From the NCBI RefSeq assembly GCF_900104895.1, contig NZ_LT629742.1, positions 1,116,001 to 1,180,000 on the forward strand: DNA of 64,000 bases, written 5' to 3'. Positions 1 through 64,000 of this stretch are shown here, piece after piece. Made by a program: the position numbers and the translations under genes. The DNA is from Microterricola viridarii. Lineage in GTDB: Bacteria; Actinomycetota; Actinomycetes; Actinomycetales; Microbacteriaceae. Every line of letters starts with the position of its first letter. The stretch's first letter is position 1. Under the pieces are notes generated by a model that saw only the letters and a list, made by a program, of their open reading frames with translations, was not told the DNA's origin and made no database searches.

Positions 1-109
1 GGACGTGCGCTGTACCCAGCTTCCCGACCGAGCGCCCGAGGCAGAAGGCCGTAATCTTCCTAGGAGTGCCGCACCCCGTCAGCCGCACCAGAATCCGAGG
101 AGGTGGAGC

Positions 110-916
110 GTGCCGAATGAGCTTGGCGGGTTTCTACGCGCGCGGCGAGCGGACACTGGCCTCGAGCCTCTGACGCACAGCAGCGCGAACCGTCGACGGG
201 TGGCGGGACTGCGCCGTGAAGAAGTTGCGGCTGCCTCCGGGATCAGCGTCGACTACTACACCCGCCTCGAGCAAGGTCGCGAGGCCCATCCCAGCGACGC
301 GGTGCTGGACGCCATCGCCCGCGTGCTCCGCCTCAGCGTCGATGCCACGGAACATCTCTACCGCCTCCGCTCGTCGGCCCCGTCGGCCCCGTCGTCTCGA
401 GGCGCTCGCGGCGACGATCTCGAACTCGCCCAACGCCTGGCAGCGCTGGTTGAAGCCGTCCGACCGAACCCCGCGTACGCGCTCGACCGGCTCAGCAACA
501 TGGTCGCGGCGAACAGCGAAGGGCTGGCGCTCTACGACGGCTTCGCACTTCTCCCTCCCGGGGAGAGGAACACGTGTCGCTACCTCATGACAGACAACCG
601 GGCGCGAGAGATCTTCGTCGAATGGGAGGAGATCGCCCGCGGTGCCGTAGCCCACCTCCGCGCCGCAAACGCCGAGAACCTTCTCGACGCCGACCTGCAG
701 ACGCTTGTTTCCGAGTTGCGCGAGCGCAGCACCCTGTTCAACAGGTGGTGGGACGAGCACCTCGTCGAGCGCCGGCGCGCCTCGATCAAACACCTGCGCG
801 CGCAGGATGGAGGAATCACCGCTCACCGCTACGAGGTGTTGCACCTTCCCGATGAAAAGGTTCGCGTCACCATCTGGCTCCCAGAAACCTCACGGATCGC
901 CGAACCCGGAGAATGA
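110..916 (+). CDS. XRE-family regulator with MmyB-type ligand domain
   Basis: Likely DNA-binding transcription factor of about 268 residues. The N-terminal third carries an XRE helix-turn-helix (RRVAGLRREEVAAASGIS followed by YYTRLEQGRE). The rest resembles the MmyB-like ligand-binding domain (NPAYALDR entry, RWWDEHL near the end), a layout common in actinobacterial regulators that sit beside short-chain dehydrogenases. The frame is open from base 5, but the GTG at 110 is chosen because AGGAGG lies at 98-103, six bases upstream, and the protein then begins with the family-typical ELGGFLRARR. The SDR gene follows on the same strand after 96 bases and is the obvious regulatory target. The ligand is unknown. 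Confidence 0.85.
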   Translation: MPNELGGFLRARRADTGLEPLTHSSANRRRVAGLRREEVAAASGISVDYYTRLEQGREAHPSDAVLDAIARVLRLSVDATEHLYRLRSSAPSAPSSRGARGDDLELAQRLAALVEAVRPNPAYALDRLSNMVAANSEGLALYDGFALLPPGERNTCRYLMTDNRAREIFVEWEEIARGAVAHLRAANAENLLDADLQTLVSELRERSTLFNRWWDEHLVERRRASIKHLRAQDGGITAHRYEVLHLPDEKVRVTIWLPETSRIAEPGE

Positions 917-962
917 GGAATCGACGCCCGTCCGTCCTCCTCGCGGAGGGTGGCCCGGCGGT

Positions 963-997
963 GTTGAACCAGCGCTGTTCAGCAGGCAGAGTTCAAC
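963..997. promoter_or_regulatory. GTTGAAC inverted repeats upstream of the SDR gene
   Basis: GTTGAAC at 963-969 is mirrored by GTTCAAC at 991-997, and a third half-site GTTCA lies at 977-981. The cluster sits just upstream of the SDR start at 1013, where a binding site of the neighbouring MmyB-type regulator would be expected. Assignment to that regulator is inference from position. Confidence 0.35.
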
Positions 998-1012
998 CGG
1001 CACACTAGAGAC

Positions 1013-1762
1013 ATGAGTCGTTCAGCCATTGTCGTGACAGGAGGAACCCGCGGAATCGGTGCGGCGATCGCACGGGAGTTGGCGGCCTCCGGGCACGGCC
1101 TCGTTCTCGGCTATCGCAGCAATGCGGATGCCGCGACGGCGCTGCAGGCGGAGCTGCGCGCCGGCGGCGCCGGGTGCGAGATCGTGCAGGCCGATGTGAC
1201 CAGGGAGGCCGACATCGAGCGGCTGTTCGCCGTGGCGGTGGAGCGCTTCGGCCGGGTCGGCGGCCTCGTCAACAACGCCGGGGCCACGATGCACATCGGG
1301 CCGCTGGCCGACACCGCGGCCGAGACGGTGCGGGCGGTGATCGACGTCAACCTCACGGCGGCCGTGCTCTGCGCGCGCGAGGCGGTGCGGGTGATGTCGA
1401 CCCGCTTCGGCGGGGATGGCGGCGTGATCGTCAACATCTCCTCCGGGGCGGCGACGCTCGGCTCTCCGGGCGAGTACGTGCACTACGCCGCGGCGAAGGC
1501 CGGCCTCGACGCGCTGACGCTCGGCCTGGCCAAGGAAGTCGGCCCGGAGGGCATCCGCGTCGTCGGCGTCGCGCCGGGCACGATCCGCACCGACATCCAC
1601 GCGGATGCCGGCGATGCGGGGCGCCCGGATCGCGTCGCCTCCCGGGTGCCGCTCGGTCGTGCCGGCGAGGTCGAGGACGTCGCACCGCTGGTCGCCTGGC
1701 TGTTCGGGCCGGGGGCCGGCTTCATCACGGGCACGACGATCCGGGTGGCCGGCGGCGCCTAG
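1013..1762 (+). CDS. SDR-family NAD(P)-dependent oxidoreductase
   Basis: Cytoplasmic short-chain dehydrogenase of classical length (249 residues). The nucleotide-binding motif TGGTRGIG is at residues 9-16, NNAG at 87-90, the catalytic Ser in NISSG around 143, and the YxxxK pair at Tyr158/Lys162. A TGxxLxVxGG-like end (ITGTTIRVAGG) is present, so the fold looks complete. The TGGTRGIG variant and the overall sequence are of the FabG/oxidoreductase kind, but the substrate cannot be told. It follows the MmyB-type regulator and is probably induced through it. It converges on the aminotransferase gene, with only six bases between the stop codons. Confidence 0.87.
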   Translation: MSRSAIVVTGGTRGIGAAIARELAASGHGLVLGYRSNADAATALQAELRAGGAGCEIVQADVTREADIERLFAVAVERFGRVGGLVNNAGATMHIGPLADTAAETVRAVIDVNLTAAVLCAREAVRVMSTRFGGDGGVIVNISSGAATLGSPGEYVHYAAAKAGLDALTLGLAKEVGPEGIRVVGVAPGTIRTDIHADAGDAGRPDRVASRVPLGRAGEVEDVAPLVAWLFGPGAGFITGTTIRVAGGA

Positions 1763-1768
1763 CCGCGC

Positions 1769-2920
1769 CTAACGCGCCGCTGCGATGCGCGCAACGGCCT
1801 CCCTCAGCACCTCAGGCGAGCACGCGAAGTTCAGTCGGGCGTGCCCGCGCCCCACCTCGGCGCCGAAGCTGATGCCGGGGGTGAGCGCGACCTTGGCCAC
1901 CTCGAGTGCGCGGCCGGCCGGGTCGTCGCCCCAGCCGAGGCTGGAGAGGTCGAGCCAGGCCAGGAAGGTGGCATCCGGGAGGCGGTAGCGGGTGCCGGGC
2001 AGCTGCTCCTCGAGCAGGCTCCGCAGCAGCCGGCGGTTCTCATCGAGGGTGCCGCGCACGCCGTCCAGCCACGCGTCGCCGTCGCGGAACGCCGCGATGG
2101 AGGCGATCTGCCCGAAGATGCTGGTGCGCCACTCCACCTCGTAGGGCATGGCCGCGCGCAGGGCGTCGCCGCGGGCGCTCGCCGTGACGATGAGCGCGCA
2201 CTTCAGCCCGGCCAGGTTGAATGCCTTGCTGGCGCTGGTGATCGCGACGCCGTGCTCGCGAGCGGCATCCGACACGCTGAGGAACGGCACGTACTGCGCC
2301 TCGCCCAGCGTGAGGGCGCCGTGGATCTCGTCGCTGACGATCGTCGCGTTGTGCCGCGCGGCGATCTCCGCGAGCTCCCGCAGCGTCTCGGCCGAGTGGC
2401 AGAGCCCGACCGGATTGTGCGGGTTGCAGAGCACCATGGCGCGGGCGCCGTCGGCGAAGGCCTGCTCGATGGCGGGCAGGTCGAGCGCCCAGCCGTCCTC
2501 GATGCCGCCGGCCAGCGGCACTTCGACGATGCGGGCACCGGCCTCCGGCGCCAGGTCGAAGAACGGCGGGTAGATCGGGGGAGTGATGATGACCCCGTCA
2601 CCGGGCTTCACCGCCTGGCGGAGCGCCTCGACGATGCCCATCGACACGTCGGCGGTGCTGCTGACGCGGGCGGGGTCGACGGCCCAGCCCAGGCGTCGGG
2701 CGGCGAAGCCGGCGAAGGCCTCGGCCTGCGGCAGGCTGCTGGCGGCATAGCCGGTGTCCGAGCGGCGCACCGCGTCGTGCAGGGCGGCCGCGATCGGCTC
2801 GGCCAGCGGGAAGTCCATCTCGGCGACGGGCAGCGGCAGCACGTCGGCGGGGAAGTGCGCCCACTTCGCGCTGGTGCGGGTGCGCAGGCGGTCCAGGGAT
2901 TCGGCGGCGACATTCGACAT
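1769..2920 (-). CDS. PatB/MalY-type PLP-dependent C-S lyase (aminotransferase class I/II)
   Basis: PLP enzyme of 383 residues in the cystathionine beta-lyase/MalY-PatB branch of fold type I. Visible motifs are LPLPVAEMDFPLA near the N-terminus (substrate region characteristic of this branch), CNPHNPVG at 165-172, SDEIHG at 196-201, and SASKAFNLAGLK with the PLP lysine at Lys232. Known members cleave C-S bonds of cystathionine or cysteine conjugates, releasing pyruvate, ammonia and a thiol. The ATG at 2918-2920 starts the conserved sequence. The frame continues further upstream, but only with arginine-rich, non-homologous-looking sequence. It is divergent from the ABC-F gene, sharing a 155-base intergenic region. 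Confidence 0.87.
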   Translation of the reverse strand: MSNVAAESLDRLRTRTSAKWAHFPADVLPLPVAEMDFPLAEPIAAALHDAVRRSDTGYAASSLPQAEAFAGFAARRLGWAVDPARVSSTADVSMGIVEALRQAVKPGDGVIITPPIYPPFFDLAPEAGARIVEVPLAGGIEDGWALDLPAIEQAFADGARAMVLCNPHNPVGLCHSAETLRELAEIAARHNATIVSDEIHGALTLGEAQYVPFLSVSDAAREHGVAITSASKAFNLAGLKCALIVTASARGDALRAAMPYEVEWRTSIFGQIASIAAFRDGDAWLDGVRGTLDENRRLLRSLLEEQLPGTRYRLPDATFLAWLDLSSLGWGDDPAGRALEVAKVALTPGISFGAEVGRGHARLNFACSPEVLREAVARIAAAR

Positions 2921-3075
2921 GCCCTCAGCATGGCCCGCGGATGCCGCGGGCGCCAGAGGCCGGCGCCGGCACGCGCTGCGCGGGACGCGGCTGGCGCGCG
3001 GCGGGCGCAACCCATATGCTGGTCGGCTGCCCTCCCGGTGGCGCCGCGCACACGGCCACCGAACTGGAGTCACCC

Positions 3076-4770
3076 ATGGGCTACATCGACGTCAACGGCG
3101 TCTCATTCTCGCTGCCGGACGGCCGCCCGCTGCTGGCCGACCTCGCGTTCCGCGTGGGCGAGGGCACCACGACCGCGCTGATCGGCGCGAACGGGGCGGG
3201 CAAGTCCACGCTGCTGCGCATCATCCGCGGCGAGCTGCGTCCCGACGAGGGCAGCATCGCCATCGACGGCGGGCTCGGCGTGATGGACCAGTTCATCGGC
3301 CACGGGGCGCTGTCGACGGGCAGCGCCGTGGCGAGCCTGCTCATCGCCGTCGCCCCCGCCCGGGTGCGCCAGGCCGCGCTGGAGCTGGAGGCATCCGAGC
3401 TCGCCATCATGGAGCAGGACGACACCGCCAGTCAGATGCGCTACGCCACCGCGCTCGCCGAGTACGCCGACGCCGGCGGCTACGAGCAGGAGACGGTCTG
3501 GGACCACTGCACGATGGCCGCCCTCGGCGTACCGTTCGAGCGAGCCCGCTGGCGGGAGCTCGACACCCTCTCCGGCGGGGAGCAGAAGCGCCTCGCCCTG
3601 GAGGCGCTGCTGCGCGGGCCGGAACAGGTGCTGCTGCTCGACGAGCCGGACAACTACCTCGACGTGCCGGGCAAGCGCTGGCTGGAGCAGCAGCTGCGCG
3701 AGACGCCGAAGACGGTGCTGCTGGTCTCCCACGACCGGGAGCTGCTGGCGCGCGCCGCCGACCGCATCGTCACGATCGAGCTGGGAGCCGCCGGCAACAC
3801 GGCCTGGGTGCACGGCGGCAGCTTCGAGGGCTACCACGCGGCCAGGGACGCCCGCTTTGAGCGCCTCGACGAGCTGCGCCGGCGCTGGGACGAGCAGCGC
3901 CAGGCGCTGAAGACGCTCGTGCAGACGCTGAAGGTCAAGGCGAAGTACAACGACGGCCTGGCCTCCCGCTACCAGGCGGCGCAGACCAGGCTCCGCCGCT
4001 TCGAGGATGCCGGCCCGCCGGAGGAGAGGCCGCCCGCCCAGGCCGTGACCATGCGTCTGCGCGGGGCGCGGACCGGCAAGCGCGCCATCGTCGGCGAGCA
4101 GCTGGAGCTGAGCGGCCTGATGAAGCCGTTCGACCTCGAGGTCTGGTACGGCGACCGGGTCGCCGTGCTCGGCTCGAACGGCTCGGGCAAGTCGCACTTC
4201 CTGCGCCTGCTCGCCCTCGGCGGCACCGAGCCGGATGCGACGCTCGGCCACGTGACGGCCATCGGACAGACGCTGGCGCCGGTGCCGCACGGGGGCCGGG
4301 CCGTGCTCGGCGCCCGCGTCGTCCCCGGCTGGTTCGCCCAGGTGCACGAGCACCCCGAGCTCACCGGCCGCACGCTGCTCGACATCCTGTACAGGGGCGA
4401 CAGCCACCGGAACGGCATGCCGCGCGAGGCCGCCAGCGGCGCGCTCGACCGCTACGGGCTGGTGGCTGCGGCGGAGCAGACCTTCGAGTCGCTCTCCGGC
4501 GGGCAGCAGGCGCGCCTGCAGATCCTGCTGCTCGAGCTCTCCGGGGCGACGCTGCTGCTGCTCGACGAGCCGACTGACAACCTGGACGTGGTGTCGGCCG
4601 AGGCGCTGGAGGATGCGCTCACCCGCTTCGACGGCACCGTGCTGGCGGTCACCCATGACCGCTGGTTCGCCCGCGGCTTCGACCGCTACCTGGTGTTCGG
4701 CGCGGATGGGGCCGTGTACGAGTCCGAGCAGCCGGTGTGGACGGAGACCCGGGTGGTGCGGGAGCGCTGA
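3076..4770 (+). CDS. ABC-F family ATP-binding protein
   Basis: Soluble duplicated ATPase without membrane segments, 564 residues. The first nucleotide-binding domain has Walker A GANGAGKST (37-45), signature LSGGEQKR and Walker B VLLLDEPDNYLD. A charged linker with coiled-coil character (RRRWDEQRQALKTLVQTLK) follows. The second domain has GSNGSGKSH, LSGGQQARLQ and LLLLDEPTDNLD. ABC-F proteins act on the ribosome, either as translation factors or as antibiotic-resistance protection proteins. Which applies here cannot be decided from motifs. The start at 3076 has GGAG at 3066-3069. The second Walker A ends Lys-Ser-His instead of Lys-Ser-Thr. Confidence 0.88.
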   Translation: MGYIDVNGVSFSLPDGRPLLADLAFRVGEGTTTALIGANGAGKSTLLRIIRGELRPDEGSIAIDGGLGVMDQFIGHGALSTGSAVASLLIAVAPARVRQAALELEASELAIMEQDDTASQMRYATALAEYADAGGYEQETVWDHCTMAALGVPFERARWRELDTLSGGEQKRLALEALLRGPEQVLLLDEPDNYLDVPGKRWLEQQLRETPKTVLLVSHDRELLARAADRIVTIELGAAGNTAWVHGGSFEGYHAARDARFERLDELRRRWDEQRQALKTLVQTLKVKAKYNDGLASRYQAAQTRLRRFEDAGPPEERPPAQAVTMRLRGARTGKRAIVGEQLELSGLMKPFDLEVWYGDRVAVLGSNGSGKSHFLRLLALGGTEPDATLGHVTAIGQTLAPVPHGGRAVLGARVVPGWFAQVHEHPELTGRTLLDILYRGDSHRNGMPREAASGALDRYGLVAAAEQTFESLSGGQQARLQILLLELSGATLLLLDEPTDNLDVVSAEALEDALTRFDGTVLAVTHDRWFARGFDRYLVFGADGAVYESEQPVWTETRVVRER

Positions 4771-4824
4771 TCCGGGCGAGCTCGATCACCGGGCGGCAGG
4801 GTTGGGTAGGCTAGGGGGGTGAGC

Positions 4825-5943
4825 ATGGAGATTGAAATCGGCCGGTCCAAGCGGGCACGTCGTGTCTACGCATTCGACGACATCGCGATTGTGCCCTCGC
4901 GGCGCACCCGCGACCCAGAGGACGTGTCGGTGAGCTGGGCGATTGACGCCTACCAGTTCGACATCCCGTTCCTCGCCGCACCGATGGACTCAGTGGTCTC
5001 GCCGCAGACCGCCATCATGATGGGCCAGCTCGGCGGCCTCGGCGTGCTCGACCTCGAGGGCCTCTGGACCCGCTACGAGAACCCCGAGCCCCTGCTGGCC
5101 GAGATTCGCGGCCTGAGCGACGCCAAGGCGACCGCCCGGATGCAGGAGATCTACTCCGCGCCGATCAAGCCGGAGCTCATCACCGCCCGCATCGCCGAGG
5201 TGCGCGCCGCCGGAGTCCCCGTCGCCGCCGCCCTCTCGCCGCAGCGCACGCAGGAGTTCTACAGCACCGTCGTCGCCGCCGGCGTCGACCTGTTCGTCAT
5301 CCGCGGCACCACCGTCTCGGCCGAGCACGTCTCCAAGAACCAGGAGCCGCTCAACCTCAAGAAGTTCATCTACGAGCTCGACGTTCCCGTGATCGTCGGC
5401 GGCGCGGCCACCTACACGGCGGCCCTGCACCTCATGCGCACCGGCGCGGCCGGCGTGCTCGTCGGCTTCGGCGGCGGCGCGGCCTCGACCACGCGCGCCT
5501 CGCTCGGCATCCATGCTCCGATGGCCACCGCTGTCGCTGACGTCGCCGGCGCTCGCCGCGACTACATGGACGAGTCCGGCGGACGCTACGTGCACGTGAT
5601 CGCCGACGGCGGCCTCGGCACCTCCGGCGACATCGTCAAGGCGATCGCCTGCGGCGCGGATGCCGTCATGCTCGGCACCGCGCTGGCCCGCGCCACCGAC
5701 GCCCCCGGCGGCGGCTACCACTGGGGTGCAGAGGCGCACCACGCCAAGCTGCCCCGCGGCAACCGCGTGCACGTCGGCACCGTCGCCCCGCTCGAGGAGA
5801 TCCTCTACGGCCCAGCCCCCGTGGCCGAGGGCACCGCGAACCTCGTCGGCGCGCTGCGCCGCTCGATGGCAACCACCGGATACTCCGACCTCAAGGAGTT
5901 CCAGCGGGTCGAGGTTGTTGTGGCCCCGTACCAGGGCAACTAG
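4825..5943 (+). CDS. guaB3: GuaB3 family IMP dehydrogenase-related protein
   Basis: TIM-barrel protein of about 372 residues, clearly shorter than GuaB (about 500) because the CBS pair is absent, as in the actinobacterial GuaB3 group. Landmarks are the start EIEIGRSKRARRVYAFDDIAIVPSRRT, the segment FLAAPMDS, GLGVLDLEG, and the phosphate-binding stretch VIADGGLGTSGDIVKA followed by ADAVMLGTALA. GuaB homologues oxidise IMP to XMP; the catalytic role of this branch is less certain. GTG at 4819 is an alternative start two codons earlier, but AGGGGGG at 4813-4819 is spaced ideally for the ATG at 4825. guaA lies about 11 kb downstream in the same orientation. Confidence 0.88.
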   Translation: MEIEIGRSKRARRVYAFDDIAIVPSRRTRDPEDVSVSWAIDAYQFDIPFLAAPMDSVVSPQTAIMMGQLGGLGVLDLEGLWTRYENPEPLLAEIRGLSDAKATARMQEIYSAPIKPELITARIAEVRAAGVPVAAALSPQRTQEFYSTVVAAGVDLFVIRGTTVSAEHVSKNQEPLNLKKFIYELDVPVIVGGAATYTAALHLMRTGAAGVLVGFGGGAASTTRASLGIHAPMATAVADVAGARRDYMDESGGRYVHVIADGGLGTSGDIVKAIACGADAVMLGTALARATDAPGGGYHWGAEAHHAKLPRGNRVHVGTVAPLEEILYGPAPVAEGTANLVGALRRSMATTGYSDLKEFQRVEVVVAPYQGN

Positions 5944-6045
5944 CCTCGAAAGACAGCTTCACCGGCACGACCAGTTCCACCAGCACCACAGGCAGCACCA
6001 GCTCCACCGGCAGCAATCCGTCAGTACCACGTACCTCGGGAGGCA

Positions 6046-7785
6046 ATGATGGCCCAGCGCAACAGCGTGACGCGTTCCAGCAAGCTCGGACCGGAGGAGA
6101 GGGCGGCCGCCCTTGCCCGGCTCAAGGAGAAAGAGCTGGACATCCTCGTGGTGGGTGGTGGAATTGTCGGAGCCGGCTCGGCGCTGGACGCGGTCACCCG
6201 CGGCCTGAGCGTCGGGATCCTCGAGGAGCGCGACTGGGCGTCAGGAACGTCCAGCCGCTCCTCGAAGCTCGTACACGGCGGCATCCGCTACCTGGAACAG
6301 CTCGACTTCCGGCTGGTGCGTGAGGCGCTGATCGAGCGTGGGCTGCTGCTGCAGCGCATCGCCCCGCACCTGGTCAAGCCGGTGCGCTTCCTCTACCCGC
6401 TGAAGACGCGGGTGCTTGAGCGTGCCTACGTCGGCGCCGGGATGCTGCTCTACGACATCTTCAGCTACACCGGAGGCCGCCCGCCCGGGGTGCCGCACCA
6501 CCGCCACCTGAGCAAGCGCCAGGTGCAGAGCCTGATCCCGTCGCTCTCCAACGACGCGCTGATCGGCGGCATCACCTACTACGACGCTCAGGTCGATGAC
6601 GCGCGCTACGTGTCGTCGCTGGTGCGCACGGCCTCGTTCTACGGGGCGCACGCCGCCTCCCGGGTGCGGGTCGAGGGCTTCATCAAGGTCGGCCAGCGGG
6701 TCGTCGGCGTTCAGGCGCACGACCTGCAGACCGGCGAGAAGTTCGAGGTGCGGGCCAAGCAGGTCGTGAACGCGACCGGCGTCTGGACCGACGACACCCA
6801 GCGCATGGTGGGGGAGCGCGGCACCTTCAAGGTGCGGGCGTCCAAGGGCATCCACCTCGTCGTGCCGCGCGACCGCTTCCAGTCGGCGATGGGGCTGCTG
6901 CTGCGCACCGAGAAGAGCGTGCTGTTCGTGATCCCGTGGGGCCGGCACTGGCTGATCGGCACCACCGACACCGACTGGAACCTCGACAAGGCGCACCCGG
7001 CCGCGACCGCTGCCGACATCGACTACCTGCTCGAGCACGTGAACAGCGTGCTGTCGATCCAGCTCACCCGGGAGGACGTCGAGGGCGTGTACGCCGGGCT
7101 CCGCCCGCTGCTGGCCGGAGAGAGCGAGCAGACCTCCAAGCTCTCCCGCGAGCACCTCGTCGCGCACACCGTGCCTGGGCTCGTCGTGATTGCGGGCGGC
7201 AAGTGGACCACCTACCGGGTGATGGCCAAGGACGCCATCGACGCGGCGGTCGACGCACTGGACGGCCGGATCCCGCAGTCAACGACGCAGGACATCCCGC
7301 TGCTCGGGGCCGAGGGCTACCAGGCGGCGTGGAACAAGCGCGGCCGCATCGCCCAGGCCTTCGGCGTGCACCGGGTGCGCATCGAGCACCTGCTCAACCG
7401 CTACGGCACCCTGACCGATGAACTGCTCGACCTCATCAAGTCGGATGCCACGCTCGGCGAGCCCCTGCCAGGGGCCGACGACTATCTGGCCGCCGAGATC
7501 GTCTACGCGACCTCGCACGAGGGGGCGCTGCACCTGGAAGACGTGCTGGCCCGCCGCACCCGCATCTCGATCGAGGCGTGGGACCGTGGCGTCTCGGCCG
7601 CTCCGGTCGCCGCCAAGCTGATGGCCGGTGTGCTCGGCTGGGATGAGGACACCGAGGCGCTCGAAGTGGCGAACTACCTCAAGCGGGTCGCCGCCGAACG
7701 TGCGTCGCAGGAACAGCCGGACGACGCATCCGCCGACCGCGTGCGGCTGGAAGCCCCGGACATCATGGCGGTCGAGGGCAAGTAG
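6046..7785 (+). CDS. glpD: Glycerol-3-phosphate dehydrogenase, FAD-dependent (GlpD)
   Basis: Membrane-associated flavoenzyme that oxidises glycerol 3-phosphate to dihydroxyacetone phosphate and passes electrons to the quinone pool. The 579-residue length fits GlpD. The FAD-binding DILVVGGGIVGAGSALDA motif (GxGxxG around 37-42) is followed by SGTSSRSSKLVHGGIRYLE, a GlpD hallmark, and by VNATGVWTDD, GTTDTDW and AGGKWTTYR further on. The C-terminal helical domain is present. Two ATGs in tandem (6046 and 6049) follow GGGAGG; the second is at better spacing. A strong hairpin terminator follows immediately. The GDPD at 20.5 kb could supply glycerol 3-phosphate. Confidence 0.95.
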   Translation: MMAQRNSVTRSSKLGPEERAAALARLKEKELDILVVGGGIVGAGSALDAVTRGLSVGILEERDWASGTSSRSSKLVHGGIRYLEQLDFRLVREALIERGLLLQRIAPHLVKPVRFLYPLKTRVLERAYVGAGMLLYDIFSYTGGRPPGVPHHRHLSKRQVQSLIPSLSNDALIGGITYYDAQVDDARYVSSLVRTASFYGAHAASRVRVEGFIKVGQRVVGVQAHDLQTGEKFEVRAKQVVNATGVWTDDTQRMVGERGTFKVRASKGIHLVVPRDRFQSAMGLLLRTEKSVLFVIPWGRHWLIGTTDTDWNLDKAHPAATAADIDYLLEHVNSVLSIQLTREDVEGVYAGLRPLLAGESEQTSKLSREHLVAHTVPGLVVIAGGKWTTYRVMAKDAIDAAVDALDGRIPQSTTQDIPLLGAEGYQAAWNKRGRIAQAFGVHRVRIEHLLNRYGTLTDELLDLIKSDATLGEPLPGADDYLAAEIVYATSHEGALHLEDVLARRTRISIEAWDRGVSAAPVAAKLMAGVLGWDEDTEALEVANYLKRVAAERASQEQPDDASADRVRLEAPDIMAVEGK

Positions 7786-7791
7786 CGTTCG

Positions 7792-7836
7792 CAGAGCGGT
7801 CCACCCCGGTGCTGCGCGCCGGGGTGGACCGCTCTG
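7792..7836 (+). terminator. Strong hairpin terminator after glpD
   Basis: Perfect 18-base arms at 7792-7809 and 7819-7836 with a nine-base loop, starting seven bases after the glpD stop. There is no long T-run, as is usual for high-GC actinobacterial terminators. Confidence 0.8.
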
Positions 7837-7893
7837 TCTAGTCTCGCCCGGCCGGTGCGGTAGAGTCCCGAATACCGGAGGGTAAGAACGGTG

Positions 7894-7907
7894 CGTTCCT
7901 CGGAACG
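7894..7907. promoter_or_regulatory. Palindrome before the LAL regulator gene
   Basis: CGTTCCTCGGAACG is a perfect palindrome 12 bases before the first ATG of the LuxR-type gene, and an additional GAAC half-site lies just upstream (7887-7890). It overlaps the likely leader of the mRNA, so it could be an autoregulatory site or a small hairpin. Confidence 0.3.
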
Positions 7908-7919
7908 ACGGGGAAGGCA

Positions 7920-10736
7920 ATGATGCGAGAAAGCGCGGTTGAGAATGTCGAGCGCGCGGCGGAACGGCAGGCCGCGCAGCGCATGATCGAGGCCCAGCAG
8001 AGCGGAACCCTGCTGGTCACCGGCCTGTCCGGCATGGGCAAATCGCAGCTCCTGCGCGCGATCCTGCCCGTCAAATCCGGGTGGAAGGCGCTGTACTTCA
8101 AGGCGGACGCCTACGAGGCCAAGGTGCCGTTCGCGGCGGCCGAGCGGCTGTTGCGCCAGCTCCAGCCGCGGGGGCCCATCGAGCCGGTCTCGGATGCCGA
8201 GGCCAACCCGCGGCAGATGGGCGCGCTGATCTTGGCCGCCCTCGACCGCGTGCGCACCCCCGTGTTCCTGGCCATCGATGACGCCCAGTGGCTCGACCCG
8301 CAGTCGGCGATCGCCCTGCGCTTCGCCGTGCAGCGGCTCATCGACGGCAGATTCTTCGCAGCCGTCGCCAGCCGCCCGATGACCGAGCCCAACGCACTCG
8401 TCGACCTCCTCGCCGGGCTCGTCGGCCGCTCGGAGCAACACTCCGAACTGCGCCTCGAACCACTCAGCACCGAACAGGTGCGCGCCGTCGCCGCCCGGCT
8501 CGTGCACCGCGGCGTCTCCCAACGCAGTGCCAGGGCGCTCCGCGAGGCGACGGGCGGTTCCCCCGCCCTGCTGAACACGGCGCTGGCCCTCAGCCGCGAC
8601 ACGGCGGCCGTGGACGCCGAGGCCGACATTTGGGAAGCCCCCATCCCCGTCATCGACGCCGCCCGCAACCCGTTCGCGCGGGTCGCCGCGGCCGCCCCGC
8701 CGGAGGCCAGCGCCTTCGGCAAGATCTGCGCCGTGCTGCGCGACCCCGTCGAGGAGCGCGTCGTCGCCGACATCGCGCAGGCGCTGAGCCTGCCCGCCGA
8801 CGCGGATGCAGCCGATGCGGCGGGCCTCGTGGTGCGCTCGCGCTGGCGCGACGAGACGTGGGTGCAGCCCCGGCACGAACTGCTCGCCCATGCGGTGACG
8901 AAGCGCATGAGCGCGAGCGAGACGCTGGCCGTCCACCGGGCCGCCGGCGAGGCTCTGGACGGCCGGCGCGGCCTGCGGCACAGCCTGGCCGCTGCATCCG
9001 CAGTCGATGACGCGCTGCTCGGCCGCGTGCTCGACATCGCGCGCTCGGCAGCCAGCCCCGCACAGGCCGACGAGGCGATCGGCTACCTGCGCAGCATCCT
9101 GCTCCTCTGCGAGCCCGGCGACCAGCACGACGACATCCTGATCGAGATCGCCCTGCTGGCGATGCGCTTCCGACGGCACCAGCTCGTGCTCGACCTGCTG
9201 CCGCTCACCGAGGCGCTGCCGGCCGGGGCGCTGGCGACGGCGATCTCGGTCGAGATGCTGGCCGTGTTGGGGCGCATTCCCGAGGCCCTGGCCGTCGCGG
9301 AACAGGTGGTCGGCGAGGCCGCTGCGCCTGCCGGCGTGGTGACGGACAGCGCGGCGGACCGCATCCTCGCCGCGCACATCGCGGGCATTCAGGCGCAGTT
9401 CCAGCTCATGACCGGGGACACCGGCCCGATCGCGGCCCAGGTTGTGCGGGCCCGCGCACTCGTCGACGCCGTGCGACCCGGCGATGCGGCCGCCGCCGAC
9501 CAGCGCCTGCGCTGGATGCACACCGCCGACGGGCAGCACATGCGCCTGCTCGGCTGGGCCATCACGGCCGCGGCGCGCTCCGGCGACATGGCTGCGTTCG
9601 GTGCGGCATTCGGCGAGCTCAGCATGCTGATCGCGCGGGCGGACGCCTCCCCAGAGCTCGTCGACGCGCTCGTCACACGGGCCGGCGTGCAGATGCAGTC
9701 CGGCGACGTCGGGGCCGTGCACGCGGGCATGCTGATGGCCTCTGCCACGCTCGTTCGCTCCCCGCACGCCTGGACCGCCGGGCATGTGCGCGTCATCCTC
9801 AGCCATGTGCAGTACCTGCTCGGCGATTGGGACGGCGCCGAGGCCGGCGCCGAGGCGGCGCTCAGCCTCGCAATGGACGAGACGGCGTTCACCGTGCGCC
9901 CCGTCACCCACTTCACGGCGGCCCTGGTGTCGGCCTCCCGCGGCGACGCGAGCGAGGTGGCGGCCCTGCTTGAGGCGGGGGAGCGCGCCACGATCAGCCG
10001 GCACGAGAGCTACGAGTCGTCGATGGCGGCCGTCGCGGCCGCCGAGCTGGCCCGGGCGATGGGCAATCCGGCTGAGCAGCTGCGCGCCTGCTCCGACCCA
10101 GCCTTGCGAGCCATGGTGTCGACGACGCACGGGTGGAAGACTTACCAGGTCGAGGCCCTCGCCGCCTTGGGGCGGGTGGCCGAGGCGCGGGCAGCGCTCG
10201 CCGACATCCGCGAGACCGCACGCTGGCAGCCGCACTACGGTTCGGCGCTCTGGCTCGAGGCGCGAATTGAGGATGCAGCAGACCGGCGCAAGAGCGCGAA
10301 GGCGCTCTACGAGCGTGCCGTGGCCGAACCGGATGCCGCGCTCTTCCCCTTCCCCCTCGCCCGAGCGCGCGCCGACTACGGCCGCTTCCTGCTGCGGGTG
10401 GGGGACGCGCCGGGGGCGATCGCGCAGCTGACCACGGCGGCCGAGGTCTTCACCCGGTTGGGCGCCACACCAGATCTCGAGCGCACGCTGGCCCTCTTGG
10501 AGCGGGCGGGCGGCAACGGCGCAGCGGTGTCGGCAGACCCGTTCGGCGCACTCACCGTCCGCGAGCGCCAGATCGCGCAGCATGCCGCGCGCGGGCACAC
10601 CAACCGCGAGATCGCGGAGACCCTGTTCCTGTCGGTCACGACCGTGAACTTCCACATGCGCAACGTCCTGCCGAAGCTCGGACTGAGCTCGCGCAGGGGG
10701 CTGCGCGCGCTCGCCCCCCAGGGCCAGCCCACCTGA
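7920..10736 (+). CDS. LuxR-family regulator of the LAL type (AAA ATPase plus HTH)
   Basis: Large cytoplasmic transcriptional activator-like protein of 938 residues. The N-terminal ATPase has Walker A GLSGMGKS at 35-42 and Walker B VFLAIDDAQWLD around 115-126. A long alpha-helical, TPR-like middle follows. The last 66 residues form a LuxR helix-turn-helix (LTVRERQIAQHAARGHTNREIAETL, split here as the recognition part VTTVNFHMRNVLPKLG). Such proteins are ATP/ligand-gated activators. Two adjacent ATGs (7920, 7923) follow GGGAAGG. The next gene is a large surface protein on the same strand, and three TGACGG half-sites lie between the two genes, so this regulator probably controls it. Confidence 0.88.
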   Translation: MMRESAVENVERAAERQAAQRMIEAQQSGTLLVTGLSGMGKSQLLRAILPVKSGWKALYFKADAYEAKVPFAAAERLLRQLQPRGPIEPVSDAEANPRQMGALILAALDRVRTPVFLAIDDAQWLDPQSAIALRFAVQRLIDGRFFAAVASRPMTEPNALVDLLAGLVGRSEQHSELRLEPLSTEQVRAVAARLVHRGVSQRSARALREATGGSPALLNTALALSRDTAAVDAEADIWEAPIPVIDAARNPFARVAAAAPPEASAFGKICAVLRDPVEERVVADIAQALSLPADADAADAAGLVVRSRWRDETWVQPRHELLAHAVTKRMSASETLAVHRAAGEALDGRRGLRHSLAAASAVDDALLGRVLDIARSAASPAQADEAIGYLRSILLLCEPGDQHDDILIEIALLAMRFRRHQLVLDLLPLTEALPAGALATAISVEMLAVLGRIPEALAVAEQVVGEAAAPAGVVTDSAADRILAAHIAGIQAQFQLMTGDTGPIAAQVVRARALVDAVRPGDAAAADQRLRWMHTADGQHMRLLGWAITAAARSGDMAAFGAAFGELSMLIARADASPELVDALVTRAGVQMQSGDVGAVHAGMLMASATLVRSPHAWTAGHVRVILSHVQYLLGDWDGAEAGAEAALSLAMDETAFTVRPVTHFTAALVSASRGDASEVAALLEAGERATISRHESYESSMAAVAAAELARAMGNPAEQLRACSDPALRAMVSTTHGWKTYQVEALAALGRVAEARAALADIRETARWQPHYGSALWLEARIEDAADRRKSAKALYERAVAEPDAALFPFPLARARADYGRFLLRVGDAPGAIAQLTTAAEVFTRLGATPDLERTLALLERAGGNGAAVSADPFGALTVRERQIAQHAARGHTNREIAETLFLSVTTVNFHMRNVLPKLGLSSRRGLRALAPQGQPT

Positions 10737-10760
10737 GCAATGCTCGATTGGCTGTAATCC

Positions 10761-10801
10761 CCGTCAAGAACTGACGGTTTCCCCCGTTGTCACTGACGGT
10801 T
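10761..10801. promoter_or_regulatory. TGACGG half-site cluster between LAL regulator and surface-protein gene
   Basis: CCGTCA at 10761-10766 and TGACGG at 10772-10777 form an inverted repeat, and ACTGACGGTT occurs twice as a direct repeat at 10770-10779 and 10792-10801. The 22-base period equals two helical turns, typical of paired activator sites. The position between the LAL regulator and the surface protein suggests the regulator's binding region; this is inference. Confidence 0.45.
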
Positions 10802-10872
10802 CCCTCCTCTCGCTCCTAGCGTGGAGAACCTGCACGCCGTTCCGCCATACTCGGACCGGTGTGCGCAGTCGC

Positions 10873-10897
10873 GGGCCCCTTCTTACCCAAGGGGCCC
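10873..10897 (+). terminator. Hairpin in the leader region of the surface-protein gene
   Basis: Nine-base perfect arms (10873-10881 and 10889-10897) around a seven-base loop. It is either the terminator of the upstream regulator gene or a 5'-UTR structure of the downstream transcript; the sequence does not decide. Confidence 0.45.
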
Positions 10898-10988
10898 AGC
10901 GCGGCCGCTTACCCCGGCCGACGCGACGCGCTCCTTAGCCGGGCGTTGCGGCTGATTGTGCCCATCTCCCGAATGGAACCAGAATCAC

Positions 10989-13900
10989 ATGGCAATTCGT
11001 GCTGCGCTCGTGCGCGCTCAGAAACCGATTTCCCACAGTGCCGGACCCGCGCGTTCGCGCCTCCGAGCACCTGCCGCCTTCGTCGCGCTGAGCCTTGCAC
11101 TGACCGGGCTCTCGACGACCGGTGCACTGCTCCAGGCGGAGCCCGCGGTCGCGGCGGCGCCGGAGGTCACCAAGGAGTTCAGGAACGCCGCTGGTGAGAA
11201 CTGGACGGTCCCGGCCGGCGTCACGAGTGTGACGGCGACCGTCACCGGTGCAGCGGGCGGCGCGGGTGGCGGTACCGAGGGCGCTGCGGGAGGAGCAGGT
11301 GGCCAGGCCACCGGAACCTTCACGGTCAGCCCCGGCGAAACCCTGCGGATCTGGGGGGCGACGGCCGGTGGCACCGGCGGCATCAGGGCTGCGGGCGGCT
11401 CAGCAGGCACCGGATACAGCGCGGGCGGAGCCGGTGGGGCGGGCAAGGACGTGCCGCTCAGTGCTGACGACAAGTGGGCTGGCGGCGGCGGCGGCGGATC
11501 GAGCGCAATCGCGCGGCCCGGAAACGCGCCGCTGCTGGTCGGCGCCGGAGGCGGCGGTGGCGGCGGCGCAAGTGCCGGCCTGGTGCGATGCACACCGGGC
11601 GCGGGCGGCGCCGCCGCTGCGGCCGGCGCTAGCGCCACCCGTAACTCACAAATTTCGACATGTGGTAGGGGGGCTGGCGGCGCGGCCGGGGACGCTGGTG
11701 GCGCTGCCGGCGCGGCCGGCGCGACCGGGCACCACGCATCTAACCGCGACTCCAGTGGTGCTGGCGGTGGCGGTGGCGGTCTGCTCGGCGGCGCAGGGGG
11801 CACGACCGTTTTCGGCGCGAACGGTGCCGGCGGCGGCGGTGGCGGTGGCACCAACCACATTGCGGACGGGGTGACGGCTCCGGCGCCGGCGTTGGCCTCG
11901 CTAGGCGCAGGCACCGTAGTGCTGCGATTCACGCCGAGCTACATGACCAGCACCGCGCTGTCGGCCAGCCCAGCCTCGACCGTGGTCGGCGCGCCGATCG
12001 ACTTCACCGCGACGGTGACCGGGCAGGGCGGTGTGGACGCCCCGCTCGCCGGCACCGTTGCGCTCTTCGGCGCAGGTAGCGTGCCGATCGGCGATGCGGT
12101 CGCGCTGTCGGGAACGACCGCGAGCTTCCCTGCTGTGGTCCTGCCGATCGGCACGCACACGATTACCGCGCGATTCAGCCCGTCCGCAGACAGCGCCTAT
12201 CGCGAGTCCAGCAGCATCGACTACGAGGTCACCGTCGCCCAAGGCTCGACCACAACTGAATTGGACGTTTCGCCGGCGCCGGCAGAGTTCGGCGAATCGG
12301 TCACGGCCACCATCACGGTCAGCCCGGTTGCTCCCGCCGATGCCCTGCTCGACGGCACCGTCGAGCTGCGGACCGCCGACGACACACTGATCGAGAGCGT
12401 CGCCGTCGATTCTTCGGGCATTGCCACGATCGTCTTCATGCCGAGCGACTTCACCGCGAGCGACTTCACGTCGACCGGCCTGGAAACGCTGAAGCTCACC
12501 GCCTTCTACAGCGGCAACGGCTCCTTCACGCACTCGGAGTCGGTGGAGAGCGACCTGGGTGTCGTCAAGTCCCAGAGCCTGCTCGCTCTCAGCCAGTCCA
12601 TCGAGACCTCGGTGTGGGGCGAGAACGTCACCCTGACCGCCGAGATCAGCGCGGCCCGCGACGCGGCCGTTGCGAACCGAATGGCTGCCGTCGGCACCGA
12701 GCCGACCGGAACGGTCACCTTCTACGCGGGCGGAGTCGTGTTGGACGAAGCCGCTGTGGTCGGTGGCTTGGCCGAGATCGACATTGACGACCTCGAGGTC
12801 GGACTGCACGAGCTGAGCGCCAGCTACTCCGGCGACACCTACTTCACTGCATCCGCGTTCCCTGTCGGCGACGAGGGTGATGGCCTCCGGCACGAGGTCG
12901 AGCTCGCCGAGACCGACACCACGCTCGCCGCGATCGGCGCGCCGCTGGTGGGCCAGGCGATCACGCTGAGCGCGGACGTCTCTGTCCGCCCGAACGGCGC
13001 CGGAACCCCCACGGGCTCCGTCGTGTTCACGGTCGACGGGATTCCGCTCACCGCCACCGCCTTCGCCAACGGCACGGCGACCCTGGAGCACGCCTTCTGG
13101 ACGGTCGGCACCCACACGGTGTCCGTCGCCTTCACCGACGGCGTGCACTACGACGGGTCAGAGGACGGTCCGATCGAGTTCCGTGTCGAGCAGGCAGCGA
13201 CAGATCTGGCCCTCGCCAGCGACGTGAGCCCGGCCGTGTTCGGCCAGGCCGTCACCGTGAGCGCGACGCTCGGCGTCGTCGCCCCCGGTGCGGGCGTCCC
13301 CGACGGTGAGATCGAGTTCGAGCTCGACGGAGCTCCCTTCGCAACCGTTCCCGTCTCCGCCGGAGTCGCAACGCTCCCGCTCGGCGCACTCCCGGTCGGC
13401 AGCTACGAGCTGAGCGCCGCCTACACGGGTGGCGACAACTACGCCGGTTCTGGCGCGTCGCTCACGATCACGGTGGAGCACGCAGCCACCGCGATCTCGC
13501 TGACCGCCGACAGCGCGGAGTCGACCTTCGGCCAGCCGCTGACACTGCGCGCAGCCCTGTCGGTCGTGGCACCGGGGGCAGGCATCCCGACCGGATCGAT
13601 CGCGTTCCGCGCCGACGGCGAGGAGATCGCCTTCGCGACGCTCAACGCCGATGGCTCCGTGGACGCCCTGACCCTGCCGGAGGCGCTGGCCGTCGGAGAC
13701 CGCCAGATCACGGCGCACTACGCCGGGGACGCGTCCTTCGCGGCATCCGACGCCGAGGCACTCGCACACACGGTGCTGCTGGCTCCGGTCAGCATCGCGC
13801 TGGACGTGCCGGCCGAGAGCGTTTCCGAGCAGAGCACCAGCTTCACCGCGACGGTGCAGCCGGAGACCTCGACCGGGCACGTGCCGAGCGGCTTCGTGCA

Positions 13901-14324
13901 GTTCTCGGTCGACGGCAAGCCGTTCGGCGCCCCGGTTGCGGTCGGCGGTGCGGCACCCGCCGCAGGTACCGCACCCCGCACGGTGGCGGATGCCGTCAGC
14001 GCCAGTCTCTCGACCGCGGACCTCGCCGTCGGTGACCGGGTGATCACGGCCAGCTACCTCGGTGACGGCTCCTTCGCCGCCGCCGACGCGAGCACCGCGA
14101 GCCACACGGTCAAGCCCCAGGCGCCGATCGACCCGATCAAGCCGATTGACCCGCTGGAGCCGATCGTGCCGGCCGCCCCCGTGAAGCCTGCCGCGCCGGC
14201 CAGCAGCCTGGCGACGACGGGTGTGCAGGGCTTCGACACGGCGATGGCAGCCGCCCTGCTGCTGTTGGCCGGGCTCGGAATGCTTGGCACCGGAGTGGTG
14301 CGCCTGCGCCGCCGCTCCGCCTAG
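10989..14324 (+). CDS. Secreted Gly-rich/Ig-like repeat protein with LAXTG wall anchor
   Basis: Predicted surface protein of 1111 residues. An N-terminal signal peptide (basic start, hydrophobic core around 29-48, AVAAA-type cleavage near 56) leads into a glycine/alanine-rich region around residues 85-295. About seven Ig-like repeats of roughly 95-115 residues follow (around 317-1040), each ending in a YSGDxxF- or YTGGDNY-like motif. A Pro/Lys spacer (IDPIKPIDPLEPIVP) precedes LATTG at 1074-1078, a membrane helix and the basic tail RLRRRSA. LAXTG is the signal used by class E sortases of actinobacteria. ATG 10989 is preferred over TTG 10956, which would add 11 residues before the basic signal start. 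Role likely adhesion or cell-surface architecture. Confidence 0.85.
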   Translation: MAIRAALVRAQKPISHSAGPARSRLRAPAAFVALSLALTGLSTTGALLQAEPAVAAAPEVTKEFRNAAGENWTVPAGVTSVTATVTGAAGGAGGGTEGAAGGAGGQATGTFTVSPGETLRIWGATAGGTGGIRAAGGSAGTGYSAGGAGGAGKDVPLSADDKWAGGGGGGSSAIARPGNAPLLVGAGGGGGGGASAGLVRCTPGAGGAAAAAGASATRNSQISTCGRGAGGAAGDAGGAAGAAGATGHHASNRDSSGAGGGGGGLLGGAGGTTVFGANGAGGGGGGGTNHIADGVTAPAPALASLGAGTVVLRFTPSYMTSTALSASPASTVVGAPIDFTATVTGQGGVDAPLAGTVALFGAGSVPIGDAVALSGTTASFPAVVLPIGTHTITARFSPSADSAYRESSSIDYEVTVAQGSTTTELDVSPAPAEFGESVTATITVSPVAPADALLDGTVELRTADDTLIESVAVDSSGIATIVFMPSDFTASDFTSTGLETLKLTAFYSGNGSFTHSESVESDLGVVKSQSLLALSQSIETSVWGENVTLTAEISAARDAAVANRMAAVGTEPTGTVTFYAGGVVLDEAAVVGGLAEIDIDDLEVGLHELSASYSGDTYFTASAFPVGDEGDGLRHEVELAETDTTLAAIGAPLVGQAITLSADVSVRPNGAGTPTGSVVFTVDGIPLTATAFANGTATLEHAFWTVGTHTVSVAFTDGVHYDGSEDGPIEFRVEQAATDLALASDVSPAVFGQAVTVSATLGVVAPGAGVPDGEIEFELDGAPFATVPVSAGVATLPLGALPVGSYELSAAYTGGDNYAGSGASLTITVEHAATAISLTADSAESTFGQPLTLRAALSVVAPGAGIPTGSIAFRADGEEIAFATLNADGSVDALTLPEALAVGDRQITAHYAGDASFAASDAEALAHTVLLAPVSIALDVPAESVSEQSTSFTATVQPETSTGHVPSGFVQFSVDGKPFGAPVAVGGAAPAAGTAPRTVADAVSASLSTADLAVGDRVITASYLGDGSFAAADASTASHTVKPQAPIDPIKPIDPLEPIVPAAPVKPAAPASSLATTGVQGFDTAMAAALLLLAGLGMLGTGVVRLRRRSA

Positions 14325-14357
14325 ACCGGGGGAACAGAGACCGGGGGGAACACAGCA

Positions 14358-14388
14358 GGAGGGGCCCGCGCATCGCGCGGGCTCCTCC
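14358..14388 (+). terminator. Hairpin terminator after the surface-protein gene
   Basis: Arms 14358-14371 and 14375-14388 pair over 14 bases (one G-T pair) around a three-base loop, 33 bases after the stop codon. Confidence 0.75.
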
Positions 14389-14432
14389 GTGTGGTCTCCC
14401 GCTCCCGCCCACCCCACCCCAAGACCCCGCGC

Positions 14433-14493
14433 GACGCCACTTCGGCACATCCTGCGCCAGCCCGAATGGCGCAGGCCATGCCGAAGTGGCGTC
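14433..14493. repeat. Long imperfect palindrome, copy A
   Basis: Two 27-base arms (14433-14459 and 14467-14493) are complementary except for three central bases, with a seven-base loop. The outer part reads GACGCCACTTCGGCA and the inner part CCTGCGCCA. A second, diverged copy with the same outer and inner blocks lies at 15646-15708. The two copies bracket the gene at 14552-15529. The stem is too long for an ordinary terminator. Confidence 0.8.
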
Positions 14494-14551
14494 ACCCGGC
14501 ACCGCGCGGGGCGGCGGCACCGGTGCTCGTCCGGCGCAGTGGCAGCAGCGT

Positions 14552-15529
14552 CTACTGCGTGCGCCACGGCCGCCGGGTGACGGGCAGGCCGGCCTCACGC
14601 AGGATCGCCCGCAGAAGCGCGGACTCCCGCGCCTCCCGCCAATCCCACCGGCCGCAATTCCATCGCGTGGCCGCTCGGACGGCGTTCTCGCGCTTCTTCT
14701 CCTCCACCACGATGTGTGCCGCCGGGCGGGTGTCGCCGCCGCTCACGGCGTTGCCGAGATACTTGCCGTCGCCGTCCGCCTCTCCCCACACGCCGTACTC
14801 CGGCCAGGCGAAATCGAGCCACACGATGCGCCCCGCACGCGGCAACTGCACGGGCAGTTGGAGCACCGGCTCCGGGAAGCCGAGATCCTCCAGCTGCACG
14901 CGGCTGAGCGTCTCCAACGGGCTGTCCGCGAGGTGGCTGCAACGCTCGAGCACGACCCGCACCCGTCGGCTGCCGCTGAACGGCAGCCGACGCTCGAAAG
15001 CGGAGAGGAGCTCCGCCCTCGTGCACAGCGCAACCGCGGCGCCGAACCGCGGCGTGTGCAGCGCGGCATCCACCATGCACAGCGCGGCGGCGAAGGGGAG
15101 CGTGCGCGCGACGTCGACGAGGGTGTCGGGCAACGACGTCATGATCAGGCCGTTGTGCTCGACGATCTCCACAGCGTCGCGGCGCGAGAACTCCACCACC
15201 GCGTTGCGTCGTCGGCCCGATGCGGACTGCGCCAGGAGGAAGATATCGTTCGGGATTGCGTCCAGCACGGGAAGGCCCCAGAACACGGCAGCGGTGAACC
15301 CGGCGAAGATGGGCCGTCGACGTTGCGCCGCCGCGGCGAGAGCGTTCGCGCGATACCGCGCGACGGCGCTCATCTTCGCCAGCTCCTCCCGCGGCAGGTA
15401 GGCGCCGCGGCGCACCGGAATGAGCTGCCGTGAGTCGCGGGCCGTCACGAAGCGGCTGTGCATGCCGAGGGCCTCGGCGTCTCGGGCGAGCCGAAGGCCG
15501 CCGGCGGCGACGGGGAGATCAGCAGTCAT
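14552..15529 (-). CDS. AbiEi-like N-terminal domain protein with DUF559/Vsr-like nuclease region
   Basis: Protein of 325 residues, not confidently named. The first 50 residues resemble the AbiEi antitoxin-type winged-helix start (HSRFVTARDSRQLIPVRRGAYLP). The C-terminal third has the look of a DUF559/Vsr-like PD-(D/E)xK nuclease: LDFAWPEYGVWGEADGDGKY, then VVEEKKRENAVRAATRWN and a WDW motif, giving spaced Asp, Glu and Lys residues. Such proteins are common and variable in Microbacteriaceae; their function is unproven. The ATG at 15527-15529 is the only sensible start and has no clear ribosome site. The gene stands alone and is flanked on both sides by related palindromes. Confidence 0.65.
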   Translation of the reverse strand: MTADLPVAAGGLRLARDAEALGMHSRFVTARDSRQLIPVRRGAYLPREELAKMSAVARYRANALAAAAQRRRPIFAGFTAAVFWGLPVLDAIPNDIFLLAQSASGRRRNAVVEFSRRDAVEIVEHNGLIMTSLPDTLVDVARTLPFAAALCMVDAALHTPRFGAAVALCTRAELLSAFERRLPFSGSRRVRVVLERCSHLADSPLETLSRVQLEDLGFPEPVLQLPVQLPRAGRIVWLDFAWPEYGVWGEADGDGKYLGNAVSGGDTRPAAHIVVEEKKRENAVRAATRWNCGRWDWREARESALLRAILREAGLPVTRRPWRTQ

Positions 15530-15875
15530 GCGACCCAGTCTCAGTGTCCCCGGCCACGCTCACCCGTGTCGCGCCGGGGCTGTGCAGAACGCACCGTGCG
15601 CCCGCCACTGTGGAGGCTACGCGGCACGGCACCCCGGCCATCGTGCCACGCCACTTCGACACGTTCTGCGCCAGCTGAGCTGGCGCAGAACGCGCCGAAG
15701 TGGCGTGGGGCGCCCGCGCGCTGCCACGGGCCCCACTGGGCGTGCGGGCAACGGCCGCCAGCGGCATCCGCCCAGCAAAGGCGCGCTACGCTGGGGGTGT
15801 CGAGTTCGGCGCCGGTGGCGCCGCCGACTCCGCCGCCGATACACCGGCCACGACCCGCAGGACACGATTCACCAC
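15530..15875. other. Intergenic region between the nuclease-like gene and the SURF1 gene
   Basis: This 346-base stretch separates two divergent genes. It holds palindrome copy B (15646-15708) and otherwise GC-rich sequence with no supported gene. A TACGCT hexamer near 15788 could be a -10 element for the SURF1 gene. Open frames crossing it are extensions of downstream reading frames rather than genes. Confidence 0.5.
15646..15708. repeat. Long imperfect palindrome, copy B
   Basis: Two 28-base arms (15646-15673 and 15681-15708) with two mismatches. The seven-base centre GCTGAGC is itself nearly self-complementary, so the element is almost fully palindromic. Its outer block ACGCCACTTCG and inner block CTGCGCCA match copy A at 14433-14493. 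Confidence 0.8.
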
Positions 15876-16682
15876 ATGCTCTCGATCATGCTGCGCCCTC
15901 GCTGGGTTCTCGCTCTTCTCGGCGCGCTCGCCGTCGCCGCCGTCTTCGCCGTGCTCGGACAGTGGCAGATCGCGCGCGCGGTCGACGCCGGGCAGACCGC
16001 CGATCGCTCCACCGAGATCGTGCAGCCGCTCGCCGAGATCGCTGGCCCCGATGCCCCGATCAAGCAGAGCGCGACCGGCCAGATGGTCTCCGTCGACGGG
16101 CGCTACGTCGTCGGCGACGAGCAGATCATCAGCGGCCGCCTGAACGGCGGCACCGCCGGGTTCTGGGTCGTCAGCCACTTCCAGATCGATGCAGCGGGCG
16201 AGCCCGCGATCCCCGTCGCCCGCGGCTGGGCCGCCGACGCCGAGACCGCCGAGGCCGTCGCCGCCGAGCTCGCCGAGCAGGACGCCTCCGGGGAGAGCGT
16301 CACGCTGACCGGTCGCCTGCTGCCGACCGAGGGGCCGGAGTTCCCCACCGATGCCGCCAGCGCGCGCGTGATGCGCGCCCTTGCCGTTTCCGCGCTGATC
16401 AACCTCTGGGCCGACTTCGACAACCGCTCGGTGTACTCGGCCTACATCGTCTCGGCCGAGCCGCCGGCCGGGCTCGTCCAGATCGACTCCCCGGAGCCCA
16501 ACCCCGAGGTCGAGCTGAACTGGCTGAACATCTTCTACGCCGTCGAATGGGCCGTGTTCGCGGGCTTCGCCGTGTTCCTCTGGTACCGCCTGGTGCGCGA
16601 CCAGTGGGAGCGCGAACGCGAAGAAGCCGAGGACGATGCCGCCGCCGCATCCGCTGGCGAATCGCTCAGCAACCGCGCGTAG
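15876..16682 (+). CDS. SURF1-family cytochrome oxidase biogenesis protein
   Basis: Membrane protein of 268 residues with the SURF1 architecture. It has an N-terminal transmembrane helix (around 8-31, LRPRWVLALLGALAVAAVFAVL), a large extracytoplasmic domain with GQWQIARA and PVARGW motifs, and a C-terminal helix (around 225-245, WAVFAGFAVFLWYRL). SURF1 proteins help assemble haem-copper cytochrome oxidase. Start codons at 15876 and 15888 are both possible; neither has a strong ribosome site. It is followed nine bases later by the DUF3817 gene and then guaA, so the three may be co-transcribed. Confidence 0.85.
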   Translation: MLSIMLRPRWVLALLGALAVAAVFAVLGQWQIARAVDAGQTADRSTEIVQPLAEIAGPDAPIKQSATGQMVSVDGRYVVGDEQIISGRLNGGTAGFWVVSHFQIDAAGEPAIPVARGWAADAETAEAVAAELAEQDASGESVTLTGRLLPTEGPEFPTDAASARVMRALAVSALINLWADFDNRSVYSAYIVSAEPPAGLVQIDSPEPNPEVELNWLNIFYAVEWAVFAGFAVFLWYRLVRDQWEREREEAEDDAAAASAGESLSNRA

Positions 16683-16691
16683 ACTAGTCCC

Positions 16692-17156
16692 ATGCCCCTC
16701 GAGCCGAAACCCGCTGTATTCCCGCGCATTCGGAAGGCCGTCACGTTCTACAAGATCACCTCGGTGATCACCGGTGTCATGCTGCTGCTGCTGTGCGCAG
16801 AGATGATCCTGAAGTACGCCTTCCACCTCGAACTGTACGGATTCGGCAACGCCGGCTTCCTGCACTTCGCCCCGATGATCGAGACCGCCACCGGCTGGGA
16901 GTCCACCGGCGACGGCGCGAACCTGTCCACGGGCATCCTCATCGCGCACGGCTGGTTCTACGTCGTCTACCTCTTCGCCTGCTTCCAGCTGTGGAGCCTG
17001 ATGCGGTGGCTCTTCCCCAAGTTCTTGTTGCTCGCCCTCGGCGGCATCATCCCCCTGCTGTCCTTCTTCCTCGAGGTGCGCGTTGCACGCGAGGTGGAAA
17101 CCTACCTGGCCACCCGTGAAGCGGCGGCCACCGACCCCGTGGAGGCACACGCGTGA
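16692..17156 (+). CDS. DUF3817 family membrane protein
   Basis: Small integral membrane protein of 154 residues with three to four hydrophobic helices (around 20-40, 78-100, 105-125). The N-terminal [24 protein letters not shown] and the [10 protein letters not shown] segment fit the DUF3817 family, which in actinobacteria usually sits next to guaA. Molecular function is unknown. The stop overlaps the GTG start of guaA by four bases, implying translational coupling. Confidence 0.85.
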
Positions 17157-18754
17157 CCGACCCCGTCCCCCCTGCCGACGCGCACACCGCGCAGCGGCCC
17201 GTCCTGGTCGTCGACTTCGGCGCCCAGTACGCGCAGCTGATCGCACGACGCGTGCGCGAGGCATCCGTCTACTCGGAGATCGTCTCGCACGCGATCACCG
17301 CCGATGAGGTTGTGGCCAAGAACCCGATCGGCATCGTTCTCTCCGGTGGGCCGTCCTCGGTCTACGAAGAGGGCGCGCCGCAGTTCGACCCGGCCATCTT
17401 CGAGCTCGGCGTGCCCGTGCTCGGCATCTGCTACGGCTTCCAGGTCATGGCGACCGCCCTCGGCGGCGAGGTTGCACAGACCGGCAACCGCGAGTACGGT
17501 GCCACCCCGGTGACGGTCACGGATGCCACCGGCAACGTGCTCCTCGCCGAGCAGCCGACCGAGCAGACGGTCTGGATGAGCCACGGCGACTCCGTGTCGA
17601 AGGCGCCGGAGGGCTTCACCGTCCTCGCCTCGACAGAGTCGACCCCCGTCGCCGCATTCGCCAACGACGAGAAGCGCCTCTACGGCGTGCAGTGGCACCC
17701 CGAGGTCAAGCACTCCGAGCACGGCCAGCACGTGCTGGAGAGCTTCCTGCACCGGGCCGCCGGCATCGCCGCGGACTGGAACAGCGGCAACGTCATCGCC
17801 GAGCAGGTCGCCAAGATCCAGGCGCAGGTCGGCTCCGGCCGCGTCATCTGCGGCCTCTCCGGCGGAGTCGACTCCGCCGTGGCCGCCGCCATCGTGCATA
17901 AGGCCGTCGGCGACCAGCTCGTCTGCATCTTCGTCGACCACGGCCTGCTGCGCCAGGACGAGCGCCGCCAGGTCGAGGAGGACTACGTCGCCTCCACCGG
18001 TGTGCGCCTCGTCACGATCGACGCCCGCGAGCAGTTCCTGAACGCCCTGGCCGGAGTCAGCGACCCCGAGACCAAGCGCAAGATCATCGGCCGCGAGTTC
18101 ATCCGCAGCTTCGAGCAGGCCGAGCGCGACCTCGTCGCCGAGGCCAGCGCCGACGGCGAGCCGATCCGTTTCCTCGTGCAGGGCACCCTGTACCCGGATG
18201 TCGTCGAGTCCGGCGGCGGAAGCGGCACCGCGAACATCAAGAGCCACCACAACGTGGGCGGTCTGCCGGAGGACCTGCAGTTTGAGCTCGTCGAGCCGCT
18301 GCGCACCCTCTTCAAGGACGAGGTGCGCGCCATCGGCCGCGAGCTCGGCCTGCCCGAGGTCATCGTGGGACGCCAGCCGTTCCCCGGCCCCGGCCTCGGC
18401 ATCCGCATCGTCGGTGAGGTCACGGAAGAGCGCCTCGAGCTGCTGCGCAAGGCCGACGCCATCGCGCGCGCCGAGCTGACCGCCGCCGGCCTCGACAACG
18501 AGATCTGGCAGTGCCCGGTCGTGCTGCTCGCCGATGTGCGCTCCGTGGGCGTGCAGGGCGACGGCCGCACCTACGGTCACCCGATCGTGCTGCGCCCGGT
18601 GTCCTCCGAGGACGCGATGACCGCCGACTGGACCCGCCTGCCGTACGACGTGCTGGCGAAGATCTCGAACCGCATCACGAACGAGGTGGACGGCGTCAAC
18701 CGCGTCGTGCTCGACGTCACGAGCAAGCCGCCGGGAACCATCGAATGGGAGTAG
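17153..18754 (+). CDS. guaA: GMP synthase, glutamine-hydrolysing
   Basis: Converts XMP, ATP and glutamine to GMP, the last step of guanine nucleotide synthesis. It is 533 residues and full length. The class I glutamine amidotransferase domain carries the nucleophile Cys93 in GICYGFQ, with the His/Glu partner in [11 protein letters not shown]. The ATP-pyrophosphatase domain has the SGGVDSA P-loop, and the C-terminal dimerisation/XMP-binding region ends [13 protein letters not shown]...KPPGTIEWE. The GTG start at 17153 overlaps the previous gene. A group of inverted repeats follows the stop. Confidence 0.97.
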
Positions 18755-18756
18755 GC

Positions 18757-18796
18757 GTTTGAGCTGAGCGCGGGCATTTCGCTCCTCAGCTCAAAC
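18757..18796 (+). terminator. Inverted repeat after guaA, probable terminator
   Basis: Perfect 12-base arms GTTTGAGCTGAG (18757-18768) and CTCAGCTCAAAC (18785-18796) enclose a 16-base loop, beginning three bases after the guaA stop. It is the first of four hairpins in this 338-base gap. Confidence 0.6.
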
Positions 18797-18799
18797 ACT

Positions 18800-18873
18800 G
18801 GCACAGAATGCCGGACCCCGCTGAACCGCATCGTGCATGCGAGTTCGGTGTGAGGGGTCCGGCCTTCTGTGTC
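18800..18873. repeat. Large inverted repeat in the guaA downstream gap
   Basis: Twenty-base arms at 18800-18819 and 18854-18873 match except for two positions. The interior contains further complementary blocks (GAACCGCAT/ATGCGAGTTC-like), so an extended cruciform is possible. No coding function seen. Confidence 0.65.
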
Positions 18874-18936
18874 ATAACGCGATACCCCGCGGGCCGGCCT
18901 GATCGCGCCACCCCGGCATCCGCCTCGGCTTCAGCC

Positions 18937-19004
18937 TCGCGGCCCTCGGTATGTCTCGCGGCCCGTGGCATAGCGGGGGCCGCGAGACACACCGAGGGCC
19001 GCGA
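18937..19004. repeat. Long near-perfect inverted repeat
   Basis: Arms of 28 bases (18937-18964 and 18977-19004) pair with a single mismatch around a 12-base loop. The arms contain CTCGCGGCCCTCGG. The stem is longer than a normal terminator and is of the same general kind as the palindromes around 14.4 and 15.7 kb, although the sequence differs. Confidence 0.7.
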
Positions 19005-19040
19005 CGGGCCGGATGCCGCCGGGCAGTGCCCCGGGAACGC

Positions 19041-19070
19041 GGAAGGGCCGCCCTTCCGGGCGGCCCTTCC
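19041..19070 (-). terminator. Hairpin terminator for the Bax-inhibitor-like gene
   Basis: Perfect 13-base arms (19041-19053 and 19058-19070) with a four-base loop, located 23 bases beyond the stop of the minus-strand gene. It could act in both directions. Confidence 0.75.
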
Positions 19071-19092
19071 GTGAAGCGGTGTCAGCGTGCGA

Positions 19093-19896
19093 CTAGTCGC
19101 GCGCGATCGCGAACATGCGCAGGATCTCCAGGTACAGCCAGATGACGGTGACCATGATGCCGAAGGCGCCGGTCCAGCCGTACTTGCGCGGTGCGCGATT
19201 CTTGACGCCCTTCTGGATGAAGTCGAAGTCGAGCACGAGCGAGTACGCGGCCATGATGACGACGAGGACGCCGAGCACGAGGCCGATCGGGATTCCGGTG
19301 TTGAAGAGGTCATCGCCGCGGAGGCCCCACGGGTTGCTGACCGCGCCGGTCATCGTCAGCACGACGTTGAGGAGCGAGAACACGAGGTAGCCGACCATGG
19401 CGATCAGGAACACCTTGGTGGCCTTCTTGGAGGCGCGGATCTTGCCGCTGGCGAAGAGGGCGAGCGTCACGCCGACGACGGCGAGGGTGGCCAGCACCGC
19501 CTGCAGCACGATTCCGTCAAACTGCGTCTCGTAGAACATCGAGATCGCGCCGACGAACACGCCCTGCGCCGCCGCGTAGGCGAGGATCAGGGCCGGCGAC
19601 GGCTCCTTCTTGAAGATGTTGACGAGTGCCAGGACGAAGCCGATGATGCCGGCAATCGCGAAGAGGAACGGCATCGTCGTGGCGGTCACCCAGCCGAGCA
19701 TGGCACCGATCACGAGCACGCCGAAGGACAGCGCGGTCTTCACGACGGTGTCTTCGACCGTCATCCGGTCGGTCTCGCCGGCACCGGCGGTGGGCCGGTT
19801 GTAGATGTCCTGCAGCTCCTCGACCGAGACGGCGTTGGAGACGGAGGTGTTGCCGGTGAAGGCTGGGCTGCGGAATGCGGGGTTCTCGAGTGCCAT
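19093..19896 (-). CDS. Bax inhibitor-1/YccA family membrane protein
   Basis: Integral membrane protein of 267 residues with about seven transmembrane helices. It opens MALENPAFRSPAF, a start typical of actinobacterial BI-1 proteins, followed by a soluble N-terminal tail of about 55 residues. The C-terminal region SLVLDFDFIQKGVKNRAPRKYGW with paired Asp residues matches the YccA/BI-1 pH-sensor region. Family members are proposed calcium-leak channels; the cellular role in bacteria is not established. The ATG at 19894-19896 is preferred over an upstream in-frame start that would add only non-conserved residues. Confidence 0.9.
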   Translation of the reverse strand: MALENPAFRSPAFTGNTSVSNAVSVEELQDIYNRPTAGAGETDRMTVEDTVVKTALSFGVLVIGAMLGWVTATTMPFLFAIAGIIGFVLALVNIFKKEPSPALILAYAAAQGVFVGAISMFYETQFDGIVLQAVLATLAVVGVTLALFASGKIRASKKATKVFLIAMVGYLVFSLLNVVLTMTGAVSNPWGLRGDDLFNTGIPIGLVLGVLVVIMAAYSLVLDFDFIQKGVKNRAPRKYGWTGAFGIMVTVIWLYLEILRMFAIARD

Positions 19897-19952
19897 GGGA
19901 TCCTCTGGGGCTCGGGGCGAAGCGCACACGACGAGCTCGCCACGTGCGGGTG

Positions 19953-20474
19953 CTATGCCTCTAAACTACCCGATCTGGCTGGCAGAACGCGGGAAATTCG
20001 GCGGGCCAGCCGGGCTCCGATCAGCACCGCGACGCCGCTGAGAGCGAACACCGCCCAATTCTGCTCGTAGCTGGCGAACCAGACGCTGCAGGCCAGCCCG
20101 GCGGCCAGCGGCAGGGCGAGGGTGATCCACGCCAGCGGCGGGCGCTGCATCACGAGCAGCCAACCGGCGAGGATCACCGTGGTGAACACCGCGAAGTCGG
20201 AGCCGGCCAGCATCAGCCACGACACGAACAGGGCGGGCATGAGCGCCACCAGGCGCCGCCAGCCGCGGGCCGGCAGCACGATCCAGCCGGCCATCTGCAG
20301 CAGGGAGCCGACGGCGAGAAACGGCAGACTGTAGGTGCTGGTGAACAGCACGGACGCCACGCCGAGCAGGATCGCGGATGCGCCGGCGACCAGGCGGGCG
20401 TTGTAGCTGCCCCAGCGCAGGGGCAGCGCGCGCGTCGGTTCGGCGCGCGTGGAGGGTGGTGTCAGCGAGTGCAT
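19953..20474 (-). CDS. Hypothetical multi-pass membrane protein
   Basis: Protein of 173 residues with a short charged N-terminus (RAEPTRALPLRWGSYNARL) and about five hydrophobic segments, ending ARLARRISRVLPARSG. No catalytic motif is visible and no family is recognised. It starts 50 bases from the divergent glycerophosphodiesterase gene and lies upstream of the Bax-inhibitor-like gene on the same strand, 56 bases apart, so the two may share a transcript. Confidence 0.7.
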   Translation of the reverse strand: MHSLTPPSTRAEPTRALPLRWGSYNARLVAGASAILLGVASVLFTSTYSLPFLAVGSLLQMAGWIVLPARGWRRLVALMPALFVSWLMLAGSDFAVFTTVILAGWLLVMQRPPLAWITLALPLAAGLACSVWFASYEQNWAVFALSGVAVLIGARLARRISRVLPARSGSLEA

Positions 20475-20524
20475 TGCTTCGATTGTTGCAGCGCCGACGC
20501 CCTCGTGACGATTACCCTTGTGCC

Positions 20525-21547
20525 ATGTCGCACGCCTCCCCGCTCATCATTGGCCACCGTGGCGCCAGCGGCTACCGCCCCGAGCACACCGCTGCCGCAT
20601 ACGAACTCGCCTTCGCCCTCGGCGCGGACGCTGTCGAGCCCGACATCGTGGCGACGCGCGATGGGGTGCTCGTGCTCCGGCACGAGAACGAGATCTCCGG
20701 CACGACGGATGTCGCGGCGCGGCCGGAGTTCGCCGGGCTCCGCACCACGAAGACCATCGACGGCCACGAGCAGACGGGCTGGTTCACCGAGGACTTCACC
20801 TGGGGTGAGCTCAGCACGCTCCGCGCCCGGGAGCGGCTGCCCAAGATGCGTCCAGCGAACACCGCCTTCGACGGCCGCTACCCGATCCTGCGGCTGCGCG
20901 ACCTCTTCGAGCTCATCGACGAGAGCGCGGAGCGCCACGGCCGGCACCTCGGCCTCGTCGCCGAGATCAAGCACGCCAGCTACTTCGAATCGATCGGCCT
21001 GCCGCTGGACGAGCTCTTCGCCGCAGAGCTGGACGACGCGGGCTGGCGCGGCGGCGACGGCCGGCTCATCGTCGAGTCCTTCGAGTTGACCGTGCTCGGC
21101 AAGCTGACCGCGCGCGGAGTCGGCGGCAGGAAGGTCTTCCTCATCGAGGCGTCCGGCACGCCGGAGGACCAGCGGCTGGCCCACGGCGCGGCGGCGAACA
21201 GCTACGCCGACTTCGTGACGGAGGCGGGCCTGTACGCGCTCGGCGGCCTCGTCGACGGCATCAGCGTCGACCGCTCCATGATCGTGCGGCAGGATGCCGC
21301 GGGCACGCCGCAGACGAGTGACCTCGTCGACCTGGCCCACTCGGCGATGCTCGAGGTGTACACGTGGACGCTGCGCCCGGAGAACCGCTTCCTGCTGCCG
21401 GCCCACCGCGCCGGCGTCGGCCAGGCCCGCCACGGGGACTGGTGGGGCGAGTTCGAGCTGATCATGGGCACCGGCATCGACGGCGTCTTCGCCGATCACC
21501 CGGACCTGGCCGTCGCCGTGCGCGACAGCCTCCGCCCGGCGGCGTGA
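20525..21547 (+). CDS. Glycerophosphodiester phosphodiesterase
   Basis: TIM-barrel phosphodiesterase of 340 residues that hydrolyses glycerophosphodiesters to glycerol 3-phosphate and an alcohol. The signature IIGHRGASGYRPEHT (His11, Arg12, Glu20) and the following GADAVEPDIVATRDGVLVLRHE carry the metal-binding and catalytic residues; VAEIKHASYF provides a further Glu. No signal peptide is present, so the enzyme is cytoplasmic. Start ATG 20525. The product would feed GlpD encoded at 6.0 kb. Confidence 0.92.
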   Translation: MSHASPLIIGHRGASGYRPEHTAAAYELAFALGADAVEPDIVATRDGVLVLRHENEISGTTDVAARPEFAGLRTTKTIDGHEQTGWFTEDFTWGELSTLRARERLPKMRPANTAFDGRYPILRLRDLFELIDESAERHGRHLGLVAEIKHASYFESIGLPLDELFAAELDDAGWRGGDGRLIVESFELTVLGKLTARGVGGRKVFLIEASGTPEDQRLAHGAAANSYADFVTEAGLYALGGLVDGISVDRSMIVRQDAAGTPQTSDLVDLAHSAMLEVYTWTLRPENRFLLPAHRAGVGQARHGDWWGEFELIMGTGIDGVFADHPDLAVAVRDSLRPAA

Positions 21548-21602
21548 GGCCAGCGGGCCGGGCAGCCCTCTGTCAGCGGCCCCGCCTACACTGGGAGCAG
21601 AC

Positions 21603-24161
21603 ATGAGCACTCTCTTTGACCCCGACGAACCGACCGACTCGCGACCGATGATCGTGCACGATGGGCCGGCCGGCTTCCCGTCGACCCTGGGCGCCAACAA
21701 CGCGGCGCCGCCGGCGGGATTCGTTCCCGGCGGGGCCTCAGCGGGCGGGCTGCCCGGCGGCGGTGCCTGGGCCGGGGGAGACAGCCTGCTCGACGGCCTC
21801 AACCCCGAGCAGCGCGAAGCGGTCGAATACCGCGGCCCCGCCCTGCTCATCGTGGCCGGCGCCGGATCCGGCAAGACCCGCGTGCTCACCCACCGTATCG
21901 CCGGGCTGATCGGCAGCCGCGAGGCCTGGCCCAGCCAGATCCTCGCCATCACCTTCACCAACAAGGCCGCAGCCGAGATGCGCGAGCGCGTCGAGCAGCT
22001 CCTCGGCCAGGCCTCCAGCGGCATGTGGATCTCCACCTTCCACTCCGCCTGCGTGCGCATCCTGCGCGCAGAGGCCGAGCGGGCCGGGCTCAGCAGCAGC
22101 TTCACCATCTACGACTCCGCCGACTCGCGCAACGTCATCAAGCGCATCATCAAGGAACTCTCGGCCGACACCCTCGGCTTCACCGCGGCGGGCGTCTCGA
22201 ACAAGATCTCCAAGCTCAAGAACGAGCTGGCGGATGTCGACAGCTACGCGCGCAACGCCAACCTCAACGACCCGCAAGAGGTCATGTTCGTCGAGATCTT
22301 CCGGCAGTACACCAAGCGCCTGCGCGCCGCGCAGGCGCTGGACTTCGACGACCTCCTGGCCGAGACGGTGTTCCTGTTCCGGGCGTTCCCGGCCACCGCC
22401 GCGCTCTACCAGCGCCGGTTCCGGCACATCCTCGTCGACGAGTACCAGGACACCAACCACGCCCAGTACTCCTTCATCAAGGAGCTCACCCGGCCGATCG
22501 AGCCGCACGTCGTCGCGGAGCTCGACACGGCCGGCCACCACGTGCGCTCGCTGCAAGACGCGACCGGGGCCATCCCGGGCGCATCGCTGACCGTCGTCGG
22601 CGACTCCGACCAGTCGATCTACGCCTTCCGCGGCGCCGACATCCGCAACATCGTCGAATTCGAGCGCGACTATCCGGGCGCCAAGGTGGTGCTGCTCGAG
22701 CAGAACTACCGCTCGACGCAGAACATCCTGAGCGCGGCCAATGCCGTCATCTCCAACAACTTCGACCGCAAGGACAAGAAGCTCTGGACGGCCATCGGCG
22801 ACGGCGCCAAGATCATCGGATACACCGGGTACTCCGGCCACGACGAGGCCCAGTTCATCGCCGACGAGATCGAGAAGCTGCGCGGCGAGGGCGTCGCCTA
22901 CCGCGACATCGCCGTGTTCTACCGCACCAACGCGCAGACCCGCGCGTTGGAGGAGATCTTCGTGCGCTCCGCCGTGCCCTACCGCGTCGTCGGCGGCACC
23001 AAGTTCTATGAGCGGGCCGAGATCAAGGACGCGATGGCGTACCTCATCGCCGTGGCGAACCCGGCCGACGAGCTCGCCCTGCGCCGGATCCTGAACACGC
23101 CCAAGCGCGGCATCGGGCCAGCCACCGAGACGCAGCTGGCCAGCTTCGCCGAGGCCAACGGCATCAGCTTCCGGCAGGCCATGCGTGATGCGGGCAGCCT
23201 CGGCATGGGGCCCAAGGTCACCGGTGCCATCGTCAAACTGGCCAGGCTGCTCGACGAGGCCGCCCTCATGCTCGACCCGGCACAGCGCTCATCCGATTCG
23301 GCGGCCGGCGTCTCCAGCGTGAGCGAGGTGCTCGGCTTCCTGCTGACCGAGAGCACCCTGCTCGAGACGCTGCGCAGCAGCCGCGACCCGCAAGACGAGA
23401 CCCGCGCCGAGAACGTCGAGGAGCTGCTCGCGCAGACCAAGGACTTCGTCAAGGAGAACCCGGATGCCGGCCTGATCGACTTCCTCACCCAGGTATCGCT
23501 CGTGGCCGCGGCCGACGACCTCGACGACTCCAGCGGGACCGTCTCCCTGATGACCCTGCACACGGCCAAGGGCCTGGAGTACGACTCCGTGTTCCTCACC
23601 GGCATCGAGGAGGGCCTGCTGCCGCACCAGATGTCGGCCAGCGAGCCGGGTGGCCCGGCCGAGGAGCGGCGTTTGTTCTACGTCGGCATCACCAGGGCCA
23701 GGAAGCGGCTCTACCTCTCGCTCGCGATGACGCGTGCCCAGTTCGGCGAGACGAACGTGGCGATGCCGAGCCGCTACCTGCAGGAGATCCCCGGCGACCT
23801 CATCGAGTGGCGGCAGTCGCCCGGCATGGCGAACTCGCGCGGCGGCACGCAGCCGCGCGCGCTGAACGCGCGCCGCGACGGCTACGGCTCCCGCGGCTCC
23901 AGCGGTTCCGACCGCTTCGGCGGCGAGCTGCCGCCGGCCCCCAAGCCGAAGACGGAGTGGGCGAACAAGGTCACAGCGCAGGTGCGCGACAACGGCGATC
24001 TCACCCTGGAGGCCGGCGATCGCATCCGGCACGTCGACTTCGGCGAGGGCCGCGTCAACCAGGTCACCGGTGAGGGCACCAAGCGCGTCGCGCACGTGCA
24101 GTTCGACACGGCGGGCGCAAAGAAGCTCCTGATCAAGATCGCCCCGATCGAGAAACTGTAG
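21603..24161 (+). CDS. pcrA: ATP-dependent DNA helicase PcrA/UvrD
   Basis: Superfamily 1A 3'-5' helicase for repair and replication, 852 residues. A low-complexity Gly/Ala-rich N-terminal extension (about 20-60) precedes LNPEQREAV (Q motif), Walker A AGAGSGKT (85-92), motif Ia ITFTNKAAAEM, Walker B LVDEYQDTN (around 277-285), GDSDQSIYAFRGA (motif III), QNYRS (motif IV), LMTLHTAKGLEYDSVFLTG (motif V) and EERRLFYVGITRA (motif VI). The C-terminal Tudor-like tail ends HVQFDTAGAKKLLIKIAPIEKL, consistent with actinobacterial PcrA. The last 15 bases recur 85 bases downstream. Confidence 0.96.
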   Translation: MSTLFDPDEPTDSRPMIVHDGPAGFPSTLGANNAAPPAGFVPGGASAGGLPGGGAWAGGDSLLDGLNPEQREAVEYRGPALLIVAGAGSGKTRVLTHRIAGLIGSREAWPSQILAITFTNKAAAEMRERVEQLLGQASSGMWISTFHSACVRILRAEAERAGLSSSFTIYDSADSRNVIKRIIKELSADTLGFTAAGVSNKISKLKNELADVDSYARNANLNDPQEVMFVEIFRQYTKRLRAAQALDFDDLLAETVFLFRAFPATAALYQRRFRHILVDEYQDTNHAQYSFIKELTRPIEPHVVAELDTAGHHVRSLQDATGAIPGASLTVVGDSDQSIYAFRGADIRNIVEFERDYPGAKVVLLEQNYRSTQNILSAANAVISNNFDRKDKKLWTAIGDGAKIIGYTGYSGHDEAQFIADEIEKLRGEGVAYRDIAVFYRTNAQTRALEEIFVRSAVPYRVVGGTKFYERAEIKDAMAYLIAVANPADELALRRILNTPKRGIGPATETQLASFAEANGISFRQAMRDAGSLGMGPKVTGAIVKLARLLDEAALMLDPAQRSSDSAAGVSSVSEVLGFLLTESTLLETLRSSRDPQDETRAENVEELLAQTKDFVKENPDAGLIDFLTQVSLVAAADDLDDSSGTVSLMTLHTAKGLEYDSVFLTGIEEGLLPHQMSASEPGGPAEERRLFYVGITRARKRLYLSLAMTRAQFGETNVAMPSRYLQEIPGDLIEWRQSPGMANSRGGTQPRALNARRDGYGSRGSSGSDRFGGELPPAPKPKTEWANKVTAQVRDNGDLTLEAGDRIRHVDFGEGRVNQVTGEGTKRVAHVQFDTAGAKKLLIKIAPIEKL

Positions 24162-24246
24162 CGAGCGGTCACGAATCATGGGATTCCTTGGAACTGGGCT
24201 GCCGCCTTTCTTGACGCTTCGCGTCAAGCCCATCGAGAAACTGTAG
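24147..24246 (+). repeat. Direct duplication of the pcrA 3' end
   Basis: ATCGAGAAACTGTAG occurs at 24147-24161 (the true end of pcrA) and again at 24232-24246, where it would again read Ile-Glu-Lys-Leu-stop. Between them is an 85-base period containing a hairpin, CTTGACGC/GCGTCAAG at 24210-24228. The second copy is directly followed by the ribosome site of the FUSC gene. Confidence 0.75.
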
Positions 24247-24257
24247 GGGAGCGTCGC

Positions 24258-25316
24258 ATGACAGACGACGCTCCACAGTCGCTCCCGGCCCGGCTGCGGT
24301 CACTGAAGCCTCGTGACTTCGAGGTGGCGACCCGGGCGGCGATCGCGGTGGCCGTTCCGTTGTTCCTCCTGCTCGCCCTCGACCGGCTCGACCTCGCCGC
24401 CTACGCCTCCTTCGGGGCGATGACGGCGCTGTATGGGCGCAGCGAACCCTATCGAGTGCGGCTGCGCAGCGCGGGGATCGCCGCGATCGGGCTTGTGCTC
24501 AGCGTCGCGCTCGGCACCATCTTGGCCGCCAGCGGAGCCGCGAACGTCCTCGTCGCCGCTGCGCTCGTCGTCGTGATCGTGGGCGGCATCGTCGTCGCCG
24601 CCGTCTACGGGCTCTTCCCGCCGACCCCGCTGTTCTTCGTGTTCGGCCTGCTGGTGTGTGCCGCACTGCCGACCCCGCCAGAGCAGGTTCCGCTGCGCAT
24701 CGGCCTCGCCGCTGCCTCGGCCGCGTTCGCACTCGCCATCACGATGTCCGGCTGGCTGCTGCGGCGGGCCGGACGCGAGGGAGACGACGGCTGGTTCCAG
24801 CAGCTGACCCGATCGCCACGGGTGCGGTGGGCCGCCGTTCGGGAGCCCGCTCTGTGGGTGGCGGTCGCCCAGAACGTGTTTGGGGCGCTGCTCGCCGGTG
24901 CCGTCGCGACGGCGCTCGGCATTGGACACCCTTACTGGGCTGTGGTGAGCGTGGTCGCCGTCATCCCGCCACCGCACGCACGACACTCGATCTCGCGCTC
25001 CGTGCACCGGATCGTCGGCACCGCAGTCGGCGTCGTGGTGACCGGCGTGCTGCTCTTCCCCGAGCCGCCGCCCTTCGCCATCGTCATCGCCGTGGTCATC
25101 GCGCAGTTCTGTGCCGAGATCCTCGTCGGGCGGCACTACGGTGCCGCGCTGGTCTTCGTGACCCCGCTGGCGCTCGGCGTCGCCCACCTGGCCAGTCCGC
25201 TGCCCGTCGGCACTCTGCTGATCGACCGGCTGCTGGAGACGGCGCTCGGCGCGGCCATTGGGCTGCTGCTGGTGCTCGCGGCTCGCTGGCTGACGGCGCG
25301 CAGGTCACAGCCCTGA
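24258..25316 (+). CDS. FUSC family membrane protein
   Basis: Integral membrane protein of 352 residues with two clusters of hydrophobic helices (around 27-150 and 195-340), the duplicated layout of the FUSC/aromatic-acid-exporter-like family. The conserved AAYASFGAMTALYGRSEPYRVRLR and HPYWAVVSVVAVIPP motifs fit the family, as does the RSVHRIVGTAVGVVVTG stretch. The substrate is unknown; members include efflux components for aromatic acids. Ribosome site AGGGGAGC lies upstream of ATG 24258. Confidence 0.82.
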   Translation: MTDDAPQSLPARLRSLKPRDFEVATRAAIAVAVPLFLLLALDRLDLAAYASFGAMTALYGRSEPYRVRLRSAGIAAIGLVLSVALGTILAASGAANVLVAAALVVVIVGGIVVAAVYGLFPPTPLFFVFGLLVCAALPTPPEQVPLRIGLAAASAAFALAITMSGWLLRRAGREGDDGWFQQLTRSPRVRWAAVREPALWVAVAQNVFGALLAGAVATALGIGHPYWAVVSVVAVIPPPHARHSISRSVHRIVGTAVGVVVTGVLLFPEPPPFAIVIAVVIAQFCAEILVGRHYGAALVFVTPLALGVAHLASPLPVGTLLIDRLLETALGAAIGLLLVLAARWLTARRSQP

Positions 25317-25418
25317 CGGCCGCGCTGGGAATTCTCCCCGAGTAGGGCTTCGTGCCCCTCCAGAGTGGCGTTCTGGACAAATGAGCGCGAATCAGGAGGT
25401 ATCGTATTCACGTCGCAT

Positions 25419-25431
25419 GAAAGTTACTTTC
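25419..25431. promoter_or_regulatory. GAAAGTTACTTTC palindrome, candidate RpiR/MurR operator
   Basis: A perfect 13-base palindrome in an AT-richer stretch 76 bases before the first gene of the muropeptide operon. The GAAA-N5-TTTC form agrees with the general shape of RpiR-family sites, and an RpiR-type gene closes the operon. A possible -10 element TACTAT is at 25453-25458, so the site would overlap the promoter upstream region. Confidence 0.5.
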
Positions 25432-25506
25432 GCGCGAACGCAACAGCTTGGATACTATTTTCAATACGCAATTACGGGCTCACGCCCATCAATGAGGAGA
25501 CTTGCT

Positions 25507-26793
25507 ATGAAAAAGCGTTACCTGCCGCTCGCCATTTTGGCAACGGCTGCACTGAGCCTGACGGCTTGTTCTTCCGGAGCTACCGGTGGAAGTGGCACTG
25601 ACGCCACGGGTGAAACCCTGAACGTCTGGATCATGCAGGGTACGAACACCGAATCCGACGAGTTCTTCGAGCGCGTCGGTGACGAGTTCACAAAGGAGAC
25701 CGGCGCGAAGCTCAATGTCGAGATGGTTCAGTGGGCAGACGCTCACGACCGTTTCGTCACTGCAATCGCCGGCGGGACCACCCCCGACATCGCCGAGACC
25801 GGCACGACCTGGACCGCGGAGTTCGCTGAGTCCGGTGCACTCGCACCGCTCGACGACTACGTCACCGAGGCAGGCCTCGACGGCAAGCTCGTCGAGGGCT
25901 TGGTCGAGGCTGGAACGCTCGACGACACGCTCTACGGCATGCCGTGGTACGCCGGCGTTCGCTCGGTCATCTACCGCACCGACATCTTCGAGGCAGCCGG
26001 CATCGCCGTGCCGACCACCTGGGCAGAGTTCCAGGCGGCAATCGAGACGCTCAAGACGAGCAACCCCGACATCATCCCGTTCCCGGTTGCCGGCGACGCC
26101 GAGCAGCTCACCTACCCCTGGGTCTGGGGTGCCGGTGGCGAGGTAGCGACGAAGAAGGGCGACACCTGGACCTCGGGTCTGGACAGCGCGAAGTCGCAGG
26201 CCGGAATCAAGTTCTACACCGACCTCGCACTCCAGCACGGCTCGTCCACCTCCGGTGCAACCACCTGGAAGGAGACCGACGTCCTCGACAACTTCGCCCA
26301 GGGCAAGGTCGGCATGGCGGTCATGGGTTCGTGGACCCCCGCGACGATCCTCGACAAGAACCCGGAGCTGGAAGGCAAGATCGGCTCGTTCCCGATCCCC
26401 GGCCAGACCTCGGGCATCAGCCCGTCGATGCTCGGTGGTTCGCACCTCAGCATGTTCGAGTCCAGCAAGAACAAGGACCTCGCCTGGACCTTCATGAGCA
26501 TGATGACCACCGGTGACTTTGCCACCGAGTGGGCCAGCCAGAGTGGTTACTTCCCGGGCGAGACCACGGCACTCGACGCCACCGTCGCAAACGCCGATGA
26601 GATCACCCAGGCGTTCGCAACCCAGATGGTTGACGGCGGCGCTTCGCTCCCCGTCACGCCGAAGTTCGGTGCTGTGCAAGCCAAGAAGACCACCAACACG
26701 ATGATCCAGTCGATCCTCTCCGGTGAGAAGACGGTTGAGCAGGCCTCTGCCGACGCCGCTGCCGAGATGACCGACATCCTCAACAAGAAGTAA
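25507..26793 (+). CDS. ABC importer sugar-binding lipoprotein
   Basis: Extracellular substrate-binding lipoprotein of 428 residues, extracytoplasmic solute-binding family 1 (carbohydrate type). The signal peptide ends in the lipobox LTAC with Cys21, followed by a Ser/Gly/Thr linker. The mature part has TLNVWIMQGT, TPDIAETGTTW, YGMPWYAGVRSVIYRTDIFEAAGI and PTTWAEF motifs usual in this family. ATG 25507 is chosen because AGGAG lies at 25494-25498 and the signal peptide begins there; upstream in-frame codons lie in the operator region. First gene of the salvage operon; the partner enzymes suggest amino-sugar or muropeptide ligands. Confidence 0.9.
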   Translation: MKKRYLPLAILATAALSLTACSSGATGGSGTDATGETLNVWIMQGTNTESDEFFERVGDEFTKETGAKLNVEMVQWADAHDRFVTAIAGGTTPDIAETGTTWTAEFAESGALAPLDDYVTEAGLDGKLVEGLVEAGTLDDTLYGMPWYAGVRSVIYRTDIFEAAGIAVPTTWAEFQAAIETLKTSNPDIIPFPVAGDAEQLTYPWVWGAGGEVATKKGDTWTSGLDSAKSQAGIKFYTDLALQHGSSTSGATTWKETDVLDNFAQGKVGMAVMGSWTPATILDKNPELEGKIGSFPIPGQTSGISPSMLGGSHLSMFESSKNKDLAWTFMSMMTTGDFATEWASQSGYFPGETTALDATVANADEITQAFATQMVDGGASLPVTPKFGAVQAKKTTNTMIQSILSGEKTVEQASADAAAEMTDILNKK

Positions 26794-26804
26794 GCAGAGA
26801 GTCG

Positions 26805-27782
26805 ATGACCACCACGATTCAGTCGCCGGCCGCTGTGGGAACCTCTGGTTCCCCGGCGGCCGGAGGCCCCGGCCCCCGGCGGCGCAAGGCGATCACGATC
26901 GCCGCCGCACGGCCGTGGCTCCTGCTCGCGCCGGCACTGATCGTGCTGGCCGTCCTCCTCCTCTGGCCCCTCGTTCGCGTCCTGCTCTTCTCCTTCCAGG
27001 ACTACGGACTGCGCGAGATCGTCAGCGGGGACACCAACTTCATCGGCGTCGACAACTACGTCGCGGCGCTCACCGATCCGCAGCTGTGGTCGGTCGTTCT
27101 GCCCAACACCGTGCTCTTCGCCATCGCCGCCGTGCTGTGCACCGTGGCGCTCGGCACCCTCGTCGCCATCCTGATGACCAACCTCTCGAGGTTCTGGCGC
27201 ACCGTCGTCGGCAGCGCGATCATGGTCGCCTGGGCAATGCCCGCCGTGACCGGCACCTACGTCTGGGTGTGGATCTTCGACGCGGACAACGGCATCGTCA
27301 ACCAGCTCCTCATGGGCGCCGGACTGATGGACGAACCGTTCAACTGGTTCACCAACCGGTGGACCTTCTACCTGATCGTGCTCATCAACGTCGTGCACCA
27401 CGGGTTCCCCTTCGTGGCCATCACGGTGATGGCCGGCCTGCTCGGCGTCTCCAAGGAGATGCTGGAGGCCGCCCAGATGGATGGCGCCGGGCCGATTCGC
27501 CGGTTCTTCCAGATCACCTTCCCCTCGCTCAAGCAGGTCTTCACGGTGGTCATCATCCTGTCGACGATCTGGGACTTCAAGGTGTTCGGGCAGGTCTACC
27601 TGATGCCGGGAGGCTCAGGCACCAACCGCAGTGTGCTCAACCTGGGCGTCTGGTCGTACGTCGAGTCGTTCGGTCAGAACCAGTACGGATTCGGTTCCGC
27701 AATCGCCGTGCTGCTCACGCTGGTGCTGCTGGTGATCACCATCATTTACATTCGGGTGCTTATGAAGGAGGACGAGCTGTGA
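26805..27782 (+). CDS. ABC importer permease (MalF-like)
   Basis: Inner component of the sugar importer, 325 residues with six main transmembrane helices. The N-terminus is Pro/Gly-rich and cytoplasmic. The EAA loop SKEMLEAAQMDGAGPIRRFF, which contacts the ATPase, is clear. It lies 11 bases after the binding-protein gene and overlaps the next permease by four bases. No ATPase gene is present in the operon, so a shared MsiK-like ATPase elsewhere must energise the transporter, as is usual in actinobacteria. Confidence 0.92.
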   Translation: MTTTIQSPAAVGTSGSPAAGGPGPRRRKAITIAAARPWLLLAPALIVLAVLLLWPLVRVLLFSFQDYGLREIVSGDTNFIGVDNYVAALTDPQLWSVVLPNTVLFAIAAVLCTVALGTLVAILMTNLSRFWRTVVGSAIMVAWAMPAVTGTYVWVWIFDADNGIVNQLLMGAGLMDEPFNWFTNRWTFYLIVLINVVHHGFPFVAITVMAGLLGVSKEMLEAAQMDGAGPIRRFFQITFPSLKQVFTVVIILSTIWDFKVFGQVYLMPGGSGTNRSVLNLGVWSYVESFGQNQYGFGSAIAVLLTLVLLVITIIYIRVLMKEDEL

Positions 27783-28621
27783 GCCGGAACATCACCCCCG
27801 CACGCGTTCGCCGCAATGTGATCGTCGGCGCCCTCGTAACGCTGCTCCTGGTCTTCACCCTCTTCCCCGCCTACTGGATGATGTCCAGCGCGTTCGATGC
27901 GAACGCGGCGAGCGGATCGACGGGGTTGTTCCCGTCCGAGCTCACCCTCGACAACTTCATCTACGTGCTCAACGACGGCGGTTTCGCAGTCTTCCTGCGC
28001 AACTCGCTGATCGTCGCCGGCGCCGTCGTGGTGTGCAGCGCGGTGCTCTCGCTGCTGGCCTCGGTCGCCGTGGCGCGCTTCCGCTTCAAGTTCCGCACCT
28101 CGATGCTGCTCATGATCCTCATCGTGCAGATGGTGCCGATGGAAGCCCTCGTGATCCCGCTGTTCGTGCAGGTGCGAGACCTCCACCTGCTCAACACGCT
28201 GCTCGGCCTCGTCATCGTCTACATCACCATCTCGCTGCCGTTCGGCATCTGGATGCTGCGCGGCTTCGTCGCCGCGGTGCCCGTCGAGCTCGAAGAGGCG
28301 GCGTTCCTGGACGGCGCGAGCTGGTGGCGGATGTTCCGCTCCGTCATGCTCCCTCTCGTCATGCCGGGCCTCGTCGCCACCAGCGTATTCAGCTTCATCA
28401 CCGCCTGGAACGAGTTCATCTTCGCGATGACGATGCTGGGCGGTGCCAGCGACAAGTACACGGTTGCCATCGGCCTGAAGCAGTTCTTCGGTGAGAACTC
28501 GAACGACTGGGGCAGCGTCATGGCGGCGTCCACGCTGATCACCCTGCCCGTGATGATCTTCTTCATCGTCGTCCAGGGCAAGCTCTCCTCCGGCCTCGTC
28601 GCAGGGGCGGTCAAGGGATGA
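27779..28621 (+). CDS. ABC importer permease (MalG-like)
   Basis: Second permease of the importer, 280 residues with six helices. The EAA loop VELEEAAFLDGASWWRMFRSV and the preceding LPFGIWMLRGF are typical of MalG-type carbohydrate permeases. GTG 27779 overlaps the previous stop and has AAGGAGG at optimal spacing. The stop overlaps the start of the GH3 gene by four bases, showing tight translational coupling along the operon. Confidence 0.92.
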   Translation: MSRNITPARVRRNVIVGALVTLLLVFTLFPAYWMMSSAFDANAASGSTGLFPSELTLDNFIYVLNDGGFAVFLRNSLIVAGAVVVCSAVLSLLASVAVARFRFKFRTSMLLMILIVQMVPMEALVIPLFVQVRDLHLLNTLLGLVIVYITISLPFGIWMLRGFVAAVPVELEEAAFLDGASWWRMFRSVMLPLVMPGLVATSVFSFITAWNEFIFAMTMLGGASDKYTVAIGLKQFFGENSNDWGSVMAASTLITLPVMIFFIVVQGKLSSGLVAGAVKG

Positions 28622-30162
28622 GCGCCGCCGCGCACACCCCGGACCGGGACGTCCTCGAGGCCGTCAACGGGGTCATCGTTCCCGGCTTCTTCGGCACCGA
28701 GCTGCCGCAGTGGCTCGCCGACGCCCTCGATGACGGCGTTGCCGGCGTCGTCTACTTCGGCCAGAACATCTCCGCGCAGACCGAGGCGCTCTCCGCGTCG
28801 ATTCGTGCCCACCGGCCACACGCGCTCATCGCGACCGACGAGGAGGGCGGCACGGTCACCAGACTGGAGTCCGTACACGGCTCGACCGTCCCCGGCCCGG
28901 CGCAGCTGGGCGTCGTGAACGACCCGGAGCTGAGCGCCGCGGTGGGTGCAGCACTCGCCGCGCGCGCCCGCGCCGTCGGCGTCAACCTGGTCTTCGGGCC
29001 AGTCGCCGATGTGAACACCAATCCGGCGAACCCCGTCATCGGCGTGCGCTCGTTCGGGGCCGATGCCCCGACGGTCGCCGCCCACGTCGCGGCGACGGTG
29101 CGCGGCATCCAGGCCTCTGGCGCCGTCGCGGCTTGTGCCAAGCACTTCCCCGGACACGGTGACACCCATTCCGACTCGCACCTGGCCCTGCCCGAGCTGA
29201 GCATCGCGGCCAGCGAGATCGAGGACGTGCACTTTGCACCGTTCCGCGCTGCAATCGCTGCGGGCGTGCGCACCATCATGACCGCGCACATCCGTGTTCC
29301 GGCGTGGGGCGAGGCACCGGCCACGCTCAACCCCGTCATCCTCGGCAAGCTCCGGGCCCTGGGCTTCGAGGGCGTCATCGTGACCGACGCGCTCGACATG
29401 GCGGCGATCCGCGAAAGCGTGGGAGCCGGACCGGGCGCCGTTGCGGCGATCCAGGCCGGGGCCGATCTGCTGTGCATCGGCAACCCCCGCACCAACCTCG
29501 GCGGCTCGGGCGAAGCCGACGCCGACCGGCACGACTACCTCGAGGTGCGCGACGCACTGCTGGCGGCCGTGGCGTCGGGCGAGCTCGACCTCGATCAGCT
29601 TCGCCGGGCAGCCAGCAGGGTCCGCCTGCTCGCAGCCGAGCTGGACGCCGCGCGTGGCCTCGCCCAGTCCGAGACCGCGGAGCCCGACTGGGCGCCCGCC
29701 GTCGCGGCCGCCATCGGCATCCACGGCACCGTTGCTCGCACCCAGGAGCGGCTCTTCCTGCTCGACCTGCGCGCCCGCGCGACCCTGGCCGTCGCCAGCG
29801 AGTCCGACGCGTTCCGACGCGCGTTCGCAGCGCACCGTGACGTCGTGACCCCGGCGCGGATGCCACAGCAGGCCGCACCCGTCGTCGAACACCTCGACAG
29901 GGCACTCGCCGAGATCCCGGGCGGCGCCGATCTCGTGGTCCTCGTCGACCGCATCGGCGTTCCTGGGGCCCAGCGCGACGCGCTCGCCCGCCTTGCAGCA
30001 TCCCGGCCGGACGCCGTCGTCGTCAACGTCGGAGTGGTCCCAGAGCCCGGTTGCCCGAGCACCCTGGACCGGATCGACGCGCGCGCCAGTTCCGCCTTGG
30101 CGGCCGGCCTCGTCGCCGAGCTCGTCTGCGCCCCTCTCGCCCGCGCCGGGGTCCCGGCGTGA
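28618..30162 (+). CDS. nagZ: GH3 beta-N-acetylglucosaminidase (NagZ type)
   Basis: Glycoside hydrolase family 3 enzyme of 514 residues with no signal peptide, hence cytoplasmic. The NagZ-specific motif KHFPGHGDTHSDSH spans about 175-188 and provides the His/Asp acid-base dyad; the nucleophile is Asp257 in VTDALDM. NagZ removes non-reducing GlcNAc from GlcNAc-MurNAc or GlcNAc-anhydroMurNAc fragments. The C-terminal 150 residues form an extra domain with no recognised motif. Overlaps neighbours on both sides (ATGA at the start, GTGA at the end). Confidence 0.9.
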   Translation: MSAAAHTPDRDVLEAVNGVIVPGFFGTELPQWLADALDDGVAGVVYFGQNISAQTEALSASIRAHRPHALIATDEEGGTVTRLESVHGSTVPGPAQLGVVNDPELSAAVGAALAARARAVGVNLVFGPVADVNTNPANPVIGVRSFGADAPTVAAHVAATVRGIQASGAVAACAKHFPGHGDTHSDSHLALPELSIAASEIEDVHFAPFRAAIAAGVRTIMTAHIRVPAWGEAPATLNPVILGKLRALGFEGVIVTDALDMAAIRESVGAGPGAVAAIQAGADLLCIGNPRTNLGGSGEADADRHDYLEVRDALLAAVASGELDLDQLRRAASRVRLLAAELDAARGLAQSETAEPDWAPAVAAAIGIHGTVARTQERLFLLDLRARATLAVASESDAFRRAFAAHRDVVTPARMPQQAAPVVEHLDRALAEIPGGADLVVLVDRIGVPGAQRDALARLAASRPDAVVVNVGVVPEPGCPSTLDRIDARASSALAAGLVAELVCAPLARAGVPA

Positions 30163-31367
30163 TCATCCTGTCGCTGCAGTCAGGCACGAGCGCCGATGGC
30201 ATCGACGTCGCCGTGGTCGAAGCGACCACGAGCGGCGATCGGGCCAGACCCGATCTCACGCTCGTCTCGCGATGGACGCGCACGCTCGACTGGGAACCGG
30301 AACTTCGTGCCCGGATCCTGGCGTACGCCGACGGCGAGTGCCTGGACGCCGGTGCGCACACCGCGCTCACGACGGAGATCGGGCAGGGCTTCGCGGCCGC
30401 CGCGGCCACCGCGGTCGCTGAGTGCGGCCTCGAGCCTGACCTCGTCGTCTCCCACGGCCAGACCGTGTTCCACTGGGTCGAGGACGGTCGTGCGCGCGGC
30501 ACCCTGCAGCTGGGGGAACCGGCATGGATCGCCGAGGCCACCGGCGCCCCCGTGCTCGCCAACCTCCGTGCAGCGGACATCGCCGCTGGCGGCCAGGGCG
30601 CGCCCCTCATGGGCCTGTTCGACGCCGCGTTCTTCGGCCCCGCCGTCGACGTCGCCTCGCTCAACCTCGGCGGCATCGCCAACCTGCAGATCCTCCGCCC
30701 CGACGGTTCTGCCCTCGCCTTCGACACCGGCCCCGCGAACGTGCTGATCGACGCGAGCGTTGCAGAACACACGGGCGGCGTGCTCGGTTTCGACCGCGAC
30801 GGAGCGCTCGCCGCCGCGGGCACCGTCCATGACGGTGTGCTCGCGGCGCTGCTCGAGCATCCGTACCTCCGACAGGCGTCGCCCAAGAGCACCGGCCGGG
30901 AGACGTTTACCCTGGCCATCGTTCGCAGCGCCCTGGCCACGGCTGGGGTGCGCCTCGAACTCCCCGACCTGATCGCCACGCTCACCCGCTACACGGCGAC
31001 CAGCGTCGCCGATGCGCTGCGCGGCAGCGGGCCAGAGGTGCGCACCGTCGTCGCCTCCGGCGGTGGCGTGCTGAACCCCACTCTGGTTCGAGAGCTCGCC
31101 GACGCCCTGGCCCGCGACGGGGTGCGCCTGCGCACGAGCGATGAGCTCGGCATCGACCCCGAGTTCAAGGAGTCGCTGCTCTTCGCGTTCCTCGGCTTCT
31201 GCTCCTGGCACCGCATCCCGGTGAGCCTCGAGCACGGAATCGCCAGGATCGCCGGTGCCATCAGCCCGGCCCCGAATGGCTTCACCCTGCCGGCGCCACT
31301 CGACGGGATCTCTCGGTTGAGCCTGGCCGCCGCGCCCCACCCCACCGGAGAACACCGTGATGACTGA
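30159..31367 (+). CDS. anmK: Anhydro-N-acetylmuramic acid kinase
   Basis: Opens and phosphorylates 1,6-anhydroMurNAc to MurNAc 6-phosphate with ATP. The 402-residue sequence starts SLQSGTSADGIDVAVVE, the AnmK signature (GTSxDGID around 9-16), and has VSHGQTVFH, NLGGIANLQIL, FDTGPANVLID and ASGGGVLNPTL, covering the ASKHA ATPase core. GTG 30159 overlaps the preceding stop. Gram-positive cells seldom make anhydro-sugars themselves, so the presence of AnmK in an importer operon suggests scavenging of fragments from other bacteria. Confidence 0.92.
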   Translation: MIILSLQSGTSADGIDVAVVEATTSGDRARPDLTLVSRWTRTLDWEPELRARILAYADGECLDAGAHTALTTEIGQGFAAAAATAVAECGLEPDLVVSHGQTVFHWVEDGRARGTLQLGEPAWIAEATGAPVLANLRAADIAAGGQGAPLMGLFDAAFFGPAVDVASLNLGGIANLQILRPDGSALAFDTGPANVLIDASVAEHTGGVLGFDRDGALAAAGTVHDGVLAALLEHPYLRQASPKSTGRETFTLAIVRSALATAGVRLELPDLIATLTRYTATSVADALRGSGPEVRTVVASGGGVLNPTLVRELADALARDGVRLRTSDELGIDPEFKESLLFAFLGFCSWHRIPVSLEHGIARIAGAISPAPNGFTLPAPLDGISRLSLAAAPHPTGEHRDD

Positions 31368-32268
31368 GCCGCGCTATCTGGCGGTAGACCTGGGAAAGAC
31401 GTCGTGCCGCCTCAGGCTGTTCGACGCCAACGGCGTGATCGCCGACGAGAGCGGCCCCGGTGCCCCCGGCATCGCCGATCTCGATGGGCCGGCGCGCTCT
31501 GCCGAGGCGATCCGCGAGGTGTTCCTGCGGCTTCCCGCAGGGGAGCGCGCGTCCCTGGCCGGCGTCGGCATCGGCGCGGCCGGTGTGGAGGCGGCGGGCG
31601 ACGTCGCACGGGATCTCGTCGCGGCGGTGCACGAGTTCACCGGGGCCCCGGTTGCCCTCATCAACGACGCGCTCGCAGCACACGCCGGCGTCTTCGGTGG
31701 CGGCGGCGGAGTCATCCTGATCATCGGCACCGGAGCGATCGCCTACGCGGTCGCCGACGACGGCGCCACCCGTCAGATCGACGGATGGGGCCCATGGCTC
31801 GGCGACGAGGGAAGCGGGCGGTGGATCGGCCAGGAGGGTCTCATCGCCGCCCTGCGCGACTTCGACGGGCGCGGCCCCGCGACCGCGCTGACCGACCGCG
31901 CCCGCGACCTGGTCGGTGACCTCGCCGCGATGCCCGCCTGGGTCAGCGCAGAGGGCAACCCGGCCCGCCGCCTGGGGCGTTTCACCCCCGATGTGCTCGA
32001 CGCCGCCGGGGAGGGCGACGCGGTCGCCAGGGGCATCGTGGTGCGCGCCTGCGACGCGCTCGCCCACACGGCGCGCGCCGCGGCAACCGCCGAGATCGCT
32101 GTCTGGGGCGGCGTCGCCGACCACCCGTACTTTTCCGCCGAGCTGACCGCTACCTTCGCGGAAGCCGGCATCACCATCATCCCGTCTCGCGGGAATGCAC
32201 TTGACGGAGCCGCGCTCATCATCACGCGCACCGACTTGGGCTATGAAGAGAGGATCATCCGTGGATAA
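31357..32268 (+). CDS. BadF/BadG/BcrA/BcrD-type amino-sugar kinase
   Basis: ASKHA-fold kinase of 303 residues related to N-acetylglucosamine kinase and to Clostridium MurK. The phosphate-1 loop AVDLGKTSCRLRLFD is at the N-terminus. Phosphate-2 region IGTGAIAYAV, and the downstream GWGPWLGDEGSGRWIG is diagnostic for this BadF-type sugar-kinase group. In the operon it would phosphorylate free GlcNAc released by NagZ, or MurNAc, feeding MurQ. GTG 31357 or ATG 31360 are both plausible, with GGAG at 31347-31350. Overlaps anmK. Confidence 0.85.
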   Translation: MMTEPRYLAVDLGKTSCRLRLFDANGVIADESGPGAPGIADLDGPARSAEAIREVFLRLPAGERASLAGVGIGAAGVEAAGDVARDLVAAVHEFTGAPVALINDALAAHAGVFGGGGGVILIIGTGAIAYAVADDGATRQIDGWGPWLGDEGSGRWIGQEGLIAALRDFDGRGPATALTDRARDLVGDLAAMPAWVSAEGNPARRLGRFTPDVLDAAGEGDAVARGIVVRACDALAHTARAAATAEIAVWGGVADHPYFSAELTATFAEAGITIIPSRGNALDGAALIITRTDLGYEERIIRG

Positions 32269-33208
32269 CTCGAACGCACTCGAGGGCCGGGGGCAGCTGC
32301 GCGACTTCCTCGGCACATTGCCGACCGAGACGGTCGGCGAGCGCTACCCCGATCTCGACCTGCTGGACGACGCCGGGCTCGTGCACGCCATGATCGAGAG
32401 CGAGCGCGCCGTCGCCGACGCGGTTCTCGCGCAGGCCGAGCAGATCACGGCGGCCCTTGCGGGCATCGTCGAGGGAATGGCGCGTGGCGGTCGGCTCATC
32501 TACATGGGAGCCGGGACGGCCGGACGCATGGGAATCCTCGACGCCAGTGAGGCCCCGCCGACATTCGGCATCTCCGAGGACGTCATCATCGGCAGGATCG
32601 CCGGAGGCGTGACCGCCATCCACACCGCCGTCGAGAACGCAGAGGACGACGCCCAGTCCGGCGCCCACGACGTCGACGGCCTCGACCTCGGCCCGAACGA
32701 CACCCTGGTCGGCATCTCGGCCTCCGGCCGCACCCCGTACGTCGTCGGTGCACTGACCCGCGCCCGCGAGCGCGGTGCGTTCACCGTTGCGCACTCCTGC
32801 AACCCGGGCTCGGCGATCGGCGCCGCGGCACAGGTCGCCATCGAGACCGAGGTCGGCCCGGAGCTGCTCACCGGCTCGACGCGGCTCAAGTCGGGTTCCG
32901 CGCAGAAGCTCGTTCTCAACACACTGAGCACGGGAGCCATGGTGCGAGCCGGCAAGGTCTACCGTAATCTCATGGTTGACCTTCGCGCGACGAACGAGAA
33001 GCTGCGCGCGCGCAGCGAGCGAACCGTCATCCTCGCCACCGGCGCAGAGCCGGCGATCGCCGCGGCCGCGCTGGAGGCGACCGGCGGGTGGGTCAAGGCC
33101 GCCATCCTGGCGATCGAGGCGGGTATCCCCGCCGCCGACGCCGTGGCAGCGCTCGAGGGCAATGGCGGATTCCTGCGCACCGCGATCACCGAGGCGACGG
33201 CGAGCTAG
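32261..33208 (+). CDS. murQ: N-acetylmuramic acid 6-phosphate etherase
   Basis: Cleaves the lactyl ether of MurNAc 6-phosphate to give GlcNAc 6-phosphate and D-lactate. The 315-residue protein has the SIS fold with MGAGTAGRMGILDASEAPPTFG (sugar-phosphate site), a GISASGRTPYV loop and the conserved LTGSTRLKSGSAQKLVLN segment typical of MurQ. GTG 32261 overlaps the preceding stop. The NagA/NagB genes needed to process GlcNAc 6-phosphate are not in this operon. Confidence 0.94.
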   Translation: MDNSNALEGRGQLRDFLGTLPTETVGERYPDLDLLDDAGLVHAMIESERAVADAVLAQAEQITAALAGIVEGMARGGRLIYMGAGTAGRMGILDASEAPPTFGISEDVIIGRIAGGVTAIHTAVENAEDDAQSGAHDVDGLDLGPNDTLVGISASGRTPYVVGALTRARERGAFTVAHSCNPGSAIGAAAQVAIETEVGPELLTGSTRLKSGSAQKLVLNTLSTGAMVRAGKVYRNLMVDLRATNEKLRARSERTVILATGAEPAIAAAALEATGGWVKAAILAIEAGIPAADAVAALEGNGGFLRTAITEATAS

Positions 33209-34104
33209 TGCGCGCACTCACGAGGATCCAGGGCTCGCTCGAGCGGTTCAGCGCCGCCGAGGCGCGCGTGGCACGAGCGATCCTCGCTGATCCCCGCATC
33301 GTCGTCGACAACCCGATCACCCGGGTGGCGGAGCTGTGCGGCACGTCGCCGGCGACCGTTGCCCGGTTCTGCCAGAGCCTCGGATACTCGGGCTACCGCG
33401 AGTTCCGGTTCGACCTGGTCGGCACGACCAGCCGCGACCAGGCCGACCTCGACCGGTCCAACGTGTTGACGGGCGACATCGATCCGGCAGACACCGTCGC
33501 CGACGTCGCCGCGAAGGTGCTCTTCCAAGAGACCCAGGCGATCGAGCACACTTTGCGCGAGCTCGATCTCGAGGCCGTCGACCGCATCCGCGACGCCCTC
33601 GTGCTCGCGCCCGACGTGCTCATCGCCGGCTTCGGCTCCTCCGGGCTCACCGCCCGCGACCTCACGATGAAGCTGCAGCGCATCGGGCGGCGGAGCTCCT
33701 ACCACCCGGACGTGCACCTCGCGCTCTCGTCGACTGCGCTGCTCGGCCCTGGCGGGGTTCTGCTCGCGGTCTCCCACTCCGGCGGCACGCCAGAGATCTT
33801 GGGGCTGTTGCGCGAGGCGAGGCGGACCGGCGCGACGACCGTCGGGATCACCAACGACCCGGGATCGCCGATGGCCGCGCTCTGCGACATCCTGCTGACG
33901 ACCCAGGCCCGCGAGAACGCTTTCCGCTCCGGGGCGACGGCAAGCCGCACCGCACAGCTCGCCGTGACCGACGTGCTGTTCGTGCGCCTCGCACAGAGCC
34001 TGTTCGACACCATGACCGATTCGCTCAACCTCACCCGGGACGCGGTGCTCCGGCACCGCGACGATTCGGAGCAGCACCGGAGCGCCGGAGTGCACCGGGC
34101 ATAG
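33208..34104 (+). CDS. RpiR-family regulator, probable MurR
   Basis: Transcription factor of 298 residues. The N-terminal HTH_6 domain contains ITRVAELCGTSPATVARFCQSLGYSGYREF, and a SIS domain (around 120-260) contains GFGSSGLTARDL and VSHSGGTPEIL, which would bind a sugar phosphate such as MurNAc 6-phosphate. It is the last gene of the salvage operon, GTG 33208 overlapping the murQ stop by one base. It likely represses the operon through the palindrome at 25419-25431. Confidence 0.88.
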   Translation: MRALTRIQGSLERFSAAEARVARAILADPRIVVDNPITRVAELCGTSPATVARFCQSLGYSGYREFRFDLVGTTSRDQADLDRSNVLTGDIDPADTVADVAAKVLFQETQAIEHTLRELDLEAVDRIRDALVLAPDVLIAGFGSSGLTARDLTMKLQRIGRRSSYHPDVHLALSSTALLGPGGVLLAVSHSGGTPEILGLLREARRTGATTVGITNDPGSPMAALCDILLTTQARENAFRSGATASRTAQLAVTDVLFVRLAQSLFDTMTDSLNLTRDAVLRHRDDSEQHRSAGVHRA

Positions 34105-34133
34105 TTCGCGGCGGCGGCGGCGGGTGCTTCACT

Positions 34134-35381
34134 TCAGCCGTGCGCAGGGGCATCGCCCGCCGCCACCGACTCGTGAGTGGCAAGCGCTCCAGACCCTGAC
34201 TCCGCTGTCCCCTGGCCGGCGCCCCGGGCCCGGTGCACCCGCGCGCGCCAGTGCAGTAACGCGGCGCCGAGCAGCAGTGACAGTGCCGAGCCGGTCAACA
34301 CGCCGAGCGCGCCTTGGTCCATGAGCTGGGGCTGCCCCGCGAAAGCGAGCTGATTCATGAGCAGGGCAACGGTGAATCCGAGCCCACCGGTCACGGCGAT
34401 CGCAATGAGGTCACCGAACTCGATGCGAGCGGCCCCTGTGCGGCGGGCGAGCAACCCGCCGAGCAGGCCGCCGATCGTGATGCCGACCGCCTTGCCGACG
34501 GGCAACGCCACTGCAAGTGCGAGGAAGACCGGGCTCAACTCGTCGAGCTGCGGGATCGGCACGAGCGCGGCCGAGAATGCGAAGAGCGGGAGCACGATGG
34601 CGTTCGACCACGGCTGCAGATGGTGGGCGGCCGATAGTCCCCAGCGAACAGGGAGCGCCAGCCCGAGAGCCACACCGGTCAAAGTCGCGTGCACGCCGGA
34701 CTGCAGCACGGCGTACCAACACAGCACCGCGAGGCCACCGAGCAGTGTGCCGATGGCGACAGGCGAGCGGCCAAGACGCCTGGCGAGCACGGCGAAGCAG
34801 ACCACCAGCAGTGCGGCGGCCGCGAGTGCCGCACCGTTCACGTCGTTGGAGAAGAGTACGGCGATCAGAATGATGCCGATGAGGTCGTCGAGCACTGCGA
34901 GTGCGAGCAAGAAGACTCGCAGGTTCGAGGGAAGGCCGCGGCCGAACACGGCCAGCAGCCCGAGGGCGAACGCAATGTCCGTGGCTGTCGGGATCGGCCA
35001 ACCCTCGACCGCGGTGCCGCCGCCGATCACGAGGTAGAGCACGGCCGGCCCTGCCACCCCGAAGACCGCGCCGATCAGCGGAACAGCCGCCTTTCGCGGC
35101 GTGTTCAGCTGGCCGAGGGTGAGCTCATTCTTCAGCTCGGCCGCGACGATGAAGAAGAACACCACGAGCAGCGCATCGGCGACCCATCCGCCGAGTGTCA
35201 GGTCGATCCCGAGTGGGGCCACGGCGAGTGGATGGAACTTCACCGCGAGGGCTGCTCCCGCGAGCTGGCTGTTCGCCAGAATCAGCCCGAGGGCCGCCGC
35301 AGAGAGCAGTATGACGGAGGAATGTCGGTCGGATCGGAATATCTCTCGAGTTGCAATCCGGATGCTCGCTGTCTGTATCAT
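34134..35381 (-). CDS. nhaA: Na+/H+ antiporter NhaA
   Basis: Integral membrane antiporter, 415 residues with about 12 helices. Characteristic motifs are ADALLVVFFFIVAAELKNEL, PTATDIAFALG and LALAVLDDLIGIIL, the last holding the paired Asp residues that bind the exchanged cation. It exports sodium in exchange for protons for pH and salt homeostasis. The ATG at 35379-35381 is only 11 bases from the divergent start of the monooxygenase-like gene, so the promoter of each gene must lie within the other. It is convergent with the MurR gene, with no strong hairpin between them. Confidence 0.93.
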   Translation of the reverse strand: MIQTASIRIATREIFRSDRHSSVILLSAAALGLILANSQLAGAALAVKFHPLAVAPLGIDLTLGGWVADALLVVFFFIVAAELKNELTLGQLNTPRKAAVPLIGAVFGVAGPAVLYLVIGGGTAVEGWPIPTATDIAFALGLLAVFGRGLPSNLRVFLLALAVLDDLIGIILIAVLFSNDVNGAALAAAALLVVCFAVLARRLGRSPVAIGTLLGGLAVLCWYAVLQSGVHATLTGVALGLALPVRWGLSAAHHLQPWSNAIVLPLFAFSAALVPIPQLDELSPVFLALAVALPVGKAVGITIGGLLGGLLARRTGAARIEFGDLIAIAVTGGLGFTVALLMNQLAFAGQPQLMDQGALGVLTGSALSLLLGAALLHWRARVHRARGAGQGTAESGSGALATHESVAAGDAPAHG

Positions 35382-35392
35382 CGGGGATCACC

Positions 35393-35710
35393 ATGACCAA
35401 TCCTGTTGTAGTTACCGCTGTATTCACGCCCGCGCCCGGCCAGTTCGATGCCGTCCACGAGGCCCTGCTGCCCGCCATCGCGGCCGTGCATGAGGAGCCC
35501 GGTTGCGAGCTGTACGCCATCCACCGTGCTCCCGATGACACGATCGTGATGATTGAGAAGTGGGAGTCCGCCGAGCTCCTCGACTCCCACGGCGAGGGAC
35601 CAGCCGTCGCCGCGCTGAACGCATCGCTCGCGGGCAGGCTTGCCCGCCCCGTTGAGGTGACGCGCCTCATTCCGCTGCCGGCCGGCACGGATCTTCAGGG
35701 CGTTCTCTGA
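35393..35710 (+). CDS. Antibiotic biosynthesis monooxygenase (YgiN-like) domain protein
   Basis: Small cytoplasmic dimeric alpha/beta-barrel protein of 105 residues. The sequence VVTAVFTPAPGQFDAVHEAL and HEEPGCELYAIHRAPDD, followed by VMIEKWESAELLDSH, matches the ABM/putative quinol monooxygenase family. No substrate is indicated. ATG 35393 follows GGGGA. A TTGCAA (35351-35356) and TATCAT (35376-35381) pair inside nhaA could be its promoter, giving a very short leader. Confidence 0.83.
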   Translation: MTNPVVVTAVFTPAPGQFDAVHEALLPAIAAVHEEPGCELYAIHRAPDDTIVMIEKWESAELLDSHGEGPAVAALNASLAGRLARPVEVTRLIPLPAGTDLQGVL

Positions 35711-36043
35711 CGTCATATCTCCACCCGATAGTCAAGGGCCGGAGTCGTTCCGGCATCATGTGAGCGTTGTTGGTGCGGCCGTCTCGGACGACGCCAGACA
35801 CGGGCACGTGGTGCGGGGCGAATCCGGCCCTTCTTCCTGCTCGCGTCGCGGTGCCATCGCAGGCCTCCCACCGGGCGCGCCCTGTGTCTGATCGCCCCAG
35901 TGTGCCATCAATTCATGATGACCATTGAATTGTTGACAATAGAACGCAACTGTGTTTGCATAGCGGTTCACCGGGTTCTGCGACGCCGTCGGCGAAACGG
36001 CAGCCGTCGGGCCGCGGACGCGTAACAAAGCTATGGAAATAGA
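35711..36043. other. Regulatory intergenic region before the TRAP transporter genes
   Basis: A 333-base non-coding stretch. It starts with a weak hairpin GCCGGA/TCCGGC at 35738-35754 after the monooxygenase gene. Further on, CAATTCA at 35909-35915 mirrors TGAATTG at 35926-35932 and runs into a GntR-type site and a TTGACA hexamer (35933-35938) that could be a -35 element. A TAGAAT -10-like hexamer lies at 36040-36045. No gene is supported within it. Confidence 0.6.
35929..35940. promoter_or_regulatory. ATTGTTGACAAT, GntR-type operator site 1
   Basis: Near-palindromic 12-mer whose reverse complement ATTGTCAACAAT is found exactly at 45323-45334. It overlaps the TTGACA -35-like hexamer ahead of the TRAP genes, which suits a repressor. 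The form TTGT-N2-ACAA fits FadR-subfamily GntR regulators, two of which are encoded in this island. Confidence 0.6.
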
Positions 36044-36058
36044 ATGGTATCGGTTACA
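36044..36058. promoter_or_regulatory. ATGGTATCGGTTACA, LacI-type operator before TRAP genes
   Basis: Matches 14 of 15 bases of the sequence at 40301-40315 and has the central CG and partial dyad symmetry of LacI-family sites. Surrounding bases are similar too (TGGAA upstream, CT downstream). It sits directly after the -10-like TAGAAT, so a bound repressor would block initiation. Confidence 0.6.
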
Positions 36059-36781
36059 CTCTCACCGTCGCCACATTTTGACAGCAGTGCCGCATCGACC
36101 TTGTCGAGCGACACGCCCCCACTGACCGGTGCCATTGGCACCTCGATCGCAAAGGAGCGACCCATCGACGCTGACACCCAGATCGGGCGGGCCAGAGAGG
36201 CCGACGCCCCGGTCGCGCAGGCCACCACGCCCCGGAACCCGGTCGACAAGGCGCTGAAGGCCCTCGACCTGCTCCTGCAAGTCGCGGCGGTGATTCTGTT
36301 GGGCATGGTCACGTTCTCGGTGTCCTGGCAGGTCATCGCGCGCTACGTCACCTCGGTGTCGACCCCGTGGACCGTCGAACTGGCGTCGATCAGCTTCGTC
36401 TGGCTCGCGATGTTCGCCATCGCCCTCGGCGTGCGCCGCGGCCGCCACATGGTGCTCGACATCTGGGAGTACATCCGCGGCGGGCGCTGGCTGACAGTGC
36501 TCATCGACACCGTCGCCGCCCTCATTGTCGCCGGCGTGCTGCTCGCTCTGGTCTGGTTCGGCTTCGAGGCGCTTGGCCCGGCGTTCCGGCGCACCATGCC
36601 CGGTCTCGGCATCTCTTACGGTTTCCTCGCCCTCGCGGTGCCGGTCGGCAGCATTTTCGCGCTGATCTTCGCCATCGAGGCCTGGTGGCGCGTCCAGCGC
36701 GCGAAGCCGGATGAAGACCCGCTGGCGTTCCCGGTGATCTTCCAGCCCGCCGACACCGTGATCATCAAGGGAGAGATCTAA
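36044..36781 (+). CDS. TRAP transporter small permease subunit (DctQ type)
   Basis: Four-helix membrane subunit of a tripartite ATP-independent periplasmic-type importer. Helices lie around residues 78-100, 110-130, 155-178 and 192-215 of the longest frame, and WTVELASISFVWLAMFAIALGVRRGRHM is the usual DctQ core. The start is uncertain. ATG 36044 lies inside the LacI-type operator and next to the -10-like element. TTG 36101 has no ribosome site. An excellent AAAGGAG (36151-36156) sits seven bases before an in-frame ATC at 36164. The coordinates give the outer limit; translation probably begins at 36101 or 36164. The stop overlaps the large-subunit start by one base. Confidence 0.85.
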   Translation: MVSVTLSPSPHFDSSAASTLSSDTPPLTGAIGTSIAKERPIDADTQIGRAREADAPVAQATTPRNPVDKALKALDLLLQVAAVILLGMVTFSVSWQVIARYVTSVSTPWTVELASISFVWLAMFAIALGVRRGRHMVLDIWEYIRGGRWLTVLIDTVAALIVAGVLLALVWFGFEALGPAFRRTMPGLGISYGFLALAVPVGSIFALIFAIEAWWRVQRAKPDEDPLAFPVIFQPADTVIIKGEI

Positions 36782-38100
36782 TGGGTCCGCTGCTTCTGGG
36801 TAACTTCGGCATCACGATGCTGCTGCGCGTGCCGATCGGCTTCGCGCTGGCCGCGGCATCGCTGATCACGCTCTGGCTCGTCTCTGACGTTCCGCTCACG
36901 ATCGGTGCACAGCGCATCGTCGCCGGCATCACGCCGTTCTCGCTGCTCGCCATCCCGCTGTTCATCCTGGCCGGCGGCATCATGAACGCCGGCGGCATCA
37001 CCCGGCGTTTGCTCGACCTGGCCGATTCCATGGTCGGCGGCATGCGCGGCGGCCTGGCGCAGACGAACGTGCTCTCCTCGCTGTTCTTCGGCGGGATCTC
37101 GGGTTCGGCCGTCGCCGACGTCTCGAGCCTCGGCCGCATCCTCATTCCGGCCATGAAGGAGCGCAACTACAAAGCGGCCTTCTCCGCCGCGGTGACCGCG
37201 GCCGCGCCCGTCGTCGCGCCCATCATGCCGCCGAGCATCACGATGATCGTCTACGGCGTCGTCAGCGGAACCTCCATCGGCAAGTTGTTCTTCGCCGGGA
37301 TCGTCCCCGCCGTTCTCTACATCGCCATGTTGATGGTCACCGTGCACCTGGTGGTGCGCAAGCAGGGCTTCACCGATGAGGCGATGATCGCCACGACGAA
37401 CATCAACAACATCGGCAAGATGAAGCGGGCAGAGCGGCCGCAGTTCTGGGTGTCGCTGTACCGCGCCATCCCCGCCCTGATCCTGCCCGTCGTCATCTTG
37501 GCCGGCATCCGCTTCGGCCTGTTCACGCCGACTGAGGCCGCCGCAGTCGCCGTCGTGTACGCGCTCGCCGTCGGCTGGCTCGTCTACCGCGAACTCGACT
37601 TCAAGAAGCTCGTCCACTCGATGGCGGACTCCGCGCTCGTCGTCGGGCTGATCATGCTGGTGCTCGCCGCCGCACAGCTCTACTCCTGGGCGCTCACCTC
37701 CGGCAAGGTGCCGCAGGCCGCGGCCGAGGCCGTGTTCGGGATCACCGAGAACCCGATCATCCTGCTCGCCCTGCTGAACGTGCTCCTGCTCATTGCCGGA
37801 ATGTTCATCGAGGCCAACGCCGCGCTGATCATCCTCACCCCGATCCTGCTCCCCGTCGCACTCTCAATCGGCGTCGACCCGGTGCACCTCGGCGTCATCA
37901 TCGTCGTCAACCTCGGAATCGGCCTCGTGACACCGCCCGTCGGCATCGCGCTGATGCTCTCGGCCGAAATAGCCAAGGTGCCGATGGTCCAGGCGGTGAA
38001 GGCGGTCGTGCCGTTCCTCATTACCGGCCTGATCTTCCTCGTGCTGATCACCTACGTGCCCCAGATCTCGCTCTGGTTGCCCGGATTGCTCATGCCGTAG
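36781..38100 (+). CDS. TRAP transporter large permease subunit (DctM type)
   Basis: Main membrane subunit, 439 residues with about 12 helices. DctM hallmarks are ITPFSLLAIPLFILAGGIMNAGGITRRL, GGISGSAVADVSSLG, and APIMPPSITMIVYGV, followed by the second-half repeat GLVTPPVGIALML. It uses an ion gradient to import an organic acid delivered by the binding protein. It is coupled to the small subunit (TAATG) and followed by the binding-protein gene after 54 bases. Confidence 0.94.
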   Translation: MGPLLLGNFGITMLLRVPIGFALAAASLITLWLVSDVPLTIGAQRIVAGITPFSLLAIPLFILAGGIMNAGGITRRLLDLADSMVGGMRGGLAQTNVLSSLFFGGISGSAVADVSSLGRILIPAMKERNYKAAFSAAVTAAAPVVAPIMPPSITMIVYGVVSGTSIGKLFFAGIVPAVLYIAMLMVTVHLVVRKQGFTDEAMIATTNINNIGKMKRAERPQFWVSLYRAIPALILPVVILAGIRFGLFTPTEAAAVAVVYALAVGWLVYRELDFKKLVHSMADSALVVGLIMLVLAAAQLYSWALTSGKVPQAAAEAVFGITENPIILLALLNVLLLIAGMFIEANAALIILTPILLPVALSIGVDPVHLGVIIVVNLGIGLVTPPVGIALMLSAEIAKVPMVQAVKAVVPFLITGLIFLVLITYVPQISLWLPGLLMP

Positions 38101-38154
38101 GCCGAGCTACACCTCGCCACACCCCTCAACACCCCCAATCACAAGGAAGTGGAC

Positions 38155-39162
38155 ATGAAAAAGACAGCTATCATCGCAAGCCTCGCCATCGGTGCCCTGA
38201 CCCTCTCCGGCTGCGCGGCCGGCGGCAGCTCGGGGGGTACGCCCGCGGCCGGTGGGGAGGGCGAGACGTTCAGTCTCGTGCTGGGCCATTCCGGCAGCCA
38301 GACCGACCCGCGACAGACCGCCGCCCTGGCGCTCAAGGAGATCGTCGAGACCGAGTCTGATGGCCGCGTCACGATCGAGGTCCATGCCGACTCGACCCTC
38401 GGCACCTGGGAGGAGATGATCGAGGGGCTCCAGCTCGGCAGCGCTGACATCGTCATCGAGAGCCTGCTCTCGCTCGAGTCATACACCGACCTCTCCGGTG
38501 TCGAGACCGCCCCGTTCCTCTATGAAAGCCCCGAACAGTTCTTCGAGGTGTGGGATGGCGAGCTCGGTGCAGAGATCAAGGGCGCCATCACCGACGCCTC
38601 CGGTTACTCGATCCTCGGCAACATGTACCGCGGACCGCGCGAGCTCACCACCAAGGAGCCCGTCACGACGCTCGACCAGCTCAAGGGCCTGACGATCCGC
38701 ACCCCGTCCGCCCCGACCATGCTCGCCACCTGGGAGGCGCTCGGTGCCCGGGCCGAGGCCCTGCCGTTCAACGAGGTCTACTCGGCCCTGGAGAGCGGTG
38801 TCCTGGATGGGCAGGAGAACCCGCTCGACGCGATCCTGTTCAACAGCATTCACGAGGTCGCGCCGAACATCGGCGAGACCAGCCACATGTACGCGAACTA
38901 CCACTTCCTGATGTGGGAGGACGCTCTCGCTGGTCTTCCGGAGGACGTGCAGGACCTCGTGCGTGACGCCGCCGACCGCGTCGGAGCGCAGTACACCGCC
39001 GACACCATCGAGAACACGGCCACCTACCGCGCCGACCTCGAGGCAGCCGGTGCCGTGTTCAACAAGATCACCGACCGCCCGAAGTGGGTCCAGGCCACGC
39101 AGCCGCTCATCGAGAAGCTGCCCGCCCAGGTGCAGGAGTGGGTCGCGCAGATTCGCGGCTAG
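38155..39162 (+). CDS. TRAP transporter solute-binding lipoprotein (DctP type)
   Basis: Extracellular ligand-binding protein, 335 residues, anchored as a lipoprotein (lipobox LSGC with Cys20, then a Gly/Ser linker). The DctP family pattern is clear: LVLGHSGSQTDPRQTAAL, then GLQLGSADIVIESLLSL, MYRGPRELTT, LKGLTIRTPSAP and the ligand-site loop FNEVYSALESGVLDGQENP with its conserved Glu and Asn. Arg in KGLTIRTPSA normally pairs with the substrate carboxylate, so an acid such as a sugar acid is likely. ATG 38155 has AAGGAAG six bases upstream; GTG 38149 is less likely. Confidence 0.92.
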   Translation: MKKTAIIASLAIGALTLSGCAAGGSSGGTPAAGGEGETFSLVLGHSGSQTDPRQTAALALKEIVETESDGRVTIEVHADSTLGTWEEMIEGLQLGSADIVIESLLSLESYTDLSGVETAPFLYESPEQFFEVWDGELGAEIKGAITDASGYSILGNMYRGPRELTTKEPVTTLDQLKGLTIRTPSAPTMLATWEALGARAEALPFNEVYSALESGVLDGQENPLDAILFNSIHEVAPNIGETSHMYANYHFLMWEDALAGLPEDVQDLVRDAADRVGAQYTADTIENTATYRADLEAAGAVFNKITDRPKWVQATQPLIEKLPAQVQEWVAQIRG

Positions 39163-39174
39163 GCTCACGCCGAG

Positions 39175-39216
39175 AGACGAGGCCCCCAGCCGGCGAACCG
39201 GCTGGGGGCCTCGTCT
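39175..39216. terminator. Bidirectional terminator between the DctP and LacI genes
   Basis: Perfect 19-base arms (39175-39193 and 39198-39216) with a CGAA loop, between convergent genes; serves both strands. Confidence 0.88.
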
Positions 39217-39219
39217 GCT

Positions 39220-40239
39220 CTAGCGGGCGGGCGGCTGAGCGGTGCTCGAGCGTACGACGAACTCGGCGTCGATCACCGTGGAACGTGTCTCTGCATCATC
39301 GGAGAGACGGAGCAGCGCGCGCTCGACCGAGTGCGCCGCGAGGAGCGCAGTCGGTTGCCTGATGATCGTCAGGGCCGGGGTGAAGAGCTCCGTCCACGGG
39401 TTGTCGTCGAAGACGATGAGCGAGAGGTCCTGCGGGATGCGCACCGAACCTTGCCGCAGCCGGCGCACGGCGGCCGCGACCTGGGCGGTGTTGGCGACGA
39501 TCAGCGCCGTCGGCGGGCTCTCCAGCTCGAGGAGGCTGCCGACGGCGTCAGAGCCCTGGTCTCCGCGGAACGGGATGTTGCGCAGCAGCTGACGGTCGAC
39601 CGGGATGCCGTGAGCAGTCAGGGCCGCGACATGCGCGTCCGTGCGGCTGCGCCCGGTGCTCGTGCTGAGCGGGCCGGAGATGAAGCCGATGCGGCGGTGG
39701 CCGAGACCCAACAGGTGCTCGGTCGCCTCGCGGGCCGAGCGCTCGTTGTCGATGCTGACCACGTCGGCGTGTGGGACGCCGAGCAGGTGGCGGTCCACGA
39801 AGACGAGGCGCGTGCCGAGGGCCTCCAGACGCAGCCAGGCGTCGGCATTGGTGGAGGTCGGCGTCGCGATGACGCCGCCGACCCGGCGTGCGGCGAGTGT
39901 TTCGAGGGCGTCCTGCTCGAGGGCCGGGTCCTCCTGTGTCGTCATCAGGATCACCTGCGAGCCGCGGGCCCTGGCCTCCTGGACGACCGAGTCGGCCAGC
40001 CGGGCGAAGAACGGGTTCGTTACGTCGGCGAGCACGAGTCCGAGTGAGGACGTGGGGCCGGACTTGAGCTCCCGTGCGGCGGTGCGCGGGCGGTAGGCGA
40101 GCTCTTCGATGGTCTTCAAGACGCGCTCGCGTGTCGCCGGCGCGACAGGCCCGGTGCCGTCGTTGAGTACACGTGAGACCACCGCGATGGACACGTCTGC
40201 TGCTGCCGCAACGTCGCGGATGGTGGGTGGCTTCTGCAT
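39220..40239 (-). CDS. LacI-family transcriptional regulator
   Basis: Regulator of 339 residues. The LacI HTH PPTIRDVAAAADVSIAVVSRVLN with the hinge helix RPRTAARELKSG occupies the first 60 residues. The periplasmic-binding-protein-like effector domain follows (GLVLADVTNPFFARLAD, VVSIDNERSAREATEHLL, FISGP, IVFDDNPWTELFTPALT). The gene lies between the TRAP genes and the first SAF-domain gene, and LacI-type sites are found before both, at 36044 and 40301. It probably represses sugar-acid uptake and catabolism until an inducer binds. ATG is at 40237-40239. Confidence 0.9.
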   Translation of the reverse strand: MQKPPTIRDVAAAADVSIAVVSRVLNDGTGPVAPATRERVLKTIEELAYRPRTAARELKSGPTSSLGLVLADVTNPFFARLADSVVQEARARGSQVILMTTQEDPALEQDALETLAARRVGGVIATPTSTNADAWLRLEALGTRLVFVDRHLLGVPHADVVSIDNERSAREATEHLLGLGHRRIGFISGPLSTSTGRSRTDAHVAALTAHGIPVDRQLLRNIPFRGDQGSDAVGSLLELESPPTALIVANTAQVAAAVRRLRQGSVRIPQDLSLIVFDDNPWTELFTPALTIIRQPTALLAAHSVERALLRLSDDAETRSTVIDAEFVVRSSTAQPPAR

Positions 40240-40300
40240 GGTTCCCCTCTGGTGCGTACCGCAAGCATAGAGGACGTCAGAATGGTCATTGTGGAACAAA

Positions 40301-40315
40301 ATGGAATCGGTTACA
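40301..40315. promoter_or_regulatory. ATGGAATCGGTTACA, LacI-type operator before the first SAF-domain gene
   Basis: One base different from the site at 36044-36058, with shared flanks (TGGAA before, CT after). It lies in the 165-base region between the LacI gene and the divergent catabolic genes, right after a CAAAAT -10-like hexamer (40297-40302). Confidence 0.6.
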
Positions 40316-40404
40316 CTTCTGCACAGACCTGGTGCTCGGCCAGAGGCTCGACAGCGACGTCTCGGCAGTGGCGCACCCCATCCCTCAGAGAGAAAGCCAC
40401 ACAC

Positions 40405-41754
40405 ATGAACCTCCACGCCCTGCTGAAGGACCGCGAAGCCGCCGGCCGCCCGATTCGCATCGGCCTGATCGGCGCCGGCCGATTCGGCACCATGTACCTC
40501 GCCCAGGCGCGCAACATCCCCGGCGTCCACGTCGTCGCCATCGCCGACATCAACGCGGACAGGGCCAAGGGCGCCCTCGCGCTCGTCGGCTGGCCGGACG
40601 AGGCATTCGTCGAAGATATCGACTCTGCCATCGCCCACCGAGCGACCACGATCGTCACCGACGCGGCTGCGCTCTTCGAGGCCGAGCTCGACGTGATCGT
40701 CGAGGCGACCGGCAACCCGATCGTCGGCATCAACCACGCCCTGCGCGCGATCGAGACCGGCAAGCACATCATCATGGTCACCGTCGAGGCCGACGCCCTC
40801 GCCGGACCGGCGCTGGCCAAGCGCGCCGAGGCCGCCGGGCTCGTCTACTCGCTCGCCTACGGCGACCAGCCCGCGCTGATCTGGGAGCTCGTCGACTGGG
40901 CACGCACCAGCGGCTTCGACGTCGTCTGCGCCGGCAAGGGCGCCAAGTACCTCGAGCACTACCACGAGATGAACCCGGACAACGTCTGGGAGAACTGGGA
41001 GTTCTCCAAGGAGCTCACCGACTCCGGCCAGCTCAACCCCTACATGCACACCTCGTTCCGCGACGGCACGAAGGCCGCCATCGAGATGGCGGCCGTCGCC
41101 AATGCCGCCGAGCTCCGCCCGAGCGACAACGGCCTCACCTTCACCCCCGGTGACCTCGAGGAGATCGCGACCGTGTGCCGGCCGGCATCCGTCGGCGGCG
41201 TGCTCGACCACGAGGGCACGGTCGACGTCATGTCGAGCGTCACGCGTGACGGCGCCTGGATCCCGCACAACACCCAGGAGGGCGTCTTCGTGGTCGTCAA
41301 GGCCACGAACGAGTACGTCGCCGGCTGCTTCGACGAGTACCCCTGGCACCCGGACCCGACCGGTCAGTACGCAGCGCTGTACCGCCCTTACCACTACGTC
41401 GGTCTCGAGCTGAACATCTCCATCGCCAACGCCGCGCTGCGCGGCGTCGCGACCGGGGCGCCCCGCGGCTTCTACGCCGACGTCGTGGCCACGGCCAAGA
41501 AGGACCTCGTCGCGGGCGAGATCCTCGACGGCGAGGGCGGCTTCACCGTGTGGGGCAAGCTCGTCTCGGCCGAGACCAGTGTCGCAGAGGGCTTCCTGCC
41601 CGTGGCGATGGCCCACCACGTCGAGCTCGTCAACGACGTGCCCAAGGGGGGCACCGTGCGCTGGGCGGACGTCGTCGTCGACGAGAGCCTCGCCCAGGCC
41701 ATCGAGCTGCGTCGCGAGACCGAGGCGCTCGCGCAGACCGCAGCGGCGCTCTGA
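40405..41754 (+). CDS. SAF-domain NAD(P)-binding protein (COG4091-like, homoserine dehydrogenase related), copy 1
   Basis: Protein of 449 residues. The N-terminal Rossmann domain has IRIGLIGAGRFGTMYLAQA and VVAIADIN, followed by the homoserine-dehydrogenase-like core (EATGNPIVGINHALRAIETGKHIIM, AYGDQPALIWELVDWA, AGKGAKYL). The C-terminal part (around 365-430) resembles a SAF domain. Databases tend to call this group predicted homoserine dehydrogenase or FlgA-like; neither is likely here. A close paralogue is at 48604. It starts a four-gene run with two hydroxyacid dehydrogenases, so a step in oxidising or rearranging a C4 sugar acid is inferred, but the reaction is unknown. Confidence 0.78.
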   Translation: MNLHALLKDREAAGRPIRIGLIGAGRFGTMYLAQARNIPGVHVVAIADINADRAKGALALVGWPDEAFVEDIDSAIAHRATTIVTDAAALFEAELDVIVEATGNPIVGINHALRAIETGKHIIMVTVEADALAGPALAKRAEAAGLVYSLAYGDQPALIWELVDWARTSGFDVVCAGKGAKYLEHYHEMNPDNVWENWEFSKELTDSGQLNPYMHTSFRDGTKAAIEMAAVANAAELRPSDNGLTFTPGDLEEIATVCRPASVGGVLDHEGTVDVMSSVTRDGAWIPHNTQEGVFVVVKATNEYVAGCFDEYPWHPDPTGQYAALYRPYHYVGLELNISIANAALRGVATGAPRGFYADVVATAKKDLVAGEILDGEGGFTVWGKLVSAETSVAEGFLPVAMAHHVELVNDVPKGGTVRWADVVVDESLAQAIELRRETEALAQTAAAL

Positions 41755-42680
41755 TGAGCGGGATCTCGCTCCTCGGACTCGGCGCGATGGGGCTGCCGAT
41801 GAGCGAGGTCCTGCTCGCTCGCGGTCGGCAGCTGACCGTGTGGAACCGCACGGCGGCGAAGGCTGAGGCCCTCGCCGCCCGCGGGGCCATCGTGGCGGCG
41901 ACCCCGGCGGATGCCGCGACCGCCGTCACCCTCACCGTGCTGCCCGACCTCGGCGACGTCGTCGCCGTCGTCGACGGCAGCGCGGAGCGGGGCGGGGCCG
42001 ACGGTCTCCGCGCCGGCTGGCGGGCCGCCGGCATCGCCCGGCCGGTGCTCGTCGTGATGGGCACCGTCTCGCCGACGGCCGTGCGCGCCTATGCGAATGA
42101 GCTCGCGGCCGAGGGGATCCGGCTGGTCGACGCCCCACTCAGCGGCGGGGTGATCGGTGCCCGCGAGGCGCGCCTGAGCATCATGGTGGGTGGGGAGTCC
42201 GCCGACGTCGCCCCGCTGCTGCCGCTCCTCGGTGAGCTCGGCAGCACCGTGCGCCACATGGGGTCGAGCGGCAGCGGTGCGCTGGCCAAGGCCTGCAACC
42301 AGATGATCGTCGCCTCAAGCATCGCGGCCATCTCCGAGGCCATGCTGCTGGCCAGGCAGAGCGGGCTCGATCGCGCCGCGTTGCTCGAGCTCATCAGCGG
42401 CGGGCTGGCCGGCTCCGAGATTCTGCGCCAGAAGGGGCAGAACTGGGTCACCGAGTCGTTCGAGCCCGGCGGCATGGCCGAGTATCAGCTCAAAGACCTG
42501 AACTTCGCGCTCGCCTCGGCTGCCGACGTCGGAGTCGACCTGCCGGTGGCCGCCACGACGCGGGGGCTGTTCTCCGCACTCGTCGATGCCGGTGACGGCG
42601 GGCTGGATCACACCGGAGTCTTCCGGGAGCTCGAACGGCGGGCTTTCGGCCCGGCACACGGATCAGGAGCACGGGCATGA
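41754..42680 (+). CDS. 3-hydroxyisobutyrate dehydrogenase-type NAD(P)-binding oxidoreductase
   Basis: Beta-hydroxyacid dehydrogenase of 308 residues. Dinucleotide site GLGAMG near the N-terminus (8-13), substrate-binding DAPLSGG at 126-132, catalytic Lys179 in ALAKACNQMIVAS, and the C-terminal LKDLNFALASA. This family oxidises beta-hydroxyacids such as tartronate semialdehyde, 3-hydroxyisobutyrate or aldonates. It overlaps the SAF-domain gene (TGATG) and the next dehydrogenase (ATGA). Paired with the following paralogue, it may act on a different stereoisomer or a later intermediate. Confidence 0.87.
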   Translation: MSGISLLGLGAMGLPMSEVLLARGRQLTVWNRTAAKAEALAARGAIVAATPADAATAVTLTVLPDLGDVVAVVDGSAERGGADGLRAGWRAAGIARPVLVVMGTVSPTAVRAYANELAAEGIRLVDAPLSGGVIGAREARLSIMVGGESADVAPLLPLLGELGSTVRHMGSSGSGALAKACNQMIVASSIAAISEAMLLARQSGLDRAALLELISGGLAGSEILRQKGQNWVTESFEPGGMAEYQLKDLNFALASAADVGVDLPVAATTRGLFSALVDAGDGGLDHTGVFRELERRAFGPAHGSGARA

Positions 42681-43531
42681 GCACGATCACCTTCGTCGGA
42701 ATCGGCGCGATCGGCGTGCCGATGGCCCGGCTGCTCGTCGGCGCCGGCCACGACGTCACCGGCGTCGACCCGTTCGAGGCGGCCAGGCAGCGGGCGGAAG
42801 CGGCCGGCGTGAGCGCCGTCGCATCCTTCGCCGAGGCAGCGCCGGCCGAACTCGTCATTGTCATGGTCGCCACGCCGGCGCAGCTGGACGAGCTGGTCGG
42901 CCAGGCCGGCGACCGCGCGGCCGGCCAGAGCTGGGTGATCATGTCGACGGTCGGTCCGGATGCCGTGCGCGCCGCGGCCGAGCGCCTGGCGGCCGTCGGC
43001 GCCCGCGTGGTCGATGCCCCCGTCACGGGCGGCGTCGCCCGGGCGACGACCGGCGAGCTGCTCGTGTTCGCCTCGGGCCGGCCGGAGCTGCTGGCATCCG
43101 TCACCCCCGCCCTCGCGGTGCTCGGCACGGTGCGCGCGGTCGGCGATCGCATCGGCGACGGTCAGGCGATCAAGGTCGTCAACCAGCACCTCTGCTCGGT
43201 GCACATCGTGGCCGCGGCCGAGGCGCTGAACCTCGCCGAGTCACTCGGCCTCGACTCAGCCGAGGTGCTCGAGTTGATCGGCGGTGGGGCGGCCGGCTCC
43301 TGGATGCTCGGCGACCGGGGGCCGCGCATGCTGCTCGACGCCGACGTTCCCGTCACGAGCACCGTGAACATCTTCGTCAAGGACAGCGGGCTCGTCGCCG
43401 ACGCCGCGGCCGGCAGCGGTGCAGACGTGCCGCTGCTGCTGCACGCCCGGCAGCGCTTCGTCGATGCCGCAGCTGCCGGGCTCGGGCTGCACGACGACAG
43501 CAGGGTCATCGAGGGCTACCGCCGGGGCTAG
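42677..43531 (+). CDS. L-threonate dehydrogenase-like (LtnD-type) oxidoreductase
   Basis: Beta-hydroxyacid dehydrogenase of 284 residues, closer to LtnD than its neighbour. GIGAIG is at 8-13, DAPVTGG at 113-119 and catalytic Lys166 in AIKVVNQHLCSVHIVAAAEA. The stretch SWMLGDRGPRML, then NIFVKDSGLVAD and the C-terminal DDSRVIEGYRR follow the LtnD pattern as remembered for E. coli (NSWM, VDIFVKDLGLVAD, DDSAVI). LtnD oxidises L-threonate to the 2-keto acid with NAD. Together with the DUF1537 kinase at 50.8 kb this points to a tetronate pathway. Followed by a strong terminator. Confidence 0.82.
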   Translation: MSTITFVGIGAIGVPMARLLVGAGHDVTGVDPFEAARQRAEAAGVSAVASFAEAAPAELVIVMVATPAQLDELVGQAGDRAAGQSWVIMSTVGPDAVRAAAERLAAVGARVVDAPVTGGVARATTGELLVFASGRPELLASVTPALAVLGTVRAVGDRIGDGQAIKVVNQHLCSVHIVAAAEALNLAESLGLDSAEVLELIGGGAAGSWMLGDRGPRMLLDADVPVTSTVNIFVKDSGLVADAAAGSGADVPLLLHARQRFVDAAAAGLGLHDDSRVIEGYRRG

Positions 43532-43559
43532 GCGCCGCGTCCTCCGCACGCGACAGAGA

Positions 43560-43600
43560 GGGGGCCGCCGGTCACATCATCGATGTGACCGGCGGCCCCC
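43560..43600. terminator. Hairpin terminator after the dehydrogenase operon
   Basis: Perfect 18-base arms (43560-43577 and 43583-43600) with a five-base loop between convergent genes; probably bidirectional. Confidence 0.88.
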
Positions 43601-43643
43601 TGTTGTGCAGCGGGCGCTGGCGTGCCCGCGGTGTCGCCTGCGC

Positions 43644-44402
43644 CTAGTAGATGTGCGAGCCGCCGTTGATGTCGTAGGTCGCGCCCGTCAGGTAGCCGGC
43701 ATCCGGGCTGAGCAGGAAGGCGAACAGCGCGGCGACCTCGTCGGGGGTGGCCTGGCGGCCGACGGGCACGTCGGCGGAGAGCTTGGCCTCGAGCTCCGGC
43801 GAGGTGGCCCCTGCCCGGATGTCGGTGTCCACAACGCCGGGGGTGACTGCGTTGACGGTCACGCCGGTCGGGCCGAGCTCCCGGGCGAGAGCCCGGGTGA
43901 GGCCGAGGATCGCGGCCTTGGCCGCCGAGTACGGCACGCCGCCGAAGACGCCGCCACCGCGCACGGCCGAGACAGAGGACATGTTGGCGATGCGGCCGTA
44001 GCCGCGCTCGACGAGCGTCGCGGCGACGCGCTTGCTGACCACGTAGGTGCCGGTGGCGTTGATGCTCATCACACGGTTCCACTCCTCGAGCGTGGTGTTG
44101 AAGAAGCGGGTGGGGGAGGTGATGCCGGCGATGTTGGCGAGCGCTCCGAGCGGCGGCAGCGCCGCCTCGATCGCGGTCACGGCGGCGTCGACCGAGGCCT
44201 CGTCGGTGACGTCGGCGGCGACGCCGAAGGTCGGCACCCCGAACTCCGCGGCGATCTCCTCGGCGGTGGCGACCGCGGCGGCACCGTCGAGGTCGATGAC
44301 GCCGACCGCCCAGCCCTGCGCGGCCAGGCGGCGGGCGGTGGCGCGGCCGATGCCGCGCGCGGAACCCGCCCCGGTGACGATGGCGGTGAGTTGCTCAGAC
44401 AT
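43644..44402 (-). CDS. SDR-family oxidoreductase of the sugar island
   Basis: Classical short-chain dehydrogenase, 252 residues. TGAGSARGIG is at 10-19, DLDG after beta-2 (NAD preference suggested by Asp37), a NIAG motif around 90, catalytic Ser near 142 and YSAAK at 158-162. The end TGATYDINGGSHIY is family-like. Plausible role is a polyol or sugar-acid dehydrogenase, for example a tetritol dehydrogenase, but the substrate cannot be read. It follows the TIM-barrel gene after 42 bases on the same strand and is probably co-transcribed with it. Confidence 0.87.
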   Translation of the reverse strand: MSEQLTAIVTGAGSARGIGRATARRLAAQGWAVGVIDLDGAAAVATAEEIAAEFGVPTFGVAADVTDEASVDAAVTAIEAALPPLGALANIAGITSPTRFFNTTLEEWNRVMSINATGTYVVSKRVAATLVERGYGRIANMSSVSAVRGGGVFGGVPYSAAKAAILGLTRALARELGPTGVTVNAVTPGVVDTDIRAGATSPELEAKLSADVPVGRQATPDEVAALFAFLLSPDAGYLTGATYDINGGSHIY

Positions 44403-44444
44403 GGTGGTGTTCTCCTTGGTGCGTGGGATGGATGACGGGGTGGA

Positions 44445-45281
44445 TCAGAGGGTGGGGAGCAGCCCGGAGATGAACTCGGCGGCCTCGCGGGCGACGCGGG
44501 CGCGATCTGCGTCCTCGGTGTCGCGGGTCTCGAGCTCGAGTGAGAGAGCGCCGCGGTAGCCGGCCTCGCCCAGGGCCGCGATGGCATCGACGAAGTCGAC
44601 CCGGCCGCGCCCGATGCTGTGATTGATGTAGCCGGGCTCGGCATCGCGCAGGTGCACGTGCCTGGTGCGCTCGGTGTGGGCGGCAAGGAATTCCCGCGGG
44701 GTGCCGCCGGATGCCACGATGTGGCTCACGTCGAGCACGACGCCGATGCGCGGATCCAGCCGGGGCAGGAACGCGGCGGTGCGCCCGAGATCGTTCACAA
44801 GCCGGTGGAAGTGCGGCGCCTCGACCCAGAGTTCGATGCCGCGCGCCTCCGAGGCGTCGGCGGCGCGGGCCAGCTGCGCGGCGACACGGTCGATGTCGGC
44901 GTCAAGGCTGTCGACGGGCTCCGCGGACTGTGCGCCGTTCGGCAGCACGATGGCGGTGCTGCCGATGGCGACGGCCAAATCCAGCAGCAGTGCCATGTGG
45001 CGGTCGCGGCCCGCCTGGCCCGCGGCGTCGATCGGGAGGTTCAGGTCTCCGATGTCGGCATTGATGGAGCGCACGGCGAGGCCGGACGCGCGCACCTGCG
45101 CGGCGACGACTTCGACGGCATCCTCGTCGAGCACGAAGGGCACGTGGTTGCACACGCCGGGGAGTGCGCCGAGGTCGATGCCGCTGAAGCCCTGCTCGGC
45201 GATGCCCGCCAGCGCCTCGGGAAGCGGGAGGTGCCGCAGCGTGATGGTGGAGCAGATGACGCGGTCGGCGTTGAAAGACAA
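44445..45281 (-). CDS. Sugar phosphate isomerase/epimerase-type TIM barrel (OtnI/xylose-isomerase-like)
   Basis: AP-endonuclease-2-fold TIM barrel of 278 residues. Metal and substrate residues are expected in WVEAPHFHR, VVLDVSHIVASGG, RHVHLRDAEPG and the final LSLELETRD. Relatives in four-carbon routes are OtnI (2-oxo-tetronate isomerase) and other hydroxypyruvate-isomerase-like enzymes. The gene is divergent from the DhaK-DhaL kinase gene, with a GntR-type site between their starts, so both are probably controlled by the same repressor. Exact isomerase reaction is unassigned. Confidence 0.8.
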   Translation of the reverse strand: MSFNADRVICSTITLRHLPLPEALAGIAEQGFSGIDLGALPGVCNHVPFVLDEDAVEVVAAQVRASGLAVRSINADIGDLNLPIDAAGQAGRDRHMALLLDLAVAIGSTAIVLPNGAQSAEPVDSLDADIDRVAAQLARAADASEARGIELWVEAPHFHRLVNDLGRTAAFLPRLDPRIGVVLDVSHIVASGGTPREFLAAHTERTRHVHLRDAEPGYINHSIGRGRVDFVDAIAALGEAGYRGALSLELETRDTEDADRARVAREAAEFISGLLPTL

Positions 45282-45322
45282 GAATCCTCCTCGATGAGGT
45301 GCAAAAGGTGTTGGTCTGTATT

Positions 45323-45334
45323 ATTGTCAACAAT
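45323..45334. promoter_or_regulatory. ATTGTCAACAAT, GntR-type operator site 2
   Basis: Exact reverse complement of the site at 35929-35940. It lies 42 bases from the start of the minus-strand isomerase gene and 59 bases from the kinase gene, in a locally AT-rich stretch, so one repressor could control both divergent genes. Confidence 0.65.
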
Positions 45335-45392
45335 CAAATACTAAGCAAGTGTGACGCGCCTCGCGGAACACGCCAGCATCAGGAGCTCAAGG

Positions 45393-47132
45393 ATGACTCG
45401 ACTCTTCAACGCCCCGGCCGACTTCCCGGAGGAGTTGCTCGAAGGCTTCGTCGCCGCCTACCCGCGGCATGTGCGTGCCGTGCGCGGTGGCGTGGTGCGT
45501 GCCGGGCGCCACGACGAGGTGGCAGTGATCGCCGGGGGAGGATCCGGCCACTACCCGGCATTCTGTGGACTGGTCGGAGCCGGGCTGGCGCACGGCGCGG
45601 TCGTCGGCAACCTCTTCTCCTCGCCCTCGGCCCAGCAGGCGCACAGCGTCGGCCGAGCGGCGGATGCCGGGAGGGGCGTGATCTTCTCCTTCGGCAACTA
45701 CGCCGGGGATGTGATGCACTTTGGTCGCGCGGCGGAGCAGCTCTCGGCGGAAGGGGTGCGCGCGGAGTGCGTCATCGTCACCGACGACATTGCCAGCGCA
45801 TCGGTCGACGAGATGGACAAGCGCCGCGGCGTCGCCGGCGACCTCGTCGTGTTCAAGGTGATGGGCGCCGCGGCGGCAGAGGGCTGGGACCTCGACGACG
45901 TCGTGCGTGTCGGCCGCCATGCCAACGACCGCACGCGCTCTCTGGGCGTCGCCTTCAGCGGCTGCACGATGCCAGGGGCACGCGAGCCACTCTTCGCCGT
46001 GCCGGAAGGCATGATGTCGGTTGGGCTTGGGATCCACGGTGAGCCCGGCATCTATGACATCGAGATCCCCACGGCGGACGGCCTGGCAGAGCTCTTTGTC
46101 TCGTCGCTGCTGAGCGAGCGACCGGCTGGGCATGACGGCCGCGTTGCCGTCGTCCTGAACGGCCTGGGTACGGTCAAGTATGAGGAGCTCTTCGTCGTTT
46201 TTCGGCGCGTGCACCGGCTGCTCAGCGACGCCGGACTCACCGTTGTCGACCCCGACGTCGGGGAGCTGTGCACGAGCCTGGACATGGGCGGTGCCTCACT
46301 GACGCTGGTCTGGCTGGACGATGAGCTCGAGCGGCTCTGGACGGCCGGGGCCAACGCCCCGGCCTATCGCAAGGGGAACCTGCCACAGGATGCCGCAGGC
46401 CCGGCCGTCGGCGAGGCACCAGGCGAGATCGAGCGCGGCCCTGCCGTCCCGCTCGCGACGGCGCAGTCGCAGGAGCTGGCCGCCCGCGTGCACTCGCTGC
46501 TCGGCGTGCTCGCCGAGACGCTCGTCGAGGCGGCCGACGAGCTGGGCCGGCTCGACGCGATCGCCGGCGACGGCGACCACGGCATCGGCATGGAGCGCGG
46601 CTCGCGCGCGGCCCTCGCCGCCGCCACGACCGCCCTGCACGCCGGCGCCGGCGCCGGAACGCTGCTGCAGAGTGCGGGCGAGGCCTGGAGCGACAAGGCC
46701 GGCGGGACCTCCGGCATGCTCTGGGGCGTCGCGCTCGGCGCACTCGGCGAGACGATCGGCGACCGGCACGGGCCGGACGCGCAGCGGGTGGCCGACGGCG
46801 TCGCGGATGCCCGCGCGCAGATCATGGCCGTCGGCAAGGCCGAGCTTGGCGACAAGACGCTGGTCGACGCTCTCGTGCCCTTCTCCGAGACCCTCAGCGC
46901 ACACATCGCCGAGCGGATGCCGCTGGTGGATGCCTGGGCGGCGGCGGCGGCCTCGGCCACGGCGGCGGCCGAGGCGACCGCGGCGCTCAGCCCGCGCCGC
47001 GGCCGGGCCCGCCCACTCGCGCACAAGAGCATCGGCACACCAGACCCCGGCGCCGTCTCCCTGGCGCTCATCACCAGACGGATCGGTGCGGCGCTCGCCG
47101 TGGCGTCCGACACACCTGCAGAACAGAACTGA
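45393..47132 (+). CDS. Fused DhaK-DhaL ketose kinase (dihydroxyacetone/erythrulose kinase type)
   Basis: ATP-dependent kinase of 579 residues carrying both halves on one chain. The DhaK domain (1 to about 335) has VAVIAGGGSGHYPAFCGLVG, FSFGNYAGDVMHF and GIHGEPGI, where His215 forms the covalent hemiaminal with the ketose. The DhaL domain (about 370-575) has LDAIAGDGDHGIGMERG for Mg-ATP and DKAGGTSGMLWG. This layout is shared by Citrobacter-type dihydroxyacetone kinase and by D-/L-erythrulose kinases of Mycobacterium. The adjacent RpiB supports erythrulose over dihydroxyacetone. ATG 45393 has AGGAG upstream. Confidence 0.88.
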   Translation: MTRLFNAPADFPEELLEGFVAAYPRHVRAVRGGVVRAGRHDEVAVIAGGGSGHYPAFCGLVGAGLAHGAVVGNLFSSPSAQQAHSVGRAADAGRGVIFSFGNYAGDVMHFGRAAEQLSAEGVRAECVIVTDDIASASVDEMDKRRGVAGDLVVFKVMGAAAAEGWDLDDVVRVGRHANDRTRSLGVAFSGCTMPGAREPLFAVPEGMMSVGLGIHGEPGIYDIEIPTADGLAELFVSSLLSERPAGHDGRVAVVLNGLGTVKYEELFVVFRRVHRLLSDAGLTVVDPDVGELCTSLDMGGASLTLVWLDDELERLWTAGANAPAYRKGNLPQDAAGPAVGEAPGEIERGPAVPLATAQSQELAARVHSLLGVLAETLVEAADELGRLDAIAGDGDHGIGMERGSRAALAAATTALHAGAGAGTLLQSAGEAWSDKAGGTSGMLWGVALGALGETIGDRHGPDAQRVADGVADARAQIMAVGKAELGDKTLVDALVPFSETLSAHIAERMPLVDAWAAAAASATAAAEATAALSPRRGRARPLAHKSIGTPDPGAVSLALITRRIGAALAVASDTPAEQN

Positions 47133-47144
47133 GGCAGATCCGCC

Positions 47145-47609
47145 ATGACAACACCCACCCCCCTGCGCATCGTGCTGGCCAGCGACTCGGCCGGCTACGA
47201 GTACAAGGAAGAGATCAAGCGGCTCTTCGACGCGCACCCCCTCGTCTCCCAGCTGAGCGACGTCGGCGTCGACGCCGACGGCACCACCGACTACCCCCAC
47301 GTCGCCGTTGCCGCCGCCCGCCTGGTGGCGACGGGGGAGGCCGACCGCGCGCTGCTGGTCTGTGGCACCGGTATGGGCGTCGCGATCGCGGCGAACAAGG
47401 TGCCCGGCATTCGCGCCTCGACCGCGCACGACTCCTTCTCCGTCGAGCGGCTCGTGCTGAGCAACAACGCCCAGGTGCTGGCGCTCGGTCAGCGGGTCAT
47501 CGGGCTGGAGCTGGCCAAGCGGCTTGCCGAAGAATGGCTGCACCACCGCTTCGACGAGAACTCGGCCTCTGCGGAGAAGGTCGCTGCGCTCTGCGCATAC
47601 GAATCGTGA
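47145..47609 (+). CDS. rpiB: RpiB-family sugar phosphate isomerase
   Basis: Aldose-ketose isomerase of the RpiB/LacAB family, 154 residues. [15 protein letters not shown] opens the domain and [21 protein letters not shown] holds the catalytic Cys73 and phosphate loop. The later [21 protein letters not shown] is family-typical. In erythritol and threitol catabolism, RpiB relatives convert D-erythrulose 4-phosphate to D-erythrose 4-phosphate; its place 12 bases after the DhaK-DhaL gene supports this over ribose 5-phosphate isomerisation. Confidence 0.9.
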
Positions 47610-47632
47610 GTGTTGAACTGTCGAGGCGCCGC

Positions 47633-47644
47633 TATGTTAACAAG
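47633..47644. promoter_or_regulatory. TATGTTAACAAG, GntR-type operator site 4
   Basis: Contains the palindrome TGTTAACA and, read on the other strand, CTTGTTAACATA, close to the ATTGTTGACAAT consensus. It abuts the ATG of the GntR gene at 47645, the position expected for autoregulation. Confidence 0.5.
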
Positions 47645-48358
47645 ATGAATGAGCACCGCAAGCAGTCGATCCAGGGCATCGGCTCCATCGACCGGCAGAC
47701 CCGCCGCGAACTGATACTGGAGCGGCTGCGCGAGGCAATCAGCTCGGGGCAGCTCGAGCCCGGGACCCATCTGGCCGAGATCGAACTGAGCGAGGCACTC
47801 GGCGTGAGCCGGGGCACCCTCCGCGAGGCGTTGCGACACCTGCAGCAGGAGGGCTTGATCGTCGGCGACGCTCGGGGCCGGCTCACCGTGCGGGTCGTCA
47901 CCGCCAAGGAGGTGCGCGAGATCTTCAGCGTGCGTGCCGCCCTGGAGTCGCTCGCATTCGCCGAGGTGTGCGCGCAGCCGGAGCGGGACGCGGCCCTCGA
48001 GGCCATGCGCGTCGCGCTGCGCACGCTGGAGGTCACAGAGGGGGACTACGTGGCCCAGCTCGGCGCCGACCTCGCGTTTCACGAGACGCTCTGCTTGCAG
48101 AGCGGCAACGCGACCCTGCACCAGTCCTGGCTCTCGGTCTCCGGGCTCGCCCGCGCCGCGGTGACGGCGGCCGGGCCGGAGACGGCGCTGCACAACATGG
48201 CGATCGCCCGGCACTCCCCGCTGCTCGACTACATCGCCACCGGCGACCTCGCGGGCGGTCAGGCCTATCTTGTCGCGCACATGAACGACGCGGCCGACCG
48301 GATCATCGCGACCATGGCCGCCACCGAGCAGCAGGCCCAGCCCCCGCGCGCGGACTAG
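47645..48358 (+). CDS. GntR-family regulator (FCD/FadR subfamily)
   Basis: Regulator of 237 residues. Winged helix: LILERLREAISSGQLEPGTHLAEIELSEALGVSRGTLREALRHLQQEGL. The helical FCD effector domain (around 90-225) has EIFSVRAALESLAFAEV, then DLAFHETLCLQSGN and HSPLLDYIATGD, giving the Asp/His residues that bind a metal and an acid ligand. ATG 47645 is used; the longer frame upstream runs through the operator and the end of rpiB. It follows rpiB by 35 bases and is the best candidate to bind the four ATTGTTGACAAT-type sites in the island. Confidence 0.88.
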   Translation: MNEHRKQSIQGIGSIDRQTRRELILERLREAISSGQLEPGTHLAEIELSEALGVSRGTLREALRHLQQEGLIVGDARGRLTVRVVTAKEVREIFSVRAALESLAFAEVCAQPERDAALEAMRVALRTLEVTEGDYVAQLGADLAFHETLCLQSGNATLHQSWLSVSGLARAAVTAAGPETALHNMAIARHSPLLDYIATGDLAGGQAYLVAHMNDAADRIIATMAATEQQAQPPRAD

Positions 48359-48385
48359 CCGCGGCGGCCGACGCGGCCGGCGGAG

Positions 48386-48422
48386 AAGGCGCAGACACGA
48401 CATGACGTGGCTGCGCCTTTTT
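48386..48422 (+). terminator. Hairpin terminator with T-tract after the GntR gene
   Basis: AAGGCGCAG (48386-48394) pairs with CTGCGCCTT (48411-48419), the loop can pair further (CACG/CGTG), and a five-base T-run (48418-48422) ends it, giving a canonical intrinsic terminator. Confidence 0.8.
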
Positions 48423-48458
48423 CGCGCCCTCCGCCGAGGGCTACCGTTCGAATGTCGC

Positions 48459-48470
48459 ATTGTTGACAAA
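48459..48470. promoter_or_regulatory. ATTGTTGACAAA, GntR-type operator site 3
   Basis: Eleven of 12 bases match site 1. It lies 134 bases upstream of the second SAF-domain gene, in an otherwise non-coding 245-base gap, and includes a TTGACA -35-like hexamer, as at site 1. Confidence 0.6.
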
Positions 48471-48603
48471 CCAACACTGGATCGGCAGACTGGGGGCCAG
48501 CGTGGTCTGACCAACAGCCCAGACGACCAGATTCGCGGCAGAGCCGAGCGACGCTGCCCGCTGCCCGCCGCTGCCGGGCCGACCGTTCCCAGGAAGAAGC
48601 ACA

Positions 48604-49950
48604 ATGAACCTCCACTCACTGATGCAGAAGCGCACCGAGACCGCCGGCCCGATCCGGGTCGGGGTGATCGGCGCGGGCAAGTTCGCATCCATGTTCCTCA
48701 CCCAGGCGCTGAACACTGCCGGGATCCACGTCGTCGGCGTCGCCGACATCGACGTGCCGAAGGCGCGCGCGGCACTCGAGCGCACCGGCTGGCCGGAGGA
48801 GCGCTACGCCGCGGCCTCCCTCGACGAGGCGCTCCGGAGCGGGGGCACCCACGTGCTCGACTCTGCCGAAGACCTGATCCGGCTGCCGCAGCTCGAGGTT
48901 GTGCTGGAGATCACCGGCAACCCGATCATCGGAACCTTCCACGCGCTGACCGCGATCGAGAACGGCAAGCACGTCATCATGGTCAACGTCGAGGCCGACT
49001 GCATGGTCGGGCCGATCCTGCAGCGCCGCGCCGCGGCCGCCGGCGTCGTGTACTCGATGGCGTACGGCGACCAGCCTGCCCTGATCTGCGAGCTCGTCGA
49101 CTGGGCCCGCACCGTCGGCTTCGACGTCGTGGCGGCCGGCAAGGGCACCAAGTACCTGCCCGAGTACAACTACTCCACGCCGGACACCGTGTGGGACTAC
49201 TACGGCTTCAGCGCGGAGCAGCTGGCATCCGGCGACTTCAACCCGAAGATGTTCAACTCCTTCCTCGACGGCACCAAGTCAGCCATCGAGATGGCGGCCG
49301 TCGCCAACGGAACCGGCCTGACCCCGCAGGACGAGGGCTTGCTGTTCCCACCGGCCGGCGTCGACGATCTGCCAACCGTGTACCGGGAGCGTTCCATCGG
49401 CGGCAGCCTGAGCCGCCGCGGGACAGTCGAGATCGCGTCCAGCCTGCACCGCGACGGCAGCCAGGTCGAACGCGACCTCCGCTGGGGCGTCTACGTCACC
49501 TTCGAGGCACAGACCGACTATGCCGTGCAGTGCTTCGCCGAGTACGGCGTGCACACCGACGAGACGGGGCGCTACGGCTCGCTCTACCGGCCGTACCACA
49601 TGATCGGCCTCGAGCTCGGCGTCAGCGTGGCGGCCGCCGTGCTGCGCGGCGAGGCGACCGGCTCCCCGACGGGGTTCCGCGGCGATGTCGTGACGACGGC
49701 GAAGAAGGAGCTGCGTGCCGGCGACACCCTCGACGGCGAGGGCGGCTACACGGTGTTCGGCAAACTGGCGCCCGCCCACCTCTCTCTGGAGCGCAACGCC
49801 CTCCCGTTGGGGCTCGCACATGGTGCCAAGCTCGTCCGCGACGTTCCGAAGGACCGCACGGTCTCCTGGGACGACATCGAGGTCGACGACTCGCTGCTCG
49901 CGGTGCAGCTGCGCCGGGAGCTGGAGACGGAGTTCCGCGCGGAACTCTGA
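48604..49950 (+). CDS. SAF-domain NAD(P)-binding protein (COG4091-like), copy 2
   Basis: Paralogue of the gene at 40405, 448 residues, aligned from the first residues (MNLHSLMQKR against MNLHALLKDR). The Rossmann motif IRVGVIGAGKFASMFLTQA, the core EITGNPIIGTFHALTAIENGKHVIM, AYGDQPALICELVDWA and AGKGTKYL are all conserved, as is the C-terminal SAF-like region. Unlike copy 1 it is preceded by a GntR-type rather than a LacI-type site, so the two copies may serve different inducers or stereoisomers. AGGAAG precedes the ATG. Reaction unknown. Confidence 0.78.
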   Translation: MNLHSLMQKRTETAGPIRVGVIGAGKFASMFLTQALNTAGIHVVGVADIDVPKARAALERTGWPEERYAAASLDEALRSGGTHVLDSAEDLIRLPQLEVVLEITGNPIIGTFHALTAIENGKHVIMVNVEADCMVGPILQRRAAAAGVVYSMAYGDQPALICELVDWARTVGFDVVAAGKGTKYLPEYNYSTPDTVWDYYGFSAEQLASGDFNPKMFNSFLDGTKSAIEMAAVANGTGLTPQDEGLLFPPAGVDDLPTVYRERSIGGSLSRRGTVEIASSLHRDGSQVERDLRWGVYVTFEAQTDYAVQCFAEYGVHTDETGRYGSLYRPYHMIGLELGVSVAAAVLRGEATGSPTGFRGDVVTTAKKELRAGDTLDGEGGYTVFGKLAPAHLSLERNALPLGLAHGAKLVRDVPKDRTVSWDDIEVDDSLLAVQLRRELETEFRAEL

Positions 49951-50001
49951 GACCAGGGGCCCAGCCGCGCCCGGGCCCGCACACGAGCAAGGAGCGAGAG
50001 C

Positions 50002-50742
50002 GTGAACGGCACGAACGGCTGGACACCCGTGCAGCGGGTGCGCACCTCCGAGCAGGTGATGGCGCAGATCGAGGAGCGCATCCTCGATGGACGCCTGCGC
50101 GCAGGCGACCACCTGCCGAGCGAACGGGAACTCGCCGCCATGCTCGGGGTGTCCCGGCCGTCGCTGCGTGAGTCGCTGCGCGTCCTCGAGGCCCTCGGCA
50201 TCCTCGACATCCGCCGCGGCGGCGGGGCAGGGGGCGGGGCGGTGCTGCTGGGGGTGCCCGGCCCCGGCTTCGTCAACCTGCTCAAGCTGCAGCTCGCGCT
50301 CGGCCAGTTCACCGCCGTCGACGTGCTCGAGACGCGCGTCGCGCTGGAGAGCTGGTCGGCCGCCGAGGCGGCGCGGCGGGCCGGGCCGGCCGACCTCGCC
50401 GCTCTCAGCGGCATCCTGGACCGCATGGACGAGCCGGCGATCACGGCGGCCGCGTTCAACGGGCTGGACGCGGCCTTCCACACGCGCGTCGCCGACGCGA
50501 CCGGCAACGCGCTGACCGCGCACCTGATGGCCGCATTGCGCACAGCCATCAACCGACAGATGGTCGAGGCCTACTCCGCCCTGCCCGACTGGCGGCTCAC
50601 CGCCGAGACGGTGCGCGCCGAGCATCGCGCCATCCTGGACGCGCTCGGCGCCGGTACCCCCGAGGAGGCCTCGCGCCTCATGCACGACCACATCCACGAC
50701 TTCTACGCGCTCGGGGCCCAGGCCCCGAGCCGGCTCCACTGA
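50002..50742 (+). CDS. GntR-family regulator (FadR subfamily), second copy
   Basis: Regulator of 246 residues. Winged helix RTSEQVMAQIEERILDGRLRAGDHLPSERELAAMLGVSRPSLRESLRVLEALGILDIR, a glycine-rich wing (GGGAGGGAV), and an FCD-type helical effector domain (LETRVALESWSAAEA, NGLDAAFHTRVADATGN, EHRAILDALGAG) with the expected acidic and His residues. GTG 50002 follows AAGGAGCGAGAG. It is placed between the second SAF-domain gene and the kinase gene and is probably co-transcribed with both. It could share or compete for the ATTGTTGACAAT sites. Confidence 0.88.
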   Translation: MNGTNGWTPVQRVRTSEQVMAQIEERILDGRLRAGDHLPSERELAAMLGVSRPSLRESLRVLEALGILDIRRGGGAGGGAVLLGVPGPGFVNLLKLQLALGQFTAVDVLETRVALESWSAAEAARRAGPADLAALSGILDRMDEPAITAAAFNGLDAAFHTRVADATGNALTAHLMAALRTAINRQMVEAYSALPDWRLTAETVRAEHRAILDALGAGTPEEASRLMHDHIHDFYALGAQAPSRLH

Positions 50743-50751
50743 AAGGCAATC

Positions 50752-51996
50752 ATGAAGACCGTCGTACTCGATGACGACCCCACGGGAACCCAGTCAGCCA
50801 GCGGCGTGACCGTCCTGCTGCAGAGCGACGCCGGGTTGCTGGAGGCCGCACTGCGCGAGGCCGCCAGCGTCTACGTGCAGACGAACAGCCGGGCCGTCGA
50901 CACGGCGGCCGCGGTCGACTTCGTGCGCCGGGTGCGCGAGGACGCGCTCGAGGCCGGCCGCCGCCTCGGCGAGGAGATCCAGTTCGTGCTGCGCGGGGAC
51001 TCCACGCTGCGCGGCCACGTCTTCGCCGAGACCGAGGTGTTCCTCGGGGACGGGGCAGTGATGGTGTTCGTGCCCGCCTTCCCCGACGGCGGGCGCACAA
51101 CGGTCGGCGGCGTGCACTACGTCCAGGTCGACGGGGTCCGCGTTCCGGCCCACGAGACGGAGTTCGCCGCCGACCCCGTCTTCCCCTTCTCCACAGGCGT
51201 GCTGGCCGACTATGTCGCGGAGAAATCGGCCAGGCCCGCCGTCGGTGTTCCGCTCGCCGAGGTCCGCACCCCGGGCCGGCTCGCCGCCGCCCTGCGCGGT
51301 GCGCCGGGAGCCGTCGTGCTCCCGGACGCGGAGGACAACGACGACGTGCGCCTCATCGCCGGCGAGATCCAGGCGGCCCGTGCCGCAGGCGCCGACGTCA
51401 TCGTGCGCTCGGCCGCCCCGCTCGCCGCGGTGCTCGCCGGCGTCGAGAGCGACGGCCTGCTCGCCCGGCCCCTCGTCGCCGGCCCCGTGCCGACACTGCT
51501 GGTCTGCGGATCGCACACCGCGGGCGCCGCAGCACAGCTGGCCGCGATCACCGGCGCCTGGCCGGATGCGGCGGTGGTCGACACCGTTGCGGCCCTGACC
51601 GACCCCTGGGCGGCCGCCGAGCCCGCCGCTGTCTCGGCCCTCAGCCAACTGGAACGCCGCGGCGTCGCGGTCGTCACCAGCGAGCGCACCCGCTCATCCG
51701 CACACAACACCCTCGGCCACGGCGAACAGGTGATGGAGGCCCTCACGGCCGTCGTGCGCACCGTGCTGCCACGCATCGAAGTCGTCATCGCCAAGGGCGG
51801 CATCACCTCGGCGGACGTCGCGACGCATGGCCTCGGCGCGCAGTCCGCCCTCGTGCTCGGGCAGGTGCTCCCCGGCGTCTCGGTCTGGCGCCTGCGCGCC
51901 CGGAACCAGCGCGAGATTCTGTACGTGGTCGTGCCCGGAAACGTCGGAGACGCACAGACCCTGGCCGAGGTGCTTTCCGCGCTGCACCGAGGGTGA
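50752..51996 (+). CDS. Four-carbon acid sugar kinase (DUF1537, OtnK/DtnK family)
   Basis: Kinase of 414 residues belonging to the DUF1537 family shown to phosphorylate four-carbon acid sugars. N-terminal substrate domain begins VVLDDDPTGTQSASGVTVLL and has VQTNSRAVD and FVLRGDSTLRGH. The C-terminal nucleotide domain has VCGSHTAGAAAQL, VVTSERT, VIAKGGITSADVATHGLG and VVPGNVGD. OtnK acts on 3-oxo-tetronate 4-OH and DtnK on D-threonate; which substrate applies is open. It ends the island and is nine bases after the second GntR gene. Confidence 0.88.
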   Translation: MKTVVLDDDPTGTQSASGVTVLLQSDAGLLEAALREAASVYVQTNSRAVDTAAAVDFVRRVREDALEAGRRLGEEIQFVLRGDSTLRGHVFAETEVFLGDGAVMVFVPAFPDGGRTTVGGVHYVQVDGVRVPAHETEFAADPVFPFSTGVLADYVAEKSARPAVGVPLAEVRTPGRLAAALRGAPGAVVLPDAEDNDDVRLIAGEIQAARAAGADVIVRSAAPLAAVLAGVESDGLLARPLVAGPVPTLLVCGSHTAGAAAQLAAITGAWPDAAVVDTVAALTDPWAAAEPAAVSALSQLERRGVAVVTSERTRSSAHNTLGHGEQVMEALTAVVRTVLPRIEVVIAKGGITSADVATHGLGAQSALVLGQVLPGVSVWRLRARNQREILYVVVPGNVGDAQTLAEVLSALHRG

Positions 51997-52041
51997 GCGA
52001 GCCCCCGGCTGAGCGGGTAGGCTTGTGCTCGGCCAGTGTGT

Positions 52042-52053
52042 CTTGACGTCAAG
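52042..52053. promoter_or_regulatory. CTTGACGTCAAG palindrome upstream of sucC
   Basis: Perfect 12-base palindrome 73 bases before the sucC start. It includes TTGACG, a possible -35 element, so a regulator bound here would affect sucCD transcription. No matching regulator is identified in the window. Confidence 0.4.
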
Positions 52054-52126
52054 CTATTTTCGTCTGCGCGCTGTAGCCGCCCCACACACCAATGCAGGAA
52101 CGCTGAGCGCGGATTGGAAGAGCAGC

Positions 52127-53296
52127 GTGGATCTTTACGAGTACCAGGCCAGAGACCTATTTGAGAAGTACGAGGTCCCGGTACTCCCGGGCATCGTCGC
52201 AGACACCCCCGAGGAGGTGCGTGCAGCAGCCGAGAAGCTCGGCGGCGTTGTGGTCGTCAAGGCCCAGGTCAAGGTCGGAGGCCGTGGCAAGGCCGGCGGC
52301 GTCAAGGTCGCCAAGACGCCCGAAGACGCTGAGGCCGCAGGCCGCGCGATCCTCGGGCTCGACATCAAGGGCCACACCGTCAAGCGCGTCATGGTCGCCG
52401 GCGGCGCCCGCATCGCGCAGGAGTTCTACTTCTCGGTGATGCTCGACCGCTCGAACCGCTCCTACCTCTCGCTCGCCAGCTATGAAGGTGGCGTCGAGAT
52501 CGAGGTGCTCGCCGTGGAGAAGCCCGATGCGCTCGCTCGCATCGCGATCGACCCCAACGCGGGCATCGACCTCGACAAGGCCCGTGAGATCGTGATCGCC
52601 GCGAAGTTCCCGGCCGAGCTCGTCGAGAAGGTTGCTCCCGTCTTCGTCAAGCTCTACAACGTCTACAAGGGTGAGGACGCGACGCTCGTCGAGGTCAACC
52701 CCCTCGTCCTCACCGAGGAGGGTGACATCATCGCCCTCGACGGCAAGGTCAGCCTCGACGAGAACGCCGACTTCCGCCACCCGCACCACGTGGAGCTGGA
52801 AGACAAGGACGCCGCTGACCCGCTCGAGGCCAAGGCCAAGGCGAACGACCTCAACTACGTCAAGCTCGATGGTGAGGTGGGTGTCATCGGCAACGGTGCA
52901 GGCCTCGTCATGTCGACCCTCGACGTCGTTGCCTACGCCGGCGAGAACCACGGCAACGTGAAGCCCGCCAACTTCCTGGACATCGGAGGCGGAGCATCCG
53001 CCGAGGTGATGGCTGCAGGCCTCGACGTCATCCTGGGTGACCCGCAGGTCAAGTCGGTCTTCGTCAACGTCTTCGGTGGCATCACCGCGTGCGACGCCGT
53101 TGCCAAGGGCATCGTCGGCGCGCTCGCCGAGCTCGGAAGCGCCGCGAACAAGCCGCTCGTTGTGCGCCTCGACGGCAACAACGTCGAAGAGGGTCGTCGC
53201 ATCCTTGCGGAAGCGAACCACCCGTTGGTCACTCTGGCCGCCACCATGGACGAGGGCGCCGACAAGGCCGCTGAGCTCGCCCACGCTGCGAAGTAA
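52127..53296 (+). CDS. sucC: Succinyl-CoA ligase, beta subunit
   Basis: ATP-grasp subunit of the TCA-cycle enzyme that interconverts succinyl-CoA and succinate with nucleotide phosphorylation. It is 389 residues. The start [21 protein letters not shown], the ATP-grasp core [21 protein letters not shown], the metal residues in LVEVNPLVL and the power-helix/phosphate region [12 protein letters not shown] with [15 protein letters not shown] are all standard. GTG 52127 is the likely start, placed after GGAAGAG; upstream in-frame sequence includes the palindrome and is non-conserved. sucD follows after 13 bases. Confidence 0.96.
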
Positions 53297-53309
53297 GGGA
53301 TTCTCGAAC

Positions 53310-54212
53310 ATGTCAATCTTCCTCAACAAGGACTCCAAGGTCATCGTCCAGGGCATCACCGGCGGTGAGGGCACCAAGCACACCGCCCTCATGCTCAAGG
53401 CCGGCACCCAGGTCGTCGGTGGCGTCAACGCCCGCAAGGCCGGCACCGTCGTCGTCCACACCGACGCGGCAGGCAACTCGGTCGAGCTGCCCGTTTTCGC
53501 AACGGTCGCAGAAGCCATGGAGAAGACCGGCGCTGACGTGTCGATCGCCTTCGTCCCGCCGGCCTTCACCAAGGACGCCGTGGTCGAGGCCATCGACGCC
53601 GAGATCCCCCTCCTCGTGATCATCACCGAGGGCGTTCCCGTTGCCGACTCGGCCGAGTTCTGGGCCTACAACGTCGAGAAGGGCAACAAGTCCCGCATCA
53701 TCGGGCCGAACTGCCCCGGAATCATCACGCCCGGTGAGGCCCTCGTCGGCATCACGCCGGCGAACATCACCGGCAAGGGCCCGATCGGCCTCGTCTCGAA
53801 GTCGGGCACCCTGACCTACCAGATGATGTACGAGCTGCGCGACCTCGGCTTCTCGACCGCGATCGGCATCGGTGGCGACCCCATCATCGGCACCACGCAC
53901 ATCGACGCACTCGCTGCGTTCGAGGCCGACCCCGAGACCAAGGCGATCGTCATGATCGGCGAGATCGGTGGCGACGCCGAGGAGAACGCTGCCGCCTACA
54001 TCAAGGCACACGTCACCAAGCCGGTCGTCGGCTACGTTGCAGGCTTCACCGCGCCAGAGGGCAAGACCATGGGCCACGCCGGCGCCATCGTCTCCGACGG
54101 AGCAGGAACCGCACAGGGCAAGAAGGAAGCCCTCGAGGCCGCCGGTGTCAAGGTCGGCAAGACGCCGTCCGAGACCGCCGCACTGCTGCGCGAGGTCTAC
54201 GCCGCCCTCTAA
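53310..54212 (+). CDS. sucD: Succinyl-CoA ligase, alpha subunit
   Basis: CoA-binding subunit, 300 residues. Rossmann CoA site [24 protein letters not shown], the NARKAGT loop, [14 protein letters not shown] and the active-site phosphohistidine His256 in [10 protein letters not shown]. Complex partner of sucC, in the usual order and strand. A hairpin terminator lies 28 bases after the stop, closing the operon. Confidence 0.97.
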
Positions 54213-54240
54213 GGCGCCGCGACCAACACAGCGTTCTCAC

Positions 54241-54274
54241 GAAGGCCCGCTCCGCTTGCGCGGGGCGGGCCTTC
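54241..54274 (+). terminator. Hairpin terminator after sucD
   Basis: Arms 54241-54255 and 54260-54274 pair over 15 bases with one G-T pair and a four-base loop. Confidence 0.82.
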
Positions 54275-54370
54275 TGCATGCCCGGCGGCCCGCCGGCGTC
54301 GGCGACATTGGCCCTGTCGCGCGGGGCCGCGCCTCGCTACAGTGGCAACAGCACTCGGAGGAGGCACGCC

Positions 54371-55879
54371 ATGGCCCGGAGCAGCACCGCAGAGTTGGAG
54401 GCGCTGGTCGCCCGCTTGCAGCGTGAGAACGCGGCACTCCGATCGGGGGAGGCCACGCCGGTGGGCCCCGCCGTCCCGCACCGGCGCAGCCGCGCCTGGT
54501 CGGTGCTCTCCGCCGTGCTCATCGTGATCGGCCTCGTACTTGCCCCGATCGCCGTGGTCTCCAGCTGGGCGAAGCTGCAGCTCAGCAGCACCGACCAGTT
54601 CGTGGCGACATTCGCCCCGCTCGCCGACGACCCGGCCGTGCAGGACTTCATCTCGGCGCAGCTCGTCACCGCGATCGAGTCCAAGGTCGACATCCCCGGC
54701 ATCACCGCCGACCTCTTCGACGGGCTCAAGGAGCTGGGGCTGCCGCCGCGCGCCGCGGACGCGCTCGGGCTGCTCGAGGCACCCGCCGTGGCCGGCGTCC
54801 AGAACCTCGTGGCGACCTCCGTGGACCGGCTCGTCGCCTCCGACACCTTCAGCGACCTCTGGGCCGGGGCGCTGCGGGTGAGCCACAAACAGCTGACCGC
54901 CACGCTGGAGGGCGACCCCAACGCCGCCCTCGCGATCAACAGCGGCGAGCTCGGCATCCAGATCGGCCCGCTCGTCGACGAGGTCAAGAAGCGGCTCGTC
55001 GCGCAGGGCTTCGGTTTCGCCGCGAGCATCCCCGCGATCGAGCTCACCGTTGTCGTCGCGACCGCCGACGCGTTCACCACGGCCCAGCTCGTGTACGGCC
55101 TGGCCATCGCGGTCGGCAGCTGGGTGCCCATCCTCACGCTCGTCCTGCTGGCCGCCGGTGTGCTGCTGGCGCGGCGCAAGGTGACAGCGCTGGTCGCCAC
55201 CGCGGTCGCGCTCGGCATCCTCATGCTGATCCTGGCCGCCGGCTTCGGCATCGGCCGCTACTTCTTCCTCGCCGCGACGGCGTCGACCACGCTGCCGAGC
55301 GACGCCGCCGGGGCGATCTATGACCAGCTCATCCAGCTGATGCAGTCCACGACGACGGCGCTCATCGTTCTGGCGTTCACGATCGCGCTCATCGCCTGGT
55401 TCAGCGGGCCGTACTCCCTCGCCGCCAAGCTGCGCGGATTCATCGGCTCCGGCATCAGCTCGGTGCGCCGTGCGGCCGAGCACCGCGGCATCACCACCGG
55501 CCGGTTCGGGCTGTGGATGTACCGGCAGCGGGTGCTGGTGCGCGTGCTGATCGCGGTGGTCGCCAGCGCGGTGCTGCTGCTCTCGCGTCCGCTGCACGGC
55601 AGCACCATCGTGTGGACGGCCGTGCTGGCGCTGCTGGCCGTGCTCGTCGCCGAGCTGCTGCAGCGCACGGGGGAGGAGCTCGACACCGAAGCGGATGCGG
55701 GAGCTGGGGATGTGGGAGCCGGGGGTGTGGGAGCCGGGGGTGTGGGAGCCGGGGGTGTGGGAGCAGGCGACGCGGGCGCGGAACCCGCCGGGCCGCTCGA
55801 CGACGGTGCGGATGCCGTCTCGAGTGGCGGCGCTGACGACGCAGAGGCAGTTCTCGAAAACAGTGACAAGAAGCCCTGA
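54371..55879 (+). CDS. Multi-pass membrane protein with C-terminal Gly-rich repeat tail
   Basis: Protein of 502 residues, family not named. A coiled-coil-like N-terminus (ELEALVARLQRENAALRSGE) precedes a transmembrane helix (around 44-66), a large hydrophilic domain with FVATFAPLADDPAVQDFISAQL (around 75-225), and about four helices between 240 and 435. The cytoplasmic or extracellular tail contains five 15-base units giving GAGGV repeats and then an acidic stretch. Similar proteins occupy this position in related genomes between sucD and DUF6350. ATG 54371 has GGAGGAGG upstream. Role unknown. Confidence 0.78.
   Translation: MARSSTAELEALVARLQRENAALRSGEATPVGPAVPHRRSRAWSVLSAVLIVIGLVLAPIAVVSSWAKLQLSSTDQFVATFAPLADDPAVQDFISAQLVTAIESKVDIPGITADLFDGLKELGLPPRAADALGLLEAPAVAGVQNLVATSVDRLVASDTFSDLWAGALRVSHKQLTATLEGDPNAALAINSGELGIQIGPLVDEVKKRLVAQGFGFAASIPAIELTVVVATADAFTTAQLVYGLAIAVGSWVPILTLVLLAAGVLLARRKVTALVATAVALGILMLILAAGFGIGRYFFLAATASTTLPSDAAGAIYDQLIQLMQSTTTALIVLAFTIALIAWFSGPYSLAAKLRGFIGSGISSVRRAAEHRGITTGRFGLWMYRQRVLVRVLIAVVASAVLLLSRPLHGSTIVWTAVLALLAVLVAELLQRTGEELDTEADAGAGDVGAGGVGAGGVGAGGVGAGDAGAEPAGPLDDGADAVSSGGADDAEAVLENSDKKP
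55696..55770 (+). repeat. 15-base tandem repeat inside the membrane-protein gene
   Basis: Five consecutive 15-base units: three identical copies (TGTGGGAGCCGGGGG at 55711, 55726 and 55741) flanked by one diverged copy on each side. Each unit adds five residues (GAGGV type), so unit-number changes would keep the frame. Confidence 0.85.
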
Positions 55880-55897
55880 GCGAGCAATACTCAGCAT

Positions 55898-56020
55898 ATG
55901 GACTACGCGCTCATCGAGAACTTGTTCCGGATCGGCATCTTCGGCTTCGCCGGCGTGATGATCCTCGTGGGCCTGGGCTGCCTGGTCGCCCTGGCCCGGG
56001 CACCGTACCGCAAGAAGTAG
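55898..56020 (+). CDS. Small single-pass membrane protein
   Basis: Open frame of 40 codons, shorter than usual gene-finding limits. It reads MDYALIENLFRIGIFGFAG then MILVGLGCLVALARAPYRKK, a single hydrophobic helix with a basic C-terminus. Its position, 18 bases after a membrane-protein gene and before the DUF6350 gene, and the sensible membrane topology support a real peptide. No clear ribosome site beyond a weak AGCA-type upstream stretch, so confidence is moderate. Function unknown. Confidence 0.5.
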   Translation: MDYALIENLFRIGIFGFAGVMILVGLGCLVALARAPYRKK

Positions 56021-56091
56021 CCGGCCGGATTTGCGGGGCAGCCGCGCTTCTGCCTGCTCGCGTGCGGTGTCGCGGGTAGGCTCGTGAGCGC

Positions 56092-57381
56092 ATGAACCGC
56101 ATAACCATCGCCCTGCTCGCCGCCCTCGAAGCGGCCATTTCCGTCGCCATCGGGCTCGGCATCGCCCTCGTGCCGCTGACGATCCTCTGGGCGACGGGGA
56201 GTGGCCTGAGCGCCGACTGGACGGTGTTCTGGCGCGCGGCCGCCGACGTCTGGCTGCTCGGCCACGGCGTCGACCTGACGATCACCCTGCCCGCCGCCTT
56301 CGTGAGCGCGCTGGCCCTGCCCGGCGCGGATGCCGCGTTCACCGTGTCGATCGCCCTGCTCGGCTTCGCCCTGCTCACCATCGTGCTCGGTGTCGGCGCC
56401 GGCCGCCGTGCCGGCCACTCGGCCCACCCGGTGCAGGCTGCCGCCATCGTCGTGGCGGTGTTCTGGGGGCTGGCCGCACTCATCGCCGTGAGCGCGCGGC
56501 ACCCCATCGCGTCCCCGGCCGCCGCCACGGCTCTGCTGCTGCCCGGGCTGGTCTACGCGGCATCCGTCCTCACCGGGCTCGCGCTCTCCCGCCGCGCGGT
56601 GCTCGGCACGCTCGGCCGGCGCCTCGCCGCTGCGGTGCGCAGCTGGGTGGACGAGCTGAACCCCGTCGCCGTGCGCCTGATCGCCGAGAGCCTGCGCGGC
56701 GGAACGATCGCCGCCGCCGTCATCCTCGCGGCCGGCGCCCTGCTGTTCTGCCTCTCACTGTTCACCCGCTACGCCACGGTCATCGGCCTGTACGAGTCGC
56801 TGCAGGCGGGCGCGCTCGGCGGCATCGCCCTCACCCTGCTGCAGCTGGCCCTGCTGCCCAATGCCGTCATCTGGTCTGCCAGCTGGGTCGTCGGCCCCGG
56901 CTTCGCCGTCGGTGCCGGCAGCAGCGTCTCGCCCGGCGCCACCGTGCTCGGCCCCGTGCCCGGGCTGCCGCTGCTCGGGGCGCTGCCGGATGGCAGCGCC
57001 GGCCCGGGCTTCCTCGTGTTGCTCGTCCCGATCCTGGCCGGCTTCGCCATCGGGATGCTGTTGCGCCAGCGCATGACGGAGGCGAAGCCCTCCGCGCCGA
57101 TCCTCGTCGGTCAGGGCCTGGCCGCCGGCGTCGTGGCCGGCGTCATCCTGGGCATGCTGGCCTGGATCTCCGCGGGTTCGGCCGGGCCGGGCCGGCTGCA
57201 GGAGGTCGGCCCCAACCCGTGGCTGGTCGCCGCCTTCGCCGCCCTGGAGGTGGGGCTGCCTGCCGTGCTCGGCCTGTACGCCGGCGCGGTCAGCGTGCTG
57301 CCCAGCCGGTTCCGTCGCTCGGCGCAGGCCAAGCCGGAGTCGGAGCCGGCCTCCGAGCCGGCAGCCGGCCCGACCGCCTGA
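56092..57381 (+). CDS. DUF6350 family membrane protein
   Basis: Integral membrane protein of 429 residues with about 10 hydrophobic helices and a Glu/Pro-rich C-terminal tail. Position directly before purN and after sucCD matches the DUF6350 family of actinobacteria. Distinctive segments are LPAAFVSALALPGADAAF, NAVIWSASWVVGPGFAVGAGSSVSPG and the NPWLVAAFAALEVGLPA loop. No catalytic motif is known for the family. Confidence 0.8.
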   Translation: MNRITIALLAALEAAISVAIGLGIALVPLTILWATGSGLSADWTVFWRAAADVWLLGHGVDLTITLPAAFVSALALPGADAAFTVSIALLGFALLTIVLGVGAGRRAGHSAHPVQAAAIVVAVFWGLAALIAVSARHPIASPAAATALLLPGLVYAASVLTGLALSRRAVLGTLGRRLAAAVRSWVDELNPVAVRLIAESLRGGTIAAAVILAAGALLFCLSLFTRYATVIGLYESLQAGALGGIALTLLQLALLPNAVIWSASWVVGPGFAVGAGSSVSPGATVLGPVPGLPLLGALPDGSAGPGFLVLLVPILAGFAIGMLLRQRMTEAKPSAPILVGQGLAAGVVAGVILGMLAWISAGSAGPGRLQEVGPNPWLVAAFAALEVGLPAVLGLYAGAVSVLPSRFRRSAQAKPESEPASEPAAGPTA

Positions 57382-57417
57382 ACGGGAGGGTCGAACCCGC
57401 TGCGGTAGGCTCAAAGC

Positions 57418-58011
57418 GTGCTGAAGCTCGTCGTGTTGATCTCTGGAACCGGATCGAACCTCCGGGCACTGCTCGAAGCCACACTGGCCGAGGATTTCGG
57501 CGCCCGCGTCGTCGCCATCGGCGCCGACCGCGATGCCGAGGGCCTGGCCCTCGGCGAGGAGTTCGGCATCCCCACCTTCACGGTGCCGTTCACCTCCTTC
57601 CCCGACCGGGCCAGCTGGGGTGACGAGCTCCTCGCCCAGGTGCAGCAGTGGAGCCCGGACCTCGTCGTGCTGAGCGGGATGATGCGCCTCGTGCCGCCGC
57701 GCTTCGTCGCCGGTCTCACCCCGAACCTGTTGAACACCCACCCCGCCTACCTCCCCGAGTTCCCCGGGGCCCACGGGGTTCGCGACGCGATCGACGCCGG
57801 TGTCGATCAAAGCGGCGCGAGCCTGATCATCGTCGACAACAGCGTCGACGGCGGGCCCATCGTGGTGCAAGAGCGCGTCGGCGTCCTGCCCGGCGACACC
57901 GAGCACGACCTGCACGAGCGCATCAAACCCGTCGAACGCCGCCTGCTCATCCAGGCGGTGCGCGATATCGCCACCGGCCACATCAACCTCAAGGAGTTCA
58001 GCACGCAATGA
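57418..58011 (+). CDS. purN: Phosphoribosylglycinamide formyltransferase
   Basis: Transfers the formyl group of 10-formyl-tetrahydrofolate to GAR, the third step of purine synthesis. It is 197 residues. [14 protein letters not shown] binds the phosphate, LSGMMRLVP is conserved, and the catalytic trio is visible as Asn106, His108 ([15 protein letters not shown]) and Asp144 (SVDGGP). GTG 57418 is the start. The stop overlaps purH by four bases. Confidence 0.95.
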
Positions 58012-59612
58012 GCGGCCCCAGTCACGACCCGTCCCTCTACCGTTCCCGCGACATCGTCCCGGTGCGGCGCGCGCTGCTCTCGGTGAGCGACAAGACCGAT
58101 CTGCTTGAGCTGGCCGCCGCGCTTGCGGCATCCGGCGTCGAGATCGTCTCGACGGGCTCGACCGCCTCGACCATCCGCGATGCGGGCTTCGCCGTGACCG
58201 ATGTCGCCAGCGTCACCGGCTTCGCCGAGGCCCTCGACGGACGCGTCAAGACGCTGCACCCGGCCGTGCACGCTGGCCTGCTCGCAGACCTCCGCCTCGA
58301 GTCGCACGAGGCGCAGCTGCTCGAGCTCGGCATCGCGCCGTTCGAGCTCGTCGTCGTGAACCTCTACCCCTTCGCCGAGACGGTCGCCTCCGGCGCCCCC
58401 GCCAGCGACGTCGTCGAGCAGATCGACATCGGCGGCCCCGCCATGGTGCGCGCCTCGGCGAAGAACCACGCCAACGTGGCCATCGTTGTCTCGCCCACCC
58501 GCTACCCCGTGATCATCGCGGCGCTGCAGGCCGGCGGCACCACCCTCGCCCAGCGCCAGGCCCTCGCCGCCGAGGCGTTCCGGCACACCGCCACCTACGA
58601 CGTCAACGTCGCCAGCTGGATCGGCAACGTCGTCGCCCCCGACGACGAGGGAACCGGCTTCCCCGGCTGGGTCGGCGCCACCTGGACCCGCCAGCAGAGC
58701 CTGCGCTACGGCGAGAACTCGCACCAGAAGGCGGCGCTCTACCGCAACCGCGAGGGCGGCGGCATCGCCCAGGCCACGCAGCTGCACGGCAAGGAGATGT
58801 CGTACAACAACTTCGTCGACGCCGACGCCGCCGTGCGCGCCGCCTACGACTTTGACCTGCCGGCCGTCGCGATCATCAAGCACGCCAACCCGTGCGGAAT
58901 CGCCGTCGCGGCGACGGATGCCGCCGACCCCATCGCCTCGGCGCACGAGCGGGCCCACGCCTGCGACCCGGTGTCGGCCTTCGGGGGCGTCATCGCCGCC
59001 AACCGCACCGTCACCGCCGAGATGGCCCGCACCGTGAGCGCCATCTTCACCGAGGTGCTCGTCGCCCCGGCCTTCGACGAGGAGGCCGTCGAGATCCTCA
59101 CCGCGAAGAAGAACATCCGCCTGCTCCAGCTGCCGGCCGACTACCGCCCGACGGCCACCGAGATCCGCCAGGTCTCCGGCGGCCTGCTGATGCAGCAGGC
59201 CGACTCCTTCGCCGACTTCAGCTCCGCCGGCTGGACGCTCGCCGCGGGCAGCGAGGCCGACGCCGAGACGCGCAGCGAGCTCGAGTTCGCCTGGCGCGCC
59301 TGCCGCGCGGTCAAGTCCAACGGCATCCTGCTCGCCGCAGGCGGCGCCTCCGTCGGCGTCGGCATGGGCCAGGTCAACCGGGTCGACTCCTGCCACCTCG
59401 CGGTGAACCGCGCTGGCGACCGGGCGCGTGGATCTGTCGCGGCATCCGACGCCTTCTTCCCCTTCGCCGACGGCCTGCAGGTGCTGCTCGACGCCGGCGT
59501 GACCGCCGTCGTCCAGCCCGGAGGCTCCGTGCGCGACGAGGAGGTCATCGCCGCGGCGAACGCCGCCGGCGTGACCATGTACTTCACCGGGGAGCGTCAC
59601 TTCTTCCACTAG
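58008..59612 (+). CDS. purH: Bifunctional AICAR formyltransferase/IMP cyclohydrolase
   Basis: Catalyses the last two steps to IMP; 534 residues. The N-terminal cyclohydrolase (MGS-like) domain has [14 protein letters not shown] and [15 protein letters not shown]. The C-terminal formyltransferase has [14 protein letters not shown], the KHANPCG catalytic loop with Lys-His, [14 protein letters not shown] and the final [16 protein letters not shown] and [11 protein letters not shown] 58008 overlaps purN (ATGA). Confidence 0.97.
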
Positions 59613-59632
59613 GAGCGCGCGAACCACCCCCG

Positions 59633-59666
59633 ACGACCGGATGCCGCAGCCGCGGCATCCGGTCGT
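59633..59666 (+). terminator. Hairpin terminator after purH
   Basis: Arms 59633-59647 and 59652-59666 (15 bases, perfect) followed by TT; about 20 bases after the purH stop. Confidence 0.8.
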
Positions 59667-59730
59667 TTCGCATGTGCGCCCGGCCGCCGCGCTTTTCAGG
59701 CCTGCGCGTCGCGCGCGATAGTCTCGCTCC

Positions 59731-61029
59731 ATGACTTCTTCGGATGCCGCAGCTGCCGACACCCCTGCCCCGCCCGCCGCAAGCCCCCACCTCGCGCCCC
59801 GGCCGACCCCCCGCTCCGAGCGGCCGCGCAGCACCTCCGCCGCGGTGCTCTCCGCCCTCACCGTCGTGCTCGGCGCCTACCTGGTGACGGTGCTCGGCTA
59901 CTTCATCAGCAGCGGCCAGCAGAGCCAGGCGCTCAGCCAGTTCGGCGGCTTCTTCGCCCTGCCCGCGCTGATCGCCTTCGTGCTGCTCGCCGTGTTCAAC
60001 CTGCTCGGCGCGACGCGGGCCTGGCTGCCCGCCCTGGCCGGCGGCCTCGGCGCCGGCATCATCGGGGCGCTGCTCGGCTCGGCCGTGCTGCTCTCGGCCT
60101 CCACCGGCAACATCCTCGCCTCCGACGTCGCCGTCTACCTGTTCGGCAGCCTGGTCGGCTTCAACCTGCTGTTCGTGCTCTCCGTCGCCATCACCTCCGC
60201 GCTGCTCGGCCCGCGCGTGTACGGCTCGATCATCGGCTACCGCACCGTCGGGCGCCGCTCGGGGGAGCGCCACGTGGCACTCGTGCGCATCCCGGCCTCC
60301 AACCTCGCCGACGGCGAGCTCACCCACATCGACCGCATCCCGGTCAACATCGAGCTCGCCGACCAGCAGTGGGACAACTACTGCGCCGCCCTCGACGCGG
60401 AGGGCTGGGAGACGATCGAGGTGCCCGCGGCGCCCGAGATGGCCGACTCCGTGTTCATCGAGGACACCGTGGTCATGTTCGGCGAGCTGGCCGTGATCAC
60501 GAACCCCGGCGCGGAGTCGCGCAACGCCGAGACCGTCGGCACCGAGCAGGCCGTCCGCGAGCTCGGCGGCCTGGCGATCGAGCGCATCAGCGCGCCGGGC
60601 ACCCTCGACGGCGGAGACGTGCTGAAGGTCGGCAAGACCGTCTACGTCGGCCGCTCGCTGCGCACCAACGCCGAGGGCATCCGCCAGCTGCGCGCGCTGC
60701 TGGCCCCGCACGGCTACACCGTCGTCGCGGTGCCGTTGACCAAGGCGCTGCACCTGAAGACCTCCGTCACCGCGCTGCCGGACGGCACCGTGATCGGCTG
60801 GGCCCCGTTCGTCGACCACCCGGAGCTGTTCGACCGCTTCCTGGCGATGCCGGAGGAGGCCGGCGCGGCCGTCGTCGTGCTCAGCCCGGACACCGTGCTG
60901 ATGTCGGCCTCCGCCCCGCGGAGCGCCGCGCTCATCGCCGACCTCGGCTACCGCGTCGTCACCGTCGACATCTCGGAGTTCGAGAAGCTCGAGGGCTGCG
61001 TCACCTGCCTGAGCGTGCGGGTCCGCTAG
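59731..61029 (+). CDS. Dimethylarginine dimethylaminohydrolase-like enzyme fused to a membrane domain
   Basis: Protein of 432 residues with two unlike halves. The first 165 residues hold a Pro-rich start and about four transmembrane helices. Residues about 175-432 match the DDAH family (guanidino-group modifying pentein fold): VNIELADQQWDNYC, FIEDTVVMFGELAVITNPGAESRNAE, APGTLDGGDVLKVG, ALHLKTSVTAL with the catalytic His, and a final EGCVTCLSVRVR carrying the nucleophile Cys426. DDAH hydrolyses methylated arginine to citrulline and methylamine; arginine-deiminase-like activity is an alternative. The membrane fusion is unusual. No transporter or arginine gene adjoins it. Confidence 0.82.
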   Translation: MTSSDAAAADTPAPPAASPHLAPRPTPRSERPRSTSAAVLSALTVVLGAYLVTVLGYFISSGQQSQALSQFGGFFALPALIAFVLLAVFNLLGATRAWLPALAGGLGAGIIGALLGSAVLLSASTGNILASDVAVYLFGSLVGFNLLFVLSVAITSALLGPRVYGSIIGYRTVGRRSGERHVALVRIPASNLADGELTHIDRIPVNIELADQQWDNYCAALDAEGWETIEVPAAPEMADSVFIEDTVVMFGELAVITNPGAESRNAETVGTEQAVRELGGLAIERISAPGTLDGGDVLKVGKTVYVGRSLRTNAEGIRQLRALLAPHGYTVVAVPLTKALHLKTSVTALPDGTVIGWAPFVDHPELFDRFLAMPEEAGAAVVVLSPDTVLMSASAPRSAALIADLGYRVVTVDISEFEKLEGCVTCLSVRVR

Positions 61030-61366
61030 CCGAACCCCACTGGTCGGTCCCGCTGACCTGTCTCGGTGGTCGGGCCGCCGGCCCGGCCCCGCGCGCTCGG
61101 CCGGAGTCTCGGTCGACCCCTCGGTGATCCCCGCCCCGGATGCCGCGTGCCGCCCGTTTCGCCGGCCGGCCTCGCACGGCGCACGGCTCGACTGCGTCAG
61201 CGTGCGGGGCGTGAACGGAATCCGTGCCGAGAAAACCCTTGCGGAACGCTCGGTCCACCCCATATTCTGTAGGGCTGTGCGCAGTACCGCCGCCCTGCAC
61301 GCCCAGCACCAGAGAACATTGCAGGTGACACTGCAGGTGACACAACGACGCGCTCAGGAGGATGCA
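61030..61366. other. Leader region of the ABC exporter operon
   Basis: This 337-base stretch has no supported gene. A short GC hairpin (61071-61085) may end the upstream gene. A promoter-like pair TTGCGG (61239-61244) and TATTCT (61263-61268), spaced 18 bases, would start a transcript about 90 bases before the leader ORF. A tandem pair of 12-base units, TGCAGGTGACAC, lies at 61320-61343. Confidence 0.5.
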
Positions 61367-61477
61367 ATGACACAGACAGCACACACCACGGTGAACGACA
61401 GCCACGTGGACAGCGCTGCCCGTGGCGCCTCCCTCCGCCCGTATCTCGTGGCCGCCCCGGCCCTTCCGGCCCGCTAG
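61367..61477 (+). CDS. 36-residue leader peptide upstream of the ABC exporter genes
   Basis: Small open frame of 36 codons with an excellent AGGAGG at 61356-61361. The peptide starts MTQTAHTTVNDSHVDSAARG and ends LRPYLVAAPALPAR; it has no signal peptide or membrane helix. Its position 177 bases ahead of a heterodimeric exporter and the strong ribosome site suggest a regulatory leader, as known for antibiotic-induced ABC exporters such as BmrB-BmrCD. Whether the peptide sequence or only its translation matters is unknown. Confidence 0.55.
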   Translation: MTQTAHTTVNDSHVDSAARGASLRPYLVAAPALPAR

Positions 61478-61654
61478 GCGACAAGCACCGGCATCGCCAT
61501 CCGCAGGCCAACACACGGCCTGCCGCTCTGACACCGAGACCGTGCACCCCGCCGCCCTGCGCGCCGCGGGCGAGCACCCTCATCCTGCACTCACAATCGT
61601 CGATCCGCTGGAGCACCCAGGGACCGTCGGAATCCACACCGTTTGGGAATCAAC
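61478..61654. other. Gap between leader ORF and exporter gene with hairpin
   Basis: A 177-base non-coding stretch. GCAGGCC (61503-61509) and GGCCTGC (61517-61523) form a seven-base hairpin 25 bases after the leader ORF stop, the position where an attenuator would be expected. No T-tract is seen. GGGA lies seven bases before the TTG start. Confidence 0.4.
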
Positions 61655-63631
61655 TTGTCTTCAACCGCTGCACCCCAGCACCCGCCCACCCCGCCCACAT
61701 CGACACCGGCCGAGAAGCCGGAGCTGGGCGCCGTGCGCGCCCTCTGGCGGCTCCGCGCCTTCGTCGGCCCGGCCATGCCGGCCTTCGTCGGCAGCATGCT
61801 CGCCGCCCTCGTCGCGCAGCTGATCGCCCTCACCATCCCGCAGGTGCTGCAGCAGATCGTCGACGGCCCGCTCGCCAACCGGGACGCGGCCGCCGTTGTG
61901 CCGCTCGCCCTGCTCGTCTTCGGGCTCGGCGCCGTCGAGGCGCTGCTCTACGGCCTGCGCCGCTGGCTCGTCGTCGGCCCCGGCACCCGGGTTGAGGCGC
62001 GCATGCGCAACACGCTGTACGCCAAGCTGCAAGACCTGCCCGTCAACTTCCACGACAAGTGGCCGAGCGGTCAGCTGCTCTCGCGCGCCGTCAGCGACCT
62101 CGGCCTGATCCGCCGCTGGCTCTCCTTCGGCCTCGTGTTGACGGTCGTCAACGTCATCGTGATCATCGTCGGCGTCGGCATCCTGATGTCGATGAACTGG
62201 CTGCTCGGCCTGATCTTCCTGGTCTGCTCGCTCCCGCTGTGGTGGGCCGGCTACCGCTTCGAGGGCCGCTACTCCGAGAAGTCCCGGCTCAGCCAGGACC
62301 AGGCCGGTGACCTCGCCACGGCCGTCGAGGAGTCGGTGCACGGCATCCGCGTGCTCAAGGCGTTCGGGCGCGGCAAGCACGCGCTGTCGAACTTCCGCAG
62401 CCAGGCGGAGTCGCTGCGCAGCACCGAGATCGCCAAGGCGCGCCTCGACGCCGACATCTGGGTGTGGATCATGGTCGTCCCGGCGATCGCGCTCTCCATC
62501 TGCCTCACGGTCGGCATCTGGCTGGCCGCGCAGGGGCAGCTGAGCGTCGGCGAGCTCGTCGCCTTCTTCGCCACGGCCACCGTGCTCGCCTGGCCGATCG
62601 AGTCGATCGGCTTCATGCTCGCCTTCGCCCTCGACGCGCGCACCGCCACCGACCGCTTCTTCGACATCATCGACAGCGAGAACACCATCGTCGACCCGGC
62701 AGAGCCGCGGAGCCTGGACCGCCCGCGCGGCGAGCTCGCCTTCACCGACGTGCACTTCCGCTACCAGGACTCGCCGGAGCGCTTCGGCGACCTGCTCGAC
62801 GGCATCGACCTCGTGTTGACGCCGGGGGAGACGATGGCGCTGGTCGGCCTGACCGGCTGCGGCAAGACGACGCTCACCGCGCTCACCACCCGGCTCTACG
62901 ACGTCACCGGCGGTTCCGTCACGCTCGACGGCGTCGACGTGCGGGCGTTCAAGCGCGAGGAGCTGCGCACCCACATCGCGATGGCGTTCGAGGATGCCAC
63001 GCTGTTCAGCGCCTCGGTGCGCGAGAACGTGCTCCTCGGCCGGCCGGAGCTGGCCGGCGACGACCCGTCCGTCCGGGCCGAGGCCGACCGTGTGCTGGAG
63101 CAGGCACTCGCGATCGCCCAGGCGGCGTTCGCCTACGACCTGCCGGAGGGACTCGACACCCGCGTCGGCGAGGAGGGCATGAGCCTCTCCGGCGGCCAGC
63201 GCCAGCGCCTGGCGCTGGCCCGCGCCGTCGCCGCCAAACCGGCCGTGCTCGTGCTCGATGACCCCCTGTCGGCGCTCGACGTCACCACCGAGGCCAAGGT
63301 CGAGGCTGCGCTCCGGGAGATCCTCGCCTCCACGACGGCGCTGATCGTCGCGCACCGGCCGTCGACGGTCATGCTCGCCGACCGCGTCGCCCTGATGGAG
63401 GACGGCCGCATCACGGCCGTCGGCACCCACTCCGAGCTGTTGCGTGAGAGCGAGCACTACCGCTTCGTGATCACCAGCCTGGAGGAGGACGCGCGCCTGG
63501 CCGCAGCCGTCGAGGACCCGGGCCCCGATCCGGCGCCAGAGACAGCGATCGAGACAGAGAAGACCATCGCCGCCGAGTTCGAGGCGGAAGCCCGCGCCGA
63601 GCGTGCAACGCGAGAGGAGGCGACCCGATGA
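61655..63631 (+). CDS. ABC exporter half-transporter with degenerate ATPase site
   Basis: Fused membrane-ATPase half-transporter, about 658 residues. Six helices (around 40-330) precede the nucleotide-binding domain: Walker [13 protein letters not shown]-loop region [16 protein letters not shown], signature [14 protein letters not shown], Walker [13 protein letters not shown] and the H-loop IVAHRPST. The Walker B catalytic Glu is replaced by Asp, the mark of the degenerate site in heterodimeric exporters. TTG 61655 is preferred; TTG 61643 would add four residues. A long acidic C-terminal tail overlaps the second gene by four bases. Confidence 0.85.
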
Positions 63632-64000
63632 GCGTCACCGGAGTCCAGGGCGAAGAGCGCGACGAGTACAGCAAGTCCGAGTCCACGCAGATCCGCGCCC
63701 GCTCCCGGGCGCTGCTCGGCTCGCTGCTCGCCCCGCTGCACGCCAAACTGTGGATCACGGCCGCGGCCATCGTCGTCTCCAGCGCCGCGCAGGTCGCGGG
63801 GCCCGCGCTCATCGCCTACGGCATCGACCAGGGCATCCCCGCCCTGATCAACCAGAACTGGTTCCCCGTCGCCTTCGCCGGCCTCGCCTACCTGTTCACC
63901 GGCCTCATCGGCGGCGTCCTGATCGCCAGCTACATCCGGATGTCGGCCAGGATCAGCCAGGCGGTGCTCATCGACCTGCGCACCCGGGTGTTCCTGCACA
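63628..64000 (+). CDS. Second ABC exporter half-transporter, truncated by window end
   Basis: Only the first 124 codons are inside the window. They read [20 protein letters not shown], then a membrane-domain start ([55 protein letters not shown]) typical of ABC exporter transmembrane domains. ATG 63628 overlaps the previous stop (ATGA) with GAGAGGAGG upstream. It should supply the intact catalytic site of the heterodimer. Confidence 0.88.

Follow-up and report, generated by a model that had tools for sequence, protein, structure and literature searches.

An AbiEi/Vsr-like nuclease gene family of Actinomycetota bracketed by matching palindromes: candidate REPtron-like units

In the window, by which we mean the whole stretch of 64,000 nucleotides of Microterricola viridarii DNA that was analysed (part of the 3.84 Mb chromosome called G000 below), a gene that appears to join an AbiEi-like half to a nuclease half lies between two long palindromes that match one another. 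Gene and palindromes are associated: palindromes bracket members of this gene family, match left and right of a gene, share one geometry across the family, are for some types dispersed over the chromosome and vary in step on their two arms. As RAYT/REP units show the same organisation and the same covariation of arms, with an unrelated enzyme (PMC2817692 and PMC3733652, in the parts available), we read these genes as REPtron-like units. That the gene and its two palindromes make up such a unit, its unrelated nuclease binding palindromes of about 60 bp and spreading them, seems to us reasonably probable. The whole seems to be a DNA element, selfish or domesticated, of a kind not described so far; no report of this gene-palindrome association was found in the open-access papers searched, a scope that leaves aside most subscription papers and all bioRxiv preprints.

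The window gene (14552-15529, minus strand) opens with ATG and encodes 325 residues. Downstream, 58 bp past the stop codon, a palindrome of A type built as 27-7-27 bp occupies positions 14433-14493 (arms 14433-14459 and 14467-14493); upstream, 116 bp 5' of the start codon, another palindrome of A type occupies 15646-15708, this one built as 31-1-31 bp with arms (15646-15676 and 15678-15708) that are 94% complementary. An earlier note on this DNA had described two related long palindromes bracketing one stand-alone gene, and its description is confirmed, the two palindromes together forming an 80-nt direct repeat of 74% identity. The half-palindrome pattern has four matches in the window, as against a mean of 0.03 and never four in shuffled sequences, and an unbiased scan yielded six palindromes (score at least 34), among which those of the window gene are the sole matched pair lying 0.5-2.2 kb apart. 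Rfam returned nothing above its gathering score for positions 14000-19500, and the microRNA matches scoring below it were set aside as chance hairpins. The four neighbours that were scanned correspond to Big_3_5 (an Ig-repeat surface protein), SURF1, DUF3817 and LuxR/AAA (a LuxR-type regulator); no AbiEii nucleotidyltransferase toxin or other partner gene is present among these four.

An AlphaFold2 model of the protein, built from a 40-sequence alignment, has a mean pLDDT of 91.5 and a pTM of 0.88. In this predicted structure, residues 1-198 (14936-15529, minus strand) take up an AbiEi antitoxin-like fold, expected to be the DNA-binding part (6y8q: Z 10.8, rmsd 5.8 over 175), and residues 202-318 (14576-14926, minus strand) a Vsr/EDxHD-like nuclease fold, matching the homing endonuclease I-Bth0305I (3r3p: Z 10.2, rmsd 3.0 over 95) and Vsr (1cw0: Z 8.7). 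The fold assignment rests on these Z-scores, since the Foldseek E-values are weaker: 3.9e-3 at best for AbiEi, with a probability of 0.99-1.00, and 5.9 and 6.2 for I-Bth0305I and Vsr. Residues E206, D239, E250, D252 and K256 are invariant in 27 aligned homologues; among 40, E206 and K256 are still invariant and the other three are conserved at 90% or more. We take these five to be catalytic on the pattern of PD-(D/E)XK enzymes. The protein, as modelled, looks like an AbiEi-like half joined to a Vsr/EDxHD-like nuclease half with conserved putative active-site residues; no alignment column with 90% conservation or more is a histidine, among either the 27 or the 40 homologues, and so it has no HUH motif. 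The name AbiEi/DUF559-like given to the gene by the earlier note holds in substance, since the predicted structure resembles those of AbiEi and of Vsr/EDxHD proteins, although no DUF559 model was matched. Taken alone, the window protein matched no Pfam or NCBIfam model, and a sequence profile search of solved structures found nothing; the PADLOC AbiEi model matches it weakly (1.5e-5). AbiEi and REase names alone came up when Pfam was run on the 40 aligned members, 16 of which match AbiEi_4 (PF13338) and two MTES_1575 REase (PF18741) at E 0.01, a likeness drawn from family names alone, the window protein itself matching neither.

Homologues are found in 44 of 59 related genomes, with up to nine per genome, and in a phylum search of 149 sampled Actinomycetota genomes, 50 had matches at E 1e-10, with up to 14 matches in a genome and at most 15 candidates scored in each. 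The 50,697 phage records gave zero matches, and 72,556 plasmid records one weak match. A 32% homologue in a record of Sporosarcina beigongshangi (Bacillota; locus L188), whose gene has a strong palindrome 327 bp away, may reflect either transfer or contamination. Several members coexist in G000, including the window gene (gene A), its 63% paralogue at 2272090 (gene B) and a gene of another palindrome type, C, at G000:C1:3683501-3684490. Between G000 and the related genome G004, dN/dS is 0.11 for gene A, 0.24 for B and 0.20 for C, and the three genes are under purifying selection.

The association was measured on 146 fetched loci, consisting of the better matches together with 56 named ones, which became 141 when five duplicates were dropped; 135 had enough flank for a palindrome test and 134 for a flank-against-flank test, close orthologues being kept in both. 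Self-complementarity was scored within 350 bp of the gene, and stretches of the same loci lying 900 bp or more from it served as controls. A palindrome stands to the left in 79 of the 135 loci, to the right in 76, on both sides in 55 and on at least one side in 100, against 15 of 632 controls; 35 loci have none on either side. The sequence of the palindrome differs from gene to gene and is alike to the left and right of each: in the 55 two-sided loci the left/right match score has a median of 47, versus 8 for 2970 cross pairs, and 53 of them exceed the 99th percentile of between-gene pairs. When close relatives were collapsed to 95 representatives, 53 kept a left palindrome, 51 a right one and 35 both, 34 of these 35 matching above the between-locus 99th percentile.

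Flanks compared directly, with no requirement for a palindrome, share repeats (score at least 25) in 102/134 loci versus 40/1598 cross-locus pairs, and in 69/94 collapsed representatives; shifted control intervals gave 12/162, but these start just 600 bp away and could overlap genuine palindromes. Thresholds of 25, 28 and 34 were picked after the scores were known, and at the 99th percentile of the null (33) the count is 86/134. Because several flank matches (L026, L031, L043, L044 and L093) look like plain inverted duplications, the figure of 102/134 overstates palindromes and 55/135 is the firmer one. Both matched segments are palindromic over their whole aligned length in 15 of the 102, a low count explained by alignments that overrun the palindromes.

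Further loci behave alike. Those of the phylum search have matching flanks in 16/26 cases against 1/650 cross pairs, or 14/24 among fresh loci (three of 29 were dropped as short, and L280 and L281 repeat L036 and L095). A subsequent set gave 12/20 against 2/380, made up of 2/2 further G000 paralogues and 10/18 loci of two class-level genomes, or 11/18 among fresh loci (L311 and L323 repeat L290 and L292); one locus scored 38 as L292 and 19 as L323, so the choice of gene boundary matters. All nine G000 members examined have matching flanks, with scores of 41-69 for the seven earlier ones (L018, L049, L069 and L086-L089), and bracketing extends to family members less than 30% identical. Starting from palindromes instead of genes, a scan of 400 kb of genome G001 found 18 palindromes with one matched pair 0.5-2.2 kb apart, round the family gene L092, which already belonged to the locus set. 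Six long stretches contain three such pairs in all, each holding a family gene, and a fourth family gene in these stretches, in genome G003, is without one. The upstream repeat lies at a median of 134 bp before the gene (quartiles 104-196) and the downstream copy at a median of 30 bp after it. As an aside, L083, L095 and L211 have in common an upstream neighbour ending ...GGCCGCTTCGGCTGA, which may mark orthologous sites or a preferred neighbour.

Different in sequence, the palindromes share a design. The same short motif recurs within an arm at a best offset of exactly 19 bp in 37/96 arms, where shuffled arms lead one to expect 1.2, and at 20 bp in 6/96 (1.0 expected); the A/B type has the offset of 20, with boxes TGCGCCA and YGCGCCA. 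Two boxes per arm make four per palindrome. Palindromes of different loci are alike only if the proteins are close: the fraction alike is 0.00 below 1.4 score units per residue and reaches 0.68 and 1.00 in the two top bins of protein similarity. Overall, palindrome similarity correlates weakly with protein similarity (Mantel rho 0.136), with 0/500 permutations as high. Across 26 distinct A/B palindromes of G000, which start TGCGCCA, CGCGCCA, GACGCCA and similar (the C type starts TCGCGGC), CGCCA at positions 3-7 is invariant and positions 22-26 nearly so, and the spacer between them varies in step on both arms. At the 13 variable pairs the complementary fraction is 0.787 against 0.615 expected, with a maximum of 0.672 in 2000 shuffles and of 0.698 in a control swapping whole arms. 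The suspicion of compensatory change in the arms, voiced when the locus was first remarked upon, is borne out in these 26 copies, where variable positions stay complementary. Hairpin-templated correction can alter both arms in one event, and the covariation could come from this process or from selection for the palindrome.

Some types have spread far beyond their genes. Matches to the A/B patterns, compared with a reversed control, number 62+55 versus 14+16 in G000, 54+53 versus 11+15 in G004, 32+29 versus 8+17 in G001, 21+25 versus 16+13 in G003 and 17+12 versus 9+18 in G002. G000 has at least 34 complete A/B palindromes, their arms always 34 bp apart, including arrays of which the longest holds four complete copies and an imperfect one. 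The C type has at least 23 complete copies there, the arms always 42 bp apart. One of these copies, a solo palindrome, is in the window, at 18937-19004, between the convergent genes 17153-18754 (plus strand) and 19093-19929 (minus strand). C-type arms number 50 in G000, 57 in G004 and 23 in G001, the three carriers of a C gene with bracketing palindromes of C type, against 3-4 in the control and at most six in each of 28 other genomes searched; G002 has a 59% relative of the C gene, with diverged flanks. Scattering of palindromes with no tie to the gene family, which would have spoken against a common unit, is therefore not what the C type displays, although the A/B link is less clean. Of 30 genomes, the one with the highest A/B count (G029, 52 versus 23 in the control) carries a 54% homologue; A/B arms are also raised in G012 (47 versus 23), G024 (38 versus 20) and G026 (24 versus 6), which have no close A/B gene, and weakly raised in G003 (46 versus 29) despite an A/B-like gene. 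The dispersal expected of a further type, D, in G000 and G004 did not materialise, the type being essentially confined there to the bracketing pair; elsewhere it is seen as a few solo copies in G002 and one palindrome in G003 near another family gene.

As for their surroundings, of 50 stretches of G000 taken round dispersed palindromes, some of them overlapping, three contain a family gene or remnant, all at the C gene. Twenty selected G000 stretches hold 30 palindromes, array copies being counted singly; the genes on either side of these are convergent in 10 cases, parallel in 12 and divergent in none; seven lie inside crude open reading frames and one lacks a left gene. Two side observations concern other repeats: the spacers of the palindrome array at L246:2080-3074 (G000:C1:1677079-1678073) carry repeated GTCGCAGCG-like units, and L148 (G001), L152 (G002) and L158 (G003) contain a repeat, GGTTGAGCTTGTCGAAACC with GGCTTCGGTCGCTGGCGCTCCCTCGAGCC, that is likewise dispersed between genes but does not resemble the palindromes studied here.

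Comparison with relatives shows gene and A/B palindromes missing together at two sites of G002. At site A, G002 is without gene and palindrome, and in G001 and G003 the place is taken by another gene. Site B is empty in G002, with 74 bp in place of 1987 in G000, which does not amount to a precise empty site, and the gap there contains a solo palindrome resembling that of another family; G001 retains one near-intact palindrome beside a gene remnant, and G003 has a syntenic homologue. That gene and palindromes form one unit, as the earlier note proposed, is strongly supported by a pairing that recurs family-wide and by the joint absence of the gene and its A/B palindromes at these two G002 sites. 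The solo palindrome at 18937-19004 is present in G004 and absent from the corresponding gaps of G001-G003. Six of 12 compared stretches at G000 solo sites were read against G001: three C-type palindromes are absent there and one is present, one gap has another palindrome type, and at one array a degraded copy alone was seen. Twelve of 20 G004 stretches have a counterpart among the compared G000 stretches, and in 11 of these 12 the complete A/B palindrome of G000 is matched by one in G004; one array differs, with two copies in G004 versus three in G000. The mobility suggested in that note may be inferred from dispersed copies, arrays and presence or absence, but no movement of palindromes was seen in these genome comparisons, and sites A and B, compared with G001-G003, gave no precise insertion boundary, clean empty site or target duplication. 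At the L243 site of the G001 stretch, and again at the B site in L334 (G002), one and the same gap has palindromes whose type changes from species to species, as if such gaps were landing spots. Apart from this, the window segment 34104-52031, about 18 kb, has no counterpart in the otherwise collinear G001 and is, to judge from this, a lineage-specific island.

Known systems help in understanding how such a unit might work. In REPtrons, which combine a RAYT with REP sequences (PMC2817692 and PMC3733652, as far as the accessible parts go), two palindromes likewise bracket the gene, the bracketing palindrome is also dispersed between genes and sometimes in arrays (here for the A/B and C types, hardly for D), arms vary yet stay complementary, and several gene-palindrome types share a genome. 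Unlike the REPtron enzyme, an HUH/Tyr transposase of IS200/IS605 type in the same parts of these sources, the protein here looks AbiEi-like and Vsr/EDxHD-like, its palindromes, about 60 bp long, repeat boxes within each arm and, in the A/B and C types inspected, lack a GTAG/GTGG head, and its family is found in Actinomycetota; the enzyme being unrelated, this is not a member of the RAYT/REP family. The N-terminal half recalls the type IV antitoxins AbiEi and Rv2827c, whose targets are 23-bp inverted repeats, two of them spaced by 3 bp for AbiEi and four for Rv2827c (PMC7319586, in the portion seen); compared with that portion, the window gene differs in having no adjoining toxin gene, a fused nuclease half, and palindromes that flank it on either side and in some types also occur elsewhere. 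The nuclease half shares its fold with Vsr and with I-Bth0305I, a dimer on nearly 60 bp (PMC3943268, in part), from which it is set apart by a stand-alone chromosomal gene, an AbiEi-like DNA-binding half and a presumed target that flanks the gene.

A protein with both folds, encoded between 60-bp palindromes, would most simply be one that binds and processes them. The idea, raised earlier, of palindromes serving the protein as recognition sites gains good indirect support from the locus-specific matching, the common geometry and an AbiEi fold described in the available part of PMC7319586 as binding 23-bp inverted repeats; these suggest binding, and we infer that cleavage and copying would go with it. 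The AbiEi-like half would recognise short boxes in the arms, GCGCCA-type for the window type and other boxes elsewhere in the family; some 60 bp would probably be covered by a dimer or a larger assembly, and nicking or cutting at the recognised palindrome would fall to the Vsr/EDxHD-like half. Repair or copying of the processed palindrome would then seed further copies, mostly in intergenic gaps, where they could outlast decay of the gene, and the two bracketing copies would tie the recognised sequence to the gene.

Other readings deserve to be weighed against this one. The protein might be nothing more than an autoregulating DNA-binding protein of AbiEi type, with the upstream palindrome as operator, the others being regulatory, nucleoid-binding or terminator sequences, and nothing moving. 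The upstream repeat, at its median of 134 bp before the gene, is suitably placed, and AbiEi and Rv2827c do bind inverted repeats in their own promoters (PMC7319586, in part); we nevertheless hold this unlikely, as a matched copy also stands just 3' of the gene (median 30 bp), none of 30 palindromes lies in a divergent, promoter-bearing gap when 10 lie in convergent ones, the putative active-site residues are invariant in 27 homologues, and copies are dispersed and arrayed. Convergent gaps might rather suggest ordinary bidirectional terminators, alike by chance, whose hairpins could stop transcription from either side; to this we give hardly any credence, considering that matched pairs concentrate round this gene family, that the arms contain internal 19-bp repeats, that the arm spacing is fixed in dozens of copies, and that Rfam had no match above its gathering score in window positions 14000-19500.

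The nuclease half leads to two further proposals. Its resemblance to the homing endonuclease I-Bth0305I, the remnant beside a near-intact palindrome in G001 and the absence of the unit from G002 would fit a homing or addiction unit, the nuclease cutting unit-less alleles, repair copying the gene with both palindromes, and solo palindromes being left over from decay. At least 34 complete A/B-type palindromes for two A/B genes, arrays devoid of genes, no precise empty site at the sites compared and a gene or remnant in just three of the 50 G000 stretches, at the C gene, leave it with a poor chance. Very unlikely, in our opinion, is a role in defence, where the nuclease would attack incoming DNA and the palindromes would be protected self sites or off-switches: AbiEi does belong to abortive-infection toxin-antitoxin systems (PMC7319586, in part), and the PADLOC match is to AbiEi, if weakly, but no partner was found among the four scanned neighbours, phage records had no match and plasmid records a single weak one, and a genome may hold up to 14 family matches.

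We come back to the REPtron-like unit. On its broadest form, that of a large family of chromosomal elements across Actinomycetota, each with an AbiEi-guided Vsr/EDxHD nuclease by which multi-box palindromes of about 60 bp, gene-specific in sequence and of one geometry, are recognised and propagated, our opinion is evenly balanced. If true, the REP/RAYT lifestyle would have been invented independently, bracketing of a nuclease by dispersed palindromes would have evolved more than once, and there would be a further chemistry for small palindromic repeats. Stray-looking antitoxin or endonuclease genes would belong to REP-like elements that form a class of their own, their enzyme having no kinship with RAYTs, and dispersed actinobacterial palindromes would have an origin. 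The family would also offer dozens of natural protein-target pairs, with long, differing and readable sites of common geometry, as a basis for working out and testing a recognition code.
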